Shown: positions 1 through 64,000 of the stretch, in pieces | How positions within the stretch are numbered: the stretch's first letter is position 1 | How the letters are laid out: each line of letters opens with the position of its first letter | DNA from: Bradyrhizobium stylosanthis | Lineage (GTDB): Bacteria > Pseudomonadota > Alphaproteobacteria > Rhizobiales > Xanthobacteraceae | Direction of reading: 5' to 3' | Length of the DNA stretch: 64,000 nt | Assembly: GCF_001641335.1 (NCBI RefSeq) | Contig: NZ_LVEM01000002.1 | Coordinates: 1,219,663 to 1,283,662, forward strand | The notes under the pieces: generated by a model | Seen by the model: the letters and a program-made list of their open reading frames with translations, nothing else | Database searches by the model: none | Told to the model about the DNA's origin: nothing | Program-made: the position numbers and the translations under genes

Positions 1-1
1 C

Positions 2-1669
2 CGCATCATCCCGAACAAGACGGCCGGAACGCTCACCATCGCCGACAACGGCATCGGCATGGAGCGGCAGGAGCTGATCGACCATCTCGGCACCATCGCC
101 CGCTCCGGCACCAAGGCCTTCGTGTCGAAGCTGAAGGAGGCCAAGGACGGTCTCGGTCTGATCGGCCAGTTCGGCGTCGGCTTCTATTCCGCCTTCATGG
201 TCGCCGACAGGATCGTCGTCGTCAGCCGCCGCGCCGGCGAGAGCGACGTCTGGACCTGGACGTCCTCCGGCGGCTCCGGCTTCGAGATCGCCCGCGCCGG
301 CGACGAGGAAGCCGGGCGCATCGCACGCGGCACCGAGATCGTCCTGCACCTCAAGGAGGACGCGAAGAAATATCTCGAGACCTACGAGATCGAGCGCATC
401 GTCGGCGCCTACTCCGACAACATCCTGTTTCCCATCGAGCTCGTGCCGGAAGAGGGCGAGCCGCGCCAGATCAATTCGGCGAGCGCGCTGTGGCAGCGTT
501 CGAAGTCCGAGCTGACGGCGGAGGACTACAAGAAGGCCTATCAGCAGATTGCGTCGGCCTTCGACGATCCCGCGATGACGCTGCACTACCGCGCCGAGGG
601 GCGCTATTCCTATGCCGTGCTGCTGTTCGCGCCCTCGGCCAAGCCGTTCGACCTGTTCGAGCCGAACCGCAAGGGCCGCGTGAAGCTCTATGTCCGCCGC
701 GTCTTCATCACCGATGACGCCGACCTCCTGCCGGGCTATCTGCGCTTCATCCGCGGCGTGGTCGACAGCGAGGATCTTCCGCTCAACATCTCGCGCGAGA
801 TGCTGCAGAACAATCCGCAGCTTGCCCAGATCCGCAAGGCCGTGGCGACCCGCGTCGTGTCCGAGCTCGAAAGCCTCGCCGACAAGGATGCCGAGAATTT
901 TGCAAAGATCTGGGACGCCTTCGGCGCGGTGCTGAAGGAAGGCATCTACGAGGATTTCGAGCGCCGCGAAAAGCTGCTGGCGCTGTCGCGCTTCACCACC
1001 ACGACGGGCGAGAAGCGTTCGCTGAAGCAGGTCGTCGCCGATTTCAAGCCGAACCAGACCGAGATCTATTATCTCGTCGGCGACAGCATCGAGCGGCTGA
1101 AGTCCAACCCGCGGCTGGAAGCGGCGACTGCGCGCGGCATCGAGGTGCTGCTGCTGTCCGATCCGGTCGACGCCTTCTGGACCTCGATGCCGACGGATTT
1201 CGAGGGCAAGCCGCTGAAGTCGCTGAGCCAGGGCGATCTCAATCTCGACCTGATCCCGCGCGTCGACGACAAGGACGAGGCGAAGAAGGACGAGCCCGTC
1301 GCCGACGAGGCCGCCACCATCGCCGTGATCAAGGCGGCGCTCGGCGAGCGCGTCAGCGACGTCAAGGCTTCGACGCGCCTCACCAGCTCGGCCTCCTGTC
1401 TCGTTGCCGACAGCCAGGGTCCGAGCCGCGAGCTCGAGCGCATCCTGTCGCAGCAGAACCGCGGCATGCGCACCAAGCCGGTGCTCGAGATCAATCTGCG
1501 CCATCCGATGGTGGCGGCGATCACCAGGGCCCAGGCCGGCTCCAACGCCGTCGACGATCTCAGCCTGCTCCTGCTCGAGCAGGCGCAAATCCTCGACGGC
1601 GAGCTGCCGGAAGATCCGGCGGCATTCGCGGCGAGGCTGAACCGCCTGGTGCTGCAGGGGCTCGGCTGA
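2..1669 (+). CDS. htpG: Molecular chaperone HtpG (Hsp90), 5' end outside window
   Basis: Bacterial Hsp90, an ATP-dependent cytosolic chaperone dimer that remodels clients together with DnaK. The reading frame is open from the first bases, so about the first 60 residues lie upstream. Visible landmarks are the ATP-lid motifs DNGIGM and [11 protein letters not shown], the glycine-rich [15 protein letters not shown], the middle-domain segment LYVRRVFI followed by [11 protein letters not shown] (catalytic Arg loop region), and the dimerisation domain ending [10 protein letters not shown]. The stop is 43 bp from the stop of the convergent RND gene. The frame is intact and the family assignment is certain. 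Confidence 0.97.
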
Positions 1670-1712
1670 CCCACGTCTTGCCCTGGCGTCATTGCGAGGC
1701 CGGTCGCGACGA

Positions 1713-4700
1713 TTACTCCGCAGCATCCTTCTGCTTGTCGACCGCTTCTTCCATCTCCGGCTTCTTCTCCATCCAGCGTGACAGCAGGTTGGAGAAGCGA
1801 TCCAGGTAGAGATAGACCACGGGCGTCGTGAACAGCGTCAGCGCCTGGCTCACCAGAAGTCCGCCGACCATGGCGTAGCCGAGCGGCTGGCGGATTTCGG
1901 CGCCGGTGCCAGTGCCGAGCATCAGGGGAACGCCGCCAAGCAAGGCCGCCATCGTCGTCATCATGATGGGGCGGAAGCGCAGCAGCGCGGCCTGTCGGAT
2001 CGACTGCTCCGGCGTCAGGTGCTGCTCGCGCTCGGCAGCGATGGCGAAGTCCACCATCATGATGCCGTTCTTCTTGACGATGCCGATCAACAGGATGACG
2101 CCGATCAGCGCAATCAGGCTGAAATCGAAGCCGAAGATCATCAGGATCGCGATCGCGCCGACGCCGGCCGATGGCAGCGTGGACAGGATGGTCAGCGGGT
2201 GGATGTAGCTTTCGTAGAGCACGCCCAGCACCAGATAAACCACGACCAGTGCGGCAAGGATCAGCATCGGCACGGTGCCGAGTGATTGCTGGAATGCCTG
2301 CGCGGTGCCCTGAAAGCTCGTCGACAGTGTCGGCGGTGCGCCCATCGCGCCGACGGCGCGCAATACGGCCTCGGTGGCTTGGCCCAGCGCCACGCCCTCG
2401 GCGAGATTGAAGCTGATCGTCACCGCGGGAAATTGGCCCTGATGCGCGATTGCGAGCGGTCGGACCGGCTCATTGGTCCAGTTGCAGATCACTGACAGCG
2501 GCACCTGGTCTCCGGTCAGCGGCGATTTGATGTAGAGCTTCTCCAGTGTTTCGAGCCGGCCCTGCAGCGCCGGCGTGATCTCGAGCACCACGTGATAGCT
2601 GTTGGTCTGGGTGAAATATTGCGCGACCTGGCGCTGGCCGAAGGCGTCGTAGAGCGTGTCGTCGATCAATTGCGGCTGGATGCCATAGCGCGCGGCGGTA
2701 TCGCGGTTGATCCTGAGTTGCAACGTCGTGCCTTCGGTCTGCTGGTCCGTGGCGACGTCGCGTAGCTGCGGCAGTTCCCTCATGCCGGCCAGGATCTTCG
2801 GCGCCCATTCGTTCAGCTCGGCGAGATTGGCGTCCTGCAACGTGAACTCGAACTGGGTGCGGGTGGCGCGCCCGCCGAGCCGCACGTCTTGCGAGGCCTG
2901 CATATAGAGCCGGGCGCCCTCGACCTCGGCGAGCTTCGGCCGCAGCCGCGCGATGATGGCTTGCGCGCTGGCGTCGCGCTCCCCGATCGGCTTCAGCGTG
3001 ACATACATGCGTCCCGAATTCAGTGCCGTCCCGCCGCCGCCGATGAACATGGCGATGGAATCGACGGCGGGATCGGCCTGCACGATGGCGTTAAGCTCTT
3101 CCTGCCGGCGCTTCATCTCGGTGAAGGAGATGTCCTGGGGCATCTCGGACACTGCGGTAAGGAAGCCGTTGTCCTGCTGCGGGAAGAAGCCCTTGGGAAT
3201 CAGGATGAACAGCACTGCCGAGAGGGCGACGGTGCCGAAAAAGACCAGAAGCGTGACGAAGCTGTGCTTCAGCGCGAGGTCGAGGCCGCGCTCGTAGGCG
3301 CCGAGCAGACGCTCGAACACCCGCTCGCTCCATTGATAGAAGCGGCCGTGCCGCGCCTCGTGATCGGCGCGCAGGAAGCGTGAGGCCATCATCGGAGTGA
3401 GCGTCAGCGACACCACGAGCGAGACGAAGATCGCCATCGACAGCGTCACGGCGAACTCGCGGAACAGCCGGCCGATGATGCCGCCCATCAGCAGCAACGG
3501 GATCAGCACCGCGACCAGCGAAATGCTGATCGAAACGATGGTGAAGCCGATCTCGGCCGCGCCCTTGTACGCTGCGGTGATGGGGCTCTCGCCCCGCTCG
3601 ACATAGCGCGTGATGTTCTCCAGCATCACGATGGCGTCGTCGACCACGAAGCCGACCGCGATCGTCAGCGCCATCAGGGACAGATTGTCCAGCGAATAGC
3701 CGAACACCCACATCAGCGAGCAGGCTCCCAACAGGGCCAGGGGCACGGTGATGCTCGGGATGATGGTCGCCCAGAAGCTGCGCAGGAAGATGAAGATCAC
3801 CATCACCACCAGCGCAATGGTGATCATGAGCGTGATCTGCACGTCGTCGACCGCGGCGCGGATGGTGATGGTGCGGTCACTGATGATCTTGATCTTGATC
3901 GCCGGCGGGATCGCCGCGATCAGCCGCGGCAGCTTTGCCTTGATGCGGTCGACCGTCTCGATGACGTTGGCGCCGGGCTGCTTGAAGATGACCAGGAATA
4001 CGCCGCGCTTCCCGTCCGCCCAGGCCGCGGTCTTCATGTCTTCCGGCCCGGCCACGGCCTCGCCGATGTCGCGGACCCGCAAGGGCGCGCCGTTGCGATA
4101 GGTGACGATGACGTCATTCCAATTGTTGGCTTCAAGCAGCTGGTCGTTGGCATAGATGGTGTAGGAGCGGCGCGGACCGTCGATATTGCCCTTCGGGCTG
4201 TCCGCGGTGGCGATCGCGATCTGGCCACGCACGTCCTCCAGCGACAGTCCCTTGGCGACGAGCTTGGCCGGATCGATCTGGATTCGGACCGAGGGTTTCT
4301 GCTGTCCGCCGACGAACACCTGCGCGACGCCGGGAATCTGGCTGATCTGCTGGGCGAGCTGGGCGTCAGTGCGATCGCTGACGGTGGTCAGCGGCAATGT
4401 GTCGGAGGTCGCCGACAGGATCATGATCGGTGAGTCCGCCGGGTTCACCTTGCGATAGGTCGGCGGCGAGGGCAGGTTCTTCGGCAGCTGCCCGCTCGCC
4501 GCATTGATGGCGGCCTGCACATCATTGGCGGCGGCATCGATCAGGCGGTTGAGATCGAACTGGATGGTGATCGAGGCCGAGCCGAGCGAGCTGGTCGATG
4601 TCATCTGCGTGATGCCGGGTATCTGCGCGAGCTGGCGCTCGAGCGGCTGCGCCACGGAAGAGGCCATGGTTTCGGGACTGCCGCCCGGCAGCGACGCGGA

Positions 4701-4847
4701 AACCTGGATGGTCGGAAAGTCGACCTGGGGCAGCGGAGCAACCGGCAGCAGCGGGTAGGCCACGAGGCCTATGAACAGAATGCCCGCCATCAGCAATGAG
4801 GTGCCGATCGGATAGCGGATGAACGGAGACGAGAAGCTCTCTTGCAT
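1713..4847 (-). CDS. RND-family multidrug efflux permease (MdtB/MdtC-like)
   Basis: Inner-membrane proton-driven resistance-nodulation-division pump, 1044 aa from the chosen ATG, the usual RND length. The frame stays open 69 codons further upstream, but that segment is Pro/Arg-rich and unlike a pump. The chosen start gives MQESFSSPFIRYPIGTS followed directly by TM1, the standard HAE1 beginning. TM4 carries the proton-relay pair in GFVVDDAIVMLENI, and two large periplasmic loops and the repeated GGxxG-type TM11 segment are present. The closest named relatives by pattern are MdtB/MdtC. No periplasmic adaptor (HlyD-type) or TolC-type channel gene flanks it, so its partner is elsewhere or it is an orphan. 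The substrate cannot be read from the sequence. Confidence 0.93.
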   Translation of the reverse strand: MQESFSSPFIRYPIGTSLLMAGILFIGLVAYPLLPVAPLPQVDFPTIQVSASLPGGSPETMASSVAQPLERQLAQIPGITQMTSTSSLGSASITIQFDLNRLIDAAANDVQAAINAASGQLPKNLPSPPTYRKVNPADSPIMILSATSDTLPLTTVSDRTDAQLAQQISQIPGVAQVFVGGQQKPSVRIQIDPAKLVAKGLSLEDVRGQIAIATADSPKGNIDGPRRSYTIYANDQLLEANNWNDVIVTYRNGAPLRVRDIGEAVAGPEDMKTAAWADGKRGVFLVIFKQPGANVIETVDRIKAKLPRLIAAIPPAIKIKIISDRTITIRAAVDDVQITLMITIALVVMVIFIFLRSFWATIIPSITVPLALLGACSLMWVFGYSLDNLSLMALTIAVGFVVDDAIVMLENITRYVERGESPITAAYKGAAEIGFTIVSISISLVAVLIPLLLMGGIIGRLFREFAVTLSMAIFVSLVVSLTLTPMMASRFLRADHEARHGRFYQWSERVFERLLGAYERGLDLALKHSFVTLLVFFGTVALSAVLFILIPKGFFPQQDNGFLTAVSEMPQDISFTEMKRRQEELNAIVQADPAVDSIAMFIGGGGTALNSGRMYVTLKPIGERDASAQAIIARLRPKLAEVEGARLYMQASQDVRLGGRATRTQFEFTLQDANLAELNEWAPKILAGMRELPQLRDVATDQQTEGTTLQLRINRDTAARYGIQPQLIDDTLYDAFGQRQVAQYFTQTNSYHVVLEITPALQGRLETLEKLYIKSPLTGDQVPLSVICNWTNEPVRPLAIAHQGQFPAVTISFNLAEGVALGQATEAVLRAVGAMGAPPTLSTSFQGTAQAFQQSLGTVPMLILAALVVVYLVLGVLYESYIHPLTILSTLPSAGVGAIAILMIFGFDFSLIALIGVILLIGIVKKNGIMMVDFAIAAEREQHLTPEQSIRQAALLRFRPIMMTTMAALLGGVPLMLGTGTGAEIRQPLGYAMVGGLLVSQALTLFTTPVVYLYLDRFSNLLSRWMEKKPEMEEAVDKQKDAAE

Positions 4848-5273
4848 GCCCTGAGACCACGGAGGGCCAGCGCATCTTGCCTCCGCGCAAGGCGGAGCCG
4901 CGCCCGGAGAGCCCGGGCGCGAATGTGCGTTTCCTTCAGCCCATTTGTTTGTTGATTGCCCCGGAACGTCGTCGGTCCGGGGCCGGCGTTGTGCTCGAAA
5001 GACTAGTCCGTTCGCTGCGGCCTGCGAACGGATTCCTGCGCCGGGTGCTTGCAACCTTTGTCGGAGGTGCGCTGCTGCGAGTTATGCATTTTGCGCAGGC
5101 CGGAAACGAAGCGCTCCTGGACCTTCGCATCGTTGCGGCGCTGTGTCTCATCGTTTTCGCCGCGCGTCACAAGCGGGAGAGGTATGAACAGGAACAATCG
5201 CTTCTTTCGCGCTGTTGTGTCATATCGAAATGGCATAACGCGTGCCGTTGCCACCGATTCGAGGATATGTCCG

Positions 5274-5555
5274 ATGCGCCTGCCGATTTTGACCCTCGCC
5301 GCGATTGTCACGCTGTTTGCTACGGCAGATGCGCGCGCCCAGACCTATGATCCGCGCTATCCGGTGTGCATGCACGTCTACACGCCCGGCGGCTGGGGCG
5401 GTGGCGGCGACTATTATGATTGCTCATTCACCTCGCTGCCGCAGTGCCGCGCCACGGCGTCGGGCCGCTCCGCGAGTTGCGACCTCAATCCCTATTACGC
5501 CTTCGACGAACCGCCGCCGCCCCCGCGCAAGCGTTACAAGAAGCCGCAATACTGA
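5274..5555 (+). CDS. Small secreted DUF3551 family protein, copy 1
   Basis: A 93-aa exported protein. A hydrophobic signal peptide ends near ADARAQ, followed by the family hallmark DPRYPVCMHVY, the conserved CSFTSLPQCRATASG and CDLNPYY, with four Cys likely forming disulfides. The start was chosen for the GAGGA element 8 nt upstream; a longer in-frame ATG at 5184 would bury the signal peptide. Function is unknown for the family, which is abundant in Bradyrhizobium. It is immediately followed by a paralog, so this is a tandem duplication. The C-terminus is a Pro/Lys-rich basic tail. Confidence 0.85.
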   Translation: MRLPILTLAAIVTLFATADARAQTYDPRYPVCMHVYTPGGWGGGGDYYDCSFTSLPQCRATASGRSASCDLNPYYAFDEPPPPPRKRYKKPQY

Positions 5556-5585
5556 TCCGCGCGACGGCGGGCAGGAGCATGCGTC

Positions 5586-5858
5586 ATGCGTAGCGCATTC
5601 GGTCTGATGATGGTTGCCGGCGCGCTGCTGATGGCCGCGCCGTCGCATGCGCAGACCTTCGATCCCCGCTATCCCGTCTGCATGCACGTCTATTCCGGTG
5701 CAAGCGGGGGCGGCGGAGAGTGGTACGACTGCTCCTTCACCTCGCTGCCGCAATGCCGCGCCACGGCGACCGGCCGCGCCGCGACCTGCGATCTCAACCC
5801 GTATTATCCGGTGAACGTGCCGCAGCCGCGTCGCTATCGCAAACCGGACAGCCGCTAA
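5586..5858 (+). CDS. Small secreted DUF3551 family protein, copy 2
   Basis: A 90-aa paralog of the gene 30 bp upstream. The signal peptide ends at PSHAQ. The mature part repeats DPRYPVCMHVY, YDCSFTSLPQCRATATG and CDLNPYYP almost exactly; copies differ mainly in signal peptide and in the basic Pro-rich tail. The four Cys are conserved between copies. It is probably co-transcribed with copy 1. Function is unknown, and no catalytic motif is visible. Confidence 0.85.
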   Translation: MRSAFGLMMVAGALLMAAPSHAQTFDPRYPVCMHVYSGASGGGGEWYDCSFTSLPQCRATATGRAATCDLNPYYPVNVPQPRRYRKPDSR

Positions 5859-6014
5859 AGCCTCGCCAATTCCACCGTCATCTCGCGCCTTCGTGGTTGT
5901 GCCAGATCAAAGAGCGCAGCTGCGATCTCTGACACTCTCCACTTGAAGCCCGACATCAGGAGTCCGGCATCATGCCGGCCCCTTCGATCGGGCGCATGAG
6001 GCGAGGAGATATCC

Positions 6015-6506
6015 ATGAAGAAGCGTAGCGTTGTCGCGCTCGTCGGCGCGGCCTTCGGTGTGATCGCCGTGTCCCAACCGGTTCGCGCGGACGTGATCGC
6101 GCGTTACGAATGCAGCACTGCCGGCTTCTACAGCCAGGAGCCGATCGGCGACCGCCCCGACCATAATCTCGTGGTTCAGGACTACGTCTGCGTCGGTGTC
6201 GACGGCCTGCTCAAAGGCGCGGTTTACTCCGCCTCCAATGCGGTGGAATGGGACGGGCCCAAAGCGGCCATTGTATTTGGCGGCGGCGTGCACCGGATTC
6301 CGGGGGGACGCGTCGTGACCCAGCTCATCGAGGGCTCCGCTCAGGCAGTGATGAAAGACGGAAAGCCTGTCGGCGTGGAATCATCGGGCAAGGGCCTCGT
6401 CAAATTCGCGTCAGGCCCGTACGCGGCCTTGAGCGGCAAGACGGTCAAGTTCGTGACGACGACCATCAATCCGATCCGGTTCACCCTCGAGTTCACGACC
6501 GAGTAG
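6015..6506 (+). CDS. Exported hypothetical protein
   Basis: A 163-aa protein with a clear signal peptide (MKKRSVVALVGAAFGV, cleavage after VRA). The mature part contains two Cys (YECSTAG, DYVCVG) that could pair, and a beta-rich Gly/Val pattern (IVFGGGVHRIPGG). I do not recognise a family. An AGGAGAT ribosome-binding site lies just upstream of ATG 6015. The stop is 18 bp from the stop of the convergent Bug receptor gene. A hairpin of CCGGC arms precedes the gene at about 5968-5983. Likely a small periplasmic beta protein. Confidence 0.75.
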   Translation: MKKRSVVALVGAAFGVIAVSQPVRADVIARYECSTAGFYSQEPIGDRPDHNLVVQDYVCVGVDGLLKGAVYSASNAVEWDGPKAAIVFGGGVHRIPGGRVVTQLIEGSAQAVMKDGKPVGVESSGKGLVKFASGPYAALSGKTVKFVTTTINPIRFTLEFTTE

Positions 6507-6524
6507 CGGGCAGTCGGCCGCTCG

Positions 6525-7505
6525 CTACTCCTTCCTGATCCCCGACAGCTCGACCACCTTGCGCCAGCGGTCGGTCTCCGCCGTCAGCATGCCGCCGAAC
6601 GCGCCGGCGTTGCCGTGCAGCGGGATGGCGCCGAGCTCGGCGATGCGGGCCTTGATCTCGGCGTCGGAGAGGGCGGTGTCGATCTCGCGATTGAGCAGGT
6701 CGACGATCTCGCGCGGCGTGTCGTGGGGCGCGCCGACGCCGTAGAAGGATGACGTCTCGTAGCCTGCAAGCGTGTCGGCGATCGGCGGCACGTCAGGCAG
6801 GATCTCCGAGCGCTCGCGCGTGGTGACGCCGAGCGCGCGCAGCTTGCCCGCACGCACCAGCTCGAAGGACGAGGTGACGTTGTCGAACATGCCCTGGATC
6901 TGGCCGCTCATCACGTCGGTCAGGCCCGGCGCCGAGCCGCGATAGGGCACGTGAGTGAACTGCACGCCGGCCAGCGACTTGAACAGTTCGCCGGACAGAT
7001 GCAGCGAGGTGCCGATGCCGGAGGAGGCGATCGACATCTTGCCGGGATTGGACTTGGCGTAGGCGATGAAGTCGGCGACGCTTCTGACCGGCAGGTCGTT
7101 GTTGACGACCAGAACCAGCGGGATTCGCGCGACACCCGCGACCGGCGCGATGGTCTTGGCGAAATCATACGGCAGCGCCGGATCGAACGAGGCGTTGATC
7201 GCGTTCGCGGTCGAGGTCAGCAGCAGCGTATAGCCGTCGGGCGCCGAAGTGATCACCGCCTGCGTCCCGATATTGCTGCCGGCGCCGGGCTTGTTCTCGA
7301 CCACGAAGGTCTGGCCGAGCCGGTCCGACAGGCGCTGGCACAGCAGCCGCGACAGCACGTCGGTCGCCCCACCCGGAGCGTAGGGCACCACCCATTTCAC
7401 GCTGCGCGAGGGATAGGAGGGATTGCCGATCGCAAATGCGCGCGGCGCGGCGAGCACGGCCGCGGCACAGGCGGCGGTCTGAAGGAAATGTCGTCTGGTG
7501 ATCAT
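6525..7505 (-). CDS. Bug (TctC-like) periplasmic solute-binding protein
   Basis: A 326-aa tripartite-tricarboxylate-type receptor. The N-terminus is TRRHFLQTAACAAAV, an RR-containing, Tat-like signal. Family signatures are VKWVVPYAPGGATDVLSR, VVENKPGAGSNIGTQ, the DGYTLLLTS segment and THVPYRGSAPGLTD, which form the carboxylate-binding pocket in this family. Start supported by GAGGCGAG upstream. No tctA/tctB membrane genes are adjacent, as is usual for the expanded Bug receptors of soil Proteobacteria. Ligand unknown; a carboxylate or aromatic acid is typical of the family. Confidence 0.92.
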   Translation of the reverse strand: MITRRHFLQTAACAAAVLAAPRAFAIGNPSYPSRSVKWVVPYAPGGATDVLSRLLCQRLSDRLGQTFVVENKPGAGSNIGTQAVITSAPDGYTLLLTSTANAINASFDPALPYDFAKTIAPVAGVARIPLVLVVNNDLPVRSVADFIAYAKSNPGKMSIASSGIGTSLHLSGELFKSLAGVQFTHVPYRGSAPGLTDVMSGQIQGMFDNVTSSFELVRAGKLRALGVTTRERSEILPDVPPIADTLAGYETSSFYGVGAPHDTPREIVDLLNREIDTALSDAEIKARIAELGAIPLHGNAGAFGGMLTAETDRWRKVVELSGIRKE

Positions 7506-7544
7506 GATCTCGCCTCGACAAAACTGAAGCAGCCCACGCGCCCC

Positions 7545-7578
7545 TTCCTTCTCCCCTTGTGGGAGAGGGGTAGGAGCC
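7545..7578. repeat. Short palindromic element in the leader before the acyl-CoA synthetase
   Basis: The arms CTTCTCCCC and GGGAGAGG pair around a short loop. The sequence type resembles the C/T-rich hairpins at 39541-39672. It sits in the divergent region between the Bug gene and the acyl-CoA synthetase (7506-7756). The rest of that interval shows no gene. Confidence 0.4.
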
Positions 7579-7756
7579 CGCTTGGCTTCGCTGCTCTGCT
7601 ATCGCAAGAACTACGTCGCCGCGCACGCCGATCCCTTTGGCTTGGTAAAGGATGACTAGAGTTAATCGTGCACTAACCGGCTTTTACCTTGTCTCTTAAC
7701 ACCTGGGCAGGCGCCGTGGACTAAGCTGCCGAGAGCAGCAGACACGTTCCGAAAGA

Positions 7757-9571
7757 ATGAGCGGCATGACCATCGGCGTCATCGAGCAACCGAAAGCGGC
7801 GCGCGCGCTTTCGGCGTCAAAGATCTGGCTGAAGGCCATCGAGCTCACCGCGCGGATCGAGACGCTGCCGGGCCGGCTGTTCGCTGATGTCGTCGACGAT
7901 TGGGCGCGGCGCCAGCCCGACCGCATCGCGCTGGTCACCGAAGACGCAAGCCTGGATTACGAGAGCCTGTCGAAGCGGATCAACCGCTATGCACGCTGGG
8001 CGCGCTCGCTTGGTGTCGCCAAGGGCGATACCGTTGCGCTGATCATGCCGAACGGCGTCGACTATCTCGCCGCCTGGCTCGGCATCAGCCGTGTCGGCGG
8101 CGTGGTCGCGCTGATCAACACGAAGCTGGTCGGGCAGTCGCTCGCACATTGCCTCGATGTCGCAAGGCCCCTGCACGTCATCGTCGCGCATGATATGGTC
8201 GAGACGCTGGAGAGCGCGAAACCGCATCTGAAGACCGAGATCAAGATCTGGACCCACGGCGATGCCCGCAGCGAGCGCGCCATCGATGTCGCGCTGGCCG
8301 CGCTCGACGATACGCCGCTCGCAGCCGACGAGCACGGCGACGTCACCATCGACGACCGTGCGCTGCTGATCTACACCTCCGGCACCACAGGCCTGCCGAA
8401 GGCGGCCAGCATCAGTCACCGCCGCATCCTCAACTGGGGCTTCTGGTTCGCTGGTCTCACCGGGGCCGGACCGCAGGACCGGCTCTACGATTGCCTGCCG
8501 CTGTTCCACTCGGTCGGCGGGATCGTTGCACCCTGCAGCATGCTCGCCGCCGGCGGCTCGCTGGTGATCGCGGAAAAATTCTCGGCCTCGAATTTCTGGC
8601 CCGATATCGTGCGGCACGACTGCACGCTGTTCCAGTATATCGGCGAGCTCTGCCGCTATCTGCTCAAGGCACCGCCGTCGGAATACGAGAACCGGCATCG
8701 CCTGCGCCTCGTCTGCGGCAACGGCCTGCGCGGCGACATCTGGGAGGATTTCCAGGGACGCTTCGCCATTCCCCGCATCCTCGAATTCTACGCCGCGACC
8801 GAAGGCAATTTCTCGCTGTTCAATGTCGAGGGCCAGCCGGGCGCGATCGGCCGCATCCCGCCGCTGCTCGCGCATCGCTTTCCGGCGAGCCTCGTCAAGC
8901 TCGACCCCGACAGTGGCGTTCCGCTGCGCGACGAACAAGGCTTCTGCATCGCCGCTGCCCGCGGCGAGGCCGGTGAAGCCATCGGCCGTATCGGCACCGC
9001 AGACCAGGGCGGCGGCCGCTTCGAGGGCTATACCGATGCCGGCGAGACCGAGAAGAAGGTCCTGCGCGATGTCTTCGCCAAGGGCGATGCCTGGTTCCGC
9101 ACCGGCGACCTGATGCGGCTTGACGACAAGGGCTTCTTTCATTTCGTCGATCGCATCGGCGACACCTTCCGCTGGAAGGGCGAGAACGTGGCGACGTCCG
9201 AAGTCAACGACGCCGTGCGCGATTTCACCGGCGTCATCGACGCCACCACCTATGGCGTCAGCATCCCCGGCGCCGATGGCCGCGCCGGCATGAGCGCGAT
9301 CGTGGTCAATGAAGGTTTCGACATCGAAGCGCTGCCGTCGCATCTGGCGCAACGCTTGCCGGCCTATGCCCGTCCCGTCTTCATCCGCATCTCCAGCGAG
9401 CTCGATGCCACCGAGACCTTCAAGCAAAAGAAGGGTGAGCTGGCGCGCGAGGGCTTCGATCCCTGCGCGATCTCCGATCCGCTGTTCATGCTCGATCCGA
9501 AGTCGGGTGCCTACGTCGCCCTCGATGCCAAGGCATATGCAAACATCCTCGACGGCTCGATCCGGCTCTAG
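7757..9571 (+). CDS. Long/very-long-chain fatty acyl-CoA synthetase (FATP/FadD type)
   Basis: A 604-aa ATP-dependent adenylate-forming ligase that activates fatty acids to acyl-CoA. The P-loop motif IYTSGTTGLPKAA lies near residue 210, and RIGDTFRWKGENVATSEV matches the FATP/very-long-chain signature rather than the FadD form. The acceptor motif EFYAATEGNFSLFN and the hinge region TGDLMRLD are present. ATG 7757 or ATG 7766 could start it; both lack a strong Shine-Dalgarno. It is 150 bp upstream of the ACP/ligase/reductase cassette on the same strand and may feed it acyl-CoA. The exact chain-length preference cannot be read. Confidence 0.92.
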   Translation: MSGMTIGVIEQPKAARALSASKIWLKAIELTARIETLPGRLFADVVDDWARRQPDRIALVTEDASLDYESLSKRINRYARWARSLGVAKGDTVALIMPNGVDYLAAWLGISRVGGVVALINTKLVGQSLAHCLDVARPLHVIVAHDMVETLESAKPHLKTEIKIWTHGDARSERAIDVALAALDDTPLAADEHGDVTIDDRALLIYTSGTTGLPKAASISHRRILNWGFWFAGLTGAGPQDRLYDCLPLFHSVGGIVAPCSMLAAGGSLVIAEKFSASNFWPDIVRHDCTLFQYIGELCRYLLKAPPSEYENRHRLRLVCGNGLRGDIWEDFQGRFAIPRILEFYAATEGNFSLFNVEGQPGAIGRIPPLLAHRFPASLVKLDPDSGVPLRDEQGFCIAAARGEAGEAIGRIGTADQGGGRFEGYTDAGETEKKVLRDVFAKGDAWFRTGDLMRLDDKGFFHFVDRIGDTFRWKGENVATSEVNDAVRDFTGVIDATTYGVSIPGADGRAGMSAIVVNEGFDIEALPSHLAQRLPAYARPVFIRISSELDATETFKQKKGELAREGFDPCAISDPLFMLDPKSGAYVALDAKAYANILDGSIRL

Positions 9572-9721
9572 CCGCGCGAAAATGCAGAGATAGCTCCAAT
9601 TTTATCTGAATTGTCCAAGAGGCCATTTACTTCTGTCCGGTAAACACACGGGCAGGGGAGCGGTCATCACGAGCCGCCGCAAGAAACACGATCGATTAAC
9701 CAAGAACGAGGCGAGCCAGCC

Positions 9722-9967
9722 ATGTCGGTACGGTCCAAGGTCATTGAAGCGATCCAGCAGATCGCCAAGGAACAGCACGTTACGCTTCCGGCGCTCTCGG
9801 ACGATCTGTCCCTGCACGAGACGGGTTTTGACTCGCTCGCCTTCGCGATCCTGGTCGCGCGCCTCGAGGACGAGACCGGCGTCGACCCCTTCACCATTTC
9901 CGAGGACGCCGCGTTCCCCGCCACCGTGGGCGATTTCGTGCGGGCCTACGAAAATGTCCCCGCGTGA
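9722..9967 (+). CDS. Acyl carrier protein
   Basis: An 81-aa stand-alone carrier. The phosphopantetheine attachment motif is GFDSLAFA (Ser at about residue 39), with the acidic helix LARLEDETGVDPF following. GAGGCGAG precedes the ATG. It differs from housekeeping AcpP: the motif is FDSLA rather than ADSLD, so it is a dedicated carrier. Its 3' end overlaps the downstream adenylating ligase by 14 bp, which implies translational coupling and that the ligase loads this ACP. Confidence 0.9.
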   Translation: MSVRSKVIEAIQQIAKEQHVTLPALSDDLSLHETGFDSLAFAILVARLEDETGVDPFTISEDAAFPATVGDFVRAYENVPA

Positions 9968-11336
9968 GATCTTTGCGCTCCGCGACCATCTCGGCGCGGA
10001 GCTGAAGGGCCGCACGATCTCGGATGCGCACGACGTCGTGTCGCTGACCGATATCCTGTCGCACACGGTCCTTGGCGGACGCCTGCACGAATTGTCCGGC
10101 CGCGCCGTGCTGCTGAAGCTGTCCGATCAGCTCCGGTCGGGCCTTGCCATGATCGAGCTCGACGGCATCGCCCGTCGCATGCTGCTCTGTCCGCCCGATC
10201 TCAACCCGGCGCATCTCGAGGCGCTGATTGCGGATGCCGGGATTGATGCCGTCGTCACCGACGAGCCCGACCGCTGGTCCGCGACCGGCGTCCCGCTGGT
10301 CGTGACCGCGCAATTGCCGCTTCAAGCCACCGCACCTGCCCGGACCGAGCGCGCCACCGAATGGCTGATGCTCACCTCGGGCACATCGGGCGTACCGAAA
10401 ATCGCCGGCCACACGCTGGAAGCGCTGACCGGCGCGATCGTCGCCGAAGGTCCCGCGAAGGGGCCCGCGCCGGTCTGGGCGACGTTCTACGATATCCGCC
10501 GCTATGGCGGCCTGCAGATCTTCCTCCGCGCCGTCCTCTCCGGCGGCTCGATGGTGCTGTCTGATCCGCATGAGGCGCTCGCCGATCATGTCGCGCGGCT
10601 GAATGCGCGCGGCGTCACGCACATTTCCGGCACGCCCTCGCACTGGCGCAAGCTCTTGATGAGCGGTTCGGCCGCGCAATTCGCTCCGGGCTATGTCCGT
10701 CTCTCCGGCGAGATTGCGGACCAGGCGGTACTCGACGGCCTCAAAGCCGCATTCCCCAATTCCTCCGTCGGCCATGCCTATGCCTCCACCGAGGCCGGCG
10801 TCGGCTTCGCCGTCAATGACGGGCTGGAAGGCTTTCCGGCGAACTATCTCGGCAACCGCAACGGCGTCGAGATGAAGGTCGTGGACGGGTCGCTGCGGAT
10901 CCGTTCGACGCGCACGGCCCATGCCTATATCGGCCGCAACGCCGCCGCGCTCACCGATAACGACGGGTTCGTCGACAGCGGCGACATTGTCGAGTTGCGC
11001 GGCGACCGCTATTATTTCGTCGGCCGCCGTGGCGGTATCATCAATATCGGCGGGCTGAAGGTTCATCCCGAGGAGATCGAGGCCGTGATCAACCGTCATC
11101 CCGACGTGCGGATGTCGCGGGCGAAATCGCGCAAGAGCCCGATCACCGGCGGCATCGTCGTCGCCGACGTGATTCTTGCCGACGGCACCGACCAGGCGCG
11201 CGCGAAGGAGATCCGCGATCGGATCCTGGAGCAGTGCCGCGCCCAGCTCGCTTCCCACAAGGTGCCGGCGGTGATCCGCTTCGTCGAGGCGCTCGACGTC
11301 ACCCCGGCCGGCAAACTGGCGCGCACCGATGCATAA
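9954..11336 (+). CDS. AMP-dependent acyl ligase, probable ACP-loading enzyme
   Basis: A 460-aa ANL-superfamily adenylating enzyme. The chosen ATG overlaps the ACP stop; the frame extends further upstream only as a shadow of the ACP. Core motifs are LMLTSGTSGVPKIAG (P-loop), GHAYASTEAG, SGDIVEL, GRRGGIINIGG (hinge) and the C-terminal PAGKLART lysine. At 460 aa it is shorter than the 500-600 aa typical of acyl-CoA ligases because the N-terminal part is compact. Cassette position between the ACP and the reductase suggests it charges the ACP with a carboxylic acid. Substrate unknown. Confidence 0.88.
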   Translation: MSPREIFALRDHLGAELKGRTISDAHDVVSLTDILSHTVLGGRLHELSGRAVLLKLSDQLRSGLAMIELDGIARRMLLCPPDLNPAHLEALIADAGIDAVVTDEPDRWSATGVPLVVTAQLPLQATAPARTERATEWLMLTSGTSGVPKIAGHTLEALTGAIVAEGPAKGPAPVWATFYDIRRYGGLQIFLRAVLSGGSMVLSDPHEALADHVARLNARGVTHISGTPSHWRKLLMSGSAAQFAPGYVRLSGEIADQAVLDGLKAAFPNSSVGHAYASTEAGVGFAVNDGLEGFPANYLGNRNGVEMKVVDGSLRIRSTRTAHAYIGRNAAALTDNDGFVDSGDIVELRGDRYYFVGRRGGIINIGGLKVHPEEIEAVINRHPDVRMSRAKSRKSPITGGIVVADVILADGTDQARAKEIRDRILEQCRAQLASHKVPAVIRFVEALDVTPAGKLARTDA

Positions 11337-12051
11337 TGTCCTCGTCACAGGCGGCAGCCGCGGTATCGGCCTTGCCATCGGCCAGCGTCTCGTCGGAGCC
11401 GGCTACAATGTGATCGCGGCGGCGCGGCGCGAGAGCGACGAGCTCAAGGCCGCCATTGCGGCGTCCGAGGGGCGCCTGCATTTCCGCGCCTGCGATCTCG
11501 CCGTGATCGACGCGATCCCCGCGTTCGCAAAGCTGGTGCGGGACGAGTTCGGTCCGATCTACGGCCTCGTCAACAATGCCGGCCTCGGCACCGAGGGCCT
11601 GCTCGCCACCATGCACAATTCCGAGATCGAGGCGCTGGTGCAGCTCAACGTGCTGTCGCCGATCATCCTCACCAAATATGTCGCGCGGCAGATGATGGCT
11701 GACGGCGCCGGGCGCATCATCAACATCTCCTCGATCATCGCGACGACGGGCTATAACGGCCTGTCCGTCTACGGCGCGACCAAGGCCGCCGCGACCGGTT
11801 TCACCCGCTCGCTCGCGCGCGAGGTCGGCAAGCTCGGTATCACCGTGAACGCGATCGCGCCCGGCTTCATCGACACCGAGCTCACGCACAATCTCTCCGA
11901 CGAAGGACGCAAGCGCATCGCGAGCCGCAGCGCTCTGCGCCGCCTGCCGGAGACGGATGACGTCGCACGCATGGTCGAATACCTTCTGGGCGAGGGCGGC
12001 CGCAACGTCACCGGCACCGTGTTCACGATCGATGCCGGCAATACGGCGTAG
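11329..12051 (+). CDS. SDR-family 3-oxoacyl-ACP reductase (FabG-like)
   Basis: A 240-aa short-chain dehydrogenase. It has the Rossmann motif TGGSRGIGLAI, NNAG near residue 82, catalytic Ser (INISSI) and YGATKAAA (YxxxK), and the C-terminal GRNVTGTVFTIDAGNTA, all typical of NADPH-dependent FabG. The start overlaps the ligase stop by 8 bp, so the three genes are translationally linked. In context it probably reduces a 3-keto group on the ACP-bound acyl chain. No ketosynthase or dehydratase is next to it. Confidence 0.9.
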   Translation: MHNVLVTGGSRGIGLAIGQRLVGAGYNVIAAARRESDELKAAIAASEGRLHFRACDLAVIDAIPAFAKLVRDEFGPIYGLVNNAGLGTEGLLATMHNSEIEALVQLNVLSPIILTKYVARQMMADGAGRIINISSIIATTGYNGLSVYGATKAAATGFTRSLAREVGKLGITVNAIAPGFIDTELTHNLSDEGRKRIASRSALRRLPETDDVARMVEYLLGEGGRNVTGTVFTIDAGNTA

Positions 12052-12176
12052 CGGAACCGCCCTGCCACAATTGCGTTGATCCGGCGCAATGACAGCCAGC
12101 CGGATTTGTTCGTAAGATGCCCCGCAATCGATTGGGTTACGTCAATCGATCTGCCCTAATCGAAGGGGAGCAGTCG

Positions 12177-12386
12177 ATGGCCGCTTCAAACATGACCGCT
12201 TCAAGTCAGGGCCGCACCGAGCCGTCGCGCGGCAAGCCGGACGACGTCCGCTGTCCGCCGATGTCGCATCAGAATTCCGGTGCTCACGGTCACGAGATGT
12301 ATCCGCAGCAGTTCGTGCGTCTGGTTGGGTGCCACGACGTCCCCGTCTCCACGCTGCGCAAGCGCCAGGACGAGAAGCTGCACTAG
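12177..12386 (+). CDS. Small hypothetical protein
   Basis: A 69-aa polar protein starting at an ATG with AGGGGAG 7 nt upstream. A longer frame to 12117 lacks a ribosome-binding site. It contains two Cys (VRCPPMS, LVGCHD) and several His (SHQNSGAHGHEMY), so metal binding is possible but unproven. It ends 4 bp inside the 3' end of the convergent RHH-like gene. No family recognised. Confidence 0.55.
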   Translation: MAASNMTASSQGRTEPSRGKPDDVRCPPMSHQNSGAHGHEMYPQQFVRLVGCHDVPVSTLRKRQDEKLH

Positions 12387-12763
12387 CTCCGATGCTGCTT
12401 CGGCAGGTCAATCCGCTCGTGTGAGAATTCCGGCGGCCCTTCGGTGAGGCGGCGGATGCGGCGCTCGCGCTCGTCCTCCGGCAAGGCCGGATCGAGCAGC
12501 CCCTCGATCTCGTGCACCGCGATCTCCTCGATCCGGGTGGCGTCCGATGCGATCGTTTGCGCCGGCGCCGAAGCGGCGGGCGCGATCTTCAGGCCGAGCT
12601 CAACCAGCTTGCAGATGGCCTCCGAGCGCGACAGGTGATGAGCCTCGGCCCAGGCATCGACAGTGGCGGTGAGCATTTCCGGCATCTTCACCGCACTGAT
12701 CGCGTCGGGCCCCGCGCGCCGGCGTGCCCGTGAGCTGGAGCCCTTGCTGCCGAGATCAGACAC
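12383..12763 (-). CDS. Ribbon-helix-helix-like small protein
   Basis: A 126-aa protein from a GTG start. After a basic N-terminus (SSSRARRRAGPD) comes KMPEMLTATVDAWAEAHHLS then RSEAICKLVELGLK. This has the pattern of an RHH/CopG DNA-binding segment (strand, then two helices with SRSEA). The C-terminal half is acidic (LDPALPEDERERRIRRL). The next in-frame start is Met27. No toxin partner adjoins it, so it is a possible regulator rather than an antitoxin. Family resemblance only. Confidence 0.6.
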   Translation of the reverse strand: MSDLGSKGSSSRARRRAGPDAISAVKMPEMLTATVDAWAEAHHLSRSEAICKLVELGLKIAPAASAPAQTIASDATRIEEIAVHEIEGLLDPALPEDERERRIRRLTEGPPEFSHERIDLPKQHRS

Positions 12764-12976
12764 CCCGATCGTCCCGTGCCACCGTTTCAGATGGATCGAG
12801 CGTAGACCTCATTCGCGGCCGGCGGCTTGATGCCGATCAATGACGAAGTGCGGCATTGCGGCGCGGAGCGATCTTGTTGTTCGGCTTCATTTCGGCCAAT
12901 GATCGGGAATCGAACCCGGATCGATCCTGCCACGTATCTCGTTCGGATACGCGTCCCAACCACCCGGCATCACCCG

Positions 12977-14122
12977 ATGACATCAGGCGAATCCTTCTAC
13001 GGCGGCATTCCGGTCTTCCGCGGCTTCACCAGCCTGATGGACCCCGCGCTCTATGCGCCGCTGCCGGACGACTGGAGCATCGGTGTCGCTGATATCGTCG
13101 ATTCCACCAAGGCCATCGCGGCGCAGCGCTACAAGGCGGTCAACATGGCCGGTGCGGCCGTGATCGCGGCGGTGACGAACGCCCTGGAGGGACGCGAGTT
13201 TCCCTTCGTGTTCGGCGGCGACGGCGCGAGTTTTGCGGTCGCGCCTTCGGATCTCGGTGCCGCGCGCGAAGCGCTCGCCGCGACCGCCACCTGGGTGCGG
13301 GAGGATCTCGAGCTGAAGATGCGCATCGCGCTGGTGCCGGTCAGCGCCATCCGCGCGCACGGCCTCGACGTCCGCGTCGCGCGTTTCGGTCCGTCGGCGA
13401 ACCTGTCCTATGCGATGTTCTCCGGCGGCGGCCTCGCCTGGGCCGACGCTGCCATGAAGCGGGGCGAGTTCGCGGTCGCGGAAGCGCCCGCCGGCACCCA
13501 GCCTGATCTGTCAGGCCTGTCCTGCCGCTTCGAGGTGATGCCGTCGGCACGCGGCCTGATCCTGTCGGTGCTGGTGATGCCGGCGCGCGGCGCCGATCCG
13601 CATGCCTTCCGCCAGGTGATCGAGGACATCATCCATCTCGTCGAGCGCAGCCCGGATGGTGGCCGGCCGGTGCCGCCGCAAGGGCCACCCTTGAAATGGC
13701 CGCCGCAGGGACTGGAGTTCGAGGCCCGCACCAGGCGCGGCGGTCCGCTGCTCGCGCGCAGGGCCAGCGTGCTGGCCTACACCTTGTTCGTCTACCTGAT
13801 CATGCGCTTTGACCTCAATGTCGGCGGCTTCGTGCCGAACGTCTACAAGCGTCAGGTGGTCGAGAACTCCGATTTCAGGAAATATGACGACGGCCTGCGC
13901 ATGATCCTCGACTGCACCCCGCAGCTCGAGCGTGCGCTGAGCGATCGTCTCGCCGCCGCGGCGCGCGACGGCGTCGTGCGCTATGGCCTCCACCGCCAGG
14001 ACGCCGCGATGATGACCTGCTTCACGCCGTCGGCGCTGCGCAGCGACCACGTGCATTTCATCGACGGCGCCCGGGGCGGCTATGCCTCGGCGGCGACGGC
14101 GCTGAAGGCGATGATGGCGTAG
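12977..14122 (+). CDS. DUF3095 family protein
   Basis: A 381-aa protein. The chosen start gives MTSGESFYGGIPVFRGFTSL, the normal beginning for this family; the frame extends 50 codons upstream through two hairpins with no family resemblance. Motifs include DWSIGVADIVDSTKAIA and FPFVFGGDGASFAV, laid out like a degenerate class III nucleotidyl cyclase (metal-site Asp in ADIVDST and GGDGA), followed by a conserved C-terminal half ending RGGYASAATALKAMMA. Function is unknown; DUF3095 is distantly related to cyclases, and activity is not established. It stands alone. Confidence 0.85.
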   Translation: MTSGESFYGGIPVFRGFTSLMDPALYAPLPDDWSIGVADIVDSTKAIAAQRYKAVNMAGAAVIAAVTNALEGREFPFVFGGDGASFAVAPSDLGAAREALAATATWVREDLELKMRIALVPVSAIRAHGLDVRVARFGPSANLSYAMFSGGGLAWADAAMKRGEFAVAEAPAGTQPDLSGLSCRFEVMPSARGLILSVLVMPARGADPHAFRQVIEDIIHLVERSPDGGRPVPPQGPPLKWPPQGLEFEARTRRGGPLLARRASVLAYTLFVYLIMRFDLNVGGFVPNVYKRQVVENSDFRKYDDGLRMILDCTPQLERALSDRLAAAARDGVVRYGLHRQDAAMMTCFTPSALRSDHVHFIDGARGGYASAATALKAMMA

Positions 14123-14130
14123 CGGATCCC

Positions 14131-14181
14131 GTGTCCCGGCTCTGCGCAGCAGCGCTTTGCGCTGCATCGCGTCCGGGACAC
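14131..14181. repeat. Intergenic palindromic repeat, GTGTCCCGG family
   Basis: About 50 bp bounded by GTGTCCCGG and CCGGGACAC, with an internal GCGCAGCAGCGC-type core. It occupies the space between two convergent genes. Near-copies lie at 34014-34158. It probably acts as a hairpin or is a dispersed non-coding repeat of this genus. Confidence 0.7.
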
Positions 14182-14195
14182 GAGAGATCAGAACT

Positions 14196-14630
14196 TCAGC
14201 GCCCCGTGCGCGTCCAGCTCTCGCCGCCGCAGAGCGCGCCGACGCAGCCTTCGACCCGCAGCGAATCCGCACCGGTGACCGTGACGCTGCTGGCATAGGT
14301 GCTGCCGTCATCGGCATTGTAGATCTGGCCCGACCATTTGTTCGGACCTGTGGGCTGCATGCCGCTGAACAGCGGCAGGCCGATCATCGGGCGCTTTGCG
14401 AGCGCGGGATTGGGATTCTTGCTGTCGGAGGCGGGCTGGCCGGTCGCCGTGTCCATGGGCTCGCGCAGCCAGACGATGTGGCCGCAGATGCCGCCGCCGC
14501 ACTTGCTGATCTTCACGCGCGCATCGCCGGCCTGGGTGAGCCAGGTCCCGTCGGCGCTCTGCGCATGCGCGGCGCTCGCGCCAAGCAGCGCAGTCAGGAT
14601 GACGGAGAGGATGGCGAATCTGCTGAACAT
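14196..14630 (-). CDS. Exported DUF2147 family protein
   Basis: A 144-aa periplasmic protein. The start was set at MFSRFAILSVILTALLG, a clean signal peptide cleaved after AHAQS. The mature part shows the DUF2147 pattern: DGTWLTQAGDARVKISKCGG, CGHIVWLREP, NPALAKRPMIGLPLF, KWSGQIYNADDGSTY and C-terminal GCVGALCGGESWTR. Four Cys suggest two disulfides. The family is a calycin-like beta barrel with no assigned biochemical role. A longer frame to 14684 would mask the signal peptide. Confidence 0.85.
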   Translation of the reverse strand: MFSRFAILSVILTALLGASAAHAQSADGTWLTQAGDARVKISKCGGGICGHIVWLREPMDTATGQPASDSKNPNPALAKRPMIGLPLFSGMQPTGPNKWSGQIYNADDGSTYASSVTVTGADSLRVEGCVGALCGGESWTRTGR

Positions 14631-14725
14631 GGAGAGGCCCCGAAAATGCAGGCGCCTCCATAGCAGCCCGGCAGGATAGTGCAACGCCGGATTGAATCAC
14701 ATTCCTGCGCGTGATTTGCCTGCGC

Positions 14726-16111
14726 TCATTTGCCCCAGCGCACGAACGCGACCGAAGCCGCGGTCAGGAGCCCGAACACGACCATGGCGCCGCCGACCAG
14801 CGCGAACAACGTCCAGGCCGGCGCCTGCGCCGTCATGAGGGCAACTCCGCCGATCGCGACGATCAGCAGCCGCGCGGTGGAGGCCAGCACGGGACCGCCG
14901 ACGCGCGCAGCGCCTTGCGAGGAGAAATACAGCGATACGCCCATGCCGAAGAACACGAAGGCCGGACCTGCCCAGTGGAAATAGCTGTGTGCCGCCGCCG
15001 TGACGCCGGGATCGCGCGTGAACAGCGACACCCACAGCGCGGGATCGAGCGCGACGACGAGGCCGATCGTGCCGACGGTGAGGCCGGAGGCCGCCGCGGC
15101 CGTCCACGCCACGCGCCGTGCGCGCGCGACATGGCCGGCGCCCATTGCCATGCCGACCATCGGCACCGAGGCGATGCCGAAGGCGAAGGTGATCGGGATC
15201 AGCAGGAATTCCAGCCGCGAGCCGATGCCGTAGCCGGCCAGCATCTCGGTGCCGAAGGTCGCCAGGATCTTCGTGAAGATCAGGATGGTGAGCACGGTCT
15301 GGAGCGGCGACAGGCAGGCGACCGCGCCGACTTTCAGGATATCCAGGAACATCGCGCGCTCGAAATGGAAGGCGCGGAAGTCGAGTTGCAGCCGGCTGCG
15401 GCCGGAGAGCAGATACCAGAGGAAGAAGATCGCGGCGCAGCTGAATGCGATCAACTGGCCGCTCGCGACGCCGGGCATGCCGAATTGCGGTACGCCGAAC
15501 AGGCCGAGCCCCAGCGTGCCGCCGAGCGCGATCTGGAGCACGCTCGCCCCGATCAACGTCATCGACGGCAGGCGCATGTCGCCGGTGCCGCGGATCACGG
15601 ACGCCAGTGTGTTGACGAGCCAGATCGCGACCGCGCCGGAGAACAGCACCTGCGAATAGCCGCAGGCTTCTTCCAGCACGCGCTCGCGGCCGCCGAGCAG
15701 CGTGAAGAACGAGCGGCCGAACGCCAGCATCGTTACAGTGAAGAACAGTCCGCCGCAGAGGCCGATGATGGCGGCATGCAATGCCAGCGTCGCGGCGCGG
15801 TCGCGATCGCCCCCGCCGAGTGCGCGGCTGATCGCCGACGAGACACCGCCGCCCATCGCACCCGCGCTCATCATTTGCGTCAGCATAGCGAACGGAAACA
15901 CCAGCGCGATCGCGGCGAGCGGAATGGTGCCGAGCCGGCCGATATAGGAGGTCTCGGCGATCGCAACCAGCGTGCTGCCGACCATCGCGATCATGTTGGG
16001 GATCGCGAGCCGCAGCAGCGTCGGCAGGATCGGCGCGGTCAGCAGGCTGGCGATGGGGGAGGCGACCGGAGCGCGGGGCGGCACGGCGTCTAGCGGGGCG
16101 TCGATCGTCAT
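14726..16111 (-). CDS. MATE-family multidrug/Na+ antiporter
   Basis: A 461-aa, 12-TM exporter. Family features are LLTAPILPTLLRLAIPNM and GSTLVAIAETSYIGRLG (TM1-2), SAGAMGGGVSSAISRALGGG, and a mirrored second half beginning near AIPLTF/MVGMAMGAGHVARA. I start at Met13 of the open frame because a TATAAAA element lies directly before the more distal ATG (16147), which would put the transcript start inside it. The alternative start adds 12 residues. No linked regulator is present. Substrate unknown. Confidence 0.9.
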   Translation of the reverse strand: MTIDAPLDAVPPRAPVASPIASLLTAPILPTLLRLAIPNMIAMVGSTLVAIAETSYIGRLGTIPLAAIALVFPFAMLTQMMSAGAMGGGVSSAISRALGGGDRDRAATLALHAAIIGLCGGLFFTVTMLAFGRSFFTLLGGRERVLEEACGYSQVLFSGAVAIWLVNTLASVIRGTGDMRLPSMTLIGASVLQIALGGTLGLGLFGVPQFGMPGVASGQLIAFSCAAIFFLWYLLSGRSRLQLDFRAFHFERAMFLDILKVGAVACLSPLQTVLTILIFTKILATFGTEMLAGYGIGSRLEFLLIPITFAFGIASVPMVGMAMGAGHVARARRVAWTAAAASGLTVGTIGLVVALDPALWVSLFTRDPGVTAAAHSYFHWAGPAFVFFGMGVSLYFSSQGAARVGGPVLASTARLLIVAIGGVALMTAQAPAWTLFALVGGAMVVFGLLTAASVAFVRWGK

Positions 16112-16194
16112 GTGCCACGGTGCGGAATATTGAATGATGATCGACATTTTATAGGGCCGGCGCCGCCCGCGCCAGCCCCAGTCTCATGCAGGGC

Positions 16195-16722
16195 TCACCA
16201 CGGCAGACCGCATAGGTCGATGGTGCCCAGCGTCGGCGCGCGGACGATGTTGAAGACGTAGGGCGCCATGTGGGTGAAGCGGATGCGCCCCTCCGGCTGC
16301 TCGCAATAGACCTCGCCCTTGAAGGGCAGCCAACTGCGGGTCTCATAGAATGTGAAATTGTGAGGCTCGCAGAACAGCAGCGCGAAGCGGGTCGCCTCGT
16401 TGGCGCGGATGGTGTGCACCGCCGCGTCGATCGCCATGGTTGCATAGCCGCGGCCGCGCTGGTCCGCCCGCGTGCAGACGCCGCCGATGCCGCCGATATG
16501 CACCTTCTGTCCGTTCCAGGTGACGGTGCGGAAGTAGATGCCGACATGGCAGACGAGGCCGTCCTCGGGCGTCTCGATCAGCACGCGCAGATCGGCATTG
16601 GCCCATTTGACGTGAGCCCAGGGCTTGTCCGCGACCAATTGCGGGCCCCAGACCGCCTGATGCAGCGGCTCCGCGATCCGCCACGAGGCATCGCCGTTCA
16701 AAATATCGATCTCGATGCTCAT
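16195..16722 (-). CDS. GNAT-family N-acetyltransferase
   Basis: A 175-aa protein with the acetyl-CoA loop QRGRGYATMAI (motif A) after strand IGGIGGVCTR, then EATRFALLFCEPHNFTFYETRSW, where the YE pair fits motif B. The N-terminal substrate half is polar and carries no recognisable acceptor signature. AGAGAG precedes the ATG. It is divergent from sodB and downstream of nothing obvious. The substrate (small amine, antibiotic or peptide) cannot be inferred. Confidence 0.82.
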   Translation of the reverse strand: MSIEIDILNGDASWRIAEPLHQAVWGPQLVADKPWAHVKWANADLRVLIETPEDGLVCHVGIYFRTVTWNGQKVHIGGIGGVCTRADQRGRGYATMAIDAAVHTIRANEATRFALLFCEPHNFTFYETRSWLPFKGEVYCEQPEGRIRFTHMAPYVFNIVRAPTLGTIDLCGLPW

Positions 16723-16966
16723 CGTGCTCTCTTCTTATCGCCGCGCCGGAGCGCGTTCGTTCTGCCATAAGCGCTTCAAAGGCAATGATATTTTATGGCG
16801 AACCCTGGGTTTGATCGACCGCGGCCCGGTGCGACGGATTTGTGCATTCGGACAACGCAACCCCCATCACGCCTTTTCGCAAATTCTGAGGTATTTAATG
16901 CCGGAGGAACCTTCTATAAGGGGTGACCGTTAGAACTCGTTCCCCATCAGTCGCGGACAACATCCC

Positions 16967-17563
16967 ATGACCTTTACGCTGCCCCCACTCCCTTACGCCT
17001 ATGACGCCCTCGGCCAGTTCATGTCGAAGGAGACGCTGGAATTCCACCACGACAAGCATCATCAGGCCTACGTCACCAACGGCAACAACGCGCTCAAGGG
17101 GACCGAATGGGAAGGCAAGTCCCTTGAAGAGATCGTCAAGGGCTCGTTCGGCAAGAACCCCGCGGTGTTCAACAACGCCGGCCAGCACTACAACCACATC
17201 CACTTCTGGAGCTGGATGAAGCCCAATGGCGGCGGCACCAAGCTGCCGGGCAAGCTCGAGAAGAAGATCAACGAGGACCTCGGCGGCTTCGAGAAGTTCA
17301 AGACCGACTTCCAGGCGGCCGGCGTCGGCCAGTTCGGCTCCGGCTGGTGCTGGCTCCAGGTCAAGAACGGCAAGCTCGAGATCTCCAAGACCCCGAACGG
17401 CGAGAATCCGCTGGTGCACGGCGCCACCCCGATCCTCGGCTGCGACGTCTGGGAGCACTCCTACTACATCGACTACCGCAACCGCCGCCCCGACTATCTC
17501 AAGGCGTTCGTCGAGAACCTCGTGAACTGGGAATACGTGGAGTCCCTGTTCGACAAGGCCTGA
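16967..17563 (+). CDS. sodB: Fe-type superoxide dismutase
   Basis: A 198-aa cytosolic enzyme dismutating superoxide. Metal ligands are visible at His27 (EFHHDKHH), His77 (HYNHIHFW), Asp160 and His164 (DVWEHSYY). Gln73 in NNAGQHYNH is the second-sphere Gln of the Fe form, whereas Mn enzymes have Gly there and Gln later, so Fe or cambialistic metal use is expected. The length is standard. The transcript ends at the strong hairpin-T5 terminator at 17627-17653. No clear operator was found upstream. Confidence 0.96.
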   Translation: MTFTLPPLPYAYDALGQFMSKETLEFHHDKHHQAYVTNGNNALKGTEWEGKSLEEIVKGSFGKNPAVFNNAGQHYNHIHFWSWMKPNGGGTKLPGKLEKKINEDLGGFEKFKTDFQAAGVGQFGSGWCWLQVKNGKLEISKTPNGENPLVHGATPILGCDVWEHSYYIDYRNRRPDYLKAFVENLVNWEYVESLFDKA

Positions 17564-17576
17564 GGCTTTACCCCTT

Positions 17577-17612
17577 CATTCCGGGTTCGATGCCGCGCAT
17601 CGCCCCGGAATG
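17577..17612. repeat. Palindromic repeat, CATTCCGGG family, copy A
   Basis: A 36-bp imperfect palindrome bounded by CATTCCGGG and CCGGAATG, located between the sodB stop and its terminator. Its reverse complement is almost identical to the first half of the element at 18901-18964, so it is one family in opposite orientations. Confidence 0.75.
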
Positions 17613-17626
17613 ACAGAATAGACAAA

Positions 17627-17653
17627 GGCGGTCGCAGCAGCGGCCGCCTTTTT
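17627..17653 (+). terminator. Rho-independent terminator of sodB
   Basis: The arms GGCGGTCGC and GCGGCCGCC form a 9-bp stem with one G-U pair, an AGCA loop, and then TTTTT. It lies about 60 bp after the sodB stop. Confidence 0.88.
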
Positions 17654-17767
17654 GCTGTGCGGAATTGCCCTGCGCGACGCGCGCACTGGTCTGCCATCGT
17701 TCCGTTTGCATCGGGGGAACGCCGCCCTTAATCAGGACGGGCATCACCCTCGAGCCGACCAAGCCCG

Positions 17768-18379
17768 TTGTCAGAACCTCCCTTGAAAAGTCCTGCGCCT
17801 GCAGAGGACGCGGAGTCCGAGCCGCGGCCGGGGCGCGTGCGCAAGCCGATCGGCTGGTCGACGATCATCATCGCGGCCCTGGTGGCGGTGAGCGCGGCGC
17901 TGGTCTGGCGGCGCGACGGCACCGATGGCGTGCTCGACATCCTGACCCACGACCTCTCGCTGTTCTCGGGCATCCTGCCGCGCGTGCTGGCGGGCTGCCT
18001 GCTCGGCGCCTTCATCTCCGAGATCCTGCCGCACGAAAAGGTCTCGCGCTCGCTCGGGCCGAAATCCGGCCTGAAGGGGCTTCTGATCGGCGCTGCCTTC
18101 GGCGCGATCCTGCCGGGCGGGCCCTTCACCGCCTATCCCGTGGCGAGCGCGCTGCTCGCGGTCGGCGCCGATTTCGGCGCCACCATCGCCATGGTCGTGA
18201 GCTGGACCCTGATCGGCTACGGCCGGGCGGTGGCCTGGGAAATCCCGATCATGGGCACCGATTTCACGCTGTGGCGGATCCTGATCTCGCTGCCGCTGCC
18301 GGTGCTCGCGGGCGCGCTCGGCCGCTTCGTCTATGTCCGGCTTTATCCGAAGCCGCTCGCGAAGGACGACGAGAGTTGA
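17768..18379 (+). CDS. Membrane permease, first half of a split pair (DUF318/ArsP-like)
   Basis: A 203-aa protein, most plausibly initiated at TTG 17768 since there is no ATG in the N-terminal part. A cytosolic Pro/Glu-rich tail is followed by TMs. The signature ILPGGPFTAYPVASALL contains the PGGP motif typical of this permease family. The end overlaps the start of the next permease gene by 4 bp (TTGA). The pair resembles one family protein divided into two chains. Transported substrate unknown; the related ArsP exports organoarsenicals. Confidence 0.8.
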   Translation: MSEPPLKSPAPAEDAESEPRPGRVRKPIGWSTIIIAALVAVSAALVWRRDGTDGVLDILTHDLSLFSGILPRVLAGCLLGAFISEILPHEKVSRSLGPKSGLKGLLIGAAFGAILPGGPFTAYPVASALLAVGADFGATIAMVVSWTLIGYGRAVAWEIPIMGTDFTLWRILISLPLPVLAGALGRFVYVRLYPKPLAKDDES

Positions 18380-18876
18380 GCGCAGCGCTTCTGATCGACA
18401 TCCTGCTGTGGGGCTCCGTCTTCGGCGTCGGCCTGATCGCCTTTCGCCGCGGACCTCCGGTGTTCAAGGCCTCGCTGCGCGAAGGCTCGATGGATTTCGT
18501 CAACATCGTGCCGCGGATCGCGCTGGGCGTGATCGGCTCCGGCTACATCGCTGCCATCATCCCGCAGGAGGTGATCACCGGCTGGCTCGGCCCGGACAGC
18601 GGCTGGCTCGGGGTGGCCACCGCCGTGGTTGCCGGCGCGGCCACGCCCGGAGGCCCGGTGATCGGCTTCTCCATCGGCACCGTGGCGCTCAAGTCCGGCG
18701 GGGGCGTGCCCCAGGTGGTCGCCTATGTCGTCGCCTGGGCCCTGTTTGCCTTCCAGCGGGTGATTTTGTGGGAAATCCCGTTCATGCCGGCCCGTTTCGT
18801 CTGGTTCCGCTGCGCCGTCTCGGTGCCGTTCCCGTTCGTGGCAGCCGCCATCGCCATGGTGATCGGGAAGCCGTGA
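18376..18876 (+). CDS. Membrane permease, second half of a split pair
   Basis: A 166-aa, 4-5 TM protein from TTG 18376, overlapping the previous stop by 4 bp. It carries the matching motif AATPGGPVIGFSIGTVAL, so both halves have a PGGP loop, and the two probably assemble as a heterodimer. It is followed by a palindromic repeat and then the Zur box. The start is inferred from the overlap and from homology of layout with its partner; no ATG is available near the N-terminus. Confidence 0.78.
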   Translation: MSAALLIDILLWGSVFGVGLIAFRRGPPVFKASLREGSMDFVNIVPRIALGVIGSGYIAAIIPQEVITGWLGPDSGWLGVATAVVAGAATPGGPVIGFSIGTVALKSGGGVPQVVAYVVAWALFAFQRVILWEIPFMPARFVWFRCAVSVPFPFVAAAIAMVIGKP

Positions 18877-18900
18877 CCCCGGCGTGGCGTCCTGGCACGT

Positions 18901-18964
18901 CATTCCGGGGCGATGCGAAGCATCGAACCCGGAATCCGGGGTTCGGCTTCGCCGCCCCGGAATG
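18901..18964. repeat. Palindromic repeat, CATTCCGGG family, copy B
   Basis: A 64-bp element bounded by CATTCCGGGG and CCCCGGAATG with an inner CGATGCG/CATCG palindrome. It matches copy A at 17577-17612. It separates the permease pair from the zinc operon. Confidence 0.75.
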
Positions 18965-18987
18965 ACAGCTGGGTCGTGGACAGGGGT

Positions 18988-19006
18988 AATGTTATAATAT
19001 AACGTT
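18988..19006 (+). promoter_or_regulatory. Zur operator (zinc-uptake regulator box)
   Basis: A 19-bp near-perfect palindrome: AATGTTATA, a central A, then TATAACGTT, one mismatch between arms. This matches the alphaproteobacterial Zur-box pattern known upstream of znu genes. It contains TATAAT (18993-18998), so the operator may cover the -10 element, and zinc-bound Zur would block transcription. It ends 5 bp before the ATG of the His-rich gene. Confidence 0.88.
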
Positions 19007-19011
19007 CCCAG

Positions 19012-19250
19012 ATGGTTCCCGCCGCGTCCCACGCCCATCATCACGACCATGCCCATGCCCATGGCCATTCTCATGACCACGGGCATTCGCATGGGCACGA
19101 CCACACCCACGCCCATGTCCATGACGCGGCCTCGCCGCATCCGGCCCAGGCGGCGCCCTGGTCGATCCTGCGCATGACCATGGCCGGCCGCCTCGCGGCC
19201 GCGCTCGCCGTCTGCGCCGTGCTCTGGGGCGTGGTCTTCCTGGCGATGAG

Positions 19251-19254
<4 letters not shown>
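19012..19254 (+). CDS. His-rich single-pass membrane protein, first gene of the Zur operon
   Basis: An 80-aa protein whose residues 7-42 are dense in His, Asp and Gly (about 20 His), then one TM helix (LAAALAVCAVLWGVVFLAM) and an Arg end. Orientation is probably His-rich side out or in with one span; I cannot tell which. It would bind Zn2+. It overlaps the ABC ATPase start by ATGA. If TATAAT in the Zur box is the -10, the mRNA begins about 7 nt before the ATG and would be nearly leaderless. No name known to me. Confidence 0.75.
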
Positions 19255-20009
<755 letters not shown>

Positions 20010-20015
20010 TCACAG

Positions 20016-20885
20016 ATGGTCTATGACGCGCTGATCGGCCCGTTCACCGAATTCGAGTTCATGCGGCGCGCGCTCGCCGCCGTGATCGCGCTGTCGCTGG
20101 CCGGCGCGCCGATCGGCGTGTTTCTGATGCTGCGGCGGATGAGCCTCGTCGGCGACGCCATGGCACATGCGATCCTGCCCGGCGCCGCGATCGGCTTCCT
20201 GCTCTCCGGCCTCAATTTGTTCGCGATGACCGCCGGCGGCCTGATCGCAGGCTTTGCGGTCGCGATCCTCGCCGGCGTGGTCGCGCGCTCGACCGGGCTG
20301 AAGGAGGATGCCTCGCTCGCGACCTTCTATCTGGCGTCACTGGCGCTCGGGGTCACCATCGTCTCGATCAAGGGCACCAATATCGACCTCCTGCACGTGC
20401 TGTTCGGCAACATCCTCGCGATGGACGATCAGACGCTGCTGGTGGTCGCCTTCAACGCCACCGTGACGCTGCTGGTGCTTGCGGTGATCTACCGCCCGCT
20501 GGTGATCGAGAGCGTCGATCCCCTGTTCCTGCGCACCGTGAGCCGGGCCGGAGGCCCTGCGCATCTCGCCTTCCTGGCGCTGGTCGTCATCAACCTCGTC
20601 AACGGCTTCCAGGCACTGGGCACGCTGCTGGCGGTCGGCCTCATGATCCTGCCCGCGGGCATCGCGCGGTTCTGGTCGCGCGATCTCACCGCGATGATCT
20701 GCATCGCCGTCGTCGCGGCCGCAATCTCCGGCTATGCCGGACTCGTGCTGTCGTTCCAGACCCGCATTCCCTCGGGGCCTGCGATCATCCTGGTCGCGAC
20801 CGTGCTCTACATCGTCTCCGTGCTGTTCGGCCGCGTCGGCGGCATCGTCCGGCAATTGTTTCCCGGCCGGCATCTGGAAGCGTGA
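20016..20885 (+). CDS. znuB: Zinc ABC transporter permease
   Basis: A 289-aa inner-membrane permease of the metal ABC-3 family with about 8 TMs. Typical segments are MRRMSLVGDAMAHAILPG (the ABC-3 DAMAH segment), STGLKEDASLATFYLASLALG, and the C-terminal LPAGIARFWSRDL. It overlaps the next gene's GTG start by 4 bp. ZnuB/AztB-like. Confidence 0.9.
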   Translation: MVYDALIGPFTEFEFMRRALAAVIALSLAGAPIGVFLMLRRMSLVGDAMAHAILPGAAIGFLLSGLNLFAMTAGGLIAGFAVAILAGVVARSTGLKEDASLATFYLASLALGVTIVSIKGTNIDLLHVLFGNILAMDDQTLLVVAFNATVTLLVLAVIYRPLVIESVDPLFLRTVSRAGGPAHLAFLALVVINLVNGFQALGTLLAVGLMILPAGIARFWSRDLTAMICIAVVAAAISGYAGLVLSFQTRIPSGPAIILVATVLYIVSVLFGRVGGIVRQLFPGRHLEA

Positions 20886-21751
20886 CGATGCGCGTCCTCC
20901 TGCTCCTCGCCTTGCTGATCGTCGCCTCGCCGCTGCACGCCGCCGAGCGGCTCAACGTCGTCGCGAGCTTCTCGATCCTTGCCGATTTCGTCCGCAACGT
21001 CGGCGGCGATCGCGTCAACCTGACCACGCTGGTCGGCCCCGACAGCGACGTCCATGTCTACACGCCGGCGCCGGGCGATGCGAAGCGGATCGCGGAGGCG
21101 AAGCTCGTCGTCGTCAACGGGCTTGGGCTCGAGGGCTGGCTGCCGCGCCTCGTGCAGTCCGCAGGGAGCAAGGCGCAGGTGGTCACCGCGAGCGCTGGCA
21201 TTGCGCCGCTGAAGCTCGGCTCGACCGCAGATCCCCATGCCTGGCAGTCGGTCCCCAATGCCAGGATCTACGTGACCGATATCGCCGATGCGCTGGCCGC
21301 GGCCGATCCCGATGACGCGGAGTTCTTCCGCGCCCAGGCCAGGGCCTATCTGGAAAAGCTCGAAACGCTGGACCGCGAGGTCCGCGAGACCGTCGGCAAG
21401 ATCCCGCCCGAGCGGCGCAAGGTGATCTCCACCCACGACGCCTTCGGCTATTTCGCCGCCGAATACGGCATCCAGTTCGTCGCCCCCCTGGGCGTCTCCA
21501 CGGAAACCGAGCCCAGCGCCCGGGACATCGCCGCCATCATCGGCCAGATCAAGGCCCAAAAAATCCCGGCGGTATTTCTGGAAAATATCAGCGATGACCG
21601 CCTGATCCGGCGGATCGCGGCCGAGACCGGGGCAAAGGTCGGCGGGACCCTGATTTCGGACGGTTTGACCGGCGAAAAGGGGCCTGCACCCACTTACATT
21701 GACATGGTCAGGCACAATATAAAGGCCCTGACCAGCGCGCTTGACCATTAG
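20882..21751 (+). CDS. znuA: Zinc ABC transporter substrate-binding protein
   Basis: A 289-aa cluster A-I metallo-receptor. The start is GTG 20882 (GTGA overlap) or ATG 20888. The signal peptide ends at PLHAA. Likely Zn ligands are His in DVHVYTPAP and DPHAW, His in STHDAFGYF, and Asp in TLISDGLTG, consistent with the His3Asp site of the family. It lacks the His-rich loop of E. coli ZnuA and is short, which is more like the AztC/PsaA type. A Zur box heads the operon. Confidence 0.88.
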   Translation: MTMRVLLLLALLIVASPLHAAERLNVVASFSILADFVRNVGGDRVNLTTLVGPDSDVHVYTPAPGDAKRIAEAKLVVVNGLGLEGWLPRLVQSAGSKAQVVTASAGIAPLKLGSTADPHAWQSVPNARIYVTDIADALAAADPDDAEFFRAQARAYLEKLETLDREVRETVGKIPPERRKVISTHDAFGYFAAEYGIQFVAPLGVSTETEPSARDIAAIIGQIKAQKIPAVFLENISDDRLIRRIAAETGAKVGGTLISDGLTGEKGPAPTYIDMVRHNIKALTSALDH

Positions 21752-21807
21752 GGCAGGGGGCCACCCCGCCTCGCGTCGCGCGGAAAAAGCCCGAAGTCGG
21801 AGTTGTT

Positions 21808-22860
21808 ATGTCTGAAGCGACCTCCCAGAAAATTCCCGTGACCGTGCTGACCGGCTATCTCGGTGCCGGCAAGACCACGCTGCTCAACCGTATCCTGTCC
21901 GAGAACCACGGCAAGAAATACGCCGTCATCGTCAACGAGTTCGGCGAGATCGGCATCGACAACGACCTCATCATCGGCGCCGATGAGGAAGTGTTCGAGA
22001 TGAACAACGGCTGCATCTGCTGCACCGTGCGCGGCGACCTCGTCCGCATCATGGACGGCCTGATGAAGCGCAAGGGCAAGTTCGATGCCATCATCGTCGA
22101 GACCACCGGCCTTGCCGATCCCGCGCCGGTCGCCCAGACCTTCTTCGTCGACGAGGACGTGCAGAAGAACGCCCGACTCGACGCGGTCGTCACCGTCGCC
22201 GACGCCAAATGGCTGTCCGACCGACTCAAGGACGCGCCCGAGGCCAAGAACCAGATCGCCTTCGCCGACGTCATCGTCCTGAACAAGACCGATCTCGTCA
22301 ACAAGGGCGAGCTCGCCGAGGTCGAGGCCCGCATCCGCGGCATCAACCCCTATGCGAAGCTGCACCGCACCGAGCGCTGCTCGGTCGCGTTGGCCGACGT
22401 GCTCGACCGCGGCGCGTTCGATCTGGACCGCATCCTCGACATCGAGCCCGACTTCCTCGAAGCCGGCGACGATCATGACCACGACCATGATCACCACCAT
22501 CATCACGGCCACGACCATCATCACCATGATCATGGTCACGGCCTGAAGCACTATCACGACGAGGACATGCAGTCGCTGTCGCTCAAGACCGACAAGCCGC
22601 TGGATCCCAACGTGTTCATGCCCTGGCTGCAGAACCTCGTGCAGGTCGAGGGCGGCAAGATCCTGCGCTCCAAGGGCATTCTCGCCTTCCACGACGACGA
22701 CGACCGCTACGTCTTCCAGGGCGTCCACATGATGCTGGAGGGCAACCACCAGCGGAAGTGGAAGGAGGGCGAGCCGCGCGAAAGCCGCCTCGTCTTCATC
22801 GGCCGCGAATTGCCGGAAAAGGCCATTCGCGAAGGCTTCGAGAGCTGCATCGTCTCGTGA
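21808..22860 (+). CDS. COG0523/CobW-type GTPase, probable zinc metallochaperone
   Basis: A 350-aa G3E GTPase. Walker A is GYLGAGKTT (residues 16-24), Walker B region is IIVETTGLADPAPV, the metal motif CICC is at 69-72, and the guanine motif is LNKTD. A long His/Asp stretch (about residues 223-250, over 15 His) follows, and a C-terminal CobW_C domain. Zur-linked family members (ZigA, YeiR, ZNG1) deliver zinc to apo-enzymes under starvation. GGAG lies before ATG. Its stop overlaps the WD40 gene start by 1 nt, so the two are coupled. Confidence 0.9.
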   Translation: MSEATSQKIPVTVLTGYLGAGKTTLLNRILSENHGKKYAVIVNEFGEIGIDNDLIIGADEEVFEMNNGCICCTVRGDLVRIMDGLMKRKGKFDAIIVETTGLADPAPVAQTFFVDEDVQKNARLDAVVTVADAKWLSDRLKDAPEAKNQIAFADVIVLNKTDLVNKGELAEVEARIRGINPYAKLHRTERCSVALADVLDRGAFDLDRILDIEPDFLEAGDDHDHDHDHHHHHGHDHHHHDHGHGLKHYHDEDMQSLSLKTDKPLDPNVFMPWLQNLVQVEGGKILRSKGILAFHDDDDRYVFQGVHMMLEGNHQRKWKEGEPRESRLVFIGRELPEKAIREGFESCIVS

Positions 22861-23879
22861 TGAAAGAGTTTACGCCGGCCCCCGATTCCGCCTCGATCGT
22901 CTCCGTCACCGACCGCGTCAAGCCGGTCGCGCTCGGCATGGCCGTGACCTCGGTGCATTTCCTCAGGGATCGCGCCGCCTTCGTCGGCGGTGAGGAGAAC
23001 GTCAAGTTCGTCGACGCACAGGGCGAGATCACCACGGTCGCCGTGCATGGCGGCGGCATTCTCTCCACCGCCTCCGACGGCAAGCGCATCGTGATGGGCG
23101 GCGACGACGGCAAGGTCGTCTCGCTCGACGCCAAGGGCGAGGTGACACTGCTCGCCACCGACCCGAAGCGGCGCTGGATCGACGCGGTGGCGCTGCACGC
23201 CGACGGCGCCTTCGCCTGGTCGGCCGGCAAGGTCGCGACCGTCAAGAGCGGCAAGAACGAGGAGAAGTCGCTCGAGGTGCCCTCGACCGTCGGCGGTCTT
23301 GCCTTCGCGCCGAAGGGCCTGCGGCTCGCGATCGCCCATTACAACGGCGCCACGCTGTGGTTTCCGAACATGGAAGGCTCGGCCGAATTCCTGCCCTGGG
23401 CCGGCTCGCATCACGCGGTCACCTTCAGCCCCGACAACAAATTCCTGGTCACCGCGATGCACGAGCCGGCGCTGCACGGCTGGCGCCTCGCCGACAACCG
23501 GCACATGCGCATGACCGGCTATCCCGGCCGCGTCCGTTCGATGTCCTGGAGCGCGGGCGGCAAGGGCCTCGCGACCTCGGGCGCCGACACCGTCATCATC
23601 TGGCCGTTCGCCAGCAAGGACGGCCCGATGGGCAAGGAGCCCGCCATGCTCGCGCCGCTGCAGGCGCGCGTCTCGGTGGTCGCCTGCCATCCCAAGAACG
23701 ACATCCTGGCCTGCGGCTACAGCGACGGCACCGTGCTGATGGTGCGGCTGGAGGACGGCGCGGAGATCCTGGTCCGCCGCAACGGCACCCCGCCGGCGGC
23801 TGCGATCGCCTGGAATGCCAAGGGCACGCTGCTGGCCTTCGCCGACGAAAATGGGGACGGCGGCCTGCTGGAGCTTTAA
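22860..23879 (+). CDS. WD40/beta-propeller protein coupled to the CobW GTPase
   Basis: A 339-aa cytosolic protein without signal peptide. Repeated propeller blades can be read: VTSVHFLRDRAAFVGGEEN, KRIVMGGDDGKVVSLD, GLAFAPKGLRLAIAHYNG, HHAVTFSPDNKFLVTAMHE, VRSMSWSAGGKGLATSG and VVACHPKNDILACGYSDG. At least six blades are visible. The ATG at 22860 overlaps the upstream TGA by 1 nt. Gene order suggests it works with the GTPase, perhaps as a partner for a zinc client. I know of no assigned function; AztD is a propeller but secreted, unlike this one. Confidence 0.85.
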   Translation: MKEFTPAPDSASIVSVTDRVKPVALGMAVTSVHFLRDRAAFVGGEENVKFVDAQGEITTVAVHGGGILSTASDGKRIVMGGDDGKVVSLDAKGEVTLLATDPKRRWIDAVALHADGAFAWSAGKVATVKSGKNEEKSLEVPSTVGGLAFAPKGLRLAIAHYNGATLWFPNMEGSAEFLPWAGSHHAVTFSPDNKFLVTAMHEPALHGWRLADNRHMRMTGYPGRVRSMSWSAGGKGLATSGADTVIIWPFASKDGPMGKEPAMLAPLQARVSVVACHPKNDILACGYSDGTVLMVRLEDGAEILVRRNGTPPAAAIAWNAKGTLLAFADENGDGGLLEL

Positions 23880-23909
23880 TTCGTCATGGTTCCCGCCGTA
23901 TAGGGGATC

Positions 23910-24626
23910 ATGCGGTTTCTCACGACCTTCCAGCTTGCCGATTTCGCGGACACGCTGGTCAGCCTGACCACGGCCTTCGTGCTGGGCACGCTGATCGGCG
24001 CCGAGCGGCAATATCGCCAGCGCACCGCGGGCCTGCGCACCAACGTGCTGGTCGCGGTGGGCGCGGCCGCCTTCGTCGACCTCGCCATGCATCTGACCGG
24101 CGCCGACGGCGCGGTGCGGGTGATCGCCTATGTCGTCTCAGGCATCGGCTTCCTCGGCGCCGGCGTCATCATGAAGCAGGGCATGGACGTGCGCGGGCTC
24201 AACACCGCGGCGACGCTGTGGGCCTCTGCTGCGGTCGGCTCCTGTGCCGGCGCCGACCTCGTCGCCCAGGCCGCGATGCTGACCGTGTTCGTCATCGCCG
24301 GCAACACCATGCTGCGCCCGCTGGTCAACGCCATCAACCGCATCCCGCTGAACGAGAAGGCGCTCGAGGCGACCTATTACTTCAAGCTCGCGGTGGCGAC
24401 CGATGCCCTTCCGGACATGCGCGACCGTCTCGTCGACAAGCTCGAGGCCGCCAAATACCCGGTCGCCGATATCGAGGTTGCCGAGATCGGCGAGGAGAAT
24501 CTCGAAATCGTCGCCAAGCTGGTCGCGACCGCCGTCGACCCGAACGAACTGAACGCGGTGGCGACCGACCTGCAGCATTTGCCGGGCGTGCGGCATGCGA
24601 CGTGGGAAGTCAGCACGACGGAGTAG
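23910..24626 (+). CDS. MgtC/SapB family membrane protein
   Basis: A 238-aa protein. The N-terminal MgtC domain has the family motifs LGTLIGAERQ, RTAGLRTNVLVAVGA and GIGFLGAGVIMKQG, then NTAATLWASAAVG. The C-terminal soluble ACT-like half follows. MgtC proteins help survival under low Mg2+ or acid and modulate F1F0 ATPase in pathogens. An AGGGGAT site lies before ATG. It starts 30 bp after the WD40 gene, so it could be read through with the zinc operon, but its own promoter is possible. Confidence 0.9.
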   Translation: MRFLTTFQLADFADTLVSLTTAFVLGTLIGAERQYRQRTAGLRTNVLVAVGAAAFVDLAMHLTGADGAVRVIAYVVSGIGFLGAGVIMKQGMDVRGLNTAATLWASAAVGSCAGADLVAQAAMLTVFVIAGNTMLRPLVNAINRIPLNEKALEATYYFKLAVATDALPDMRDRLVDKLEAAKYPVADIEVAEIGEENLEIVAKLVATAVDPNELNAVATDLQHLPGVRHATWEVSTTE

Positions 24627-24726
24627 CGCGGCCTTTTGGCGCGCAAAGGGGCGGTTCCTGCTTGTAGGGCCCCGGAACCGGCGCGCCCTGGTTTCGTTGA
24701 TCCCGCAGACAAAGGCGGTGATCGAC

Positions 24727-25059
24727 ATGCCCGGCCCAGATGACAAGCGCAGATTGAAGCTCGATTTGACGATTGCCGGCTCGCTGTTCGCGGCAGGCGT
24801 TGTCGTGTCGGTGATGTCGCTGGCTCAGATCCGGGCCGAAAGCCGGATGGAGCTGGCGCAGGGGACGCAGCCGCTCCAGGGCACGCCGTCCGACGAGCAG
24901 AGCAAGGTGCCCGCCGAAGCCAAGCCCGGCGGTGACCGGCCGACCACGCCGGCGCCCGAGCCCGCACGCCCGGATCCGCAGACCCAGGGCGCGGCGACCA
25001 AGCCGGCCTTGCCTCCGGCGCCGGCCGAGAAGATCGCGCCGCCGATCGAGAAGAAGTAG
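24727..25059 (+). CDS. Hypothetical membrane-anchored Pro-rich protein
   Basis: A 110-aa protein with a basic start (PDDKRRLKLD), one hydrophobic span (LTIAGSLFAAGVVVSVMSLAQI) and a long Pro/Ala/Glu/Lys-rich tail ending IEKK. The start at 24727 was chosen because the upstream open frame has no features. No known domain. Could be an envelope linker protein. Confidence 0.6.
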   Translation: MPGPDDKRRLKLDLTIAGSLFAAGVVVSVMSLAQIRAESRMELAQGTQPLQGTPSDEQSKVPAEAKPGGDRPTTPAPEPARPDPQTQGAATKPALPPAPAEKIAPPIEKK

Positions 25060-25077
25060 CGGGATCTTCGTTACTGC

Positions 25078-25203
25078 GTCATGGCCGGGCATAGCCGTCC
25101 GAAGGACGGCGTCGCTTCCGCTCGCCTATGTCCCGGCCATCCACGTTCTTGGCGTAGCGCTTAGCAACTCCGTGGATGCCCGGGACAAGCCCGGGCATGA
25201 CGG
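25078..25203. repeat. Palindromic repeat, GTCATGGCCGGG family
   Basis: About 126 bp flanked by GTCATGGCCGGG and CCCGGGCATGAC with internal inverted arms. It lies between two convergent genes. Copies of the same family are at 54493-54576 and, abbreviated, 62516-62544. Confidence 0.75.
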
Positions 25204-25209
25204 CAGTGA

Positions 25210-26652
25210 TTACCGCACCAGGATATTCTTGAACTGCCAGGGATCAGACGTGTCGATATCCTCCGGGAACAGTCCCGGACGATCCGTCAGCGGCGTCCAG
25301 TCGGTGTAGAAACCCTTCACCGGGCCGAGATACGGCAGCTGGATTTCCAGCAGGCGATCGAAGTCCATCTCGTCGGCTTCGACGATGCCCTCCTTCGGGT
25401 TCTCCAGCGCCCACACCATGCCGCCGAGCACGGCGGAGGTCACCTGCAGGCCGGTGGCGTTCTGATAGGGCGCGAGCGCTCGGGTTTCCTCGATGGAGAG
25501 CTGCGAGCCGTACCAATAGGCGTTGTTGTCGTGGCCGAACAGCAGCACGCCAAGCTCGTCGATGCCGTCGACGATCTCGTTCTCGTCGAGGATGTGGTGC
25601 TTCTCCTGCATCTTGGCGGCGCGGCCGAACATCTCGTGCAGCGACAGCACGGCGTCGTCGGCCGGGTGGTAGGCATAGTGGCAGGTCGGCCGGTAGACCG
25701 CCTTGCCGGATGCATCGCGCACCGTGAAGTAATCGGAGATCGAGATCGACTCGTTGTGGGTGACGAGGAAGCCGTACTGCGCGCCGCGGGTCGGGCACCA
25801 GGTGCGCACGCGCGTGTTGGCGCCGGGCTGCATCAGGTAGATGGCCGCGCCGCATCCGGCTTCATGGGTCTTCGCATTCTCCGGCATCCACTTCTCGTGG
25901 GTGCCCCAGCCGAGCTCGGAGGGCTGCACGCCTTCCGACAGGAAGCCTTCCACCGACCAGGTGTTGACGAACACGTCGGGCTCTTTCGGCGTCTTCGAGC
26001 GCTGGGTGTCGCGTTCGGCGATGTGGATGCCCTTGATGCCGGCCTGCCGCATCAGGTCCGCCCATTCGGCCTTGGTCTTGGGACGGGGAGCATTGAGCTT
26101 CAGATCGGCGGCGACGTTGAGCAGCGCCTGCTTGACGAAGAAGGAGACCATGCCGGGATTGGCGCCGCAGCAGGAGACGGCCGTGGTCGAGCCCGTCGGG
26201 CGCGCCCGCTTGGCGGCCAGCGTCACTTCGCGCAGCGCGTAGTTGGAACGGGCTTCCGGGCCCTTCGAGGCATCGAAATAGAAGCCGAGCCAGGGCTCGT
26301 TGACGGTGTCGATATAGAGCGCGCCGAGCTCGTTGCAGAGCTCCATGATGTCGGTCGAGCCGGTGTCGACCGAGAGATTGACGCAGAAGCCCTGGCCGCC
26401 GCCTTCGGTGAGCAGCGGGGTCAGCAACTCCCGATAATTGTCTTTCGTCACGGCCTTCTGGATGAAGCGCACGTTCTGCTTTTCGCAATGCGCCTTGCGG
26501 CCCTCGTCCTTGGGGTCGATCACGGTGACGCGCGACTTGTCGTAATCGAGGTGCCGCTCGATCATCGGCAAGGTGCCCTTGCCGATGGAGCCGAAGCCGA
26601 CCATGACGATCGGGCCGGTGATCTTCGCGTAGATCTGCGAGGGGGCGCTCAT
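25210..26652 (-). CDS. hss: Homospermidine synthase
   Basis: A 480-aa NAD+-dependent enzyme that condenses putrescine (two molecules, or putrescine and spermidine) to sym-homospermidine. The Rossmann motif MVGFGSIGKGTLPMIE is at residues 17-32, followed by the family run VSCCGANPGMVSFFVK and YAYHPADDAVLSLHEMFG. The length matches bacterial Hss (about 477 aa). CGGAGA precedes the ATG. It is on the same strand as RidA, GNAT and ODC and completes the putrescine-to-homospermidine step of the block. Confidence 0.95.
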   Translation of the reverse strand: MSAPSQIYAKITGPIVMVGFGSIGKGTLPMIERHLDYDKSRVTVIDPKDEGRKAHCEKQNVRFIQKAVTKDNYRELLTPLLTEGGGQGFCVNLSVDTGSTDIMELCNELGALYIDTVNEPWLGFYFDASKGPEARSNYALREVTLAAKRARPTGSTTAVSCCGANPGMVSFFVKQALLNVAADLKLNAPRPKTKAEWADLMRQAGIKGIHIAERDTQRSKTPKEPDVFVNTWSVEGFLSEGVQPSELGWGTHEKWMPENAKTHEAGCGAAIYLMQPGANTRVRTWCPTRGAQYGFLVTHNESISISDYFTVRDASGKAVYRPTCHYAYHPADDAVLSLHEMFGRAAKMQEKHHILDENEIVDGIDELGVLLFGHDNNAYWYGSQLSIEETRALAPYQNATGLQVTSAVLGGMVWALENPKEGIVEADEMDFDRLLEIQLPYLGPVKGFYTDWTPLTDRPGLFPEDIDTSDPWQFKNILVR

Positions 26653-26692
26653 AGGATAGATTCTCCGGAAAGTGCTGGCAGTGAGGGGTGGA

Positions 26693-27088
26693 TCAGGCGC
26701 TGCGGCGCTTGGCGGTGACTTCGATCTCGACCTTCATCTCGGGCTTGGCGAGCCCGCTGACGACCAGCAACGTCGCCGCCGGCCGGATGTCACCGAGGAC
26801 TTCGCCGCAGACGGCGAAGTGGGCGTCGATGTAGCTCGCGTCGGTGACGTAGTAGGTCGCACGGACGATATCGGCCATCTCGAATCCGCCCTCCTTCAGG
26901 GCGGCTGCGATGGTCTTGAAGCAGTTGCGTGACTGGCTCGTGACATCGGCCGGCATCGTCATCGTCGTGTAGTCGTAGCCGGTGGTTCCCGCAACGAAGG
27001 CGAAATCGCCGTCGATCACGGCGCGGCTGTAGCCGACGGACTTCTCGAGCGGGGAGCCGGTGGAGATCAGGCGACGGGACATGGTCAT
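26693..27088 (-). CDS. RidA/YjgF-family protein
   Basis: A 131-aa protein. The start was set at MTMSRRLIS since GAGG lies 5 nt upstream. The family frame is seen in FVAGTTGYDYTTM, SRNCFKTIAAALKEGG and the C-terminal VVSGLAKPEMKVEIEVTA. RidA enzymes hydrolyse reactive enamines/imines released by PLP enzymes. Position between PLP-dependent ODC and Hss suggests it clears intermediates of this pathway. The canonical Arg (usually near residue 105) should be checked. Confidence 0.85.
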   Translation of the reverse strand: MTMSRRLISTGSPLEKSVGYSRAVIDGDFAFVAGTTGYDYTTMTMPADVTSQSRNCFKTIAAALKEGGFEMADIVRATYYVTDASYIDAHFAVCGEVLGDIRPAATLLVVSGLAKPEMKVEIEVTAKRRSA

Positions 27089-27138
27089 GGGCCTCGACTG
27101 AAGGGGGTGTTTCGCGGGGTTAAAGGGCGTTTCCGCCG

Positions 27139-27173
27139 CCTGCGCAACCCCCAAGGAAAGGGTTCGGCGCAGG
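27139..27173 (-). other. Intra-operon hairpin between GNAT and RidA genes
   Basis: The arms CCTGCGC-AACCC and GGGTT-CG-GCGCAGG pair around a 9-nt loop, giving 12 paired bases with a 2-nt bulge. No T-run follows, so it is more likely a processing or stability element than a terminator. Confidence 0.45.
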
Positions 27174-27230
27174 CGCGGCCGGGCGTTGCCGCTCAATGCG
27201 GTTGTCGGTCTTCGCTACGAAAGCGATCCC

Positions 27231-27818
27231 TCAGGCCGCGTGCGCTTGGAGGCCGCGAACCGACCTCCGTTTGGGCAGGGCGGCGCCGGTCGGGACGATC
27301 ATCCCCTCGGCGCCGTCGAGGCTGCCGGCCTGGAATTCGACCGCCAGCAGGCGGTCGCGCTCGAACGGGCCGGGCAGCGAGAGCCCGGCGGTCTTCTCGG
27401 CCGAGAAGCCGAAGCGGGCGTAATAGGGGGCATCGCCGAGCAGGATCACGGCGTCATGCCCGCGCGCCCGGGCGGCCGCCAGCGCTTGATTCATCAGCGC
27501 GGCGCCGATCCCGAGCTCGCGGCAGGCAGGGTCCACCGCCAGTGGTCCGAGGACCAAAGCGGGCCTGCCTCCGGCGCTGACATGCCACAGCCGCACGGTT
27601 CCCACGAGCTTGCCCTCGCGCATCGCCGACAGGGCAAGGCCTGTGGCGGGCGCACGTCCGTCGCGCAGGCGCTGGCAGGTGCGGCCGTGGCGGGTCTCGC
27701 CAAAGCAGGCATCGAGCAGCGCCTCACGCATCGCGACGTCTCCAGCACGTTCCGCACGGATCGCGAACGGAGCGGCTTTCGAGGTGAGGGCGACTTGTGG
27801 CTTCCGAGGAGCAGTCAT
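27231..27818 (-). CDS. GNAT-family N-acetyltransferase in the polyamine block
   Basis: A 195-aa protein. Motif A reads VDPACRELGIGAALMNQALA (R-x-x-G-x-G/A), then the conserved ILLGDAPYYARFGFSAEK typical of the YhbS type. It stands between ODC and RidA/Hss on the same strand. Acetylation of a polyamine is an attractive guess from neighbours, but YhbS-type enzymes have varied targets. Start ATG 27818. Confidence 0.82.
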   Translation of the reverse strand: MTAPRKPQVALTSKAAPFAIRAERAGDVAMREALLDACFGETRHGRTCQRLRDGRAPATGLALSAMREGKLVGTVRLWHVSAGGRPALVLGPLAVDPACRELGIGAALMNQALAAARARGHDAVILLGDAPYYARFGFSAEKTAGLSLPGPFERDRLLAVEFQAGSLDGAEGMIVPTGAALPKRRSVRGLQAHAA

Positions 27819-27945
27819 GGCACGTCAGTCCCCGCTTGAGCGGCGTGCGCAAGGCACGCCGGTTCAAGGCGTCGTCAGATCGAAATGTCAGGGAGGAGCC
27901 GGCAAGCCGGCTCCGGGTTCGTCAGGCCTCAGACCAGGAGGCGGA

Positions 27946-29088
27946 TCAGATGTGGTAGGTCTTCAGCGGCGGGATGCCGTTGAACGCCACCGACGAGTAG
28001 GTCGACGTATAGGCCCCGGTGCCTTCGATCAGCACCTTGTCGCCGATCTCGAGCGTGACGGGGAGCGGATACGGGTTCTTCTCGTACAGCACGTCGGCGC
28101 TGTCGCAGGTCGGACCTGCGAGCACGCACGGCGTCATGTCCGCGCCGTCGTGACGGGTGCGGATGGCGTAACGGATCGACTCGTCCATGGTCTCGGCGAG
28201 ACCGCCGAACTTGCCGATGTCCAGATAGACCCAGCGCACCTCGTCCTCGTCGCTCTTCTTCGAGATGAGCACGACCTCGGATTCGATGATGCCGGCATTG
28301 CCCACCATGCCGCGGCCCGGCTCGATGATGGTCTCCGGAATCTGGTTGCCAAAGTGCTTGCGCAGCGCGCGGAAGATCGAGCGGCCGTAGGTCACGACCG
28401 GCGGCACGTCCTTCAGGTACTTGGTCGGGAAGCCGCCGCCCATGTTGACCATGGTGAGGTTGATGCCGCGCTCGGCGCAGTCGCGGAATACCTGCGAGGC
28501 CATCGCCAGCGCACGGTCCCACGCCTTCACCTTGCGCTGCTGCGAGCCGACATGGAAGGAGATGCCGCACGGCTCCAGGCCCAGGCGCTTGGCGACGTCG
28601 AGCACTTCGACGGCCATCTCCGGGTCGCAGCCGAACTTGCGTGACAGCGGCCACTCGGCGCCGGCGCAGTCATAGAGGATGCGGCAGAACACCTTCGCGC
28701 CGGGGGCGGCACGGGCGACCTTCTCGACCTCGGCGGCGCAGTCCACCGCGAACAGGCGGATGCCGAGCGCGAAGGCGCGCGCGATGTCGCGCTCCTTCTT
28801 GATCGTGTTGCCGAAGGAGATGCGGTCGGGCGTAGCTCCGGCAGCCAGCGCCATCTCGATCTCGGCGACGGTCGCGGTGTCGAAGCAGGAGCCCATGGAG
28901 GCCAGCAGCGCCAGCACTTCCGGCGCCGGGTTCGCCTTGACGGCATAGAACACGCGGCTGTCGGGCAGCGCCTTGGCGAAGGTCTGGTAATTGTCGCGCA
29001 CGACCTCGAGGTCGACGACGAGGCACGGCTCGGTGTCGAGACCATCCTTGCGGCGATTGCGCAGGAATTCCTGGATACGTTCGGTCAT
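27946..29088 (-). CDS. Ornithine decarboxylase, PLP fold type III
   Basis: A 380-aa decarboxylase making putrescine from ornithine. PLP-binding Lys51 lies in VFYAVKANPAPEVL, the Gly-rich phosphate site is NMGGGFP, and the C-terminal catalytic Cys is in CDSADVLYEK. The start was chosen at ATG 29088, with GGAGAG 5 nt upstream; the open frame extends through a structured leader. It belongs to the alanine-racemase fold group (eukaryotic-type ODC), not the E. coli SpeC fold. It supplies putrescine to Hss. Dual lysine/ornithine activity is possible. Confidence 0.93.
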   Translation of the reverse strand: MTERIQEFLRNRRKDGLDTEPCLVVDLEVVRDNYQTFAKALPDSRVFYAVKANPAPEVLALLASMGSCFDTATVAEIEMALAAGATPDRISFGNTIKKERDIARAFALGIRLFAVDCAAEVEKVARAAPGAKVFCRILYDCAGAEWPLSRKFGCDPEMAVEVLDVAKRLGLEPCGISFHVGSQQRKVKAWDRALAMASQVFRDCAERGINLTMVNMGGGFPTKYLKDVPPVVTYGRSIFRALRKHFGNQIPETIIEPGRGMVGNAGIIESEVVLISKKSDEDEVRWVYLDIGKFGGLAETMDESIRYAIRTRHDGADMTPCVLAGPTCDSADVLYEKNPYPLPVTLEIGDKVLIEGTGAYTSTYSSVAFNGIPPLKTYHI

Positions 29089-29700
29089 TGCACTCTCCAG
29101 CGGCCCCAGCGACGGGGTCCGCATCAACGTGACGTCGGATAAGAGCGCTCTGGCCACACCGCGCGATGGAGGCGCGTTGATGCCAAAATACTCAAACCAG
29201 ACTGTGCTGCCGTGGATTGGTTGGGAGAGCTTCCCGCCCGCACACCTGGCAATGAAGGACAAGCCTTTTCAGTAGCCCGCGCCGGCGTTGGAATGCCGGT
29301 AGAGACCAAAAAAGCCCGATCCGTCGTTGCTTTAAGTCGCGTCCCCCGTTGAGAGCGGGGTGCGCCGGTTCGCCTCCGGCTGCCAGTCACGGTTGCAAAG
29401 AGCGAAGTCACCTTCGACTAGGCATCTCTTTGAGAGAGATGCTGGACGCTTCGGGTTTGCCTTCAGTCTTCCGGCTATGAGCCTTCCGACTTCCGCACTT
29501 CCGAAGAGCCCCTCGGCTTCTTCACCCCTTGGCGGCTGTCCGGCCTCTTGTCCGGATACCTACCGACTGACACACGACCACAGGCACGTGCGAAATTGGG
29601 CAAGACCGCACATAAGCGTTTTGACCCTGCTTCGCAAGAATTTTTTTAGGCTGAGAACAGAATTGCCTAACGTCTGCTTGCGCAGTGTTGCGCGAGCGAC
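29089..29700 (-). promoter_or_regulatory. Structured 5' leader of the ODC gene (speF-motif candidate)
   Basis: About 600 nt without a credible gene upstream of the ODC start. On the minus strand it holds stable hairpins: GCCGG/CCGGC (29364-29380), CCCCG/CGGGG (29344-29360) and CCGGC/GCCGG (29282-29299), each with an unpaired loop ending in AA. A T6 run follows at about 29308-29313, and a tiny ORF MPSRR precedes the hairpins. A conserved speF leader RNA is known upstream of alphaproteobacterial ODC genes, and this region fits it in place and size. Sequence identity to that motif was not checked. Confidence 0.65.
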
Positions 29701-29729
29701 GCGGAAGATGAACGCGCGTTAAGTTTTCG

Positions 29730-29763
29730 CTGTGCCGCGCGCGTCTCTCGCGCGCGAGACGCG
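29730..29763. other. GC-rich hairpin at the 3' end of the small membrane gene
   Basis: The arms CGCGTCTC and GAGACGCG enclose an 8-nt CG-rich loop. It lies directly beyond the stop codon at 29764. No T-run follows on the minus strand, so intrinsic termination is uncertain. Confidence 0.45.
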
Positions 29764-30018
29764 TCAGCCGCGCTTGGTGAAGGGCTCGATGCGCTGAGCT
29801 GCGCGGACGAACGCGGTCATCACCAGCACGCCGAGTGCGAACAGCACGGCCTGCAGGATGTGCGCGCCTTGATCGCCGAGTCCGAACAGGATCGCGAGCG
29901 CCCAGCCGCCGGCGAAGGCCGCGCCGAACACCTCGGCGCCGATCAGGATGGCGGCGCTGATGACGGTGATGACGCTGGGCCAGACGATCTGGCGGGAGGA
30001 CTGGGAAGGCGCGTTCAT
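29764..30018 (-). CDS. Small membrane protein, hypothetical
   Basis: An 84-aa protein with two hydrophobic spans: VWPSVITVISAAILIGAEVF with AAFAGGWALAILFG, and AVLFALGVLVMTAFVRA. The start was set at MNAPSQSSRQ; the longer frame to 30138 overlaps the divergent promoter of dcp. It ends in a basic tail (IEPFTKRG). No family recognised. Confidence 0.62.
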   Translation of the reverse strand: MNAPSQSSRQIVWPSVITVISAAILIGAEVFGAAFAGGWALAILFGLGDQGAHILQAVLFALGVLVMTAFVRAAQRIEPFTKRG

Positions 30019-30153
30019 GAGCTCGGGGGTCCTGTCTTGGAGGGCCGCAATCTCCCCGAAAAGGCGGGCGGGAGCAAGGCCAAATGGCCCAAAAAAGCCC
30101 GATCGCGTGCTATAGCTTGTCGCAACAAACCAGCTCAAAAATCGGGACTTGCG

Positions 30154-32235
30154 ATGTCAGAACCCCGCCAAACTACGGACTCCGGGATCAATCCGCTGCT
30201 GAAGGCCTGGGTGACGCCGTTTGCCACCCCGCCCTTCGACGAGATCGCGCCGGAGCACTTCCTCCCGGCCTTCGAGCAGGCCTTCGCCGACCATTCCGCC
30301 GAGATCGCGGCGATCACCAACGATCCCGCCGCGGCCGACTTCGCCAACACCATCACGGCGCTGGAGCGCTCCGGCAAGCTGCTGAGCAAGGTCGCGGCGG
30401 TGTTCTACGACCTCGTCTCGGCGCATTCCAACCCGGCCATCCTGGAGATCGACAAGGACGTCTCCTTGCGGATGGCGCGGCACTGGAATCCGATCATGAT
30501 GAACGCCGTGCTGTTTGGCCGCATCGCCCAGCTGCACGAGAACCGCACCAATCTCGGTCTTTCGCCCGAGCAGCTTCGCCTGCTGGAGCGCACCTACACC
30601 CGCTTCCACCGCGCCGGCGCCGGCCTCTCGGAGGAAGCCAAGACCCGGATGGCCGAGATCAACGAGCGGCTGGCCCAGCTCGGCACCGGCTTCAGCCATC
30701 ATCTGCTCGGCGACGAGCAGGAATGGTTCATGGAGCTCGGTGAGGCCGACCGGCAGGGCCTGCCCGAGAGCTTCGTCGCCGCCGCCAGGGCTGCGGCCGA
30801 AGAGCGCGGCATGGCCGGCACGGCCATCGTCACGCTGTCGCGCTCCTCGGTCGAGACCTTCCTGAAGAGCTCGGCGCGGCGCGATCTGCGCGAGAAGGTC
30901 TACAAGGCCTTCATCGCGCGCGGCGACAACGGCAATGCCAACGACAACAACACGACCATCGGCGAGATCCTGAAGCTGCGGGAGGAGAGCGCCAACCTGC
31001 TGGGCTACCCGACCTACGCAGCCTACCGGCTCGAGGATTCCATGGCCAAGACACCGGATGCGGTCCGGAGCCTGTTGGAGCGGGTCTGGAAGCCGGCGCG
31101 CGCCCGGGCGCTGGCCGACCGCGACGAGATGCAGGCGCTGATCACGGAAGAGCGCGGCAATTTCAAGCTGGCTCCCTGGGACTGGCGCTTCTATGCCGAG
31201 AAGCTGCGCCTGCAGCGCGCCAATTTTGACGATACCGCGATCAAGCCCTATCTCGGCCTCGACCACATGATCGCCGCCGCCTTCGATTGTGCCACGCGCC
31301 TGTTCGGCGTCACCTTCGAGGAGCGCAAGGACGTCCCGGTCTGGCATCCGGACGTCCGGGTCTGGGAGATGAAGGGGCCGGACGGCAAGCACAAGGCGCT
31401 GTTCTACGGCGACTACTTCGCCCGCCCGTCGAAGCGCTCCGGCGCCTGGATGACCTCGCTGCGCGACCAGCAGAAGCTCGACGGCGACGTCGCGCCGCTG
31501 GTCCTCAACATCTGCAACTTCGCCAGGGGCGCCGAGGGCGAGCCTGCGCTGCTGTCGCCCGACGATGCCCGCACCCTGTTCCACGAGTTCGGCCACGGCC
31601 TGCACGGCATGCTCTCCAACGTGACCTATCCGTCGCTGTCGGGCACCTCCGTCTTCACCGATTTCGTCGAGCTGCCGTCCCAGCTTTACGAGCACTGGCA
31701 GGAGCGGCCCGAGGTGCTGCAGCAGTTCGCCCGCCACTACCAGACCGGCGAGCCGCTGCCCGACGACCTGCTGCAGCGCTTCCTCGCCGCGCGAAAGTTC
31801 AACCAGGGCTTTGCCACGGTCGAGTTCGTCTCCTCGGCGCTGGTCGATCTCGAATTCCACACCCAGCCGGCCGCCGCCGCGCAGGACGTTCGCGCCTTCG
31901 AGAAGAAGGAGCTGGAGAAGATCGGCATGCCAGAGGAGATCGCGCTGCGCCACCGGCCCACGCAGTTCGGCCATATCTTCACCGGCGATCACTATGCCGC
32001 CGGCTATTACAGCTACATGTGGTCGGAGGTGATGGACGCCGACGCCTTCGGCGCGTTCGAGGAGGCCGGCAACATCTTCGATCCTGCGGTGGCCAAGCGC
32101 CTGCACGACGACATCTATTCGAGCGGCGGATCGGTCGATCCGGAAGCCGCCTACGAGGCCTTCCGCGGCCGCCCGCCCGAGCCCGACGCGCTGCTCCGCC
32201 GCCGCGGCCTGCTCGACGACGCCAAGGCCGCCTGA
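30154..32235 (+). CDS. dcp: Peptidyl-dipeptidase / M3 oligopeptidase (Dcp type)
   Basis: A 693-aa zinc metallopeptidase. The zinc motif HEFGHGLHGML is central, and the family end EAFRGRPPEPDALLRRRGL matches Dcp. The N-terminal NPLLKAWVTPFATPPFDEI opening also fits. The start was chosen at MSEPRQTT; the frame runs further upstream without a site. No signal peptide, so it is cytosolic. It removes C-terminal dipeptides from oligopeptides. The stop overlaps the next ATG by 1 nt. Confidence 0.92.
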   Translation: MSEPRQTTDSGINPLLKAWVTPFATPPFDEIAPEHFLPAFEQAFADHSAEIAAITNDPAAADFANTITALERSGKLLSKVAAVFYDLVSAHSNPAILEIDKDVSLRMARHWNPIMMNAVLFGRIAQLHENRTNLGLSPEQLRLLERTYTRFHRAGAGLSEEAKTRMAEINERLAQLGTGFSHHLLGDEQEWFMELGEADRQGLPESFVAAARAAAEERGMAGTAIVTLSRSSVETFLKSSARRDLREKVYKAFIARGDNGNANDNNTTIGEILKLREESANLLGYPTYAAYRLEDSMAKTPDAVRSLLERVWKPARARALADRDEMQALITEERGNFKLAPWDWRFYAEKLRLQRANFDDTAIKPYLGLDHMIAAAFDCATRLFGVTFEERKDVPVWHPDVRVWEMKGPDGKHKALFYGDYFARPSKRSGAWMTSLRDQQKLDGDVAPLVLNICNFARGAEGEPALLSPDDARTLFHEFGHGLHGMLSNVTYPSLSGTSVFTDFVELPSQLYEHWQERPEVLQQFARHYQTGEPLPDDLLQRFLAARKFNQGFATVEFVSSALVDLEFHTQPAAAAQDVRAFEKKELEKIGMPEEIALRHRPTQFGHIFTGDHYAAGYYSYMWSEVMDADAFGAFEEAGNIFDPAVAKRLHDDIYSSGGSVDPEAAYEAFRGRPPEPDALLRRRGLLDDAKAA

Positions 32236-32873
32236 TGGGCATGCGCGTCCTGTTCGGCCTGCTGCTCGCCGCAGCCATGACGCTCGTCGCGGGTGCGGCG
32301 AGCGCGCATCCGCATGTCTGGATCACCGCGACCAGCGAATTGCTCTACGCCGCCGACGGCAGCATCACCGGTGTGCGCCATTCCTGGACCTTTGACGACA
32401 TGTTCTCGGCCTATGCGGTGCAGGGGCTCGAGAGCAAGACCAAGGGCGCCTATACGCGCGAGGAGCTCGGGCCGCTGGCGCAGACCAATGTCGAGTCGCT
32501 GAAGGAATATGCCTACTTCACCTTCGCGCGAGCGGACGGCAAGAAGGAGCGATTTCAGGAGCCGGTCGACTATTTCCTCGACTACAAGGACACGGTGCTG
32601 ACCCTGCACTTCACGCTGCCGCTGAAGAATCCGGTCAAGCCGAAGCAATTGATGCTCGAAGTGTTCGACCGCTCCTACTTCATCGACTTCCAGATGGCCA
32701 AGGACAATCCGGTCAAGCTGGTCGGCGCGCCCGCAGGCTGCCAGATGAAGCTCGACCGTCCCAGCGACGGCTCGGCCACCGCCCAGAAGCTCAATGAGCA
32801 GACCTTCCTGAACGGCGAGAACAGCAATTTCGGCATGATGTTCGCCAACAAGATCACGGTGGATTGCCCTTGA
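32235..32873 (+). CDS. DUF1007 family exported protein
   Basis: A 212-aa protein with signal peptide (RVLFGLLLAAAMTLVAGAASA) followed directly by HPHVWITATSELLY, the family start; the N-terminal His pair may bind metal. Also visible are GVRHSWTFDDMFSAY and YFLDYKDTVLTLHFTLPL. ATG overlaps the dcp stop by 1 nt and its stop overlaps the NicO gene start. DUF1007 genes commonly pair with NicO transporters, so a periplasmic Ni/Co partner role is likely. Confidence 0.85.
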   Translation: MGMRVLFGLLLAAAMTLVAGAASAHPHVWITATSELLYAADGSITGVRHSWTFDDMFSAYAVQGLESKTKGAYTREELGPLAQTNVESLKEYAYFTFARADGKKERFQEPVDYFLDYKDTVLTLHFTLPLKNPVKPKQLMLEVFDRSYFIDFQMAKDNPVKLVGAPAGCQMKLDRPSDGSATAQKLNEQTFLNGENSNFGMMFANKITVDCP

Positions 32874-34009
32874 TCGGTCGTCTCCAATCTCCGCTTGCGC
32901 GCGGGCTGCTTGCCTGCGCCGCCGTTCTCCTCGTCGTCGGCGTGGCGGATGCCGCGCTTCACGATCTCCTCGCGCAAAATCCCTTCGGCGCGCCGAAGGC
33001 GGCGCAGGCGTCCCAGCCCGAGGCCAGCGGGCTCATCGGCTGGCTGCTGGCCAAGCAGTCGGAATTCTATCGCCAGATGTCGTCGACCATCCGCGCCGCC
33101 AAGTCCGACGGCTCGGCGGTGTGGACGCTGCTGTTCATCTCGTTTGCCTACGGCATCTTCCACGCGGCCGGCCCCGGCCACGGCAAGGCGGTGATCGCCT
33201 CCTATCTCGTCGCCAATCGCGAGACCGCGCGGCGCGGCATCGCGCTGTCCTTTGCCTCGGCGCTAATGCAGTCGCTGGTGGCGATCCTCATCGTCGGCAT
33301 CTCGGCCTGGATCCTGAATGCGACCGCCAAGACCATGTGCAAGGCGGAAGGAATGATCGAGATCGCAAGCTACGCCCTGATCGCGCTGTTCGGCCTTCGC
33401 CTCGTCTGGGTCAAGGGCCGCACCTTCATCCGCGCGCTGCAGGCGACCCAGCCGGTGCCGGCGATGGCGGGCGTGCCGCACGACCACGATCACGGTCATC
33501 ACCATCAGCACGATGCGCATGATCATCACGGGCACGATCATCATCACCACGATCATGCCCATGCCCATGATCACCATACCCACGCCCATGACGACCACGG
33601 GCATGACCACGTCCATGACGAGCATTGCGGCCACTCCCATGGGCCGACCCCGAGCGAGCTCGCCGGACCCGGCGGCTGGCGGCGAGGCTTTGCTGCGATC
33701 CTGACCGTCGGCATCCGGCCCTGCTCGGGTGCGATCCTGGTGCTGGTGTTCGCGCTCGCCCAGGGCCTGTTCTGGGCCGGCGTCGCCGCCACCTTCCTGA
33801 TGGGGCTCGGCACCGCGATCACGGTCGCCGCGATCGCGGTCGTCGCCGTCTCCGCCAAGGACATCGCCGCTCGCCTGAGCGCCGGCCGCGACGGCGGCGG
33901 CGCGCTGTTCATGCGCGGCATCGAGTTCGGCGCCGCCGCCCTCGTGCTGCTGTTCGGCGTCGGCCTCCTGTTCGGCTACATCGCGGCAGAGCGGACGACG
34001 TGTTTCTAG
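32864..34009 (+). CDS. Nickel/cobalt transporter, NicO/RcnA family
   Basis: A 381-aa membrane protein. TTG 32864 or TTG 32870 starts it; both overlap the DUF1007 end. It has the NicO signature AYGIFHAAGPGHGKAVIASY and a large His-rich cytosolic/periplasmic loop (about residues 205-265, over 30 His mixed with Asp), then GIRPCSGAILVLVFALAQG and a C-terminal TM. Uptake or efflux of Ni2+/Co2+ is possible in this family; direction is not decided by sequence. Operon: dcp-DUF1007-nicO. Confidence 0.88.
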   Translation: MPLIGRLQSPLARGLLACAAVLLVVGVADAALHDLLAQNPFGAPKAAQASQPEASGLIGWLLAKQSEFYRQMSSTIRAAKSDGSAVWTLLFISFAYGIFHAAGPGHGKAVIASYLVANRETARRGIALSFASALMQSLVAILIVGISAWILNATAKTMCKAEGMIEIASYALIALFGLRLVWVKGRTFIRALQATQPVPAMAGVPHDHDHGHHHQHDAHDHHGHDHHHHDHAHAHDHHTHAHDDHGHDHVHDEHCGHSHGPTPSELAGPGGWRRGFAAILTVGIRPCSGAILVLVFALAQGLFWAGVAATFLMGLGTAITVAAIAVVAVSAKDIAARLSAGRDGGGALFMRGIEFGAAALVLLFGVGLLFGYIAAERTTCF

Positions 34010-34013
34010 CCGG

Positions 34014-34158
34014 GCTCTCGTGCCCCGGACGCAGCGCAGCGTCTCTTCGACGGTGCACTGCTGAGCCGGGGCCCATCTCTCCGTACGGTGGCCTGTAGCC
34101 TTCCGGGTCCCGGCTCTGCGGAGCAGCGAGTACGCTGCACCGCGTCCGGGACACGAGA
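34014..34158. repeat. Two inverted copies of the GTGTCCCGG palindromic repeat
   Basis: CTCTCGTGCCCCGGAC at the left and CGTCCGGGACACGAGAG at the right delimit about 145 bp between nicO and the thioesterase gene. The right copy is the same family as 14131-14181. The arrangement is two copies head to head. Confidence 0.65.
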
Positions 34159-34251
34159 GGTGCATAATCCGGGCAACGGCGCGCTTTGCGAACCTCCTTC
34201 CGCTCGGCTATTCAGGCGGTCAAAATCAACAAGGAACGCCTCGGAGGCTCG

Positions 34252-34689
34252 ATGTCGCGCGAACAGTTCTGGTTCTTTCACCCGTTTCGGGTGCGCTATT
34301 CCGAGATCGACGGCCAGGGCGTCGTCTTCAATGCGCATTACCTGACCTACTTCGACACCACGATCACCGAGTATTTCCGCGCGCTGGGCTTTGACCAGTA
34401 TGCGGATGCCCAGGCGAGCGGCATCGATTTCCACGTCGTCAAGTCTGTCATCGAATACAAGGCGCCTGTCAGGTTCGACTGGGAGCTCGACGTCGGCGCG
34501 CGCGTGGCGCGGATCGGCAATTCGAGCCTCACCTTCGAACTCGCCATTTTCCTGAAGAGCGGAGTGGACGCGCTGGTGACCGGCGAGATCGTGTGGGTCT
34601 ACACCAACCAGCAGACCCATCGTCCGGTCGCAATACCGGCGTCGATCCGGAAGCTGATCGCGACACGGGAACGTCATCTGTCGGCATGA
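34252..34689 (+). CDS. Hotdog-fold acyl-CoA thioesterase (4-HBT family)
   Basis: A 145-aa protein with CGGAGG 4 nt before ATG. The family frame VRYSEIDGQGVVFNAHYLTYFDTTITEYFR contains the catalytic Asp (EIDGQG) and the FNAHYL turn. A long frame to 34186 lacks the site. It hydrolyses acyl-CoA esters; the substrate is not evident. No operon partner. Confidence 0.88.
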   Translation: MSREQFWFFHPFRVRYSEIDGQGVVFNAHYLTYFDTTITEYFRALGFDQYADAQASGIDFHVVKSVIEYKAPVRFDWELDVGARVARIGNSSLTFELAIFLKSGVDALVTGEIVWVYTNQQTHRPVAIPASIRKLIATRERHLSA

Positions 34690-34696
34690 GGCCGCC

Positions 34697-35095
34697 TCAC
34701 ACCGGCAAGAACCGCTTCAGCATCGGCATGAAGAAGATCCCGAGATTGATCGCAAGGCCGATGCTCCAGAGGATCGAGCGCAGCGTCGGGCGGTTGCCGA
34801 GATAGGTCAGCACATAGGCGATCCGCACGATCAGGAACAGCGCCGCGAGCTCGTCGATCAGCCGCTGCGGCGAATCCCTGAATTCGGCGAGCAGCACGGC
34901 GAAGGCGAAGAACGGGAAGGTCTCGATGCCGTTCTGGTGGGCGCCCAGCGCGCGCTGTGCGAGGGCGTCCTCATAGAAGGCGGGATCGCGCGGCCGGGAA
35001 TTGTCGAAGCGGCGAAACCCGATCCATTTGATTGAGGCGATCGTAGACAGGTAGAGCAGCAGCGCCCCGAATACGCACCATTCCGCGAGCGTCAT
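34697..35095 (-). CDS. MAPEG-family membrane protein
   Basis: A 132-aa protein with four predicted spans. The start was set at MTLAEWCVFGALLLYLS; the longer frame to 35266 overlaps hemH. The MAPEG family mark is ALGAHQNGIETFPFFAFAVLL (N-x-x-E pattern). The eukaryotic relatives are glutathione transferases/leukotriene synthases; the bacterial function is unknown. It is 7 bp from the convergent thioesterase gene stop. Confidence 0.85.
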   Translation of the reverse strand: MTLAEWCVFGALLLYLSTIASIKWIGFRRFDNSRPRDPAFYEDALAQRALGAHQNGIETFPFFAFAVLLAEFRDSPQRLIDELAALFLIVRIAYVLTYLGNRPTLRSILWSIGLAINLGIFFMPMLKRFLPV

Positions 35096-35177
35096 CGTTC
35101 CTCCCCCGCTTGGGTGCGACCCTAGCGAAACCGCCCTCATCTTGACAAGTTCGGACCAACGCGCGACCCAACCAGCC

Positions 35178-36215
35178 ATGAACAGCGTCGTCCCCCTCGA
35201 GACTGCGAAACCGGCCGCCCGATCCGGCCTGCCGCGCGCCGGCGTGCTCCTGGTCAACCTCGGCACGCCCGATACGGCCGACGCTCCCGGCGTCCGGGTC
35301 TATCTGAAGGAGTTCCTCTCGGACGCCCGCGTCATCGAGGACCAGGGCCTGATCTGGAAGCTGGTGCTGAACGGCATCATCCTGCGCAGCCGTCCCCGCA
35401 CCAAGGCGCTCGACTACCGCAAGATCTGGAACACCGAGCGGAACGAGTCGCCGCTGAAGACCATCACGCGCTCGCAAGCCGACAAGCTGGCGGCCGCCCT
35501 GTCGGATCGCGGCAACGTCGTGGTGGACTGGGCGATGCGTTACGGCAATCCATCGATCAAGTCGGGCATCGACGCGCTGATCGCCAAGGGCTGCGAGCGC
35601 ATCCTCGCGGTGCCGCTCTATCCGCAATATTCCGCTTCGACCTCGGCGACCGTCTGCGACGAGGTGTTCCGCGTGCTCGCGCAGCTGCGCAACCAGCCGA
35701 CGCTGCGGGTGACGCCGCCTTACTACGAGGACGAGGCCTATATCGAGGCGCTCGCGGTCTCGATCGAGACGCATCTTTCGACGCTCCCCTTCAAGCCGGA
35801 GCTGATCGTCGCCTCCTTCCACGGCATGCCGAAATCCTATGTCGACAAGGGCGATCCCTATCAGCAGCACTGCATCGCCACGACCGAAGCGCTGCGCCGC
35901 CGGCTCGGCATGGACGAGACGAAGCTGCTGCTGACCTTCCAGTCGCGTTTCGGCAACGACGAGTGGCTACAGCCCTATACGGACAAGACCATGGAGCGGC
36001 TCGCCAAGGAGGGCGTGCGCCGCATCGCGGTGGTGACGCCGGGCTTCTCGGCCGATTGCCTCGAGACGCTGGAGGAGATCGCGCAGGAGAACGCCGAGAT
36101 CTTCAAGCACAATGGCGGCGAAGAGTTTTCCGCGATCCCGTGCCTGAACGACAGTGGACCCGGCATGGATGTCATCCGCTCCCTGGTGCTGCGCGAACTC
36201 CAGGGCTGGATATAG
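35178..36215 (+). CDS. hemH: Ferrochelatase
   Basis: A 345-aa enzyme inserting Fe2+ into protoporphyrin IX, the last step of heme synthesis. The start was set at MNSVVPLE; a TTG 36 nt upstream is possible. Family motifs: GVLLVNLGTPDTADA, LYPQYSASTSAT, SFHGMPKSYVDKGDPY (catalytic His), LTFQSRFGNDEWLQPYTD, and the C-terminal PCLNDSGPGMDVI with the Glu in the preceding ETLEEI. No C-terminal [2Fe-2S] cysteine cluster. Divergent from the MAPEG gene. Confidence 0.95.
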   Translation: MNSVVPLETAKPAARSGLPRAGVLLVNLGTPDTADAPGVRVYLKEFLSDARVIEDQGLIWKLVLNGIILRSRPRTKALDYRKIWNTERNESPLKTITRSQADKLAAALSDRGNVVVDWAMRYGNPSIKSGIDALIAKGCERILAVPLYPQYSASTSATVCDEVFRVLAQLRNQPTLRVTPPYYEDEAYIEALAVSIETHLSTLPFKPELIVASFHGMPKSYVDKGDPYQQHCIATTEALRRRLGMDETKLLLTFQSRFGNDEWLQPYTDKTMERLAKEGVRRIAVVTPGFSADCLETLEEIAQENAEIFKHNGGEEFSAIPCLNDSGPGMDVIRSLVLRELQGWI

Positions 36216-36219
36216 ACAC

Positions 36220-37188
36220 GTGAACCGCCGCGAGCTCCTGATACTTGGGATGGTCGCGGCGCTGCCGTCGCCGGTGCTGGCGCAGCAGCCGGCGCGCCGG
36301 CTCGGCGTGCTCTCGGTCACGGCCGCCGACGATACCGTCGGCCAGACCCGCAGTGCGATCCTGGTCGAGGCGCTCGCGGCCCATGGCCTAAAGGAGCACG
36401 ATAATCTCAGGATCGATTGGCGCAGCGGCGCCGGCGACCGCGTGCGGATCGCGGCGCTCGCCGACGAGCTGATCGCGCTCAAGCCCGACATCCTGCTCGC
36501 GGTCGGCACGCCCTCGGTCGAGGAGCTGCGCCGTCGCACCGCGACGATCCCGATCGTGTTCGCGATCGTTACCGACCCCGTCAGCCAGGGCTTCGTCAAA
36601 AACCTCGCCCATCCCGGCGGCAACGTCACCGGCTTCACCGATTACGACGGCCCGCTGGCCGGCAAATGGCTGGAGATGCTGACGCAGGTCACGCCAAAGG
36701 TGTCGCGCGTCTTTGTCGTCTACAATCCCGCCACCGCGCCGTTCGCGCCCCTGATGCTGCGCACGATCGAGGACGCCGCACGGACGCTTCACGTCGCCGT
36801 CGAGCCCGCGCCGGTGCAGGATGCCGCTGCGATCGCGGCGCTGGCCTCGCGCAAGGACGGCGGCTTCCTGGTCCTGCCGGACTTCTTCACCATGGCCAAC
36901 CGCGCGCAGCTGCTGGCGGCGATCGCGCAGGCGCGCCTGCCGGCGGTGTTCTGGAGCCGCACCTTCGTCGAGGAGGGCGGGCTGATGTCCTACAGCACCG
37001 ACAGCGCCGAGCAGATCCGTCGCGCGGCTTCCTACATCGACCGCATCCTGAAGGGCGCGCAGGCGGCCGACCTCCCGGTTCAGAACCCCACCAAGTTCGA
37101 GCTCGCGGTCAACCTGAAGACGGCCAAGTCGCTGGACCTGGTGATCTCGCCCTCGCTGCTGGCGATCGCCAACTCCGTGGTTGAATAA
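36220..37188 (+). CDS. ABC-type substrate-binding protein (TrpX/ABC_sub_bind family)
   Basis: A 322-aa protein starting at GTG 36220 just after hemH. The N-terminal NRRELLILGMVAALPSPVLAQ is a signal peptide. The family frame contains AVGTPSVEELRRRTATIPIVFAIV, TDPVSQGFVKNLAHPGGNVTGF and the C-terminal VNLKTAKSLDLVISPSLLAIA. Such receptors often act with a separate permease and ATPase, which are absent here. Ligand unknown (tryptophan or other amino acids in known cases). Confidence 0.85.
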   Translation: MNRRELLILGMVAALPSPVLAQQPARRLGVLSVTAADDTVGQTRSAILVEALAAHGLKEHDNLRIDWRSGAGDRVRIAALADELIALKPDILLAVGTPSVEELRRRTATIPIVFAIVTDPVSQGFVKNLAHPGGNVTGFTDYDGPLAGKWLEMLTQVTPKVSRVFVVYNPATAPFAPLMLRTIEDAARTLHVAVEPAPVQDAAAIAALASRKDGGFLVLPDFFTMANRAQLLAAIAQARLPAVFWSRTFVEEGGLMSYSTDSAEQIRRAASYIDRILKGAQAADLPVQNPTKFELAVNLKTAKSLDLVISPSLLAIANSVVE

Positions 37189-37305
37189 CCGCGCTGCCGC
37201 ACCTCTCCTTCTGGAGCAGGCCGCAGCGGTCTGACATAGTGGCGTGGGGAGTCCGTCGCCATTCGGTGGCGGCGGCGGACGGCACAAGGCGGCGGGTTTC
37301 GGTCA

Positions 37306-37833
37306 ATGCGGAGATGGGTATTTGTCGTTGTCGCGGCCTGCGCGCTCGCAGGCTGCAATACGACCGGCGATGTTGCGTCCACCATGTATCCGGACGCGGT
37401 GCGGGCCGGCAGCTCCGTCAAGGGCGATGCGGCCATCCTGCTGGTCGGAAACGGCGGCAGCGAGACGATCAACTATCTTCAGTTCGTTCACAGCGGCTTT
37501 CCGGCAATCAATGCGCGTGGGATCACCCTTGCTCCGGACGGATTTGTCGCCATTCCCGTCGCGGTCGGAACGACCGGCCTCGAGCTGCAGAACTACACGA
37601 CGACGGGCCGCCCGGGCACCTATCTCCCGAACGGCGTGGCGTCGGGATTCGTGCCGGTGCGCACGCCGAAGATCGATATCGTCTCGCCCGGCCTGTATTA
37701 CGTGGCGACCGTCTTTCCGGGGCAGCCGCGCAATTTCGAGACCAGGCCGACCGCCGCCCAGCTGGCGAAGCTGCGCAGGGAGCGGCCCGAGCTCGCCGGG
37801 TTGAAGCCGGTCAATTTCGGCTGGTCCAACTAG
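37306..37833 (+). CDS. Putative lipoprotein, unknown function
   Basis: A 175-aa protein with a lipobox LAGC (Cys17) after VFVVVAACA. The mature part is a beta-rich domain (YLQFVHSGFPAINARGITL, GTTGLELQNYTTTG, SPGLYYVATVFPGQPRNFE). No recognised family. Its 117-bp upstream gap after the binding-protein gene has no gene. Confidence 0.72.
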   Translation: MRRWVFVVVAACALAGCNTTGDVASTMYPDAVRAGSSVKGDAAILLVGNGGSETINYLQFVHSGFPAINARGITLAPDGFVAIPVAVGTTGLELQNYTTTGRPGTYLPNGVASGFVPVRTPKIDIVSPGLYYVATVFPGQPRNFETRPTAAQLAKLRRERPELAGLKPVNFGWSN

Positions 37834-38034
37834 GCCGGCGGTGGGGTGGGCGGCGCCGCTTTTCAATGGCCGCAGTGCCGCCGGTTCAAATAAATTCATC
37901 CCCCGCCGTGCTTGCGGAATTATCGCTGCAAACCGACGTGAATTGCGAGCGCTGAACCGGTAGGGTCGTGATCCCGACCAATGACAGCGCCGGAAAGGGC
38001 CTTTTCCCGGCTTTCTTTCCGCCTTGGAGGAGCT

Positions 38035-39039
38035 ATGAGCGGTTTCGACATTTTCGCGATTGTTCTTGTCTTGCTCGTCATCGTCACGCTGATTGCCGGC
38101 GTGAAGACGGTGCCGCAGGGCTATGACTGGACCATCGAGCGGTTCGGCAAATACACCCAGACGCTGAGCCCCGGGCTCAATCTGATCGTGCCCTATTTCG
38201 ATCGCGTCGGGCGCAAGATCAACATGATGGAGCAGGTGATCGACATCCCCGAGCAGGAGGTGATCACCAAGGACAACGCCACCGTGACGGTGGACGGCGT
38301 CGCCTTCTTCCAGGTGTTCGACGCGGCCAAGGCGAGCTACGAGGTCGCCAACCTCAATCAGGCGATCACGGTTTTGACCATGACCAACATCCGCTCGGTG
38401 ATGGGCTCGATGGATCTCGACCAGGTGCTGTCGCATCGCGACGAGATCAACGAGCGCCTGCTCCGCGTCGTCGACGCCGCGGTCTCGCCCTGGGGCGTCA
38501 AGGTCAACCGCATCGAGATCAAGGACATCGTGCCGCCGGCCGACCTCGTCGAGGCCATGGGCCGGCAGATGAAGGCCGAGCGCGTCAAGCGCGCCGACAT
38601 CCTCGCCGCCGAAGGCCAGCGCCAGTCGGAGATCCTGCGCGCCGAGGGCGCCAAGCAGGGCCAGATCCTCCAGGCCGAAGGCCGCCGCGAGGCCGCCTTC
38701 CGCGACGCCGAGGCGCGCGAGCGCCTGGCCGAAGCCGAGGCCAAGGCGACGCTTGCGGTGTCCGAAGCCATCGGCAAGGGCGACGTCGCCGCGCTGAACT
38801 ATTTCATCGCGGACAAGTATATCAAGGCGTTCGGCCAGTTCGCCGAGGCGCCGAACCAGAAGATCATCATGCTGCCGATGGAAGCCACTTCGATGCTCGG
38901 CTCGCTCGCCGGCATCGGCGAGATCGCGAAGGCCACGTTCGGCGAGAGCGCGGCATCCGCGGCCGCCGCCGCTCGCCGTCCCGGCTCGGTGCCGCCGTCC
39001 AGCCCCACGCCGCCGGCAGTGCCCCCGCGGCAGGGATAA
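38035..39039 (+). CDS. qmcA: SPFH/Band-7 membrane protein (stomatin/QmcA-like)
   Basis: A 334-aa membrane-anchored scaffold. GGAGG 6 nt before the ATG fixes the start. TM1 is FAIVLVLLVIVTLIAG, then Band-7 signatures VPQGYDWTIERFGKYTQTL and EVITKDNATVTVDGVAFFQV, a long coiled Ala/Glu/Arg segment (residues about 180-270), and a Pro-rich tail. It pairs with the NfeD gene 49 bp downstream, like qmcA-ybbJ in E. coli. Membrane microdomain/protease regulation is the usual role. Confidence 0.9.
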   Translation: MSGFDIFAIVLVLLVIVTLIAGVKTVPQGYDWTIERFGKYTQTLSPGLNLIVPYFDRVGRKINMMEQVIDIPEQEVITKDNATVTVDGVAFFQVFDAAKASYEVANLNQAITVLTMTNIRSVMGSMDLDQVLSHRDEINERLLRVVDAAVSPWGVKVNRIEIKDIVPPADLVEAMGRQMKAERVKRADILAAEGQRQSEILRAEGAKQGQILQAEGRREAAFRDAEARERLAEAEAKATLAVSEAIGKGDVAALNYFIADKYIKAFGQFAEAPNQKIIMLPMEATSMLGSLAGIGEIAKATFGESAASAAAAARRPGSVPPSSPTPPAVPPRQG

Positions 39040-39088
39040 TGATCGGCGCACGCCCTCAGGGCATGCGCCATTTCAGAGAGGTCGTGTC

Positions 39089-39532
39089 ATGACCGACATG
39101 TTCGTATCGCTCGGCACCTGGAACTGGCTGATCTTCGGCTTCATCCTGATGGCGCTGGAGACGATCGCACCGGGCGTGTTTCTGTTCTGGCTCGGGCTCG
39201 CGGCATTGCTGGTGGGCCTGATCTCGTTCGGTGTCCATCTGTCCTGGCAGATCCAGCTCGTGATGTTCGCGGTGTTCGCGGCAGCCGCCGTGCCGGTGTG
39301 GCGCCGCCTCGCGCGGCCGAAGCTTGATGAAAGCGCGAGCCCGTTCCTGAACAAGCGCACCGAAGCACTGCTCGGGCGCGAGTTCACGCTGGAGAAGCCG
39401 ATCATCGACGGCTCCGGCACGGTGCGCATCGGCGACACGGTCTGGCGCGTCGCAGGGCCGGACACGCCGGCGGGGACGAAGGTGAAGGTGGTGCAGGTCG
39501 ACGGCGCCAATCTGACGGTCGCGGCGGCGTAG
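39089..39532 (+). CDS. NfeD-family membrane protein, SPFH partner
   Basis: A 147-aa protein. Two to three TMs in the first 75 residues (WNWLIFGFILMALETIAPGVFLFWLG is the hallmark segment), then a soluble OB-fold domain LGREFTLEKPIIDGSGTVRIG and GTKVKVVQVDGANLTV. GAGAGG precedes the ATG. It is partnered with the preceding Band-7 gene. Short (ClpP-less) NfeD class. Confidence 0.9.
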   Translation: MTDMFVSLGTWNWLIFGFILMALETIAPGVFLFWLGLAALLVGLISFGVHLSWQIQLVMFAVFAAAAVPVWRRLARPKLDESASPFLNKRTEALLGREFTLEKPIIDGSGTVRIGDTVWRVAGPDTPAGTKVKVVQVDGANLTVAAA

Positions 39533-39540
39533 CCTTCTTA

Positions 39541-39672
39541 CCTCTCCCCGCTTGCGGGGAGAGGTCGGATCGCTCTTGCGATCCGGGTGAGGGGGTACAG
39601 GTCTCACGACGATCACACGTGTGGAGAGAGGCCCCTCACCCCAACCCTCTCCCCGCAAGAACGGGGAGAGGG
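39541..39672. repeat. C/T-rich palindromic repeat pair
   Basis: A first hairpin with CCTCTCCCCG and CGGGGAGAGG arms (39541-39563) and a second of the same type at 39645-39672 flank about 80 bp. It follows the NfeD gene and can form a very stable structure. A related hairpin lies at 7545-7578. Confidence 0.7.
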
Positions 39673-39684
39673 AGAACACCGATC

Positions 39685-40014
39685 TCAACTCTTCCTCCAT
39701 CGCTCCGCAAACCGGTGCAGCGGCATGAACGTCTCGCACAATTCTCGCCCCAGCGCCGTCAGCCCGTAGCCTCCGCCGTCGCCAAGCTCCACGAAGCCGG
39801 CCTCGCGCAGCTCCGTCAGCCGCGCTTGCAGCACCGTGGGCGAGGCTTCGTCGCATGCGGTGCGCAGCGCGCGCGAGGTGAGGGGCGCATCACGCAATTC
39901 CCAGAGAATCCGCAAGGCCCAGCGCCGGCCGAGCAGGTCGAGCAGCACCATGACCGGCCGCCCGGTGCGTGAGCCGCGGACGCCTTGTCTTGCCGGGCCG
40001 ACCTGTTTCGCCAT
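39685..40014 (-). CDS. HxlR-family transcriptional regulator
   Basis: A 109-aa winged-helix regulator. The start was set at MAKQVGPARQ. The family core is GRRWALRILWELRDAPL, TSRALRTACDEASPTVLQARLTELREAGFV, then the wing GYGLTALGREL. Divergent from the CMD-family gene across twin palindromes at 40033-40071, so it very likely controls that gene and itself. Confidence 0.88.
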   Translation of the reverse strand: MAKQVGPARQGVRGSRTGRPVMVLLDLLGRRWALRILWELRDAPLTSRALRTACDEASPTVLQARLTELREAGFVELGDGGGYGLTALGRELCETFMPLHRFAERWRKS

Positions 40015-40032
40015 CGTCGCCTCTTGCGCCGT

Positions 40033-40071
40033 GCTACAAATAATGTAGCTTGTTGCTACGATAAGTGTAGC
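40033..40071. promoter_or_regulatory. Twin 17-bp inverted repeats, HxlR operator candidate
   Basis: Two palindromes: GCTACAAATAATGTAGC (40033-40049) and GCTACGATAAGTGTAGC (40055-40071). Their centres are 22 bp apart, two helical turns, so two dimers would bind the same DNA face. They occupy the whole divergent promoter between the regulator and the CMD gene. Confidence 0.82.
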
Positions 40072-40085
40072 AAAGGAGACGGCCG

Positions 40086-40637
40086 ATGTCCGAGGCCATG
40101 CCGCGCATTGCGCCACTCGCCCCGCCTTATCCCCCGGAGATCCAGGCTCAGTTCGATCGCATCATGCGCGGCGCGCCGCCGCTGCTGCTGTTCCGGGTGA
40201 TGGCGGGCCATAACCGCGCCTGGGACAAGTTCCGCGCCGGCGGGCTGCTTGACCCGGGGCCGTTGTCGCTGCGCCAGCGCGAGATCGTCATCGACCGCAC
40301 CTGTGCGCTGAACCGGTGCGAATACGAATGGGGCGTGCATGTCGCGATCTTTGCCGGGCCGGCGAAGCTTACCGATGAGGAAGCCCGGGCCACTGTGCAG
40401 GGCGATGCGAATTCGGCCTGCTGGTCGCCGGCCGAGCAGGCGCTGATCGCAGGCGTCGACGCGCTGCACGCGCGCGCGACGTTCTCCGATGCCGAGTTCG
40501 CCGTGCTCTCGGCGCATTACGACGCGGCGCAGATCCTGGAGATCATGCTGCTGTGCGGCTTCTATCGTACGGTGTCGTATCTGGCGAACGGGCTGCGGCT
40601 GCCGCTAGAGGAGAACGCGGCGCGGTTTCCGGTGTAG
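40086..40637 (+). CDS. Carboxymuconolactone decarboxylase (AhpD-like) family protein
   Basis: A 183-aa all-alpha protein. AGGAG precedes ATG. The CMD frame REIVIDRTCALNRCEYEWGVHVAIFAG has one Cys before a conserved His, but not the CxxC of AhpD, so peroxide reduction through a dithiol is unlikely. The usual role would be a decarboxylase/isomerase or an as yet unnamed enzyme. Under control of the divergent HxlR regulator. Confidence 0.87.
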   Translation: MSEAMPRIAPLAPPYPPEIQAQFDRIMRGAPPLLLFRVMAGHNRAWDKFRAGGLLDPGPLSLRQREIVIDRTCALNRCEYEWGVHVAIFAGPAKLTDEEARATVQGDANSACWSPAEQALIAGVDALHARATFSDAEFAVLSAHYDAAQILEIMLLCGFYRTVSYLANGLRLPLEENAARFPV

Positions 40638-40646
40638 CTTTCAATT

Positions 40647-40747
40647 CCTCATCCTGAGGAGCGCGGAACGCGCGTCTCGAAGGATGAAGGCCCGGCTGGT
40701 GGCCTCGCCCTTCGAGACGCGCGAAGAGCGCGCTCCTCAGGGTGAGG
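40647..40747. repeat. Palindromic repeat, CCTCATCCTGAGGAGCG family
   Basis: The arms CCTCATCCTGAGGAGCGCG and CGCGCTCCTCAGGGTGAGG enclose an inner inverted pair CGCGTCTCGAAGG/CCTTCGAGACGCG around about 20 bp. This class is common between genes of Bradyrhizobium. It lies between convergent CMD and kdsD genes. Confidence 0.75.
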
Positions 40748-40806
40748 GTCTTCCAGAGTGCTGCGCATCGCCCCCGGGGATGACGGCGGAGAGAGCGTGC
40801 CTGGCC

Positions 40807-41814
40807 CTACGCCACGCCCGCCCGCAGCAGATCGTGCAGGTGCACGATGCCCGCCACCTTGCCCGCGTCGGTCACCAGCAGCGTGGTGATCTTGCTGGTG
40901 TTCAGCACCTCGATCATCTCGGTCGCCAGCATCGAGGGCGGCACGGACTTCGGCTGCTTCGTCATGATCTCGTCGACCGTCGCCGTCAGAAGGTCGGGCC
41001 GCATATGGCGGCGCAGATCGCCGTCGGTGATGATGCCGACGGCTTCGCCCGCGTCGTTGACGATGCAGACGCAGCCGAGGCCCTTGGCCGACATCTCGAC
41101 CACGGCGTCCGACATCTTGGTGCCCAGGGGCTTGACCGGGATCTCGGCGCCGGTGCGCATGTAGTCGCGCACGAATTTCAGCATCGCGCCCAGCTTGCCG
41201 CCGGGATGGAAATGCGCGAACTCCAGCGCGGTGAAGCCGCGGCCCTCGAGCAGCGCGATCGCGATGGCATCGCCGATCGCGACCTGCATCATGGTCGAGG
41301 TGGTCGGCGCCAGATTGTGCGGGCAGGCCTCGCGGGCCTTGGGCAGCTCGATCACGATGTCGGCGGCCTGTCCCAGCGAGGACGACGCGTTCGACGTCAC
41401 CGCGATCATCGGAATCGCAAAGCGCGCCGAATAGTTCACCAGCGTCTTCATCTCCGGCTGCTCGCCGGACCAGGACAGCGCCATGATGACGTCGTCCTTG
41501 GTGATCATGCCGAGGTCGCCATGGGCGGCTTCCGCGGTGTGGACGAAGAAAGCGGGCGTGCCGGTCGAGGCCAGCGTCGCCGCGATCTTGCGCGCCATGT
41601 GCCCGGACTTGCCGAGCCCGGTGACGATGACGCGGCCTTTGGCGTTGTGGATCAGGTCGACGGCCTTGGCGAAGGTCTCGCCGAGCGGGCCGCGCAGCGC
41701 GGCGGCGAGGGCGTTGATGCCGCTGCTCTCCGTCTCCAGCGTGCGGAGCGCGGATTCGACGCTGTCGGGGATGGAGCCGGATGATTTGGTCATCAGCGGT
41801 TTCGAACTCGGCAT
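40807..41814 (-). CDS. kdsD: D-arabinose-5-phosphate isomerase (KdsD/GutQ/KpsF)
   Basis: A 335-aa enzyme converting ribulose-5-P to arabinose-5-P for Kdo and LPS. The start was set at MPSSKPLMTK; the frame extends upstream without support. SIS domain: GRVIVTGLGKSGHMARKIAAT, ALSWSGEQPEMKTL, and the PTTSTMMQVAIGDAIAIAL stretch; then two CBS domains, with VCIVNDAGEAVGIITDGDLRRHM and KITTLLVTDAGKVAGIVHLHDLLRAG. Not near other Kdo genes here. Confidence 0.94.
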   Translation of the reverse strand: MPSSKPLMTKSSGSIPDSVESALRTLETESSGINALAAALRGPLGETFAKAVDLIHNAKGRVIVTGLGKSGHMARKIAATLASTGTPAFFVHTAEAAHGDLGMITKDDVIMALSWSGEQPEMKTLVNYSARFAIPMIAVTSNASSSLGQAADIVIELPKAREACPHNLAPTTSTMMQVAIGDAIAIALLEGRGFTALEFAHFHPGGKLGAMLKFVRDYMRTGAEIPVKPLGTKMSDAVVEMSAKGLGCVCIVNDAGEAVGIITDGDLRRHMRPDLLTATVDEIMTKQPKSVPPSMLATEMIEVLNTSKITTLLVTDAGKVAGIVHLHDLLRAGVA

Positions 41815-41911
41815 ATTGAGGTCCAGGGAGGAGGGGCGTTCGCCCGTTGGCGCCTCTCTAGCACGCCCCGGCCAGCGAGGCGACGCGCGCCCCAATGCCC
41901 TCAACCGGTCA

Positions 41912-41940
41912 TTAACCATAATTGTTTTAACTCCATTAAC
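41912..41940. promoter_or_regulatory. TTAACCAT / TTAA-rich segment, possible CtrA site
   Basis: The divergent region of kdsD and the outer-membrane gene contains TTAACCAT (41912-41919) and two further TTAA half sites (41927-41930, 41936-41939). TTAACCAT resembles a CtrA half motif, but the usual 7-bp spacing between TTAA pairs is not met. Confidence 0.35.
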
Positions 41941-42005
41941 GATGGTTCCCGCCGCTCGGCGGGGACAATCGCGAAAGTGTTTGATTTCGTTGGAGTTATT
42001 CCACC

Positions 42006-43748
42006 TTGAGGTCGTCTCCAGGCACCGGCCGGAGCAAACGCGCGCAGTTCCTGCGCGCCGCTTTGCCGTGCCTTGCGCTGACGTCCCTTGGAAGCGCCCC
42101 AGTGGCGGCCCAGAGCATCACGCCAGACCTGTTCAATCCCAACCGCGGCGGCTTCGCCGCGCCCGACACGCTGCCCACGCGCCGCACGGCGGGCGTGCCG
42201 CAGGCGCCGTCGGATGCGCTGCCGACGCTGCCCGATCCCGGTGCCGATCCGCGCAAGGGCCAGCAGGCGCCCGCGACCTCGCGCGTCGGCCAGGTGCCGA
42301 CCTACGGCCTGCCCGCCGCCAATGGCGCCAGCGGCTCCGGCTACGACTCGCTGAACCGCAAGCGGCAGCAGCCCAAGTTCTATCCCGGCCAGGCCAAGCC
42401 GAAGCGTCCGCTCGGCCCCGGCTCGGCGCCGCCGCCGGCAACGCCGGTCAGGACGCTGGGCCCGCCGCGCATCGCGCCGCCGCCGTCGGAGACCGCGCAC
42501 AAGCCGCCGGTGCCGCCGGCGATGGCCGGCAACGTGCCCGGCCAGCCGCTGCGCCGTCGCCTCAAGGCCGATGACGACGCGTTCGGCGCGGTCGGCGACT
42601 ACGCCGGCAGCTTCCTGATCAAGGGCGGGCTCGAGCTCTCCGCCGGCTACGACACCAACCCGGCGCGCCTCAACAAGCCCGTGGGATCGCCGGTCTACGT
42701 CGTCGCGCCGGACCTTCTCGTCCAGTCCGATTGGGAGCGCCACGCGCTGGTCGCGGATTTGCGCGGCTCGTTCTCGGGCTACACCAACAACATGCCGGCG
42801 ACGATTGACGGCTTTGCCTCGCCGTCGCCGGTCGAGATCGATCGCCCCGATTTCACCGGCCATGTCGATGGCCGCCTCGACGTCAATCGCGATCTCAAGC
42901 TGACCTCGCAGCTCCGCCTGCGGCTCGCCACCGACAATCCCGGCAGCCCCAACGTGCAGGCCGGCCTGCAGAAATATCCTGTCTATGCCACCTACGGCAC
43001 CACGGTCGGCTTCGACCAGACCTTCAACCGCTTCCAGGTCGCCGCCGGCGCCACCTTCGACCGCACCGCCTACACCAATTCGAAGCTCACCGACGGCTCG
43101 ACCTTCAGCAACGACGACCGCGACTTCAACCAGTATGGCGGCGTCGGCCGCTTCTCCTACGAGCTCAAGCCGGGCCTGAAGCCGTTCGTCGAAATCCAGG
43201 GCGACACCCGCGTCCACGACCAGGCCGCCGACCGCAACGGCTTCCTGCGCGATTCAGACGGCGGCTACGCCAAGGTCGGCACGTCCTTCGAATTCTCGCG
43301 CATCCTCACCGGCGAGGTCTCGGTCGGCTATTCCGCGCGCAACTATGTCGACCCGCGCCTCAGCCAGCTCGCGGGCTTCCTCACCTCGGGCTCGCTGATC
43401 TGGAACGCGAGCGGCCTCACCACGGTGAAATTGGCCACCGACACGCAGATCAACGAGACCACCGTCCCCAACTCCTCCGGCGTGCTGGTGCACACCTACG
43501 GCGTCGAAGTCGATCACGACTTCCGCCGCTGGCTCACCGCGGTCGGCAAGTTCACCTACGGCACCTACGACTACCAGAACCAGGGCCGCAACGACAAAAC
43601 CTACTCGCTCGAAGGCAATCTGATCTACAAGCTCAACCGCAACATCTGGATCAAGGGTACGCTGCGCCACGACATCCTGGATTCGAACCAGTCGGCGTCG
43701 AGCTCGCAGGGGACGGTGGTGATGCTGGGGGTGAGGCTGCAGAACTGA
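42006..43748 (+). CDS. Outer-membrane beta-barrel protein (BBP2-like)
   Basis: A 580-aa protein, TTG start at 42006 with GGAG 10 nt upstream. Signal peptide (FLRAALPCLALTSLGSAPVAA), a Pro/Ala/Gly-rich linker to about residue 200, then repeated amphipathic strands (GGLELSAGYDTNPARL, VKLATDTQINETTVPN, YGVEVDHDFRRWL) ending in a C-terminal aromatic-poor strand MLGVRLQN. It belongs to the outer_membrane beta-barrel group of alphaproteobacteria. Role possibly in polysaccharide or adhesin export; not proven. Confidence 0.82.
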   Translation: MRSSPGTGRSKRAQFLRAALPCLALTSLGSAPVAAQSITPDLFNPNRGGFAAPDTLPTRRTAGVPQAPSDALPTLPDPGADPRKGQQAPATSRVGQVPTYGLPAANGASGSGYDSLNRKRQQPKFYPGQAKPKRPLGPGSAPPPATPVRTLGPPRIAPPPSETAHKPPVPPAMAGNVPGQPLRRRLKADDDAFGAVGDYAGSFLIKGGLELSAGYDTNPARLNKPVGSPVYVVAPDLLVQSDWERHALVADLRGSFSGYTNNMPATIDGFASPSPVEIDRPDFTGHVDGRLDVNRDLKLTSQLRLRLATDNPGSPNVQAGLQKYPVYATYGTTVGFDQTFNRFQVAAGATFDRTAYTNSKLTDGSTFSNDDRDFNQYGGVGRFSYELKPGLKPFVEIQGDTRVHDQAADRNGFLRDSDGGYAKVGTSFEFSRILTGEVSVGYSARNYVDPRLSQLAGFLTSGSLIWNASGLTTVKLATDTQINETTVPNSSGVLVHTYGVEVDHDFRRWLTAVGKFTYGTYDYQNQGRNDKTYSLEGNLIYKLNRNIWIKGTLRHDILDSNQSASSSQGTVVMLGVRLQN

Positions 43749-43785
43749 GGGGGCGGTCAGCGGGCACGGCGTAGCCATGGCCTCA

Positions 43786-43918
43786 GCTGTCGTCCTGGCG
43801 AAAGCCAGGACCCATTACCCTAGGGAGTAGTTTGGCGAAGACTGGCAGTTCGGTACGACGACCGACTGCCATCGATAGATTCCGCGGTATGGGTCCTGGC
43901 TTTCGCCAGGACGACAGC
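43786..43918. repeat. About 130-bp palindromic repeat, GTCGTCCTGGCGAAAGCC family, copy A
   Basis: Flanks GTCGTCCTGGCGAAAGCC and GGCTTTCGCCAGGACGAC are perfect inverted arms with an 80-bp conserved core. The core's reverse complement matches the core of copy B at 51601-51732 over most positions (shared TTCGCCAAA and GTACCGAAC). It lies between convergent genes. Confidence 0.82.
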
Positions 43919-43920
43919 CG

Positions 43921-45372
<1,452 letters not shown>

Positions 45373-45418
45373 TAAACCCGAAGTCCCTGCCGCTTAGTTC
45401 GTTTGTTGCTTTCTCAAC

Positions 45419-45504
45419 CGTCATTGCGAGGAGCGAAGCGACGAAGCAATCCAGTCTGCTGCTGAGGAGAAAGTCTGGATTGCTTCGCTGCGCTCGCAAT
45501 GACG
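45419..45504. repeat. Palindromic repeat, CGTCATTGCGAG family, in the gltB-gltD gap
   Basis: CGTCATTGCGAGGAGCGAAG at one end and CGCTCGCAATGACG at the other with inner arms GAAGCAATCCAG/CTGGATTGCTTC. It lies between gltB and gltD, so the operon transcript contains a stable hairpin. Confidence 0.75.
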
Positions 45505-45517
45505 GGCGCTGATAGTC

Positions 45518-50251
<4,734 letters not shown>

Positions 50252-50742
50252 TGTTCCAATCCTCTCCATGCGGCAAGCTGCCTCACCGCTCTCTTCGGCG
50301 CACCTTGGGCGTTCCGCGGCACCCGCCTCTGGGTCACCGCTCGTCCGTTGCGAGCCGCATTTTCTTAAATTCAGGCCAAGGCGTTCTTCGTCCCCGAGAA
50401 CGGCTTTGCCTGTTGCCTTCTTGTGCTCGAAAGCACCGACTTTCGTTGCAATCCGTATGCCGGAACTGCAAAGAAAATTAAGACAGTCTTCCTGTCCTAA
50501 CCAGCACCTTGCCAAATTTTTGTCTATCACACAAGCGCGTGGAAGTCCCGATTCCCGATATGTCAATCAATCGCTTTCCGAAAGTTGCGCGGCCCCGGTT
50601 TTGAAGCAAACGCGCCCTGATCCGGCCCTGCAGACGCCGAAATCACCGATGAAGCTTCGGATCGGCCCTTCGGAAGGCGCGCCACGCCGCGAGAAGCGAA
50701 AGAGCGCGCCTCCGTTCGGGGTCTGACAGGAGCGTCTCGACC

Positions 50743-51561
50743 ATGAAGTTTTTCACAGGATGTGTGGCCGCCGCCGCGCTGGTGATGGCCGCAAGCACGG
50801 CTCAAGCGCAAGTTCCCGCGAACGGTATCTCGGGAGGGGCGATGATCGCGGTGTCGGATTTCGACGGACCCTATGGGCCGCCGGACGCTGCGCCACCACC
50901 GCCGCCGCGTTATGGCTACGGTTATGGCTATGAGGAGCGCGGGCCGGCCCCGGCATTGCTGCCGGCGACCGAGGTCTACGCCGTCCTGCGCGACAACGGC
51001 TTCTCACCGCTCGGCATCCCGCGCCTGCGCGGCAACGTCTACACCATCGCGGTGATCGACCGCCGCGGCGATGACGGCCGGCTGGTGATCGATGCCCGCG
51101 ACGGACGAATCCTGCGCTTCATGCCGGCCGCCGATGCCTACGGCATGGCGCCGTCCTATGAAGAGCGCGCGGTCGCGCCCTACGGCCCGCAAACCGCGCT
51201 GCCGCCGCCGACCGTGGTCCGCAGCGGCCCGCCGCGCCCGCCGGCCGCGATCCCGCATGTCGCCAAGCGCGCGGTGCCGCTGCCCAAGGCTGCTCCCCAG
51301 CGCGGCGAGACGCCGGTTGCGGCGGTGAAGCCGGCTGAACCTGCACAGCAGGCCCAGGCGCCAGAGGTCAAGGCGTCCGAGGCGAAGGCGCCGCAGGCTC
51401 AGCCCGCACAGGCGCAACCTCCGCAGCAGCAGGCCGCCGCCGCGCAGGCCAAGCCCGCCGAAGCTGCGCCGCAAGCCGCTGCGCCAACCGTCGGCCAGGC
51501 CAAGCCCGCGGCAACGATCCAGCCGACGCAGGAAATGCCGGCCGCTCAGGGGCTGGATTAG
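50743..51561 (+). CDS. Exported Pro/Ala/Gln-rich protein with PepSY-like segment
   Basis: A 272-aa protein. AGGAG upstream of ATG. Signal peptide ends at AQAQ; then PPPPPRYGYGYGYEERGP, a folded segment ATEVYAVLRDNGFSPLGIPRL to RLVIDARDGRILRFM that looks like a PepSY/peptidase-inhibitor type repeat, and a long low-complexity P/A/Q/K tail. Likely a cell-envelope protein of unknown role. Confidence 0.75.
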   Translation: MKFFTGCVAAAALVMAASTAQAQVPANGISGGAMIAVSDFDGPYGPPDAAPPPPPRYGYGYGYEERGPAPALLPATEVYAVLRDNGFSPLGIPRLRGNVYTIAVIDRRGDDGRLVIDARDGRILRFMPAADAYGMAPSYEERAVAPYGPQTALPPPTVVRSGPPRPPAAIPHVAKRAVPLPKAAPQRGETPVAAVKPAEPAQQAQAPEVKASEAKAPQAQPAQAQPPQQQAAAAQAKPAEAAPQAAAPTVGQAKPAATIQPTQEMPAAQGLD

Positions 51562-51600
51562 TGCGCTGACGGTTTGACGCAAGCTCGCGCCACATTTCCG

Positions 51601-51732
51601 GTGTCGTCCTGGCGAAAGCCAGGACCCTTACCGCGAGGTCTATCGGTGGGAGCGAGGTGTTAGTACCGAACGACAAGCCTTCGCCAAATGCCTTGCTGGG
51701 GTAATGGGTCCTGGCTTTCGCCAGGACGACAC
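51601..51732. repeat. About 130-bp palindromic repeat, GTCGTCCTGGCGAAAGCC family, copy B
   Basis: Same arms as 43786-43918 but in the opposite orientation in its core: CTATCGGTGGGAG and TAGTACCGAAC read as the reverse complement of copy A. It separates two convergent genes. Confidence 0.82.
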
Positions 51733-51743
51733 CAAGACAAAAC

Positions 51744-51773
51744 AAAAGGCGCCTGAGCAGTCAGGCGCCTTTT
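51744..51773. terminator. Bidirectional Rho-independent terminator
   Basis: GGCGCCTGA and TCAGGCGCC form a perfect 9-bp stem with a GCAG loop (51748-51769), flanked by AAAA on the left and TTTT on the right. It serves the exported protein gene (plus strand) and the hydrolase gene (minus strand). Confidence 0.88.
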
Positions 51774-51791
51774 GCATTCACGGCAACCGCC

Positions 51792-52562
51792 TCAGCTCCG
51801 CGGATATCCCGCCGCTTCCAGGATCAGATTCGCCACCTCCTTCGGATGCGACACCAGCGAGAGATGGCCGGCGTCGAGCTCGATCGTGGTGGCGTTCATG
51901 CGCTTGGCAAGGAAGCGTTCGAAGTCGGGATTGATGGTGCCGTCGTTCTTCGACACCGCGTACCAGCTCGGCTTCGAATGCCACGCCGCTTCCGTGGTGC
52001 GGCCGGCGAAGATCGAGGCGGCCGTCGGCCATTGCACCGCGTAGAGCTCCTTGGCCTGCTCCGGCTTCACGCCGTTGGCGAAGTACTTCAGGAATGCGTC
52101 TTCGGAGAGCTTGGTGTAGCCGTCGCGCTCGACGATGCCGGCGCGTGCGGGGCCTGCCGGAAACTGCTTGGACAGCGCGACGAAATCTTCATTCGCGTCA
52201 GGGGCGCGCGCGGCGATGTAGACGAGGCCGGTGACCTTCGGATCGGTGCCGACCTGGCTGATCACGGTGCCGCCCCAGGAATGCGCGACCAGCACGGTCG
52301 GTCCGTCCTGCTCGGCCAGCGCGCGCTTGGTGGCATCGACGGAATCGGCGAGCGACGACAGCGGATTTTGCACGGCGGTGACGTTGAGGCCGGCAGCCTG
52401 GAGGATCGGGATCACCTCCGACCAGCTCGATCCGTCGGCCCAGGCGCCGTGCACCAGCACGACGTTCTTCGCCTTCACCGTCTGCGGTGTCTGCGCGTGC
52501 GCGAGGCTGAGAGGGGCCGCCAGCAGGCTCGCGGCGACGAAAAGGCTGCGCCAAAGGGTCAA
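51792..52562 (-). CDS. Exported alpha/beta hydrolase (EstC-like)
   Basis: A 256-aa protein. I choose TTG 52562 with GGAGA 6 nt upstream because the longer ATG at 52661 has no Shine-Dalgarno and would put 33 residues before the signal peptide (LWRSLFVAASLLAAPLSLAHAQ). Active-site frame: VLVHGAWADGSSWSEVI (oxyanion), VAHSWGGTVISQ (nucleophile Ser), and LDAGHLSLVSHP (His). Probable esterase of small substrates. Confidence 0.85.
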   Translation of the reverse strand: MTLWRSLFVAASLLAAPLSLAHAQTPQTVKAKNVVLVHGAWADGSSWSEVIPILQAAGLNVTAVQNPLSSLADSVDATKRALAEQDGPTVLVAHSWGGTVISQVGTDPKVTGLVYIAARAPDANEDFVALSKQFPAGPARAGIVERDGYTKLSEDAFLKYFANGVKPEQAKELYAVQWPTAASIFAGRTTEAAWHSKPSWYAVSKNDGTINPDFERFLAKRMNATTIELDAGHLSLVSHPKEVANLILEAAGYPRS

Positions 52563-52743
52563 GATCGGTCTCCGTTGTCTTGGGTTCGATGCCCAAAGGA
52601 CGGAGCGCACAGTGCCGCCGTTACGCCGCTCACCAGTCTGTGATGCGGTGCGGTAGGCCATGTTTTGGAGGAAGGCCGCCGAGCAACCGCTTTCGCCAGG
52701 GCGACGTTAAGGAGCAGCCGGGGCGACGAAGAAGAGGCACAAC

Positions 52744-52770
52744 AAAAACGCCCCGGGGCACCGGGGCGTT
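52744..52770 (-). terminator. Rho-independent terminator of hspA
   Basis: On the minus strand AACGCCCCGG, a TGCC loop and CCGGGGCGTT form a 10-bp stem, followed by a U-rich run (TTTTTG) at 52744-52748. It lies 27 bp past the Hsp20 stop. Confidence 0.88.
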
Positions 52771-52796
52771 CTCGCAACCTGGAAGTCGAGTGCTGC

Positions 52797-53264
52797 TTAG
52801 GCGGCTTGCGCGGCCGAGTTCTCGATCACCTGCGCCTTCGCAGCGCCGGCGTTGATCGCGATCTGGCGCGGCTTCTTGGCTTCGGGAATCTCGCGGACGA
52901 GATCGACGTGAAGCAGGCCGTTCTCGAGCGAGGCGTCCTTCACCTGCACGAAGTCGGCAAGCTGGAAGGCGCGCTCGAAAGCACGCGCGGCGATGCCGCG
53001 ATAGAGCACTTCGGATTTGCTGTTCTCGTTGGCGACTTTCTCGCCCTTGATCGTCAGCGTGTTTTCCTTCGCGACGATGGAGAGCTCATCCTTGGCGAAG
53101 CCCGAGACCGCGACGGTGATGCGGTAGGCGTTCTCGCCGGTGCGCTCGATGTTGTAGGGGGGATAGCCGGGGCTGCCGTCGGAGCTTGCCTGGTCGAGCA
53201 GGTTGAAGAGACGGTCGAAGCCGACGGTGGAACGATAAAACGGGGTGAGATCGTAGCTACGCAT
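52797..53264 (-). CDS. hspA: Class A small heat-shock protein (Hsp20)
   Basis: A 155-aa ATP-independent holdase. ATG 53264 follows GGAGG; the longer frame overlaps the thermometer. N-terminus MRSYDLTPFYRSTVGFDRL is the class A hallmark of Bradyrhizobium HspA. Alpha-crystallin domain: YRITVAVSGFAKDELSIV, with the conserved LYRGIAARAFERAFQLADF and GLLHVDLVREIPE (G-x-L near the end). Acts as an oligomeric holdase in heat. Its translation is probably gated by the ROSE element. Confidence 0.93.
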   Translation of the reverse strand: MRSYDLTPFYRSTVGFDRLFNLLDQASSDGSPGYPPYNIERTGENAYRITVAVSGFAKDELSIVAKENTLTIKGEKVANENSKSEVLYRGIAARAFERAFQLADFVQVKDASLENGLLHVDLVREIPEAKKPRQIAINAGAAKAQVIENSAAQAA

Positions 53265-53365
53265 GGTCAAGTCCTCCATTGAGCGACTGTTTTGAGTAAC
53301 CCGCCCGCCAATCGGGCCGGGCTTTAGTCTGTGTGCAGCCTGATGTTCCGGTTCCGAAACACTGG
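53265..53365 (-). promoter_or_regulatory. ROSE-type RNA thermometer upstream of hspA
   Basis: The minus-strand leader contains an 8-bp hairpin GTGTTTCG/CGGAACAT, a stable bulged stem GCCCGGCCCG/GCGGGCGGG, and directly before the start UCGCU paired with the Shine-Dalgarno AGGA in GTCGCTCAATGGAGGAC. The UYGCU-to-AGGA pairing with a mismatched base is the hallmark of ROSE elements known before Bradyrhizobium sHSP genes. Melting at high temperature frees the ribosome site. Confidence 0.82.
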
Positions 53366-53499
53366 TAGCGGCCTGCACGAAGGTGATATGGGTGGAACGA
53401 GACGGCGTTCAAGAGGGCGGCAACAGCGCCTTTTCGGCGCTCCCGCCCCTTGATTTGCAGCACTTGAGTACAGCACTTGGCGCCCAAGCACTCCCGATC

Positions 53500-54447
53500 A
53501 TGACGCTGGTCTCGATTCCCTCCAACCCCGTTCCCGAAGACGTCGTCAGCGGTACGATCAAGACCCCTGATGGTGTCGAGCTGCGCTTTGCGCGCTGGGC
53601 GCCGCCGGCGAACCGCAAGGGCACGGTCTGCGTCTTCACCGGGCGCAGCGAGCAGATCGAGAAATATTTCGAGACCGTGCGCGATCTGCGCGACCGCGGC
53701 TTCGCGGTGGCGATGATCGACTGGCGCGGGCAGGGGCATTCCTCGCGCCGCCTGCGCGATCCGCGCAAGGGCTATGTGCGCGACTTCTCCGATTTCGAGA
53801 TCGACGTCGAAGCCTTCGTGCAGCAGGTGGTGCTGCCGGACTGCCCGCCGCCCTTCTTCGCGCTCGCCCACTCCATGGGCGGTACGGTGATGCTGCGCGT
53901 GGCGCATTCCGGCAAGCGCTGGTTCGACCGCATGGTGCTGTCGGCGCCGATGATCGACCTGCCCGGCCGCTCCACCTCGTTTCCGGCACGCGCGCTGCTG
54001 AAGACGATGCGCCTGATGGGGATGGGCGGCCGCTATGTCCCCGGCGGCAGCGACCGCATCACGGGGCTCGATCCCTTCATCAACAATCCCCTGACCAGCG
54101 ATCCCGTCCGCTATGCGCGCAACGCCGCGATCCTGGAGGAGGATCCGACGCTCGGCCTGGCGTCACCCACGGTCGCCTGGGCCGACACCGCCTTCCGCGC
54201 CATGCACACCTTCAAGGGCATGAACTATCCTTCCGAGATCCGCCAGCCGATCCTGATGCTGGCGGCCTCGAACGACGCCGTGGTCTCGACCGCGGCGATC
54301 GAGGAGTTCGCCTATCATTTGCGCGCCGGCTCGCATCTCGTGATCGCGGGCGCCAAGCACGAGATCCTCCAGGAGCAGGACCGCTACCGCTCCCAGTTCT
54401 GGGCCGCCTTCGACGCCTTCGTGCCGGGTACGCCGCTGTTCAAGTGA
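53500..54447 (+). CDS. Alpha/beta hydrolase, lysophospholipase type
   Basis: A 315-aa cytosolic enzyme. The start was set at MTLVSIPSNP; the frame runs to 53383 without a site. Core motifs: VAMIDWRGQGHSSR (G-x-G region), FALAHSMGGTVMLRVAHSG (nucleophile Ser in HSMGG), LAASNDAVVS (Asp), and VIAGAKHEILQEQDRY (His). PldB/monoacylglycerol lipase type. Divergent from hspA. Confidence 0.88.
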   Translation: MTLVSIPSNPVPEDVVSGTIKTPDGVELRFARWAPPANRKGTVCVFTGRSEQIEKYFETVRDLRDRGFAVAMIDWRGQGHSSRRLRDPRKGYVRDFSDFEIDVEAFVQQVVLPDCPPPFFALAHSMGGTVMLRVAHSGKRWFDRMVLSAPMIDLPGRSTSFPARALLKTMRLMGMGGRYVPGGSDRITGLDPFINNPLTSDPVRYARNAAILEEDPTLGLASPTVAWADTAFRAMHTFKGMNYPSEIRQPILMLAASNDAVVSTAAIEEFAYHLRAGSHLVIAGAKHEILQEQDRYRSQFWAAFDAFVPGTPLFK

Positions 54448-54492
54448 GAAGACTCGGACGCATCCTGCGCCACGGATCGTTCGGCAAACTCC

Positions 54493-54576
54493 GTCATGGC
54501 CGGGCTTGTCCCGGCCATCCACGTCCTTTGCTGCGGCACCAAGAACGTGGATGCCCGGGACAAGCCCGGGCATGAC
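54493..54576. repeat. Palindromic repeat, GTCATGGCCGGG family, copy
   Basis: GTCATGGCCGGGCTTGTCCC and GGGACAAGCCCGGGCATGAC arms around a central segment. It belongs to the same family as 25078-25203 and fills the space between convergent genes. Confidence 0.78.
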
Positions 54577-54585
54577 GATGAGGCG

Positions 54586-57366
54586 CTACAGCGTCTTCAG
54601 ATACTCGATCAAATCGTAGCGCTCGTTGTCATCCCTAAAGATGCGGCCGATCACGCCGTCGCGTTTCGGCTCGCCTTCCTTGCGCTCGAAGGAATGGCCG
54701 AGCACGCTGTTGCCCTGGATCAGCCGGCCGTCGGATCCGGTCATCAAGAACTGCGTCTCGCCGGTCTTGCAGCGCTCGTCGGCGGTGACCGCGAAGCCGA
54801 CCGTCACGGGATCATAGTCGCGGCGGCCCATGCAGAATTTCTGCGGGCGCTCGTTCTGCGGCTTCAGCAGCCAGTACAGCGAAGGCACCGAGCCGTTGTG
54901 CAGGTAGGGCGCGGTGGCCCAGATGCCGTTCAGCGGCCGCGCGCGGTAGCGCGGATCGGGCGCGGGATTGAGGCAGTTCTTGCGCGCCATGTTCCACAAT
55001 TTCGCCCGTTCCGCGTCCGGGACGTCCTGGTCGACCATCCATTTCTGGGCGACGAGATCGACCACGGTCATGAGCCCGAGCGCATAGACCATCTCGGTCG
55101 GCGAGGTGCTCGCGGTCGGGATATCGCACTGCCACCATTTCTGCAGGTCCGACGTATTCACCTTCAGGAAGGCGGGCACGTCGACGATCCGCTTGCTGAG
55201 CACGAGGGACTGTTCGGGATCGGTCTTGATCTCCTTGAGCGGGATCGTGACCGCGTTCAGGACCTTGCTGTCGCCGCTTGTCTCCCAATGCCCTGAGGAC
55301 CAGAAGGCCGGGGTGTCGACGGCGGGCAAATGGCACCCCGAGCACATCTCGGCGTAGATCTTGCGGCCGTTCTCGACCTTCGTCTGGTCGATCCGCCAGG
55401 CGTCACCGAGGATTTGCGACGGCCATTTCGGCGACAGCAGGCCGCCGAACTTCGGACCTTTGGCGGGATCGGGCGCCCTGAACGGATCGGGTCCCCTGAG
55501 CATGTCCTCGATCCAGCCGAGCGTCCTGATATCGACGGAGGAGGTCCACAGCCGCTTCTCAGGATAGGCGTCGGACAGATTGAGCAGGGCGGTCACGCCC
55601 AGGGCCTCGCCGGCGTTCCGGATCAGCGGCTGCTCGATGGAGGCGTCGTACTGGGCGAATTTGAACCACGGCACCGTCCAGATCGCGGGATAGCTGACCG
55701 GCGCGTCCTGGGCATGCAGGTTCTTTTCGAATCCCTTGACCCCGCTCAAGGCGAGATCCTGAGCGAACACCTGATTGCCGATGCGATTGAGGGCGTCGAG
55801 GCGGCCGAAGCCTTCCTCCGTGTCCTGTTGCCACCTGCCGTCCCAGGTCTTCTTGTGCTCGATCGTGTTGTTGTACCTGGTCTGCCAGTCGAGCAGGAAA
55901 TCCATGGTCGCGGAGAGCTTCTGCTTGAGCGCCTTGCGGTCCGCCTTGCTTGCTTCGCGGCCGAGCACGCGATCGGCAAAGCGGTCGAAGCGGAACGGGA
56001 CGTACACCGTGTAGGCGATCGACAGCCCGGTCACGAGCTCGAGCTTCTTCAGATCGGTCATCGCCGGGCCGCCGTCGAAGCGCACGTCGATGCCCTGATA
56101 CTGGATATGGCCGGTATGGCAGGCCGCGCAGGTCAGCCCGATCTTGTCCTCCTCGCGACGGCCGGTCGCGGGATCGACCACGCCGGTCATCCGCGCGAAA
56201 CCGACCGGCAGGCCGTCGACATTCTCGGCCGGCGTCCACCTTGATGACCAGTCGCCCGCCTGCGTCGTCTCATAGACGTTGGCGTAGCCGAACTGGCGCA
56301 GCGTGGCCGTGTCGGTGTTGATCGATTTCGGGCTCGGGATGAAGCCGAAGCGCTCGAGATAGGCGCTGTCCTTCAGCATGCCGGGCTGCGAGACCAGGCG
56401 AAGGCGCGGCTGCTCCAGCGCCATGAACCATTCATAGGGCACCGGGAAGGTCGCGGTGCCCTGGCTGGCATGGTGGAACCAGTGCCGGTCTTTCAGCGAC
56501 CAGTTCTGCTCGAGCCAATAGGCTGCATTGGTCTGCGGAAGCGTGGGCAAGGGCGGCGGCAGGAGCTGCGCGAGGATGCCCTTCTGCGGCAGCATGGCGC
56601 GGACCTGGTTGGGGAATTCGGCGACCGCAACGAGGGCGGCAAGAACGAGCGCCAAAGCGCCCGCCGTGAGGCCGAGCGCCCAGCGAAACCTGAGCGCGCA
56701 GGTCGACAGCAGCGGCTGCGATACGATCCGCTTGCTGATGCGATCGGGGAAGCTGCGCTCGTTGAACAGCGTGCGGACGTCGTCCACGCTGAGATAGCGC
56801 TCCTCGGGCTTGTCCTTGTCCCCCTTGCCCATGATCTTCAGCAGGATCGGCCATTCGAATTTCATCAGCAGCGGGTAGTACCAGCGCGCGCTACTCCCGG
56901 CGCGCTTGAGATTGTCCTGCATGAACGTCTTGATTTCCGCGGCGTTGAGGCCGGTCTCGCTGATGCCCGTATTCGGGTCTTTGTAGCTGCGGCCGAAGCT
57001 CGCCAGCCGGGCAATCTCGTCCTCGTTGACCTTGCCGTCGACGCCGAGGATGCGCGAGCCGGCGCCGAGCTTGTCGAGGGGCCCGCCGCGCAATGCATCG
57101 AGCTGCGCGCCGGACCACCAGCTCTTCAGGATATGACTGAAGCCATTGGCGATCATCGCGACGCCGCGGGTCTGGATGCGGGCCGACGTCTTCTTCAGCC
57201 CCGTCTCGCCGCTCGCATTCGCAATGGTCTGCGACAGCGTGTTGAGCGGGACGGTGCCGCCGTCGACGAAGCCTTCGCCGACGAGGCCGCGCAGGAATGG
57301 GCAGGGATTGTCCGGCGAGACCTGGATCGAGGGGGCGAGGGGCGGCTTCGAAGCGGGATCATGCAT
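54586..57366 (-). CDS. Membrane-anchored di-heme cytochrome c / peroxidase-like protein with a PCP-motif N-terminus
   Basis: A 926-aa protein. The cytosolic N-terminal part (1-225) holds DNPCPFLRGLVGEGFVDGG (PCP at 21-23), and an EF-hand-like DGKVNEDEIA at 110-119. One TM follows (about 228-250), then a large periplasmic domain with two c-type heme sites, CAACH (413-417) and CSGCH (675-679). The PCP pattern resembles that of heme-thiolate peroxygenases. The cytochrome part is the RoxA/di-heme peroxidase type (NGSVPSLYWLLKP). Electron donor and substrate unknown. Confidence 0.83.
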   Translation of the reverse strand: MHDPASKPPLAPSIQVSPDNPCPFLRGLVGEGFVDGGTVPLNTLSQTIANASGETGLKKTSARIQTRGVAMIANGFSHILKSWWSGAQLDALRGGPLDKLGAGSRILGVDGKVNEDEIARLASFGRSYKDPNTGISETGLNAAEIKTFMQDNLKRAGSSARWYYPLLMKFEWPILLKIMGKGDKDKPEERYLSVDDVRTLFNERSFPDRISKRIVSQPLLSTCALRFRWALGLTAGALALVLAALVAVAEFPNQVRAMLPQKGILAQLLPPPLPTLPQTNAAYWLEQNWSLKDRHWFHHASQGTATFPVPYEWFMALEQPRLRLVSQPGMLKDSAYLERFGFIPSPKSINTDTATLRQFGYANVYETTQAGDWSSRWTPAENVDGLPVGFARMTGVVDPATGRREEDKIGLTCAACHTGHIQYQGIDVRFDGGPAMTDLKKLELVTGLSIAYTVYVPFRFDRFADRVLGREASKADRKALKQKLSATMDFLLDWQTRYNNTIEHKKTWDGRWQQDTEEGFGRLDALNRIGNQVFAQDLALSGVKGFEKNLHAQDAPVSYPAIWTVPWFKFAQYDASIEQPLIRNAGEALGVTALLNLSDAYPEKRLWTSSVDIRTLGWIEDMLRGPDPFRAPDPAKGPKFGGLLSPKWPSQILGDAWRIDQTKVENGRKIYAEMCSGCHLPAVDTPAFWSSGHWETSGDSKVLNAVTIPLKEIKTDPEQSLVLSKRIVDVPAFLKVNTSDLQKWWQCDIPTASTSPTEMVYALGLMTVVDLVAQKWMVDQDVPDAERAKLWNMARKNCLNPAPDPRYRARPLNGIWATAPYLHNGSVPSLYWLLKPQNERPQKFCMGRRDYDPVTVGFAVTADERCKTGETQFLMTGSDGRLIQGNSVLGHSFERKEGEPKRDGVIGRIFRDDNERYDLIEYLKTL

Positions 57367-57564
57367 GGCCCAAAATCCTGAAAAACAGCGAATCGCGAAA
57401 TACGGCGGCGCGATCAAGCGCGCAAAGTCCTAACAAACCGACAGCAGGCTATACTACTTCAGCGTGTAGAGAAGTGTGGCCGATTTCACTGTCCTGTCAA
57501 TAAGGGCAGGCGGCAGACCGCCACGGGGATGTGAAGAGCGCGTGAAAGGCCCGCGGGCCGCCGG

Positions 57565-59361
57565 TCAGGATTCGGCGGCGCGTTTGACGTCGCTCTGGAC
57601 CAGGGTCAGCTTGCCGAGCGGCACACCCGCATTCAGCAGTCCTGCGCGGTAATGCGCGACGTCCTCGGCCCGCTTCCAGTGGAAATTGCGCAAGTGACGG
57701 TCGACGTTGAGGGTCGGGTAGTTGCTCATCAGCACCCCGGCGGCCTCGTCGGCTTCCGCGGTCCGGCCCAGTTGCGCCAGGGCCGCGGCGCGGATCGCCA
57801 GCGCCTGCATGTGATTGGGGTTGATGTAGAGCTGCTCGCGCGCCCATGACAGGGTCGCGTCATATTGGCGCAACAGGTAATGGCTGAAGGCGTTCAGCGT
57901 GGCCCACTGGTAGCGCGGGTCGCTGTTGTCGCGCTGCGCCGCCATCGAGAACAGCTCGATCGCCTCGCGATGCTCGCCGATCACGAAATGGCAGATGCCG
58001 AGCACGCCGCGTGCGCCATTGTCGTAAGGGTTGAGCGCGACCGCACGCTTGGCGGCGTCCATCGCGGCCTCGTAATGTCCCTCCATCGCGTGGGCCCAGG
58101 ACAGGATCGAGAACGCGAAGGAGGAGCGCGGGTCGAGCCGGACGCTGGTCTCGGCGAGGTTCATCGCCTCGGCCCACATCTCGCGCGTGCCTTTGACCCA
58201 GCCGAACTGGATGCTCTGGATCTGGATCGTGGCGAGATAGGCATGCGCGATCGACAGTTTGGGATCGACCTTGATGGCCTCCCGGAACAGGTCGACGGCG
58301 GCGGCCAGATCCTCCTTGGTCTGCCGGTAGTAATGCGACAGCCCCTTGAGGAAGCGATCCCAGGCGGTGACGTCGGTCGAGAGCCGCGCCGGCGCCGAGG
58401 CCTCGGCGCGGACGATCTCGGTGGCGATCGCCGCGGACAGGTTGGTGGTGATCTCGTCCTGCATCGCGAAGAGATCGCCGATGTCGCGGTCGTAGCGCCC
58501 GGTCCAGAGCTGCTCGCCGGTCTCCGGCGCGATCAGCTCCGCCGTGACGCGGATCTTGGCGCCGGCGCGCCGCACCGATCCCTGGATCAGATAGGTCGCG
58601 TCGATCTCGCGCGCGATCAGCCGCGTGCTCAGATTCTTGCCCTTGAAGGCGAAGGTCGAGTTGCGGCTCAGCACGCGATAGAAGGATTGCAGCGACAGCG
58701 CGTGGATCAGATCCTCGGTGAGGCCGTCGGAGAAATATTCGTCCTGGGCGTCGCTGAGATTGGCGAAGGGCAGCACGCCGACGATCGCCGTGCGGTACTG
58801 CTGCGACAGCGCCGACGCCTCCCTCAGCTCGGGCGCCAGCGCCGGCGCCCCTTCGGGCGTCCAGGTCCAGACCCCGATCGCATCCTTGATGTTCTTGAAG
58901 CGATGGTTGCCGGCGTCGGTCAGCGGCACGGTGAGATGCTTGCTGGCCTCGCGATAGGCCTTGGCCGAAATCGCGAAGCCGCCGGGGCTCGACACCGATT
59001 CCATGCGGACGGCGATGTTGACATCGTCACCGAACACCTCGTCCTCATCGGCTATGACGTCGCCCATGTGGATGCCGAGCCGGAACTGCATCGCGCGGTC
59101 CGCCGGCAGATGGTGGTTGCGCTCGGCCATCAGCGTCTGCATCGCGACCGCCGCCTCGGTGGCTCCGACGATGGAGGCGAACTCGAGCAGGAAGCCGTCG
59201 CCGGTGTTCTTCACGACGCGGCCGCCGTGATTGAGAATGATGGGGTGGATCGCGGCGCGATGGGCCTTGAAGGCGGCATGGGTGCCGGCTTCGTCGCTGC
59301 CCATCATGCGCGAATAGCCGGCGACATCGGCGCAGACAATGGCGGCCAGACGTCTTTCCAT
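57565..59361 (-). CDS. Class III adenylate cyclase with TPR domain
   Basis: A 598-aa protein. The start was set at ATG 59361 (a TTG 15 nt upstream could extend it). The cyclase domain has metal Asp12 (VCADVAGYSRMM) and Asp55 (NTGDGFLLEF), plus the transition-state NxxxR pair in DDVNIAVRMES. A TolB-like link (VLPFANLSDAQDEYFSDGLTEDL) follows, and then TPR repeats (PKLSIAHAYLATI, YEAAMDAAKRAVALNPYDNG, and more). This architecture is common and expanded in Bradyrhizobium. cAMP is the likely product. No TM; cytosolic. Confidence 0.9.
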   Translation of the reverse strand: MERRLAAIVCADVAGYSRMMGSDEAGTHAAFKAHRAAIHPIILNHGGRVVKNTGDGFLLEFASIVGATEAAVAMQTLMAERNHHLPADRAMQFRLGIHMGDVIADEDEVFGDDVNIAVRMESVSSPGGFAISAKAYREASKHLTVPLTDAGNHRFKNIKDAIGVWTWTPEGAPALAPELREASALSQQYRTAIVGVLPFANLSDAQDEYFSDGLTEDLIHALSLQSFYRVLSRNSTFAFKGKNLSTRLIAREIDATYLIQGSVRRAGAKIRVTAELIAPETGEQLWTGRYDRDIGDLFAMQDEITTNLSAAIATEIVRAEASAPARLSTDVTAWDRFLKGLSHYYRQTKEDLAAAVDLFREAIKVDPKLSIAHAYLATIQIQSIQFGWVKGTREMWAEAMNLAETSVRLDPRSSFAFSILSWAHAMEGHYEAAMDAAKRAVALNPYDNGARGVLGICHFVIGEHREAIELFSMAAQRDNSDPRYQWATLNAFSHYLLRQYDATLSWAREQLYINPNHMQALAIRAAALAQLGRTAEADEAAGVLMSNYPTLNVDRHLRNFHWKRAEDVAHYRAGLLNAGVPLGKLTLVQSDVKRAAES

Positions 59362-59599
59362 CTTCCGGGGCTCCAAGGGGACTTGGTAAGGGATCTGGGA
59401 CCGGCCACGGCGTGGCAGTCACCTCGAATCCCGCATTTCAAGTAACCCTGCCTTTATAAAGCAGATGCGGCCGAGTGAAAGTATGAACCGCATTGCAAAA
59501 TCGAGGTAAATCCTACGCAATCCCGGCGGTGGACGGCGGCAGCCGAACCGACTAAGCGGAATTTGAGACCGCCCGGACGGGCGAGAGGGGGCCGCTTGC

Positions 59600-60232
59600 A
59601 TGCTGGGCATTCACGAAATCTGGCTTTTCATCCTCTCCGGCGTGCTGCTCAACATCACGCCAGGCCCTGATAGCGTCTATGTGATCGGCCGCAGCATGCA
59701 GATGGGCTGGCGCGGCGGCGCCGCCGCCGCTTTCGGCATCAGTTGTGGCTGTTTTTTCCATGTCGCGGGCGCGGCGATCGGTCTTTCGGCACTGCTGATG
59801 GCCTCGTCAACCGCCTTTTCGATCGTGAAGCTGGTCGGGGCGGCCTATCTGGTCGTCACCGGCCTCCAGATGCTGTGGTCGCGGCCCGTGCTGGCGGCGG
59901 TCCGGGACGAGGCCGAGCGCAGCTCGCTGCGGCGGGTGTTCCTGCAGGGTGTGTTCACCAACGCGCTCAATCCCAAGGTCGCGCTGTTCTTCCTGGCCTT
60001 CCTGCCGCAATTCGTCGCAGCCGATGCGCCGCACAAGCCGCTCGCCTTCCTGACGCTCGGCCTGATCTTCATCTTCACGGGCACGCTGTGGTGCCTGGTG
60101 CTCGCCGCCTTCGCGGCCAAGGCCGCCAACCGGCTGCGGCAGTCCGAGGGCGCCTTCGCCTGGATCAACCGCGCGCTCGGCGGCCTCTTCATCTATCTCG
60201 GCATCCGCGTCGCCATGCTGGAGACGCGGTAG
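59600..60232 (+). CDS. LysE/RhtB amino-acid exporter
   Basis: A 210-aa, 6-TM exporter. Family marks are VLLNITPGPDSVYVIGRSMQMGWRGG and GVFTNALNPKVALFFLAFLPQFV (NxxNPK). GAGAGGG precedes the ATG. The substrate (threonine, homoserine lactone or basic amino acids) cannot be told. Followed by the GFA gene 62 bp downstream. Confidence 0.9.
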   Translation: MLGIHEIWLFILSGVLLNITPGPDSVYVIGRSMQMGWRGGAAAAFGISCGCFFHVAGAAIGLSALLMASSTAFSIVKLVGAAYLVVTGLQMLWSRPVLAAVRDEAERSSLRRVFLQGVFTNALNPKVALFFLAFLPQFVAADAPHKPLAFLTLGLIFIFTGTLWCLVLAAFAAKAANRLRQSEGAFAWINRALGGLFIYLGIRVAMLETR

Positions 60233-60294
60233 CTCGTTCGAACGAATGAGTGGCGCGCAATCGGCCCGACAGAGGCCGCGCGGGGGAGGTTTCG

Positions 60295-60705
60295 ATGATT
60301 CGTGGAAGCTGTCTGTGCGGCGCCGTGCGCTTCGAGGTCGACCGGGTGCGCGCACTGACGCACTGCCATTGCGCCAATTGTCGCAAGCTGACCGGTGCCG
60401 CGTTCGCCACCTACGCCCATGTCGATGCCGACAAGTTTCGCTTTGTCGCGGGCGAGGACATGACGGTGGCCTATGAATCCGCGCCGGGAAGCTTCCGCCA
60501 TCGCTGCAAGATTTGCGGCTGCCTGACGCCCGGCAAGGCGAGCTACCTGCCGACCGTCAGCATTCCCGCCGGCCTGCTCGACGACGATCCGGAAGTGAGG
60601 CCGCGCCTTCACGTCTTCACCTCGTCGCGCGCGCCGTGGTGGACGATCCAGGACGAACTGCCCCAGCACGAGAAGTGGGTGCCGGGCTTCGAGCCGAAAT
60701 CGTAA
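60295..60705 (+). CDS. GFA-family (CENP-V/GFA) zinc protein
   Basis: A 136-aa protein. The Zn ligands C6-x-C8 (SCLCG), C24-x-C26-x2-C29 (CHCANC) and C71-x2-C74 (CKICGC) are all present. The family includes Gfa, once proposed to catalyse formaldehyde-glutathione adduct formation; others have unknown roles. GGAGG lies before ATG. The C-terminus is VPGFEPK. Downstream of LysE on the same strand. Confidence 0.88.
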   Translation: MIRGSCLCGAVRFEVDRVRALTHCHCANCRKLTGAAFATYAHVDADKFRFVAGEDMTVAYESAPGSFRHRCKICGCLTPGKASYLPTVSIPAGLLDDDPEVRPRLHVFTSSRAPWWTIQDELPQHEKWVPGFEPKS

Positions 60706-60708
60706 GCG

Positions 60709-61461
60709 TCAGGCGAACTCCTTCGCCAGCGCGCTGCCGGCGAGATAGAGCCCGAGCAAAATCATCGCGATCAGGAACCAGCGGCGGAACGCTTCGGCCG
60801 GCATCCGCGCCCGCACGGACTGGCCGATGAACATGCCGGCAAAGGCCATCGCCATCCCGACTGCGCCCGGCACGGCATTGGCCGGCGTCAGCAATCCGCC
60901 GGCGGTGAGGTTGAAGGCGAGCGCCACCGTTGCGGTGGTGAAGAACACGCCAAGCGCCTGCACCAGCTCGTCCTTCTCCATGCCGATCGCCTGCATGAAC
61001 GGCATCGAGGGGATCACCTGCACGCCGGTCGAGGCCGAGATCGCGCCGGTGATCACGCCGACGACGCCGCCGACCCATTTCTCGTTTTTCGGCGCGACGC
61101 GAAACTGCAGCTTGTTCAGCCCGATCACGGCGTAGATGACCAGCAGCACGCCGAGCACGATCGTGCCGTAGCGCGCATGCGGGCCGGTCAGCGCGCCGGC
61201 ATTGAGCCAGCAGCCGATCACGGTGCCGATCATCAGCGGCCACAGCCGCCGCAATATGTCCCGCAGATAGGGGCCGGCAAACGTCTGCCAGATATTGGTG
61301 ACGATGGCGGGCACGATCACGATGGCGATGGCGCGGCTCGGGGCCATGCTCACGGCGAGCAGTCCCATGGAGACGGTCGGCAGGCCGAGCCCGATCACGC
61401 CCTTGACGAATCCGGCGAGCAGGAAGACCGCAGCGATGACGATGAGGAGAGGGTCGAACAT
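60709..61461 (-). CDS. TSUP (TauE/SafE) family sulfite/anion exporter
   Basis: A 250-aa, 7-8 TM protein. Start MFDPLLIV. Repeated halves with FLLAGFVKGVIGLGLPTVSMGLL and GVVGVITGAISASTGVQVIPSM (the two ISAxxG-like segments). Convergent with the GFA gene (stop spacing 3 bp) and divergent from a LysR gene, a standard arrangement where LysR controls it. Exports sulfite, sulfoacetate or similar anions in known members. Confidence 0.88.
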   Translation of the reverse strand: MFDPLLIVIAAVFLLAGFVKGVIGLGLPTVSMGLLAVSMAPSRAIAIVIVPAIVTNIWQTFAGPYLRDILRRLWPLMIGTVIGCWLNAGALTGPHARYGTIVLGVLLVIYAVIGLNKLQFRVAPKNEKWVGGVVGVITGAISASTGVQVIPSMPFMQAIGMEKDELVQALGVFFTTATVALAFNLTAGGLLTPANAVPGAVGMAMAFAGMFIGQSVRARMPAEAFRRWFLIAMILLGLYLAGSALAKEFA

Positions 61462-61514
61462 GCCGGCACATTGACCCAAGGCGCACTCCGGCACAATCTG
61501 GAGGTTATGGAGCC

Positions 61515-61537
61515 AGCCTTCGTTCGCGACGAAGGCT
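61515..61537. promoter_or_regulatory. Perfect inverted repeat between TSUP and LysR genes
   Basis: AGCCTTCGT and ACGAAGGCT form a 9-bp perfect dyad with TCGCG in the middle. Flanking 12-bp direct repeats of GGCACAATCYGG lie at 61490-61501 and 61540-61551. The pair may be LysR binding sites. Confidence 0.6.
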
Positions 61538-61610
61538 CAGGCACAATCCGGAAAATGCGCGACCTTCCGCAGAGGTCCTGCCCGAACAATGAGGTTTGGA
61601 GAAACCTGCC

Positions 61611-62501
61611 ATGCGCTTCGATCTCGTCGATCTCCAACTCTTCATCGCGGTCGCCGACCAGCGCAGCATCACCCGCGGCGCGGAGCGGTCGAACCTGGCG
61701 CTGGCCTCTGCCAGTGCACGCATCAAGGGCCTCGAGGATGCGCTCGGCGTCGCCCTGCTCAAGCGCGGGCGCCGCGGCGTCGAGCTGACCGCGGCCGGCG
61801 AGAGCCTGCTCGATCACGCCCGGCTCGTCATCCACCAGGTCGACGCCATGCGCGGTGACCTCGCCGGCTTTGCCAGCGGCGTGCGCGCGAGCGTGCATTT
61901 TCTCGTCAACACCTCGGGGCTTTCGGAGCATCTGCCGAAGGCGCTGGCCGGCTTCCTGCGCGAACATCGCGACGTTGCCATCGACATCGAGGAGCGCGAG
62001 AGCACCGACATCGCGGCCGCGATCACCGCCGGCGCCGCCGATCTCGGCTTCGCCGCCGAGCATGCGCTGCCCGATCATATCGAGCGCTTCGTCTTCAGCG
62101 AGGATCACCTGACGCTGGTGACGTCGAAGCGCGGCCCGTTCGCGGGCCGCCGCCAGATCGATTTTCAGGAGGCGGGCGCCTGCGACTTCGTCGGGCTCAC
62201 CAGTGCCACCGCGCTTCAGATGCACATTTCGAAGCACGCCGCCCGGCTCGGCATGCGCCCGCACTACCGGGCGCGCCTGCGCGACTTCGACGCGATCTGC
62301 CAGATGGTCGCCGCCGATGTCGGCATCGCCCTGGTGCCGATATCCGCCGCCCGCCGCTGCGCCAGGCTGATGCCGCTCGCCATGGTCCGCCTGCGCGATG
62401 CCTGGGCCAACCGCAAGCTCGTGATCTGCGCCCGCAGCTTCAAGACGCTGCCGCGGCCGGCCAAGATGCTGGTGGAGCATCTGAGGGCAGAGGCGGTGTG
62501 A
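61611..62501 (+). CDS. LysR-family transcriptional regulator
   Basis: A 296-aa regulator. GGAG 9 nt before ATG; a TTG 15 nt upstream would be weaker. N-terminal HTH: LVDLQLFIAVADQRSITRGA then SNLALASASARIKGLEDALG. The effector domain follows from residue 90 with ADLGFAAEHALPDHIERFVFSED. Divergent from the TSUP exporter, so it probably senses its substrate (a sulfonate or related anion). Confidence 0.9.
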   Translation: MRFDLVDLQLFIAVADQRSITRGAERSNLALASASARIKGLEDALGVALLKRGRRGVELTAAGESLLDHARLVIHQVDAMRGDLAGFASGVRASVHFLVNTSGLSEHLPKALAGFLREHRDVAIDIEERESTDIAAAITAGAADLGFAAEHALPDHIERFVFSEDHLTLVTSKRGPFAGRRQIDFQEAGACDFVGLTSATALQMHISKHAARLGMRPHYRARLRDFDAICQMVAADVGIALVPISAARRCARLMPLAMVRLRDAWANRKLVICARSFKTLPRPAKMLVEHLRAEAV

Positions 62502-62515
62502 GAAGCCACAAACTC

Positions 62516-62544
62516 GTCATGGCAGGGACAAGCCCGGCCATGAC
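62516..62544. repeat. Abbreviated GTCATGGC palindromic repeat
   Basis: GTCATGGCAGGG and CCGGCCATGAC arms spaced by only a few bases. This is a short version of 25078-25203 and 54493-54576, located between convergent LysR and Bug genes. Confidence 0.55.
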
Positions 62545-62564
62545 GGCACGGAAACGGACCGCGC

Positions 62565-63542
62565 CTACTTTGCCGTCTCGACCCCGGCGTCCTTGATCAC
62601 CTTGGCCCACTTCTTGGTCTCGTCGGCGATGAAGGCGCGAAAATGCTCCGGCTCGTCGCCGACCAGCGTCGCGCCCTGCTGGGCGAGCTTCTCCTTCACG
62701 CCAGGATCCGCCATCGCCTTGGTCGCCAGCGTATGCAGCGCGGTGACGATCTCTTTCGGCGTGCCCTTGGGCGCGACCATGCCGTACCAGTTCTCGACGC
62801 GCAGATCGGGAAAGCCGGCCTCCGCAAGCGTCGGCACCTCGGGCGCGGTCGGCGCGCGCTCGGCCGAACCCATCGCGATCGGCTTCAAGGCGCCCGCCTT
62901 GACCTGCGGCAGCAGCACCGGGAGATCGAGGAACGTCATCTGCACCTGCTGGCCCAGCAGATCGTTCACCGCGGGCGCGGCGCCGCGATAGGGCACGTGG
63001 ACGATGTCGATCTTGGCCGTCAGCTTGAACAATTCGCCGGCGAGATGCGGCAGGCTGCCGGGGCCGGAGGAGGCGAAGTTGAGCTTGCCCGGCTGCGATT
63101 TGGCGAGCGCGATCAGCTCGGCGACGTCCTTGACGGGCACGTTGGTGGCGACCACCAGCATTTCCGGCACGGTCGCAACCAGCGTCACCGGCGCGAGGTC
63201 GGTCTGGGTGTCGTAGGCGACGCGTTCCATGCTCGGGCTGATCGCGAGCGCGCCGGCCGAGGAGATCGCGATGGTGTAGCCGTCGGGCGGAGCCTTGGAG
63301 ACCGCGTCGGTGCCGAGCACGCCGCCCTGGCCGCCGCGATTGTCGATCAGCACCGGCTGGCCCGACAGCTCCGACATGCGCTGGCCGATCACGCGCGCGA
63401 TGATGTCATTGGGCCCGCCGGCCGGGAACGGCACGATCAGCTTGATCGGCTTTGCCGGAAAATTCTGCGCCGACGCCAATGACGGCAGCAGCAACAGCAA
63501 TCCCAACAACAATCCAGCCGGCAGCCTGCGTGAGATGGTCAT
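62565..63542 (-). CDS. Bug (TctC-like) periplasmic solute-binding protein
   Basis: A 325-aa receptor with signal peptide (LPAGLLLGLLLLLPSLASAQ). Family marks: KLIVPFPAGGPNDIIARVIG, VLIDNRGGQGGVLGTDAV, PPDGYTIAISSAG, and VHVPYRGAAPAVNDLLG. No linked TctAB genes. It is the second Bug gene in this window; its ligand is unknown. It lies 22 bp upstream of the HisN-like gene on the same strand and is probably co-transcribed downstream of it. Confidence 0.92.
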   Translation of the reverse strand: MTISRRLPAGLLLGLLLLLPSLASAQNFPAKPIKLIVPFPAGGPNDIIARVIGQRMSELSGQPVLIDNRGGQGGVLGTDAVSKAPPDGYTIAISSAGALAISPSMERVAYDTQTDLAPVTLVATVPEMLVVATNVPVKDVAELIALAKSQPGKLNFASSGPGSLPHLAGELFKLTAKIDIVHVPYRGAAPAVNDLLGQQVQMTFLDLPVLLPQVKAGALKPIAMGSAERAPTAPEVPTLAEAGFPDLRVENWYGMVAPKGTPKEIVTALHTLATKAMADPGVKEKLAQQGATLVGDEPEHFRAFIADETKKWAKVIKDAGVETAK

Positions 63543-63564
63543 GCAAGCCTCCCGCTCGCGTTTG

Positions 63565-64000
63565 TTATTGGTTGAGCAGCTTCAGTGCTTCTTCGTGGAC
63601 CCTGGCGTCGCCGGCCGCGACGATGCGGCCGCCGCCCTGGGCCGGCTTGCCTTCCCAGGTGGTGACGACGCCGCCGGCGCCGGTCACGATCGGAATCAGC
63701 GCCGCGATATCGTAGGGCTTCAGCTCGGTCTCGACCACGAGGTCGACATGGCCGGCCGCCAGCATGCAATAGGAGTAGCAGTCGCCGCCATAGCGCGACA
63801 GCCGGGCGCCCTTCTCGATCCGGCCGAAAATGGCGCGGTCGCGCTCGTTCATCAGCAGCGGGGAGGTGGTGTAGGTCGTCGCCTCCGACAGCGAGGCGCA
63901 GCGGCGGACCTGGAGGCGGCGCTCGCCGGAGGGGCCCTTGTAGGTGGCCGAGCCGTTGTCGCCGGAAAAGCGCTCGCCGATGAAGGGCTGGTGCATCATG
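63565..64000 (-). CDS. hisN: Inositol-monophosphatase family, histidinol-phosphatase type (partial)
   Basis: The C-terminal 144 residues of a Mg2+-dependent phosphatase; the N-terminus runs past the window edge. Key parts: GPSGERRLQVRRCASLSEA, GGDCYSYCMLAAGHVDLVVETELKPYDIAALIPIV (the Asp in KPYDIAA is a metal ligand of the family), and GGVVTTWEGKPAQGGG. The hisN-type identity comes from the VETELKPYDIAALIPIV pattern; a plain inositol phosphatase is the alternative. Confidence 0.85.
   Translation of the reverse strand, partial: MMHQPFIGERFSGDNGSATYKGPSGERRLQVRRCASLSEATTYTTSPLLMNERDRAIFGRIEKGARLSRYGGDCYSYCMLAAGHVDLVVETELKPYDIAALIPIVTGAGGVVTTWEGKPAQGGGRIVAAGDARVHEEALKLLNQ

Follow-up and report, generated by a model that had tools for sequence, protein, structure and literature searches.

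Relatives of the heme-thiolate unspecific peroxygenases (UPOs) were reported in bacteria for the first time only in 2026, in "Discovery of Bacterial Unspecific Peroxygenases" (Biochemistry, 30 June 2026; PMC13394420). The passages of that paper that bear on the present locus describe a set of 188 bacterial UPO (BUPO) sequences, with 13 proteins spanning six clades expressed, 10 of them active, and three, from clades I, III and V, treated in depth. Clade VI, found almost only in Bradyrhizobium, holds nearly 70% of the sequences, is handled in a side note, and has the same architecture as the protein considered here; we found no statement in the main text naming a clade VI construct among those expressed. 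Beside PMC13394420, we recognized no paper on a peroxygenase-cytochrome fusion among those listed in the literature searches. As clade VI is already reported there, the architecture of the fusion is known in print, and the novelty that an earlier note on this DNA claimed for the combination does not hold. On the cytochrome side, PA2077 of Pseudomonas aeruginosa, a fatty-acid dioxygenase that makes hydroperoxides, is grouped with the rubber oxygenase RoxA in PMC4496055, which also treats the FadCcp fatty-acid enzymes.

The window, a stretch of 64,000 nucleotides from Bradyrhizobium stylosanthis, belongs to a genome of 8.8 Mb in 22 contigs whose close relatives are Bradyrhizobium. A single open reading frame (ORF), 57366..54586 on the minus strand, runs from an ATG start through 926 codons to its stop and, as the earlier note had described, has a PCP-motif domain at its N-terminus, then a single hydrophobic helix, then a domain with two c-type heme motifs (Table 1). 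This is the clade VI architecture of BUPO domain, transmembrane (TM) region and di-heme CCP domain. Within its own genome the whole protein has one match only, its own locus, and the CytoC_perox family likewise has one match, in the same protein. Relatives along the length of the protein were found at 76 loci, with 63-90% identity in the best segment. One of these loci (L029) runs off its contig. In B. sacchari (L064, 6001-8738) the fused gene is broken, its frame stopping after 383 residues, and at G889:C7:90562-93296 separate frames of 404 and 550 aa encode the N domain and the cytochrome part, respectively. An entry titled Frankia sp. RB7 (L018) has the fused gene at 84% identity and groups among Bradyrhizobium rows in trees; it is probably mislabelled.

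Only one stretch of the protein exceeds 1.6 in a 19-residue Kyte-Doolittle scan, inside residues 227-255 and between the two halves, and no signal peptide is apparent by eye in fused or stand-alone copies. The c-type hemes are attached outside the cytoplasm. Given this and the single hydrophobic segment between the halves, the N half should be cytosolic; the predicted topology is thus a cytosolic N domain and a periplasmic C domain.

Table 1. Features of the fused gene and its conserved neighbours, in window coordinates.
Feature	Coordinates	Strand	Residues	Description and basis
Whole gene	54586..57366	-	926 aa	N-terminal peroxygenase-type domain, TM helix and C-terminal di-heme cytochrome
N-terminal UPO/chloroperoxidase-fold domain	56719..57330	-	13-216	Predicted cytosolic; AlphaFold2 (pLDDT 76.6) and structural comparison
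PCP motif	57298..57306	-	21-23	Cys22 proposed heme ligand; invariant in 58/58
GPLDK	57070..57084	-	95-99	Asp98-Lys99 as putative equivalent of Glu-His in the UPO EHD motif
Glu171	56854..56856	-	171	Proposed distal acid-base residue; aligned on HspUPO Glu180 (MAFFT)
Single transmembrane helix	56617..56688	-	about 227-250	Hydropathy scan
Di-heme cytochrome c peroxidase-like domain	54592..56502	-	289-925	Predicted periplasmic; NF040606
First heme c motif, CAACH	56116..56130	-	413-417	
Second heme c motif, CSGCH	55330..55344	-	675-679	
His891	54694..54696	-	891	Falls on His641 of RoxA, an axial ligand there, in the profile alignment to 4b2n
Upstream neighbour, nucleotide cyclase with TPR repeats	57565..59376	-		Pfam; same place at 76/76 fused and 12/13 stand-alone loci
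Downstream convergent neighbour, alpha/beta hydrolase	53383..54447	+		Same place at 72/76 fused and 12/13 stand-alone loci

No Pfam or NCBIfam family matches the N domain convincingly. Peroxidase_2 (PF01328), the profile against which the earlier note would have checked it, is absent among the Pfam matches of the protein up to E 10, and a PF01328 search of the genome was empty, with controls likewise without a match there. Compared by sequence with the PDB, the domain gave chance matches only (EspG5 at E 0.2, glutamate racemase at E 0.19). When the N-domain profile was aligned with four fungal sequences in hhalign, the best alignment fell on the PCP block, with E 0.0011 but a probability of 20%; with three of the four, the score of 25.6 exceeded all 100 column shuffles, the highest of which reached 23.0. 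The global mode of hhalign gave nothing useful for the N domain and fungal UPOs. By sequence alone, the likeness to fungal UPOs is demonstrable for the PCP block only.

Structure prediction points to a likeness over most of the domain. After a genus-wide search had supplied divergent relatives, four of 62 candidate N domains were dropped, one truncated (L183) and three running into the TM helix (L016, L063 and L076), leaving a set of 58. The AlphaFold2 model made from these 58 relatives has a pLDDT of 76.6 and a pTM of 0.77, against a pLDDT of 54.5 for an earlier 14-sequence model that returned 12 meaningless structural matches and no UPO. With the 58-sequence model, the first six Foldseek matches are fungal UPOs at probability 0.93-0.99 and E 0.03-0.22, the best E being 0.03 and no match reaching 0.001. 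In VIA-align, rows 1-25 are all UPOs or chloroperoxidase (Z 13.5-10.5, rmsd 3.0-3.5, 171-182 residues aligned) and the next row falls to Z 5.1, though a Z near 13 can come from a common helical arrangement alone. Given the clean drop in Z, the coverage of most of the domain and the PCP block common to both, relatedness to UPOs is the better reading, and the model supports a UPO/chloroperoxidase fold for the N domain. The proposal in the earlier note that the PCP motif marks a heme-thiolate peroxygenase or chloroperoxidase-type domain is supported by this predicted fold and by the account of clade VI in PMC13394420; the structure prediction that it had named as a test gave a fold not unrelated to the members of PF01328. 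The EF-hand-like loop that it had also read in the domain was not borne out. The segment GVDGKVNEDEI (108-118) fits the second half of an EF loop only, positions 1 and 3 being absent, is replaced by DANAKVHESEI, DQHAVVHEDEI or SVEGVVNEDEI in relatives, and has no EF-hand family among the Pfam matches up to E 10. There is a weak structural likeness to EF-hand proteins in the C-terminal part of the N domain (residues 82-205 or so), at Z 5.1 or less, with aequorin among the Foldseek matches.

The PCP block (residues 19-32, DNPCPFLRGLVGEG) has PCPF at positions 21-24, and Cys22 is invariant together with both flanking prolines across the 58 diverse N domains, stand-alone copies included. Asp98-Lys99 is also invariant in 58/58, and Glu171 is the only invariant Glu in the set. 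A literal EGD/EHD distal acid motif is absent, as had been noted before. MAFFT sets Asp98 and Lys99 on the UPO EHD motif, with Lys99 on His110 of HspUPO, and also pairs LFNERSFP of the N domain with LFENERLP of HspUPO. The pairing of Lys99 with His110 is attractive because PMC13394420 reports that certain BUPOs have Lys or Arg instead of His110. Conserved matches to fungal UPOs outside the PCP block did not rise above shuffles, 25 of 200 being as good when 20 of the 58 sequences were used, and the alignment, which is suggestive, makes Lys99 and Glu171 candidate counterparts of the UPO distal pair. The Mg site of fungal UPOs (Glu-His/Gly-Asp-x-Ser) is absent from the N domain, and invariant GPLDK.GxGS stands there.

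The C domain reaches 445.6 bits against NCBIfam NF040606, CytoC_perox (di-heme-cytochrome C peroxidase), where the cut-off is 150. It is assigned to that family by score, and its peroxidase activity is putative. Pfam RoxA-like_Cyt-c matches residues 807-844. Of 289 genomes sampled across the class, 17 match the 926-aa protein and, among the matches listed, all but that of its own genome start at residue 261 or later. One simple relative (L079) has, judged by eye, a short N-terminus and one hydrophobic anchor ahead of the same cytochrome. Given these start points and the layout of L079, the N domain was probably joined to an ordinary anchored cytochrome.

The N domain is carried by 241 of 265 Bradyrhizobium genomes, and at least 34 of these 241 have it as a stand-alone gene (open frames of 212-267 residues). 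Outside the genus, a phylum-wide sample of 398 genomes gave no match at E <= 0.001. At E <= 1 there were matches in 14 genomes of other genera, and no PCP-bearing relative was seen in the four of these matches that were inspected (L195, L196, L198 and L203). A match at E 5e-4 over 58 columns in a different genus of the same family (G692) was taken as chance, no N-domain relative being visible by eye among the ORFs. The plasmids gave no match to the divergent stand-alone domain L184 as query. BUPO clades I-V were not recovered in the searches outside Bradyrhizobium, as expected at low identity; the one scan of genome contigs took a single protein, not a profile, as the query. In a genome without the N domain, a 247-aa frame (L224, G830:C174) is 57% identical to the fused C domain and is perhaps the remnant of a lost fusion.

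Fused and stand-alone genes occupy the same locus. Both neighbours are present in the same order and orientation at 72 of the 76 fused loci, the hydrolase being missing from the matches at the other four, in three cases through truncation of the locus; at 12 of the 13 stand-alone loci examined the N-domain gene sits between the same cyclase-TPR and convergent hydrolase genes. The hydrolase is lysophospholipase-L2-like, yet below the cut-off of that family. Farther along the window, a 1682-aa ORF (45518..50566, minus strand), which by eye we take to be the glutamate synthase large subunit, is overlapped by a 1563-aa open frame (45677..50368, plus strand), probably the mirror frame of GC-rich coding DNA. 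In the tree of the 58 N domains the stand-alone rows fall at two places: 11 form one clade (node value 98) nested among fused rows, and L184 is long-branched and lies apart from them. This divergent domain (genome G964) is 41% identical to that of the window, and neither usual neighbour was found at its locus. With the tree rooted, uncertainly, by L184 and the midpoint, it is simplest to suppose that the fused form is the older one and that the stand-alone clade lost the cytochrome half once.

All 34 stand-alone genomes examined (13/13 and 21/21) have a CytoC_perox match over the cut-off elsewhere in the genome, split between two places in one of them (G843); among genomes without the N domain, 8 of 20 have one. 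As the stand-alone genomes are nearly one lineage, these are not 34 independent observations and no significance test applies. On the tree, 30 of the 32 placed CytoC_perox proteins of stand-alone genomes form one clade (node value 100), which also includes a row from G947, a genome that lacks the N domain. The two others (L220 of G964 and L226 of G958) fall outside it, G958 having a further high-scoring copy that was not placed, and eight other copies from fused genomes were placed, none of them in this clade. The trees leave out the split match of G843 and further copies, among them L218 (internal stop); L216 is absent from the 32-protein tree and joins the same clade in another. L218 (G384:C15:8390-10042) is a separate high-scoring copy (E 7.6e-148) with an internal TGA in a fused genome. 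The co-occurrence of a stand-alone N domain with a separate CytoC_perox protein is consistent with the two modules acting together.

We consider it probable that this clade VI BUPO combines a cytosolic, peroxide-using heme-thiolate domain of UPO/chloroperoxidase fold, one TM helix and a periplasmic di-heme CytoC_perox/RoxA-like domain that work as follows. Heme b would sit on Cys22, and Glu171, helped by Lys99, would split H2O2 or an organic hydroperoxide, yielding a ferryl species that could oxidize an organic substrate close to the inner leaflet. In the periplasm, the outer module would reduce peroxide, or oxidize a hydrophobic substrate, and exchange electrons with the cytochrome c pool. 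Common to both modules would be a membrane-permeable peroxide and a membrane address, with no electrons passed between them. An electrical connection between the two sides of the membrane is unlikely with a single helix that carries no heme site; we therefore favour two peroxide-handling enzymes that have the same membrane address and either H2O2 or lipid hydroperoxides in common. Enzymatic support comes from kin, as the sections of PMC13394420 on other clades show activity for their BUPOs; the published BUPOs have a CO Soret band near 441-443 nm.

It is unlikely, though worth weighing first, that the C domain is a RoxA/FadCcp-like dioxygenase, not a peroxidase, making periplasmic or membrane lipid hydroperoxides that the peroxygenase half uses or disposes of. 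RoxA (4b2n, E 4.2e-20) is the only solved relative found at E <= 0.001 with a C-domain profile of 15 relatives, and the grouping of the hydroperoxide-making PA2077 with RoxA (in that part of PMC4496055), the suggestion of the authors of PMC13394420, in its remarks on co-substrates, that organic peroxides may be preferred by BUPOs, and the conserved lysophospholipase-like gene next door all speak for it. However, the RoxA, RoxB and RoxC equivalog models give the C domain 36.1, 51 and 40.3 bits where their cut-offs are 1000, 900 and 900, the curated family over whose cut-off it does score bears the name of a peroxidase, the part of RoxA that contains Trp302 and Phe317 did not align with the C-domain profile, and the membrane is predicted to lie between the two halves. 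At PWFKFAQYD (residues 566-574), most fused proteins have Phe or Tyr at a site occupied by Trp (WVQ) in many relatives. Matches to this [IL]W-6-x-.Q site at fused loci have F or Y in 121 of 133 cases and W in 12, some genomes being counted twice. The site may have a bearing on electron passage between the c hemes; its equivalence to RoxA Trp302 is putative, and we do not claim that fused proteins have lost the inter-heme Trp.

Less likely again is a non-enzymatic N domain, a sensor or scaffold of UPO fold, heme-binding or heme-free, that regulates or anchors the cytochrome. The restriction of the N domain, by sequence and within the samples searched, to Bradyrhizobium and the nucleotide cyclase gene conserved upstream would suit such a role, but the catalytic set that one would expect, Cys22, Lys99 and Glu171, shows no variation even in stand-alone copies, and BUPOs of other clades are active enzymes in the assays that PMC13394420 describes. 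We give little credence to a further scheme, a two-sided hydroperoxide machine in which a periplasmic RoxA/FadCcp-like half would make membrane lipid hydroperoxides and the cytosolic peroxygenase half would use them as oxidant, split into two genes in one Bradyrhizobium lineage; if true, one chain would couple oxylipin production outside with oxygenation inside. The transmembrane electron path of the earlier note, from a cytosolic thiolate heme to periplasmic c hemes or back, has in its favour two predicted heme modules in one chain and is highly improbable, with one hydrophobic helix, CXXCH in the C domain only, the membrane between the hemes, and N domains that also occur without a C domain at the same locus.

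In its stand-alone form at the shared locus, the N domain offers a ready-made single-domain construct for expression and genetic work, and the pattern of fused and split genes points towards its acting jointly with a di-heme cytochrome in a major nitrogen-fixing soil genus. Compared with known systems, the N domain resembles the fungal short UPOs MroUPO (5fuk/7zbp) and HspUPO (7o1r) and chloroperoxidase (1cpo) in fold, at Z 13.5, 12.6 and 10.5, and in the PCP block. Sequence identity in the structural comparison is 11-18% to the short UPOs and 14% to 1cpo. Unlike the fungal UPOs, the window protein has Asp-Lys at the putative place of EHD and no apparent secretion signal, and is fused to a TM helix and a cytochrome. 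The C domain shares with RoxA (4b2n), in register, the two CXXCH motifs, an HNGSVP segment and the histidine of a C-terminal GH.F. It lies over the NF040606 cut-off, and other bacteria, among the matches listed in the class sample, match only from residue 261 on; unlike in those relatives, a peroxygenase domain here precedes the cytochrome. With clade VI, as far as PMC13394420 describes it, we found no difference: the window protein comes from the same genus, has the same order of BUPO domain, TM region and di-heme CCP domain and the same PCP motif, lacks the fungal Mg site as clade VI does, and has in Lys99 a candidate for the basic residue that stands there in place of His.
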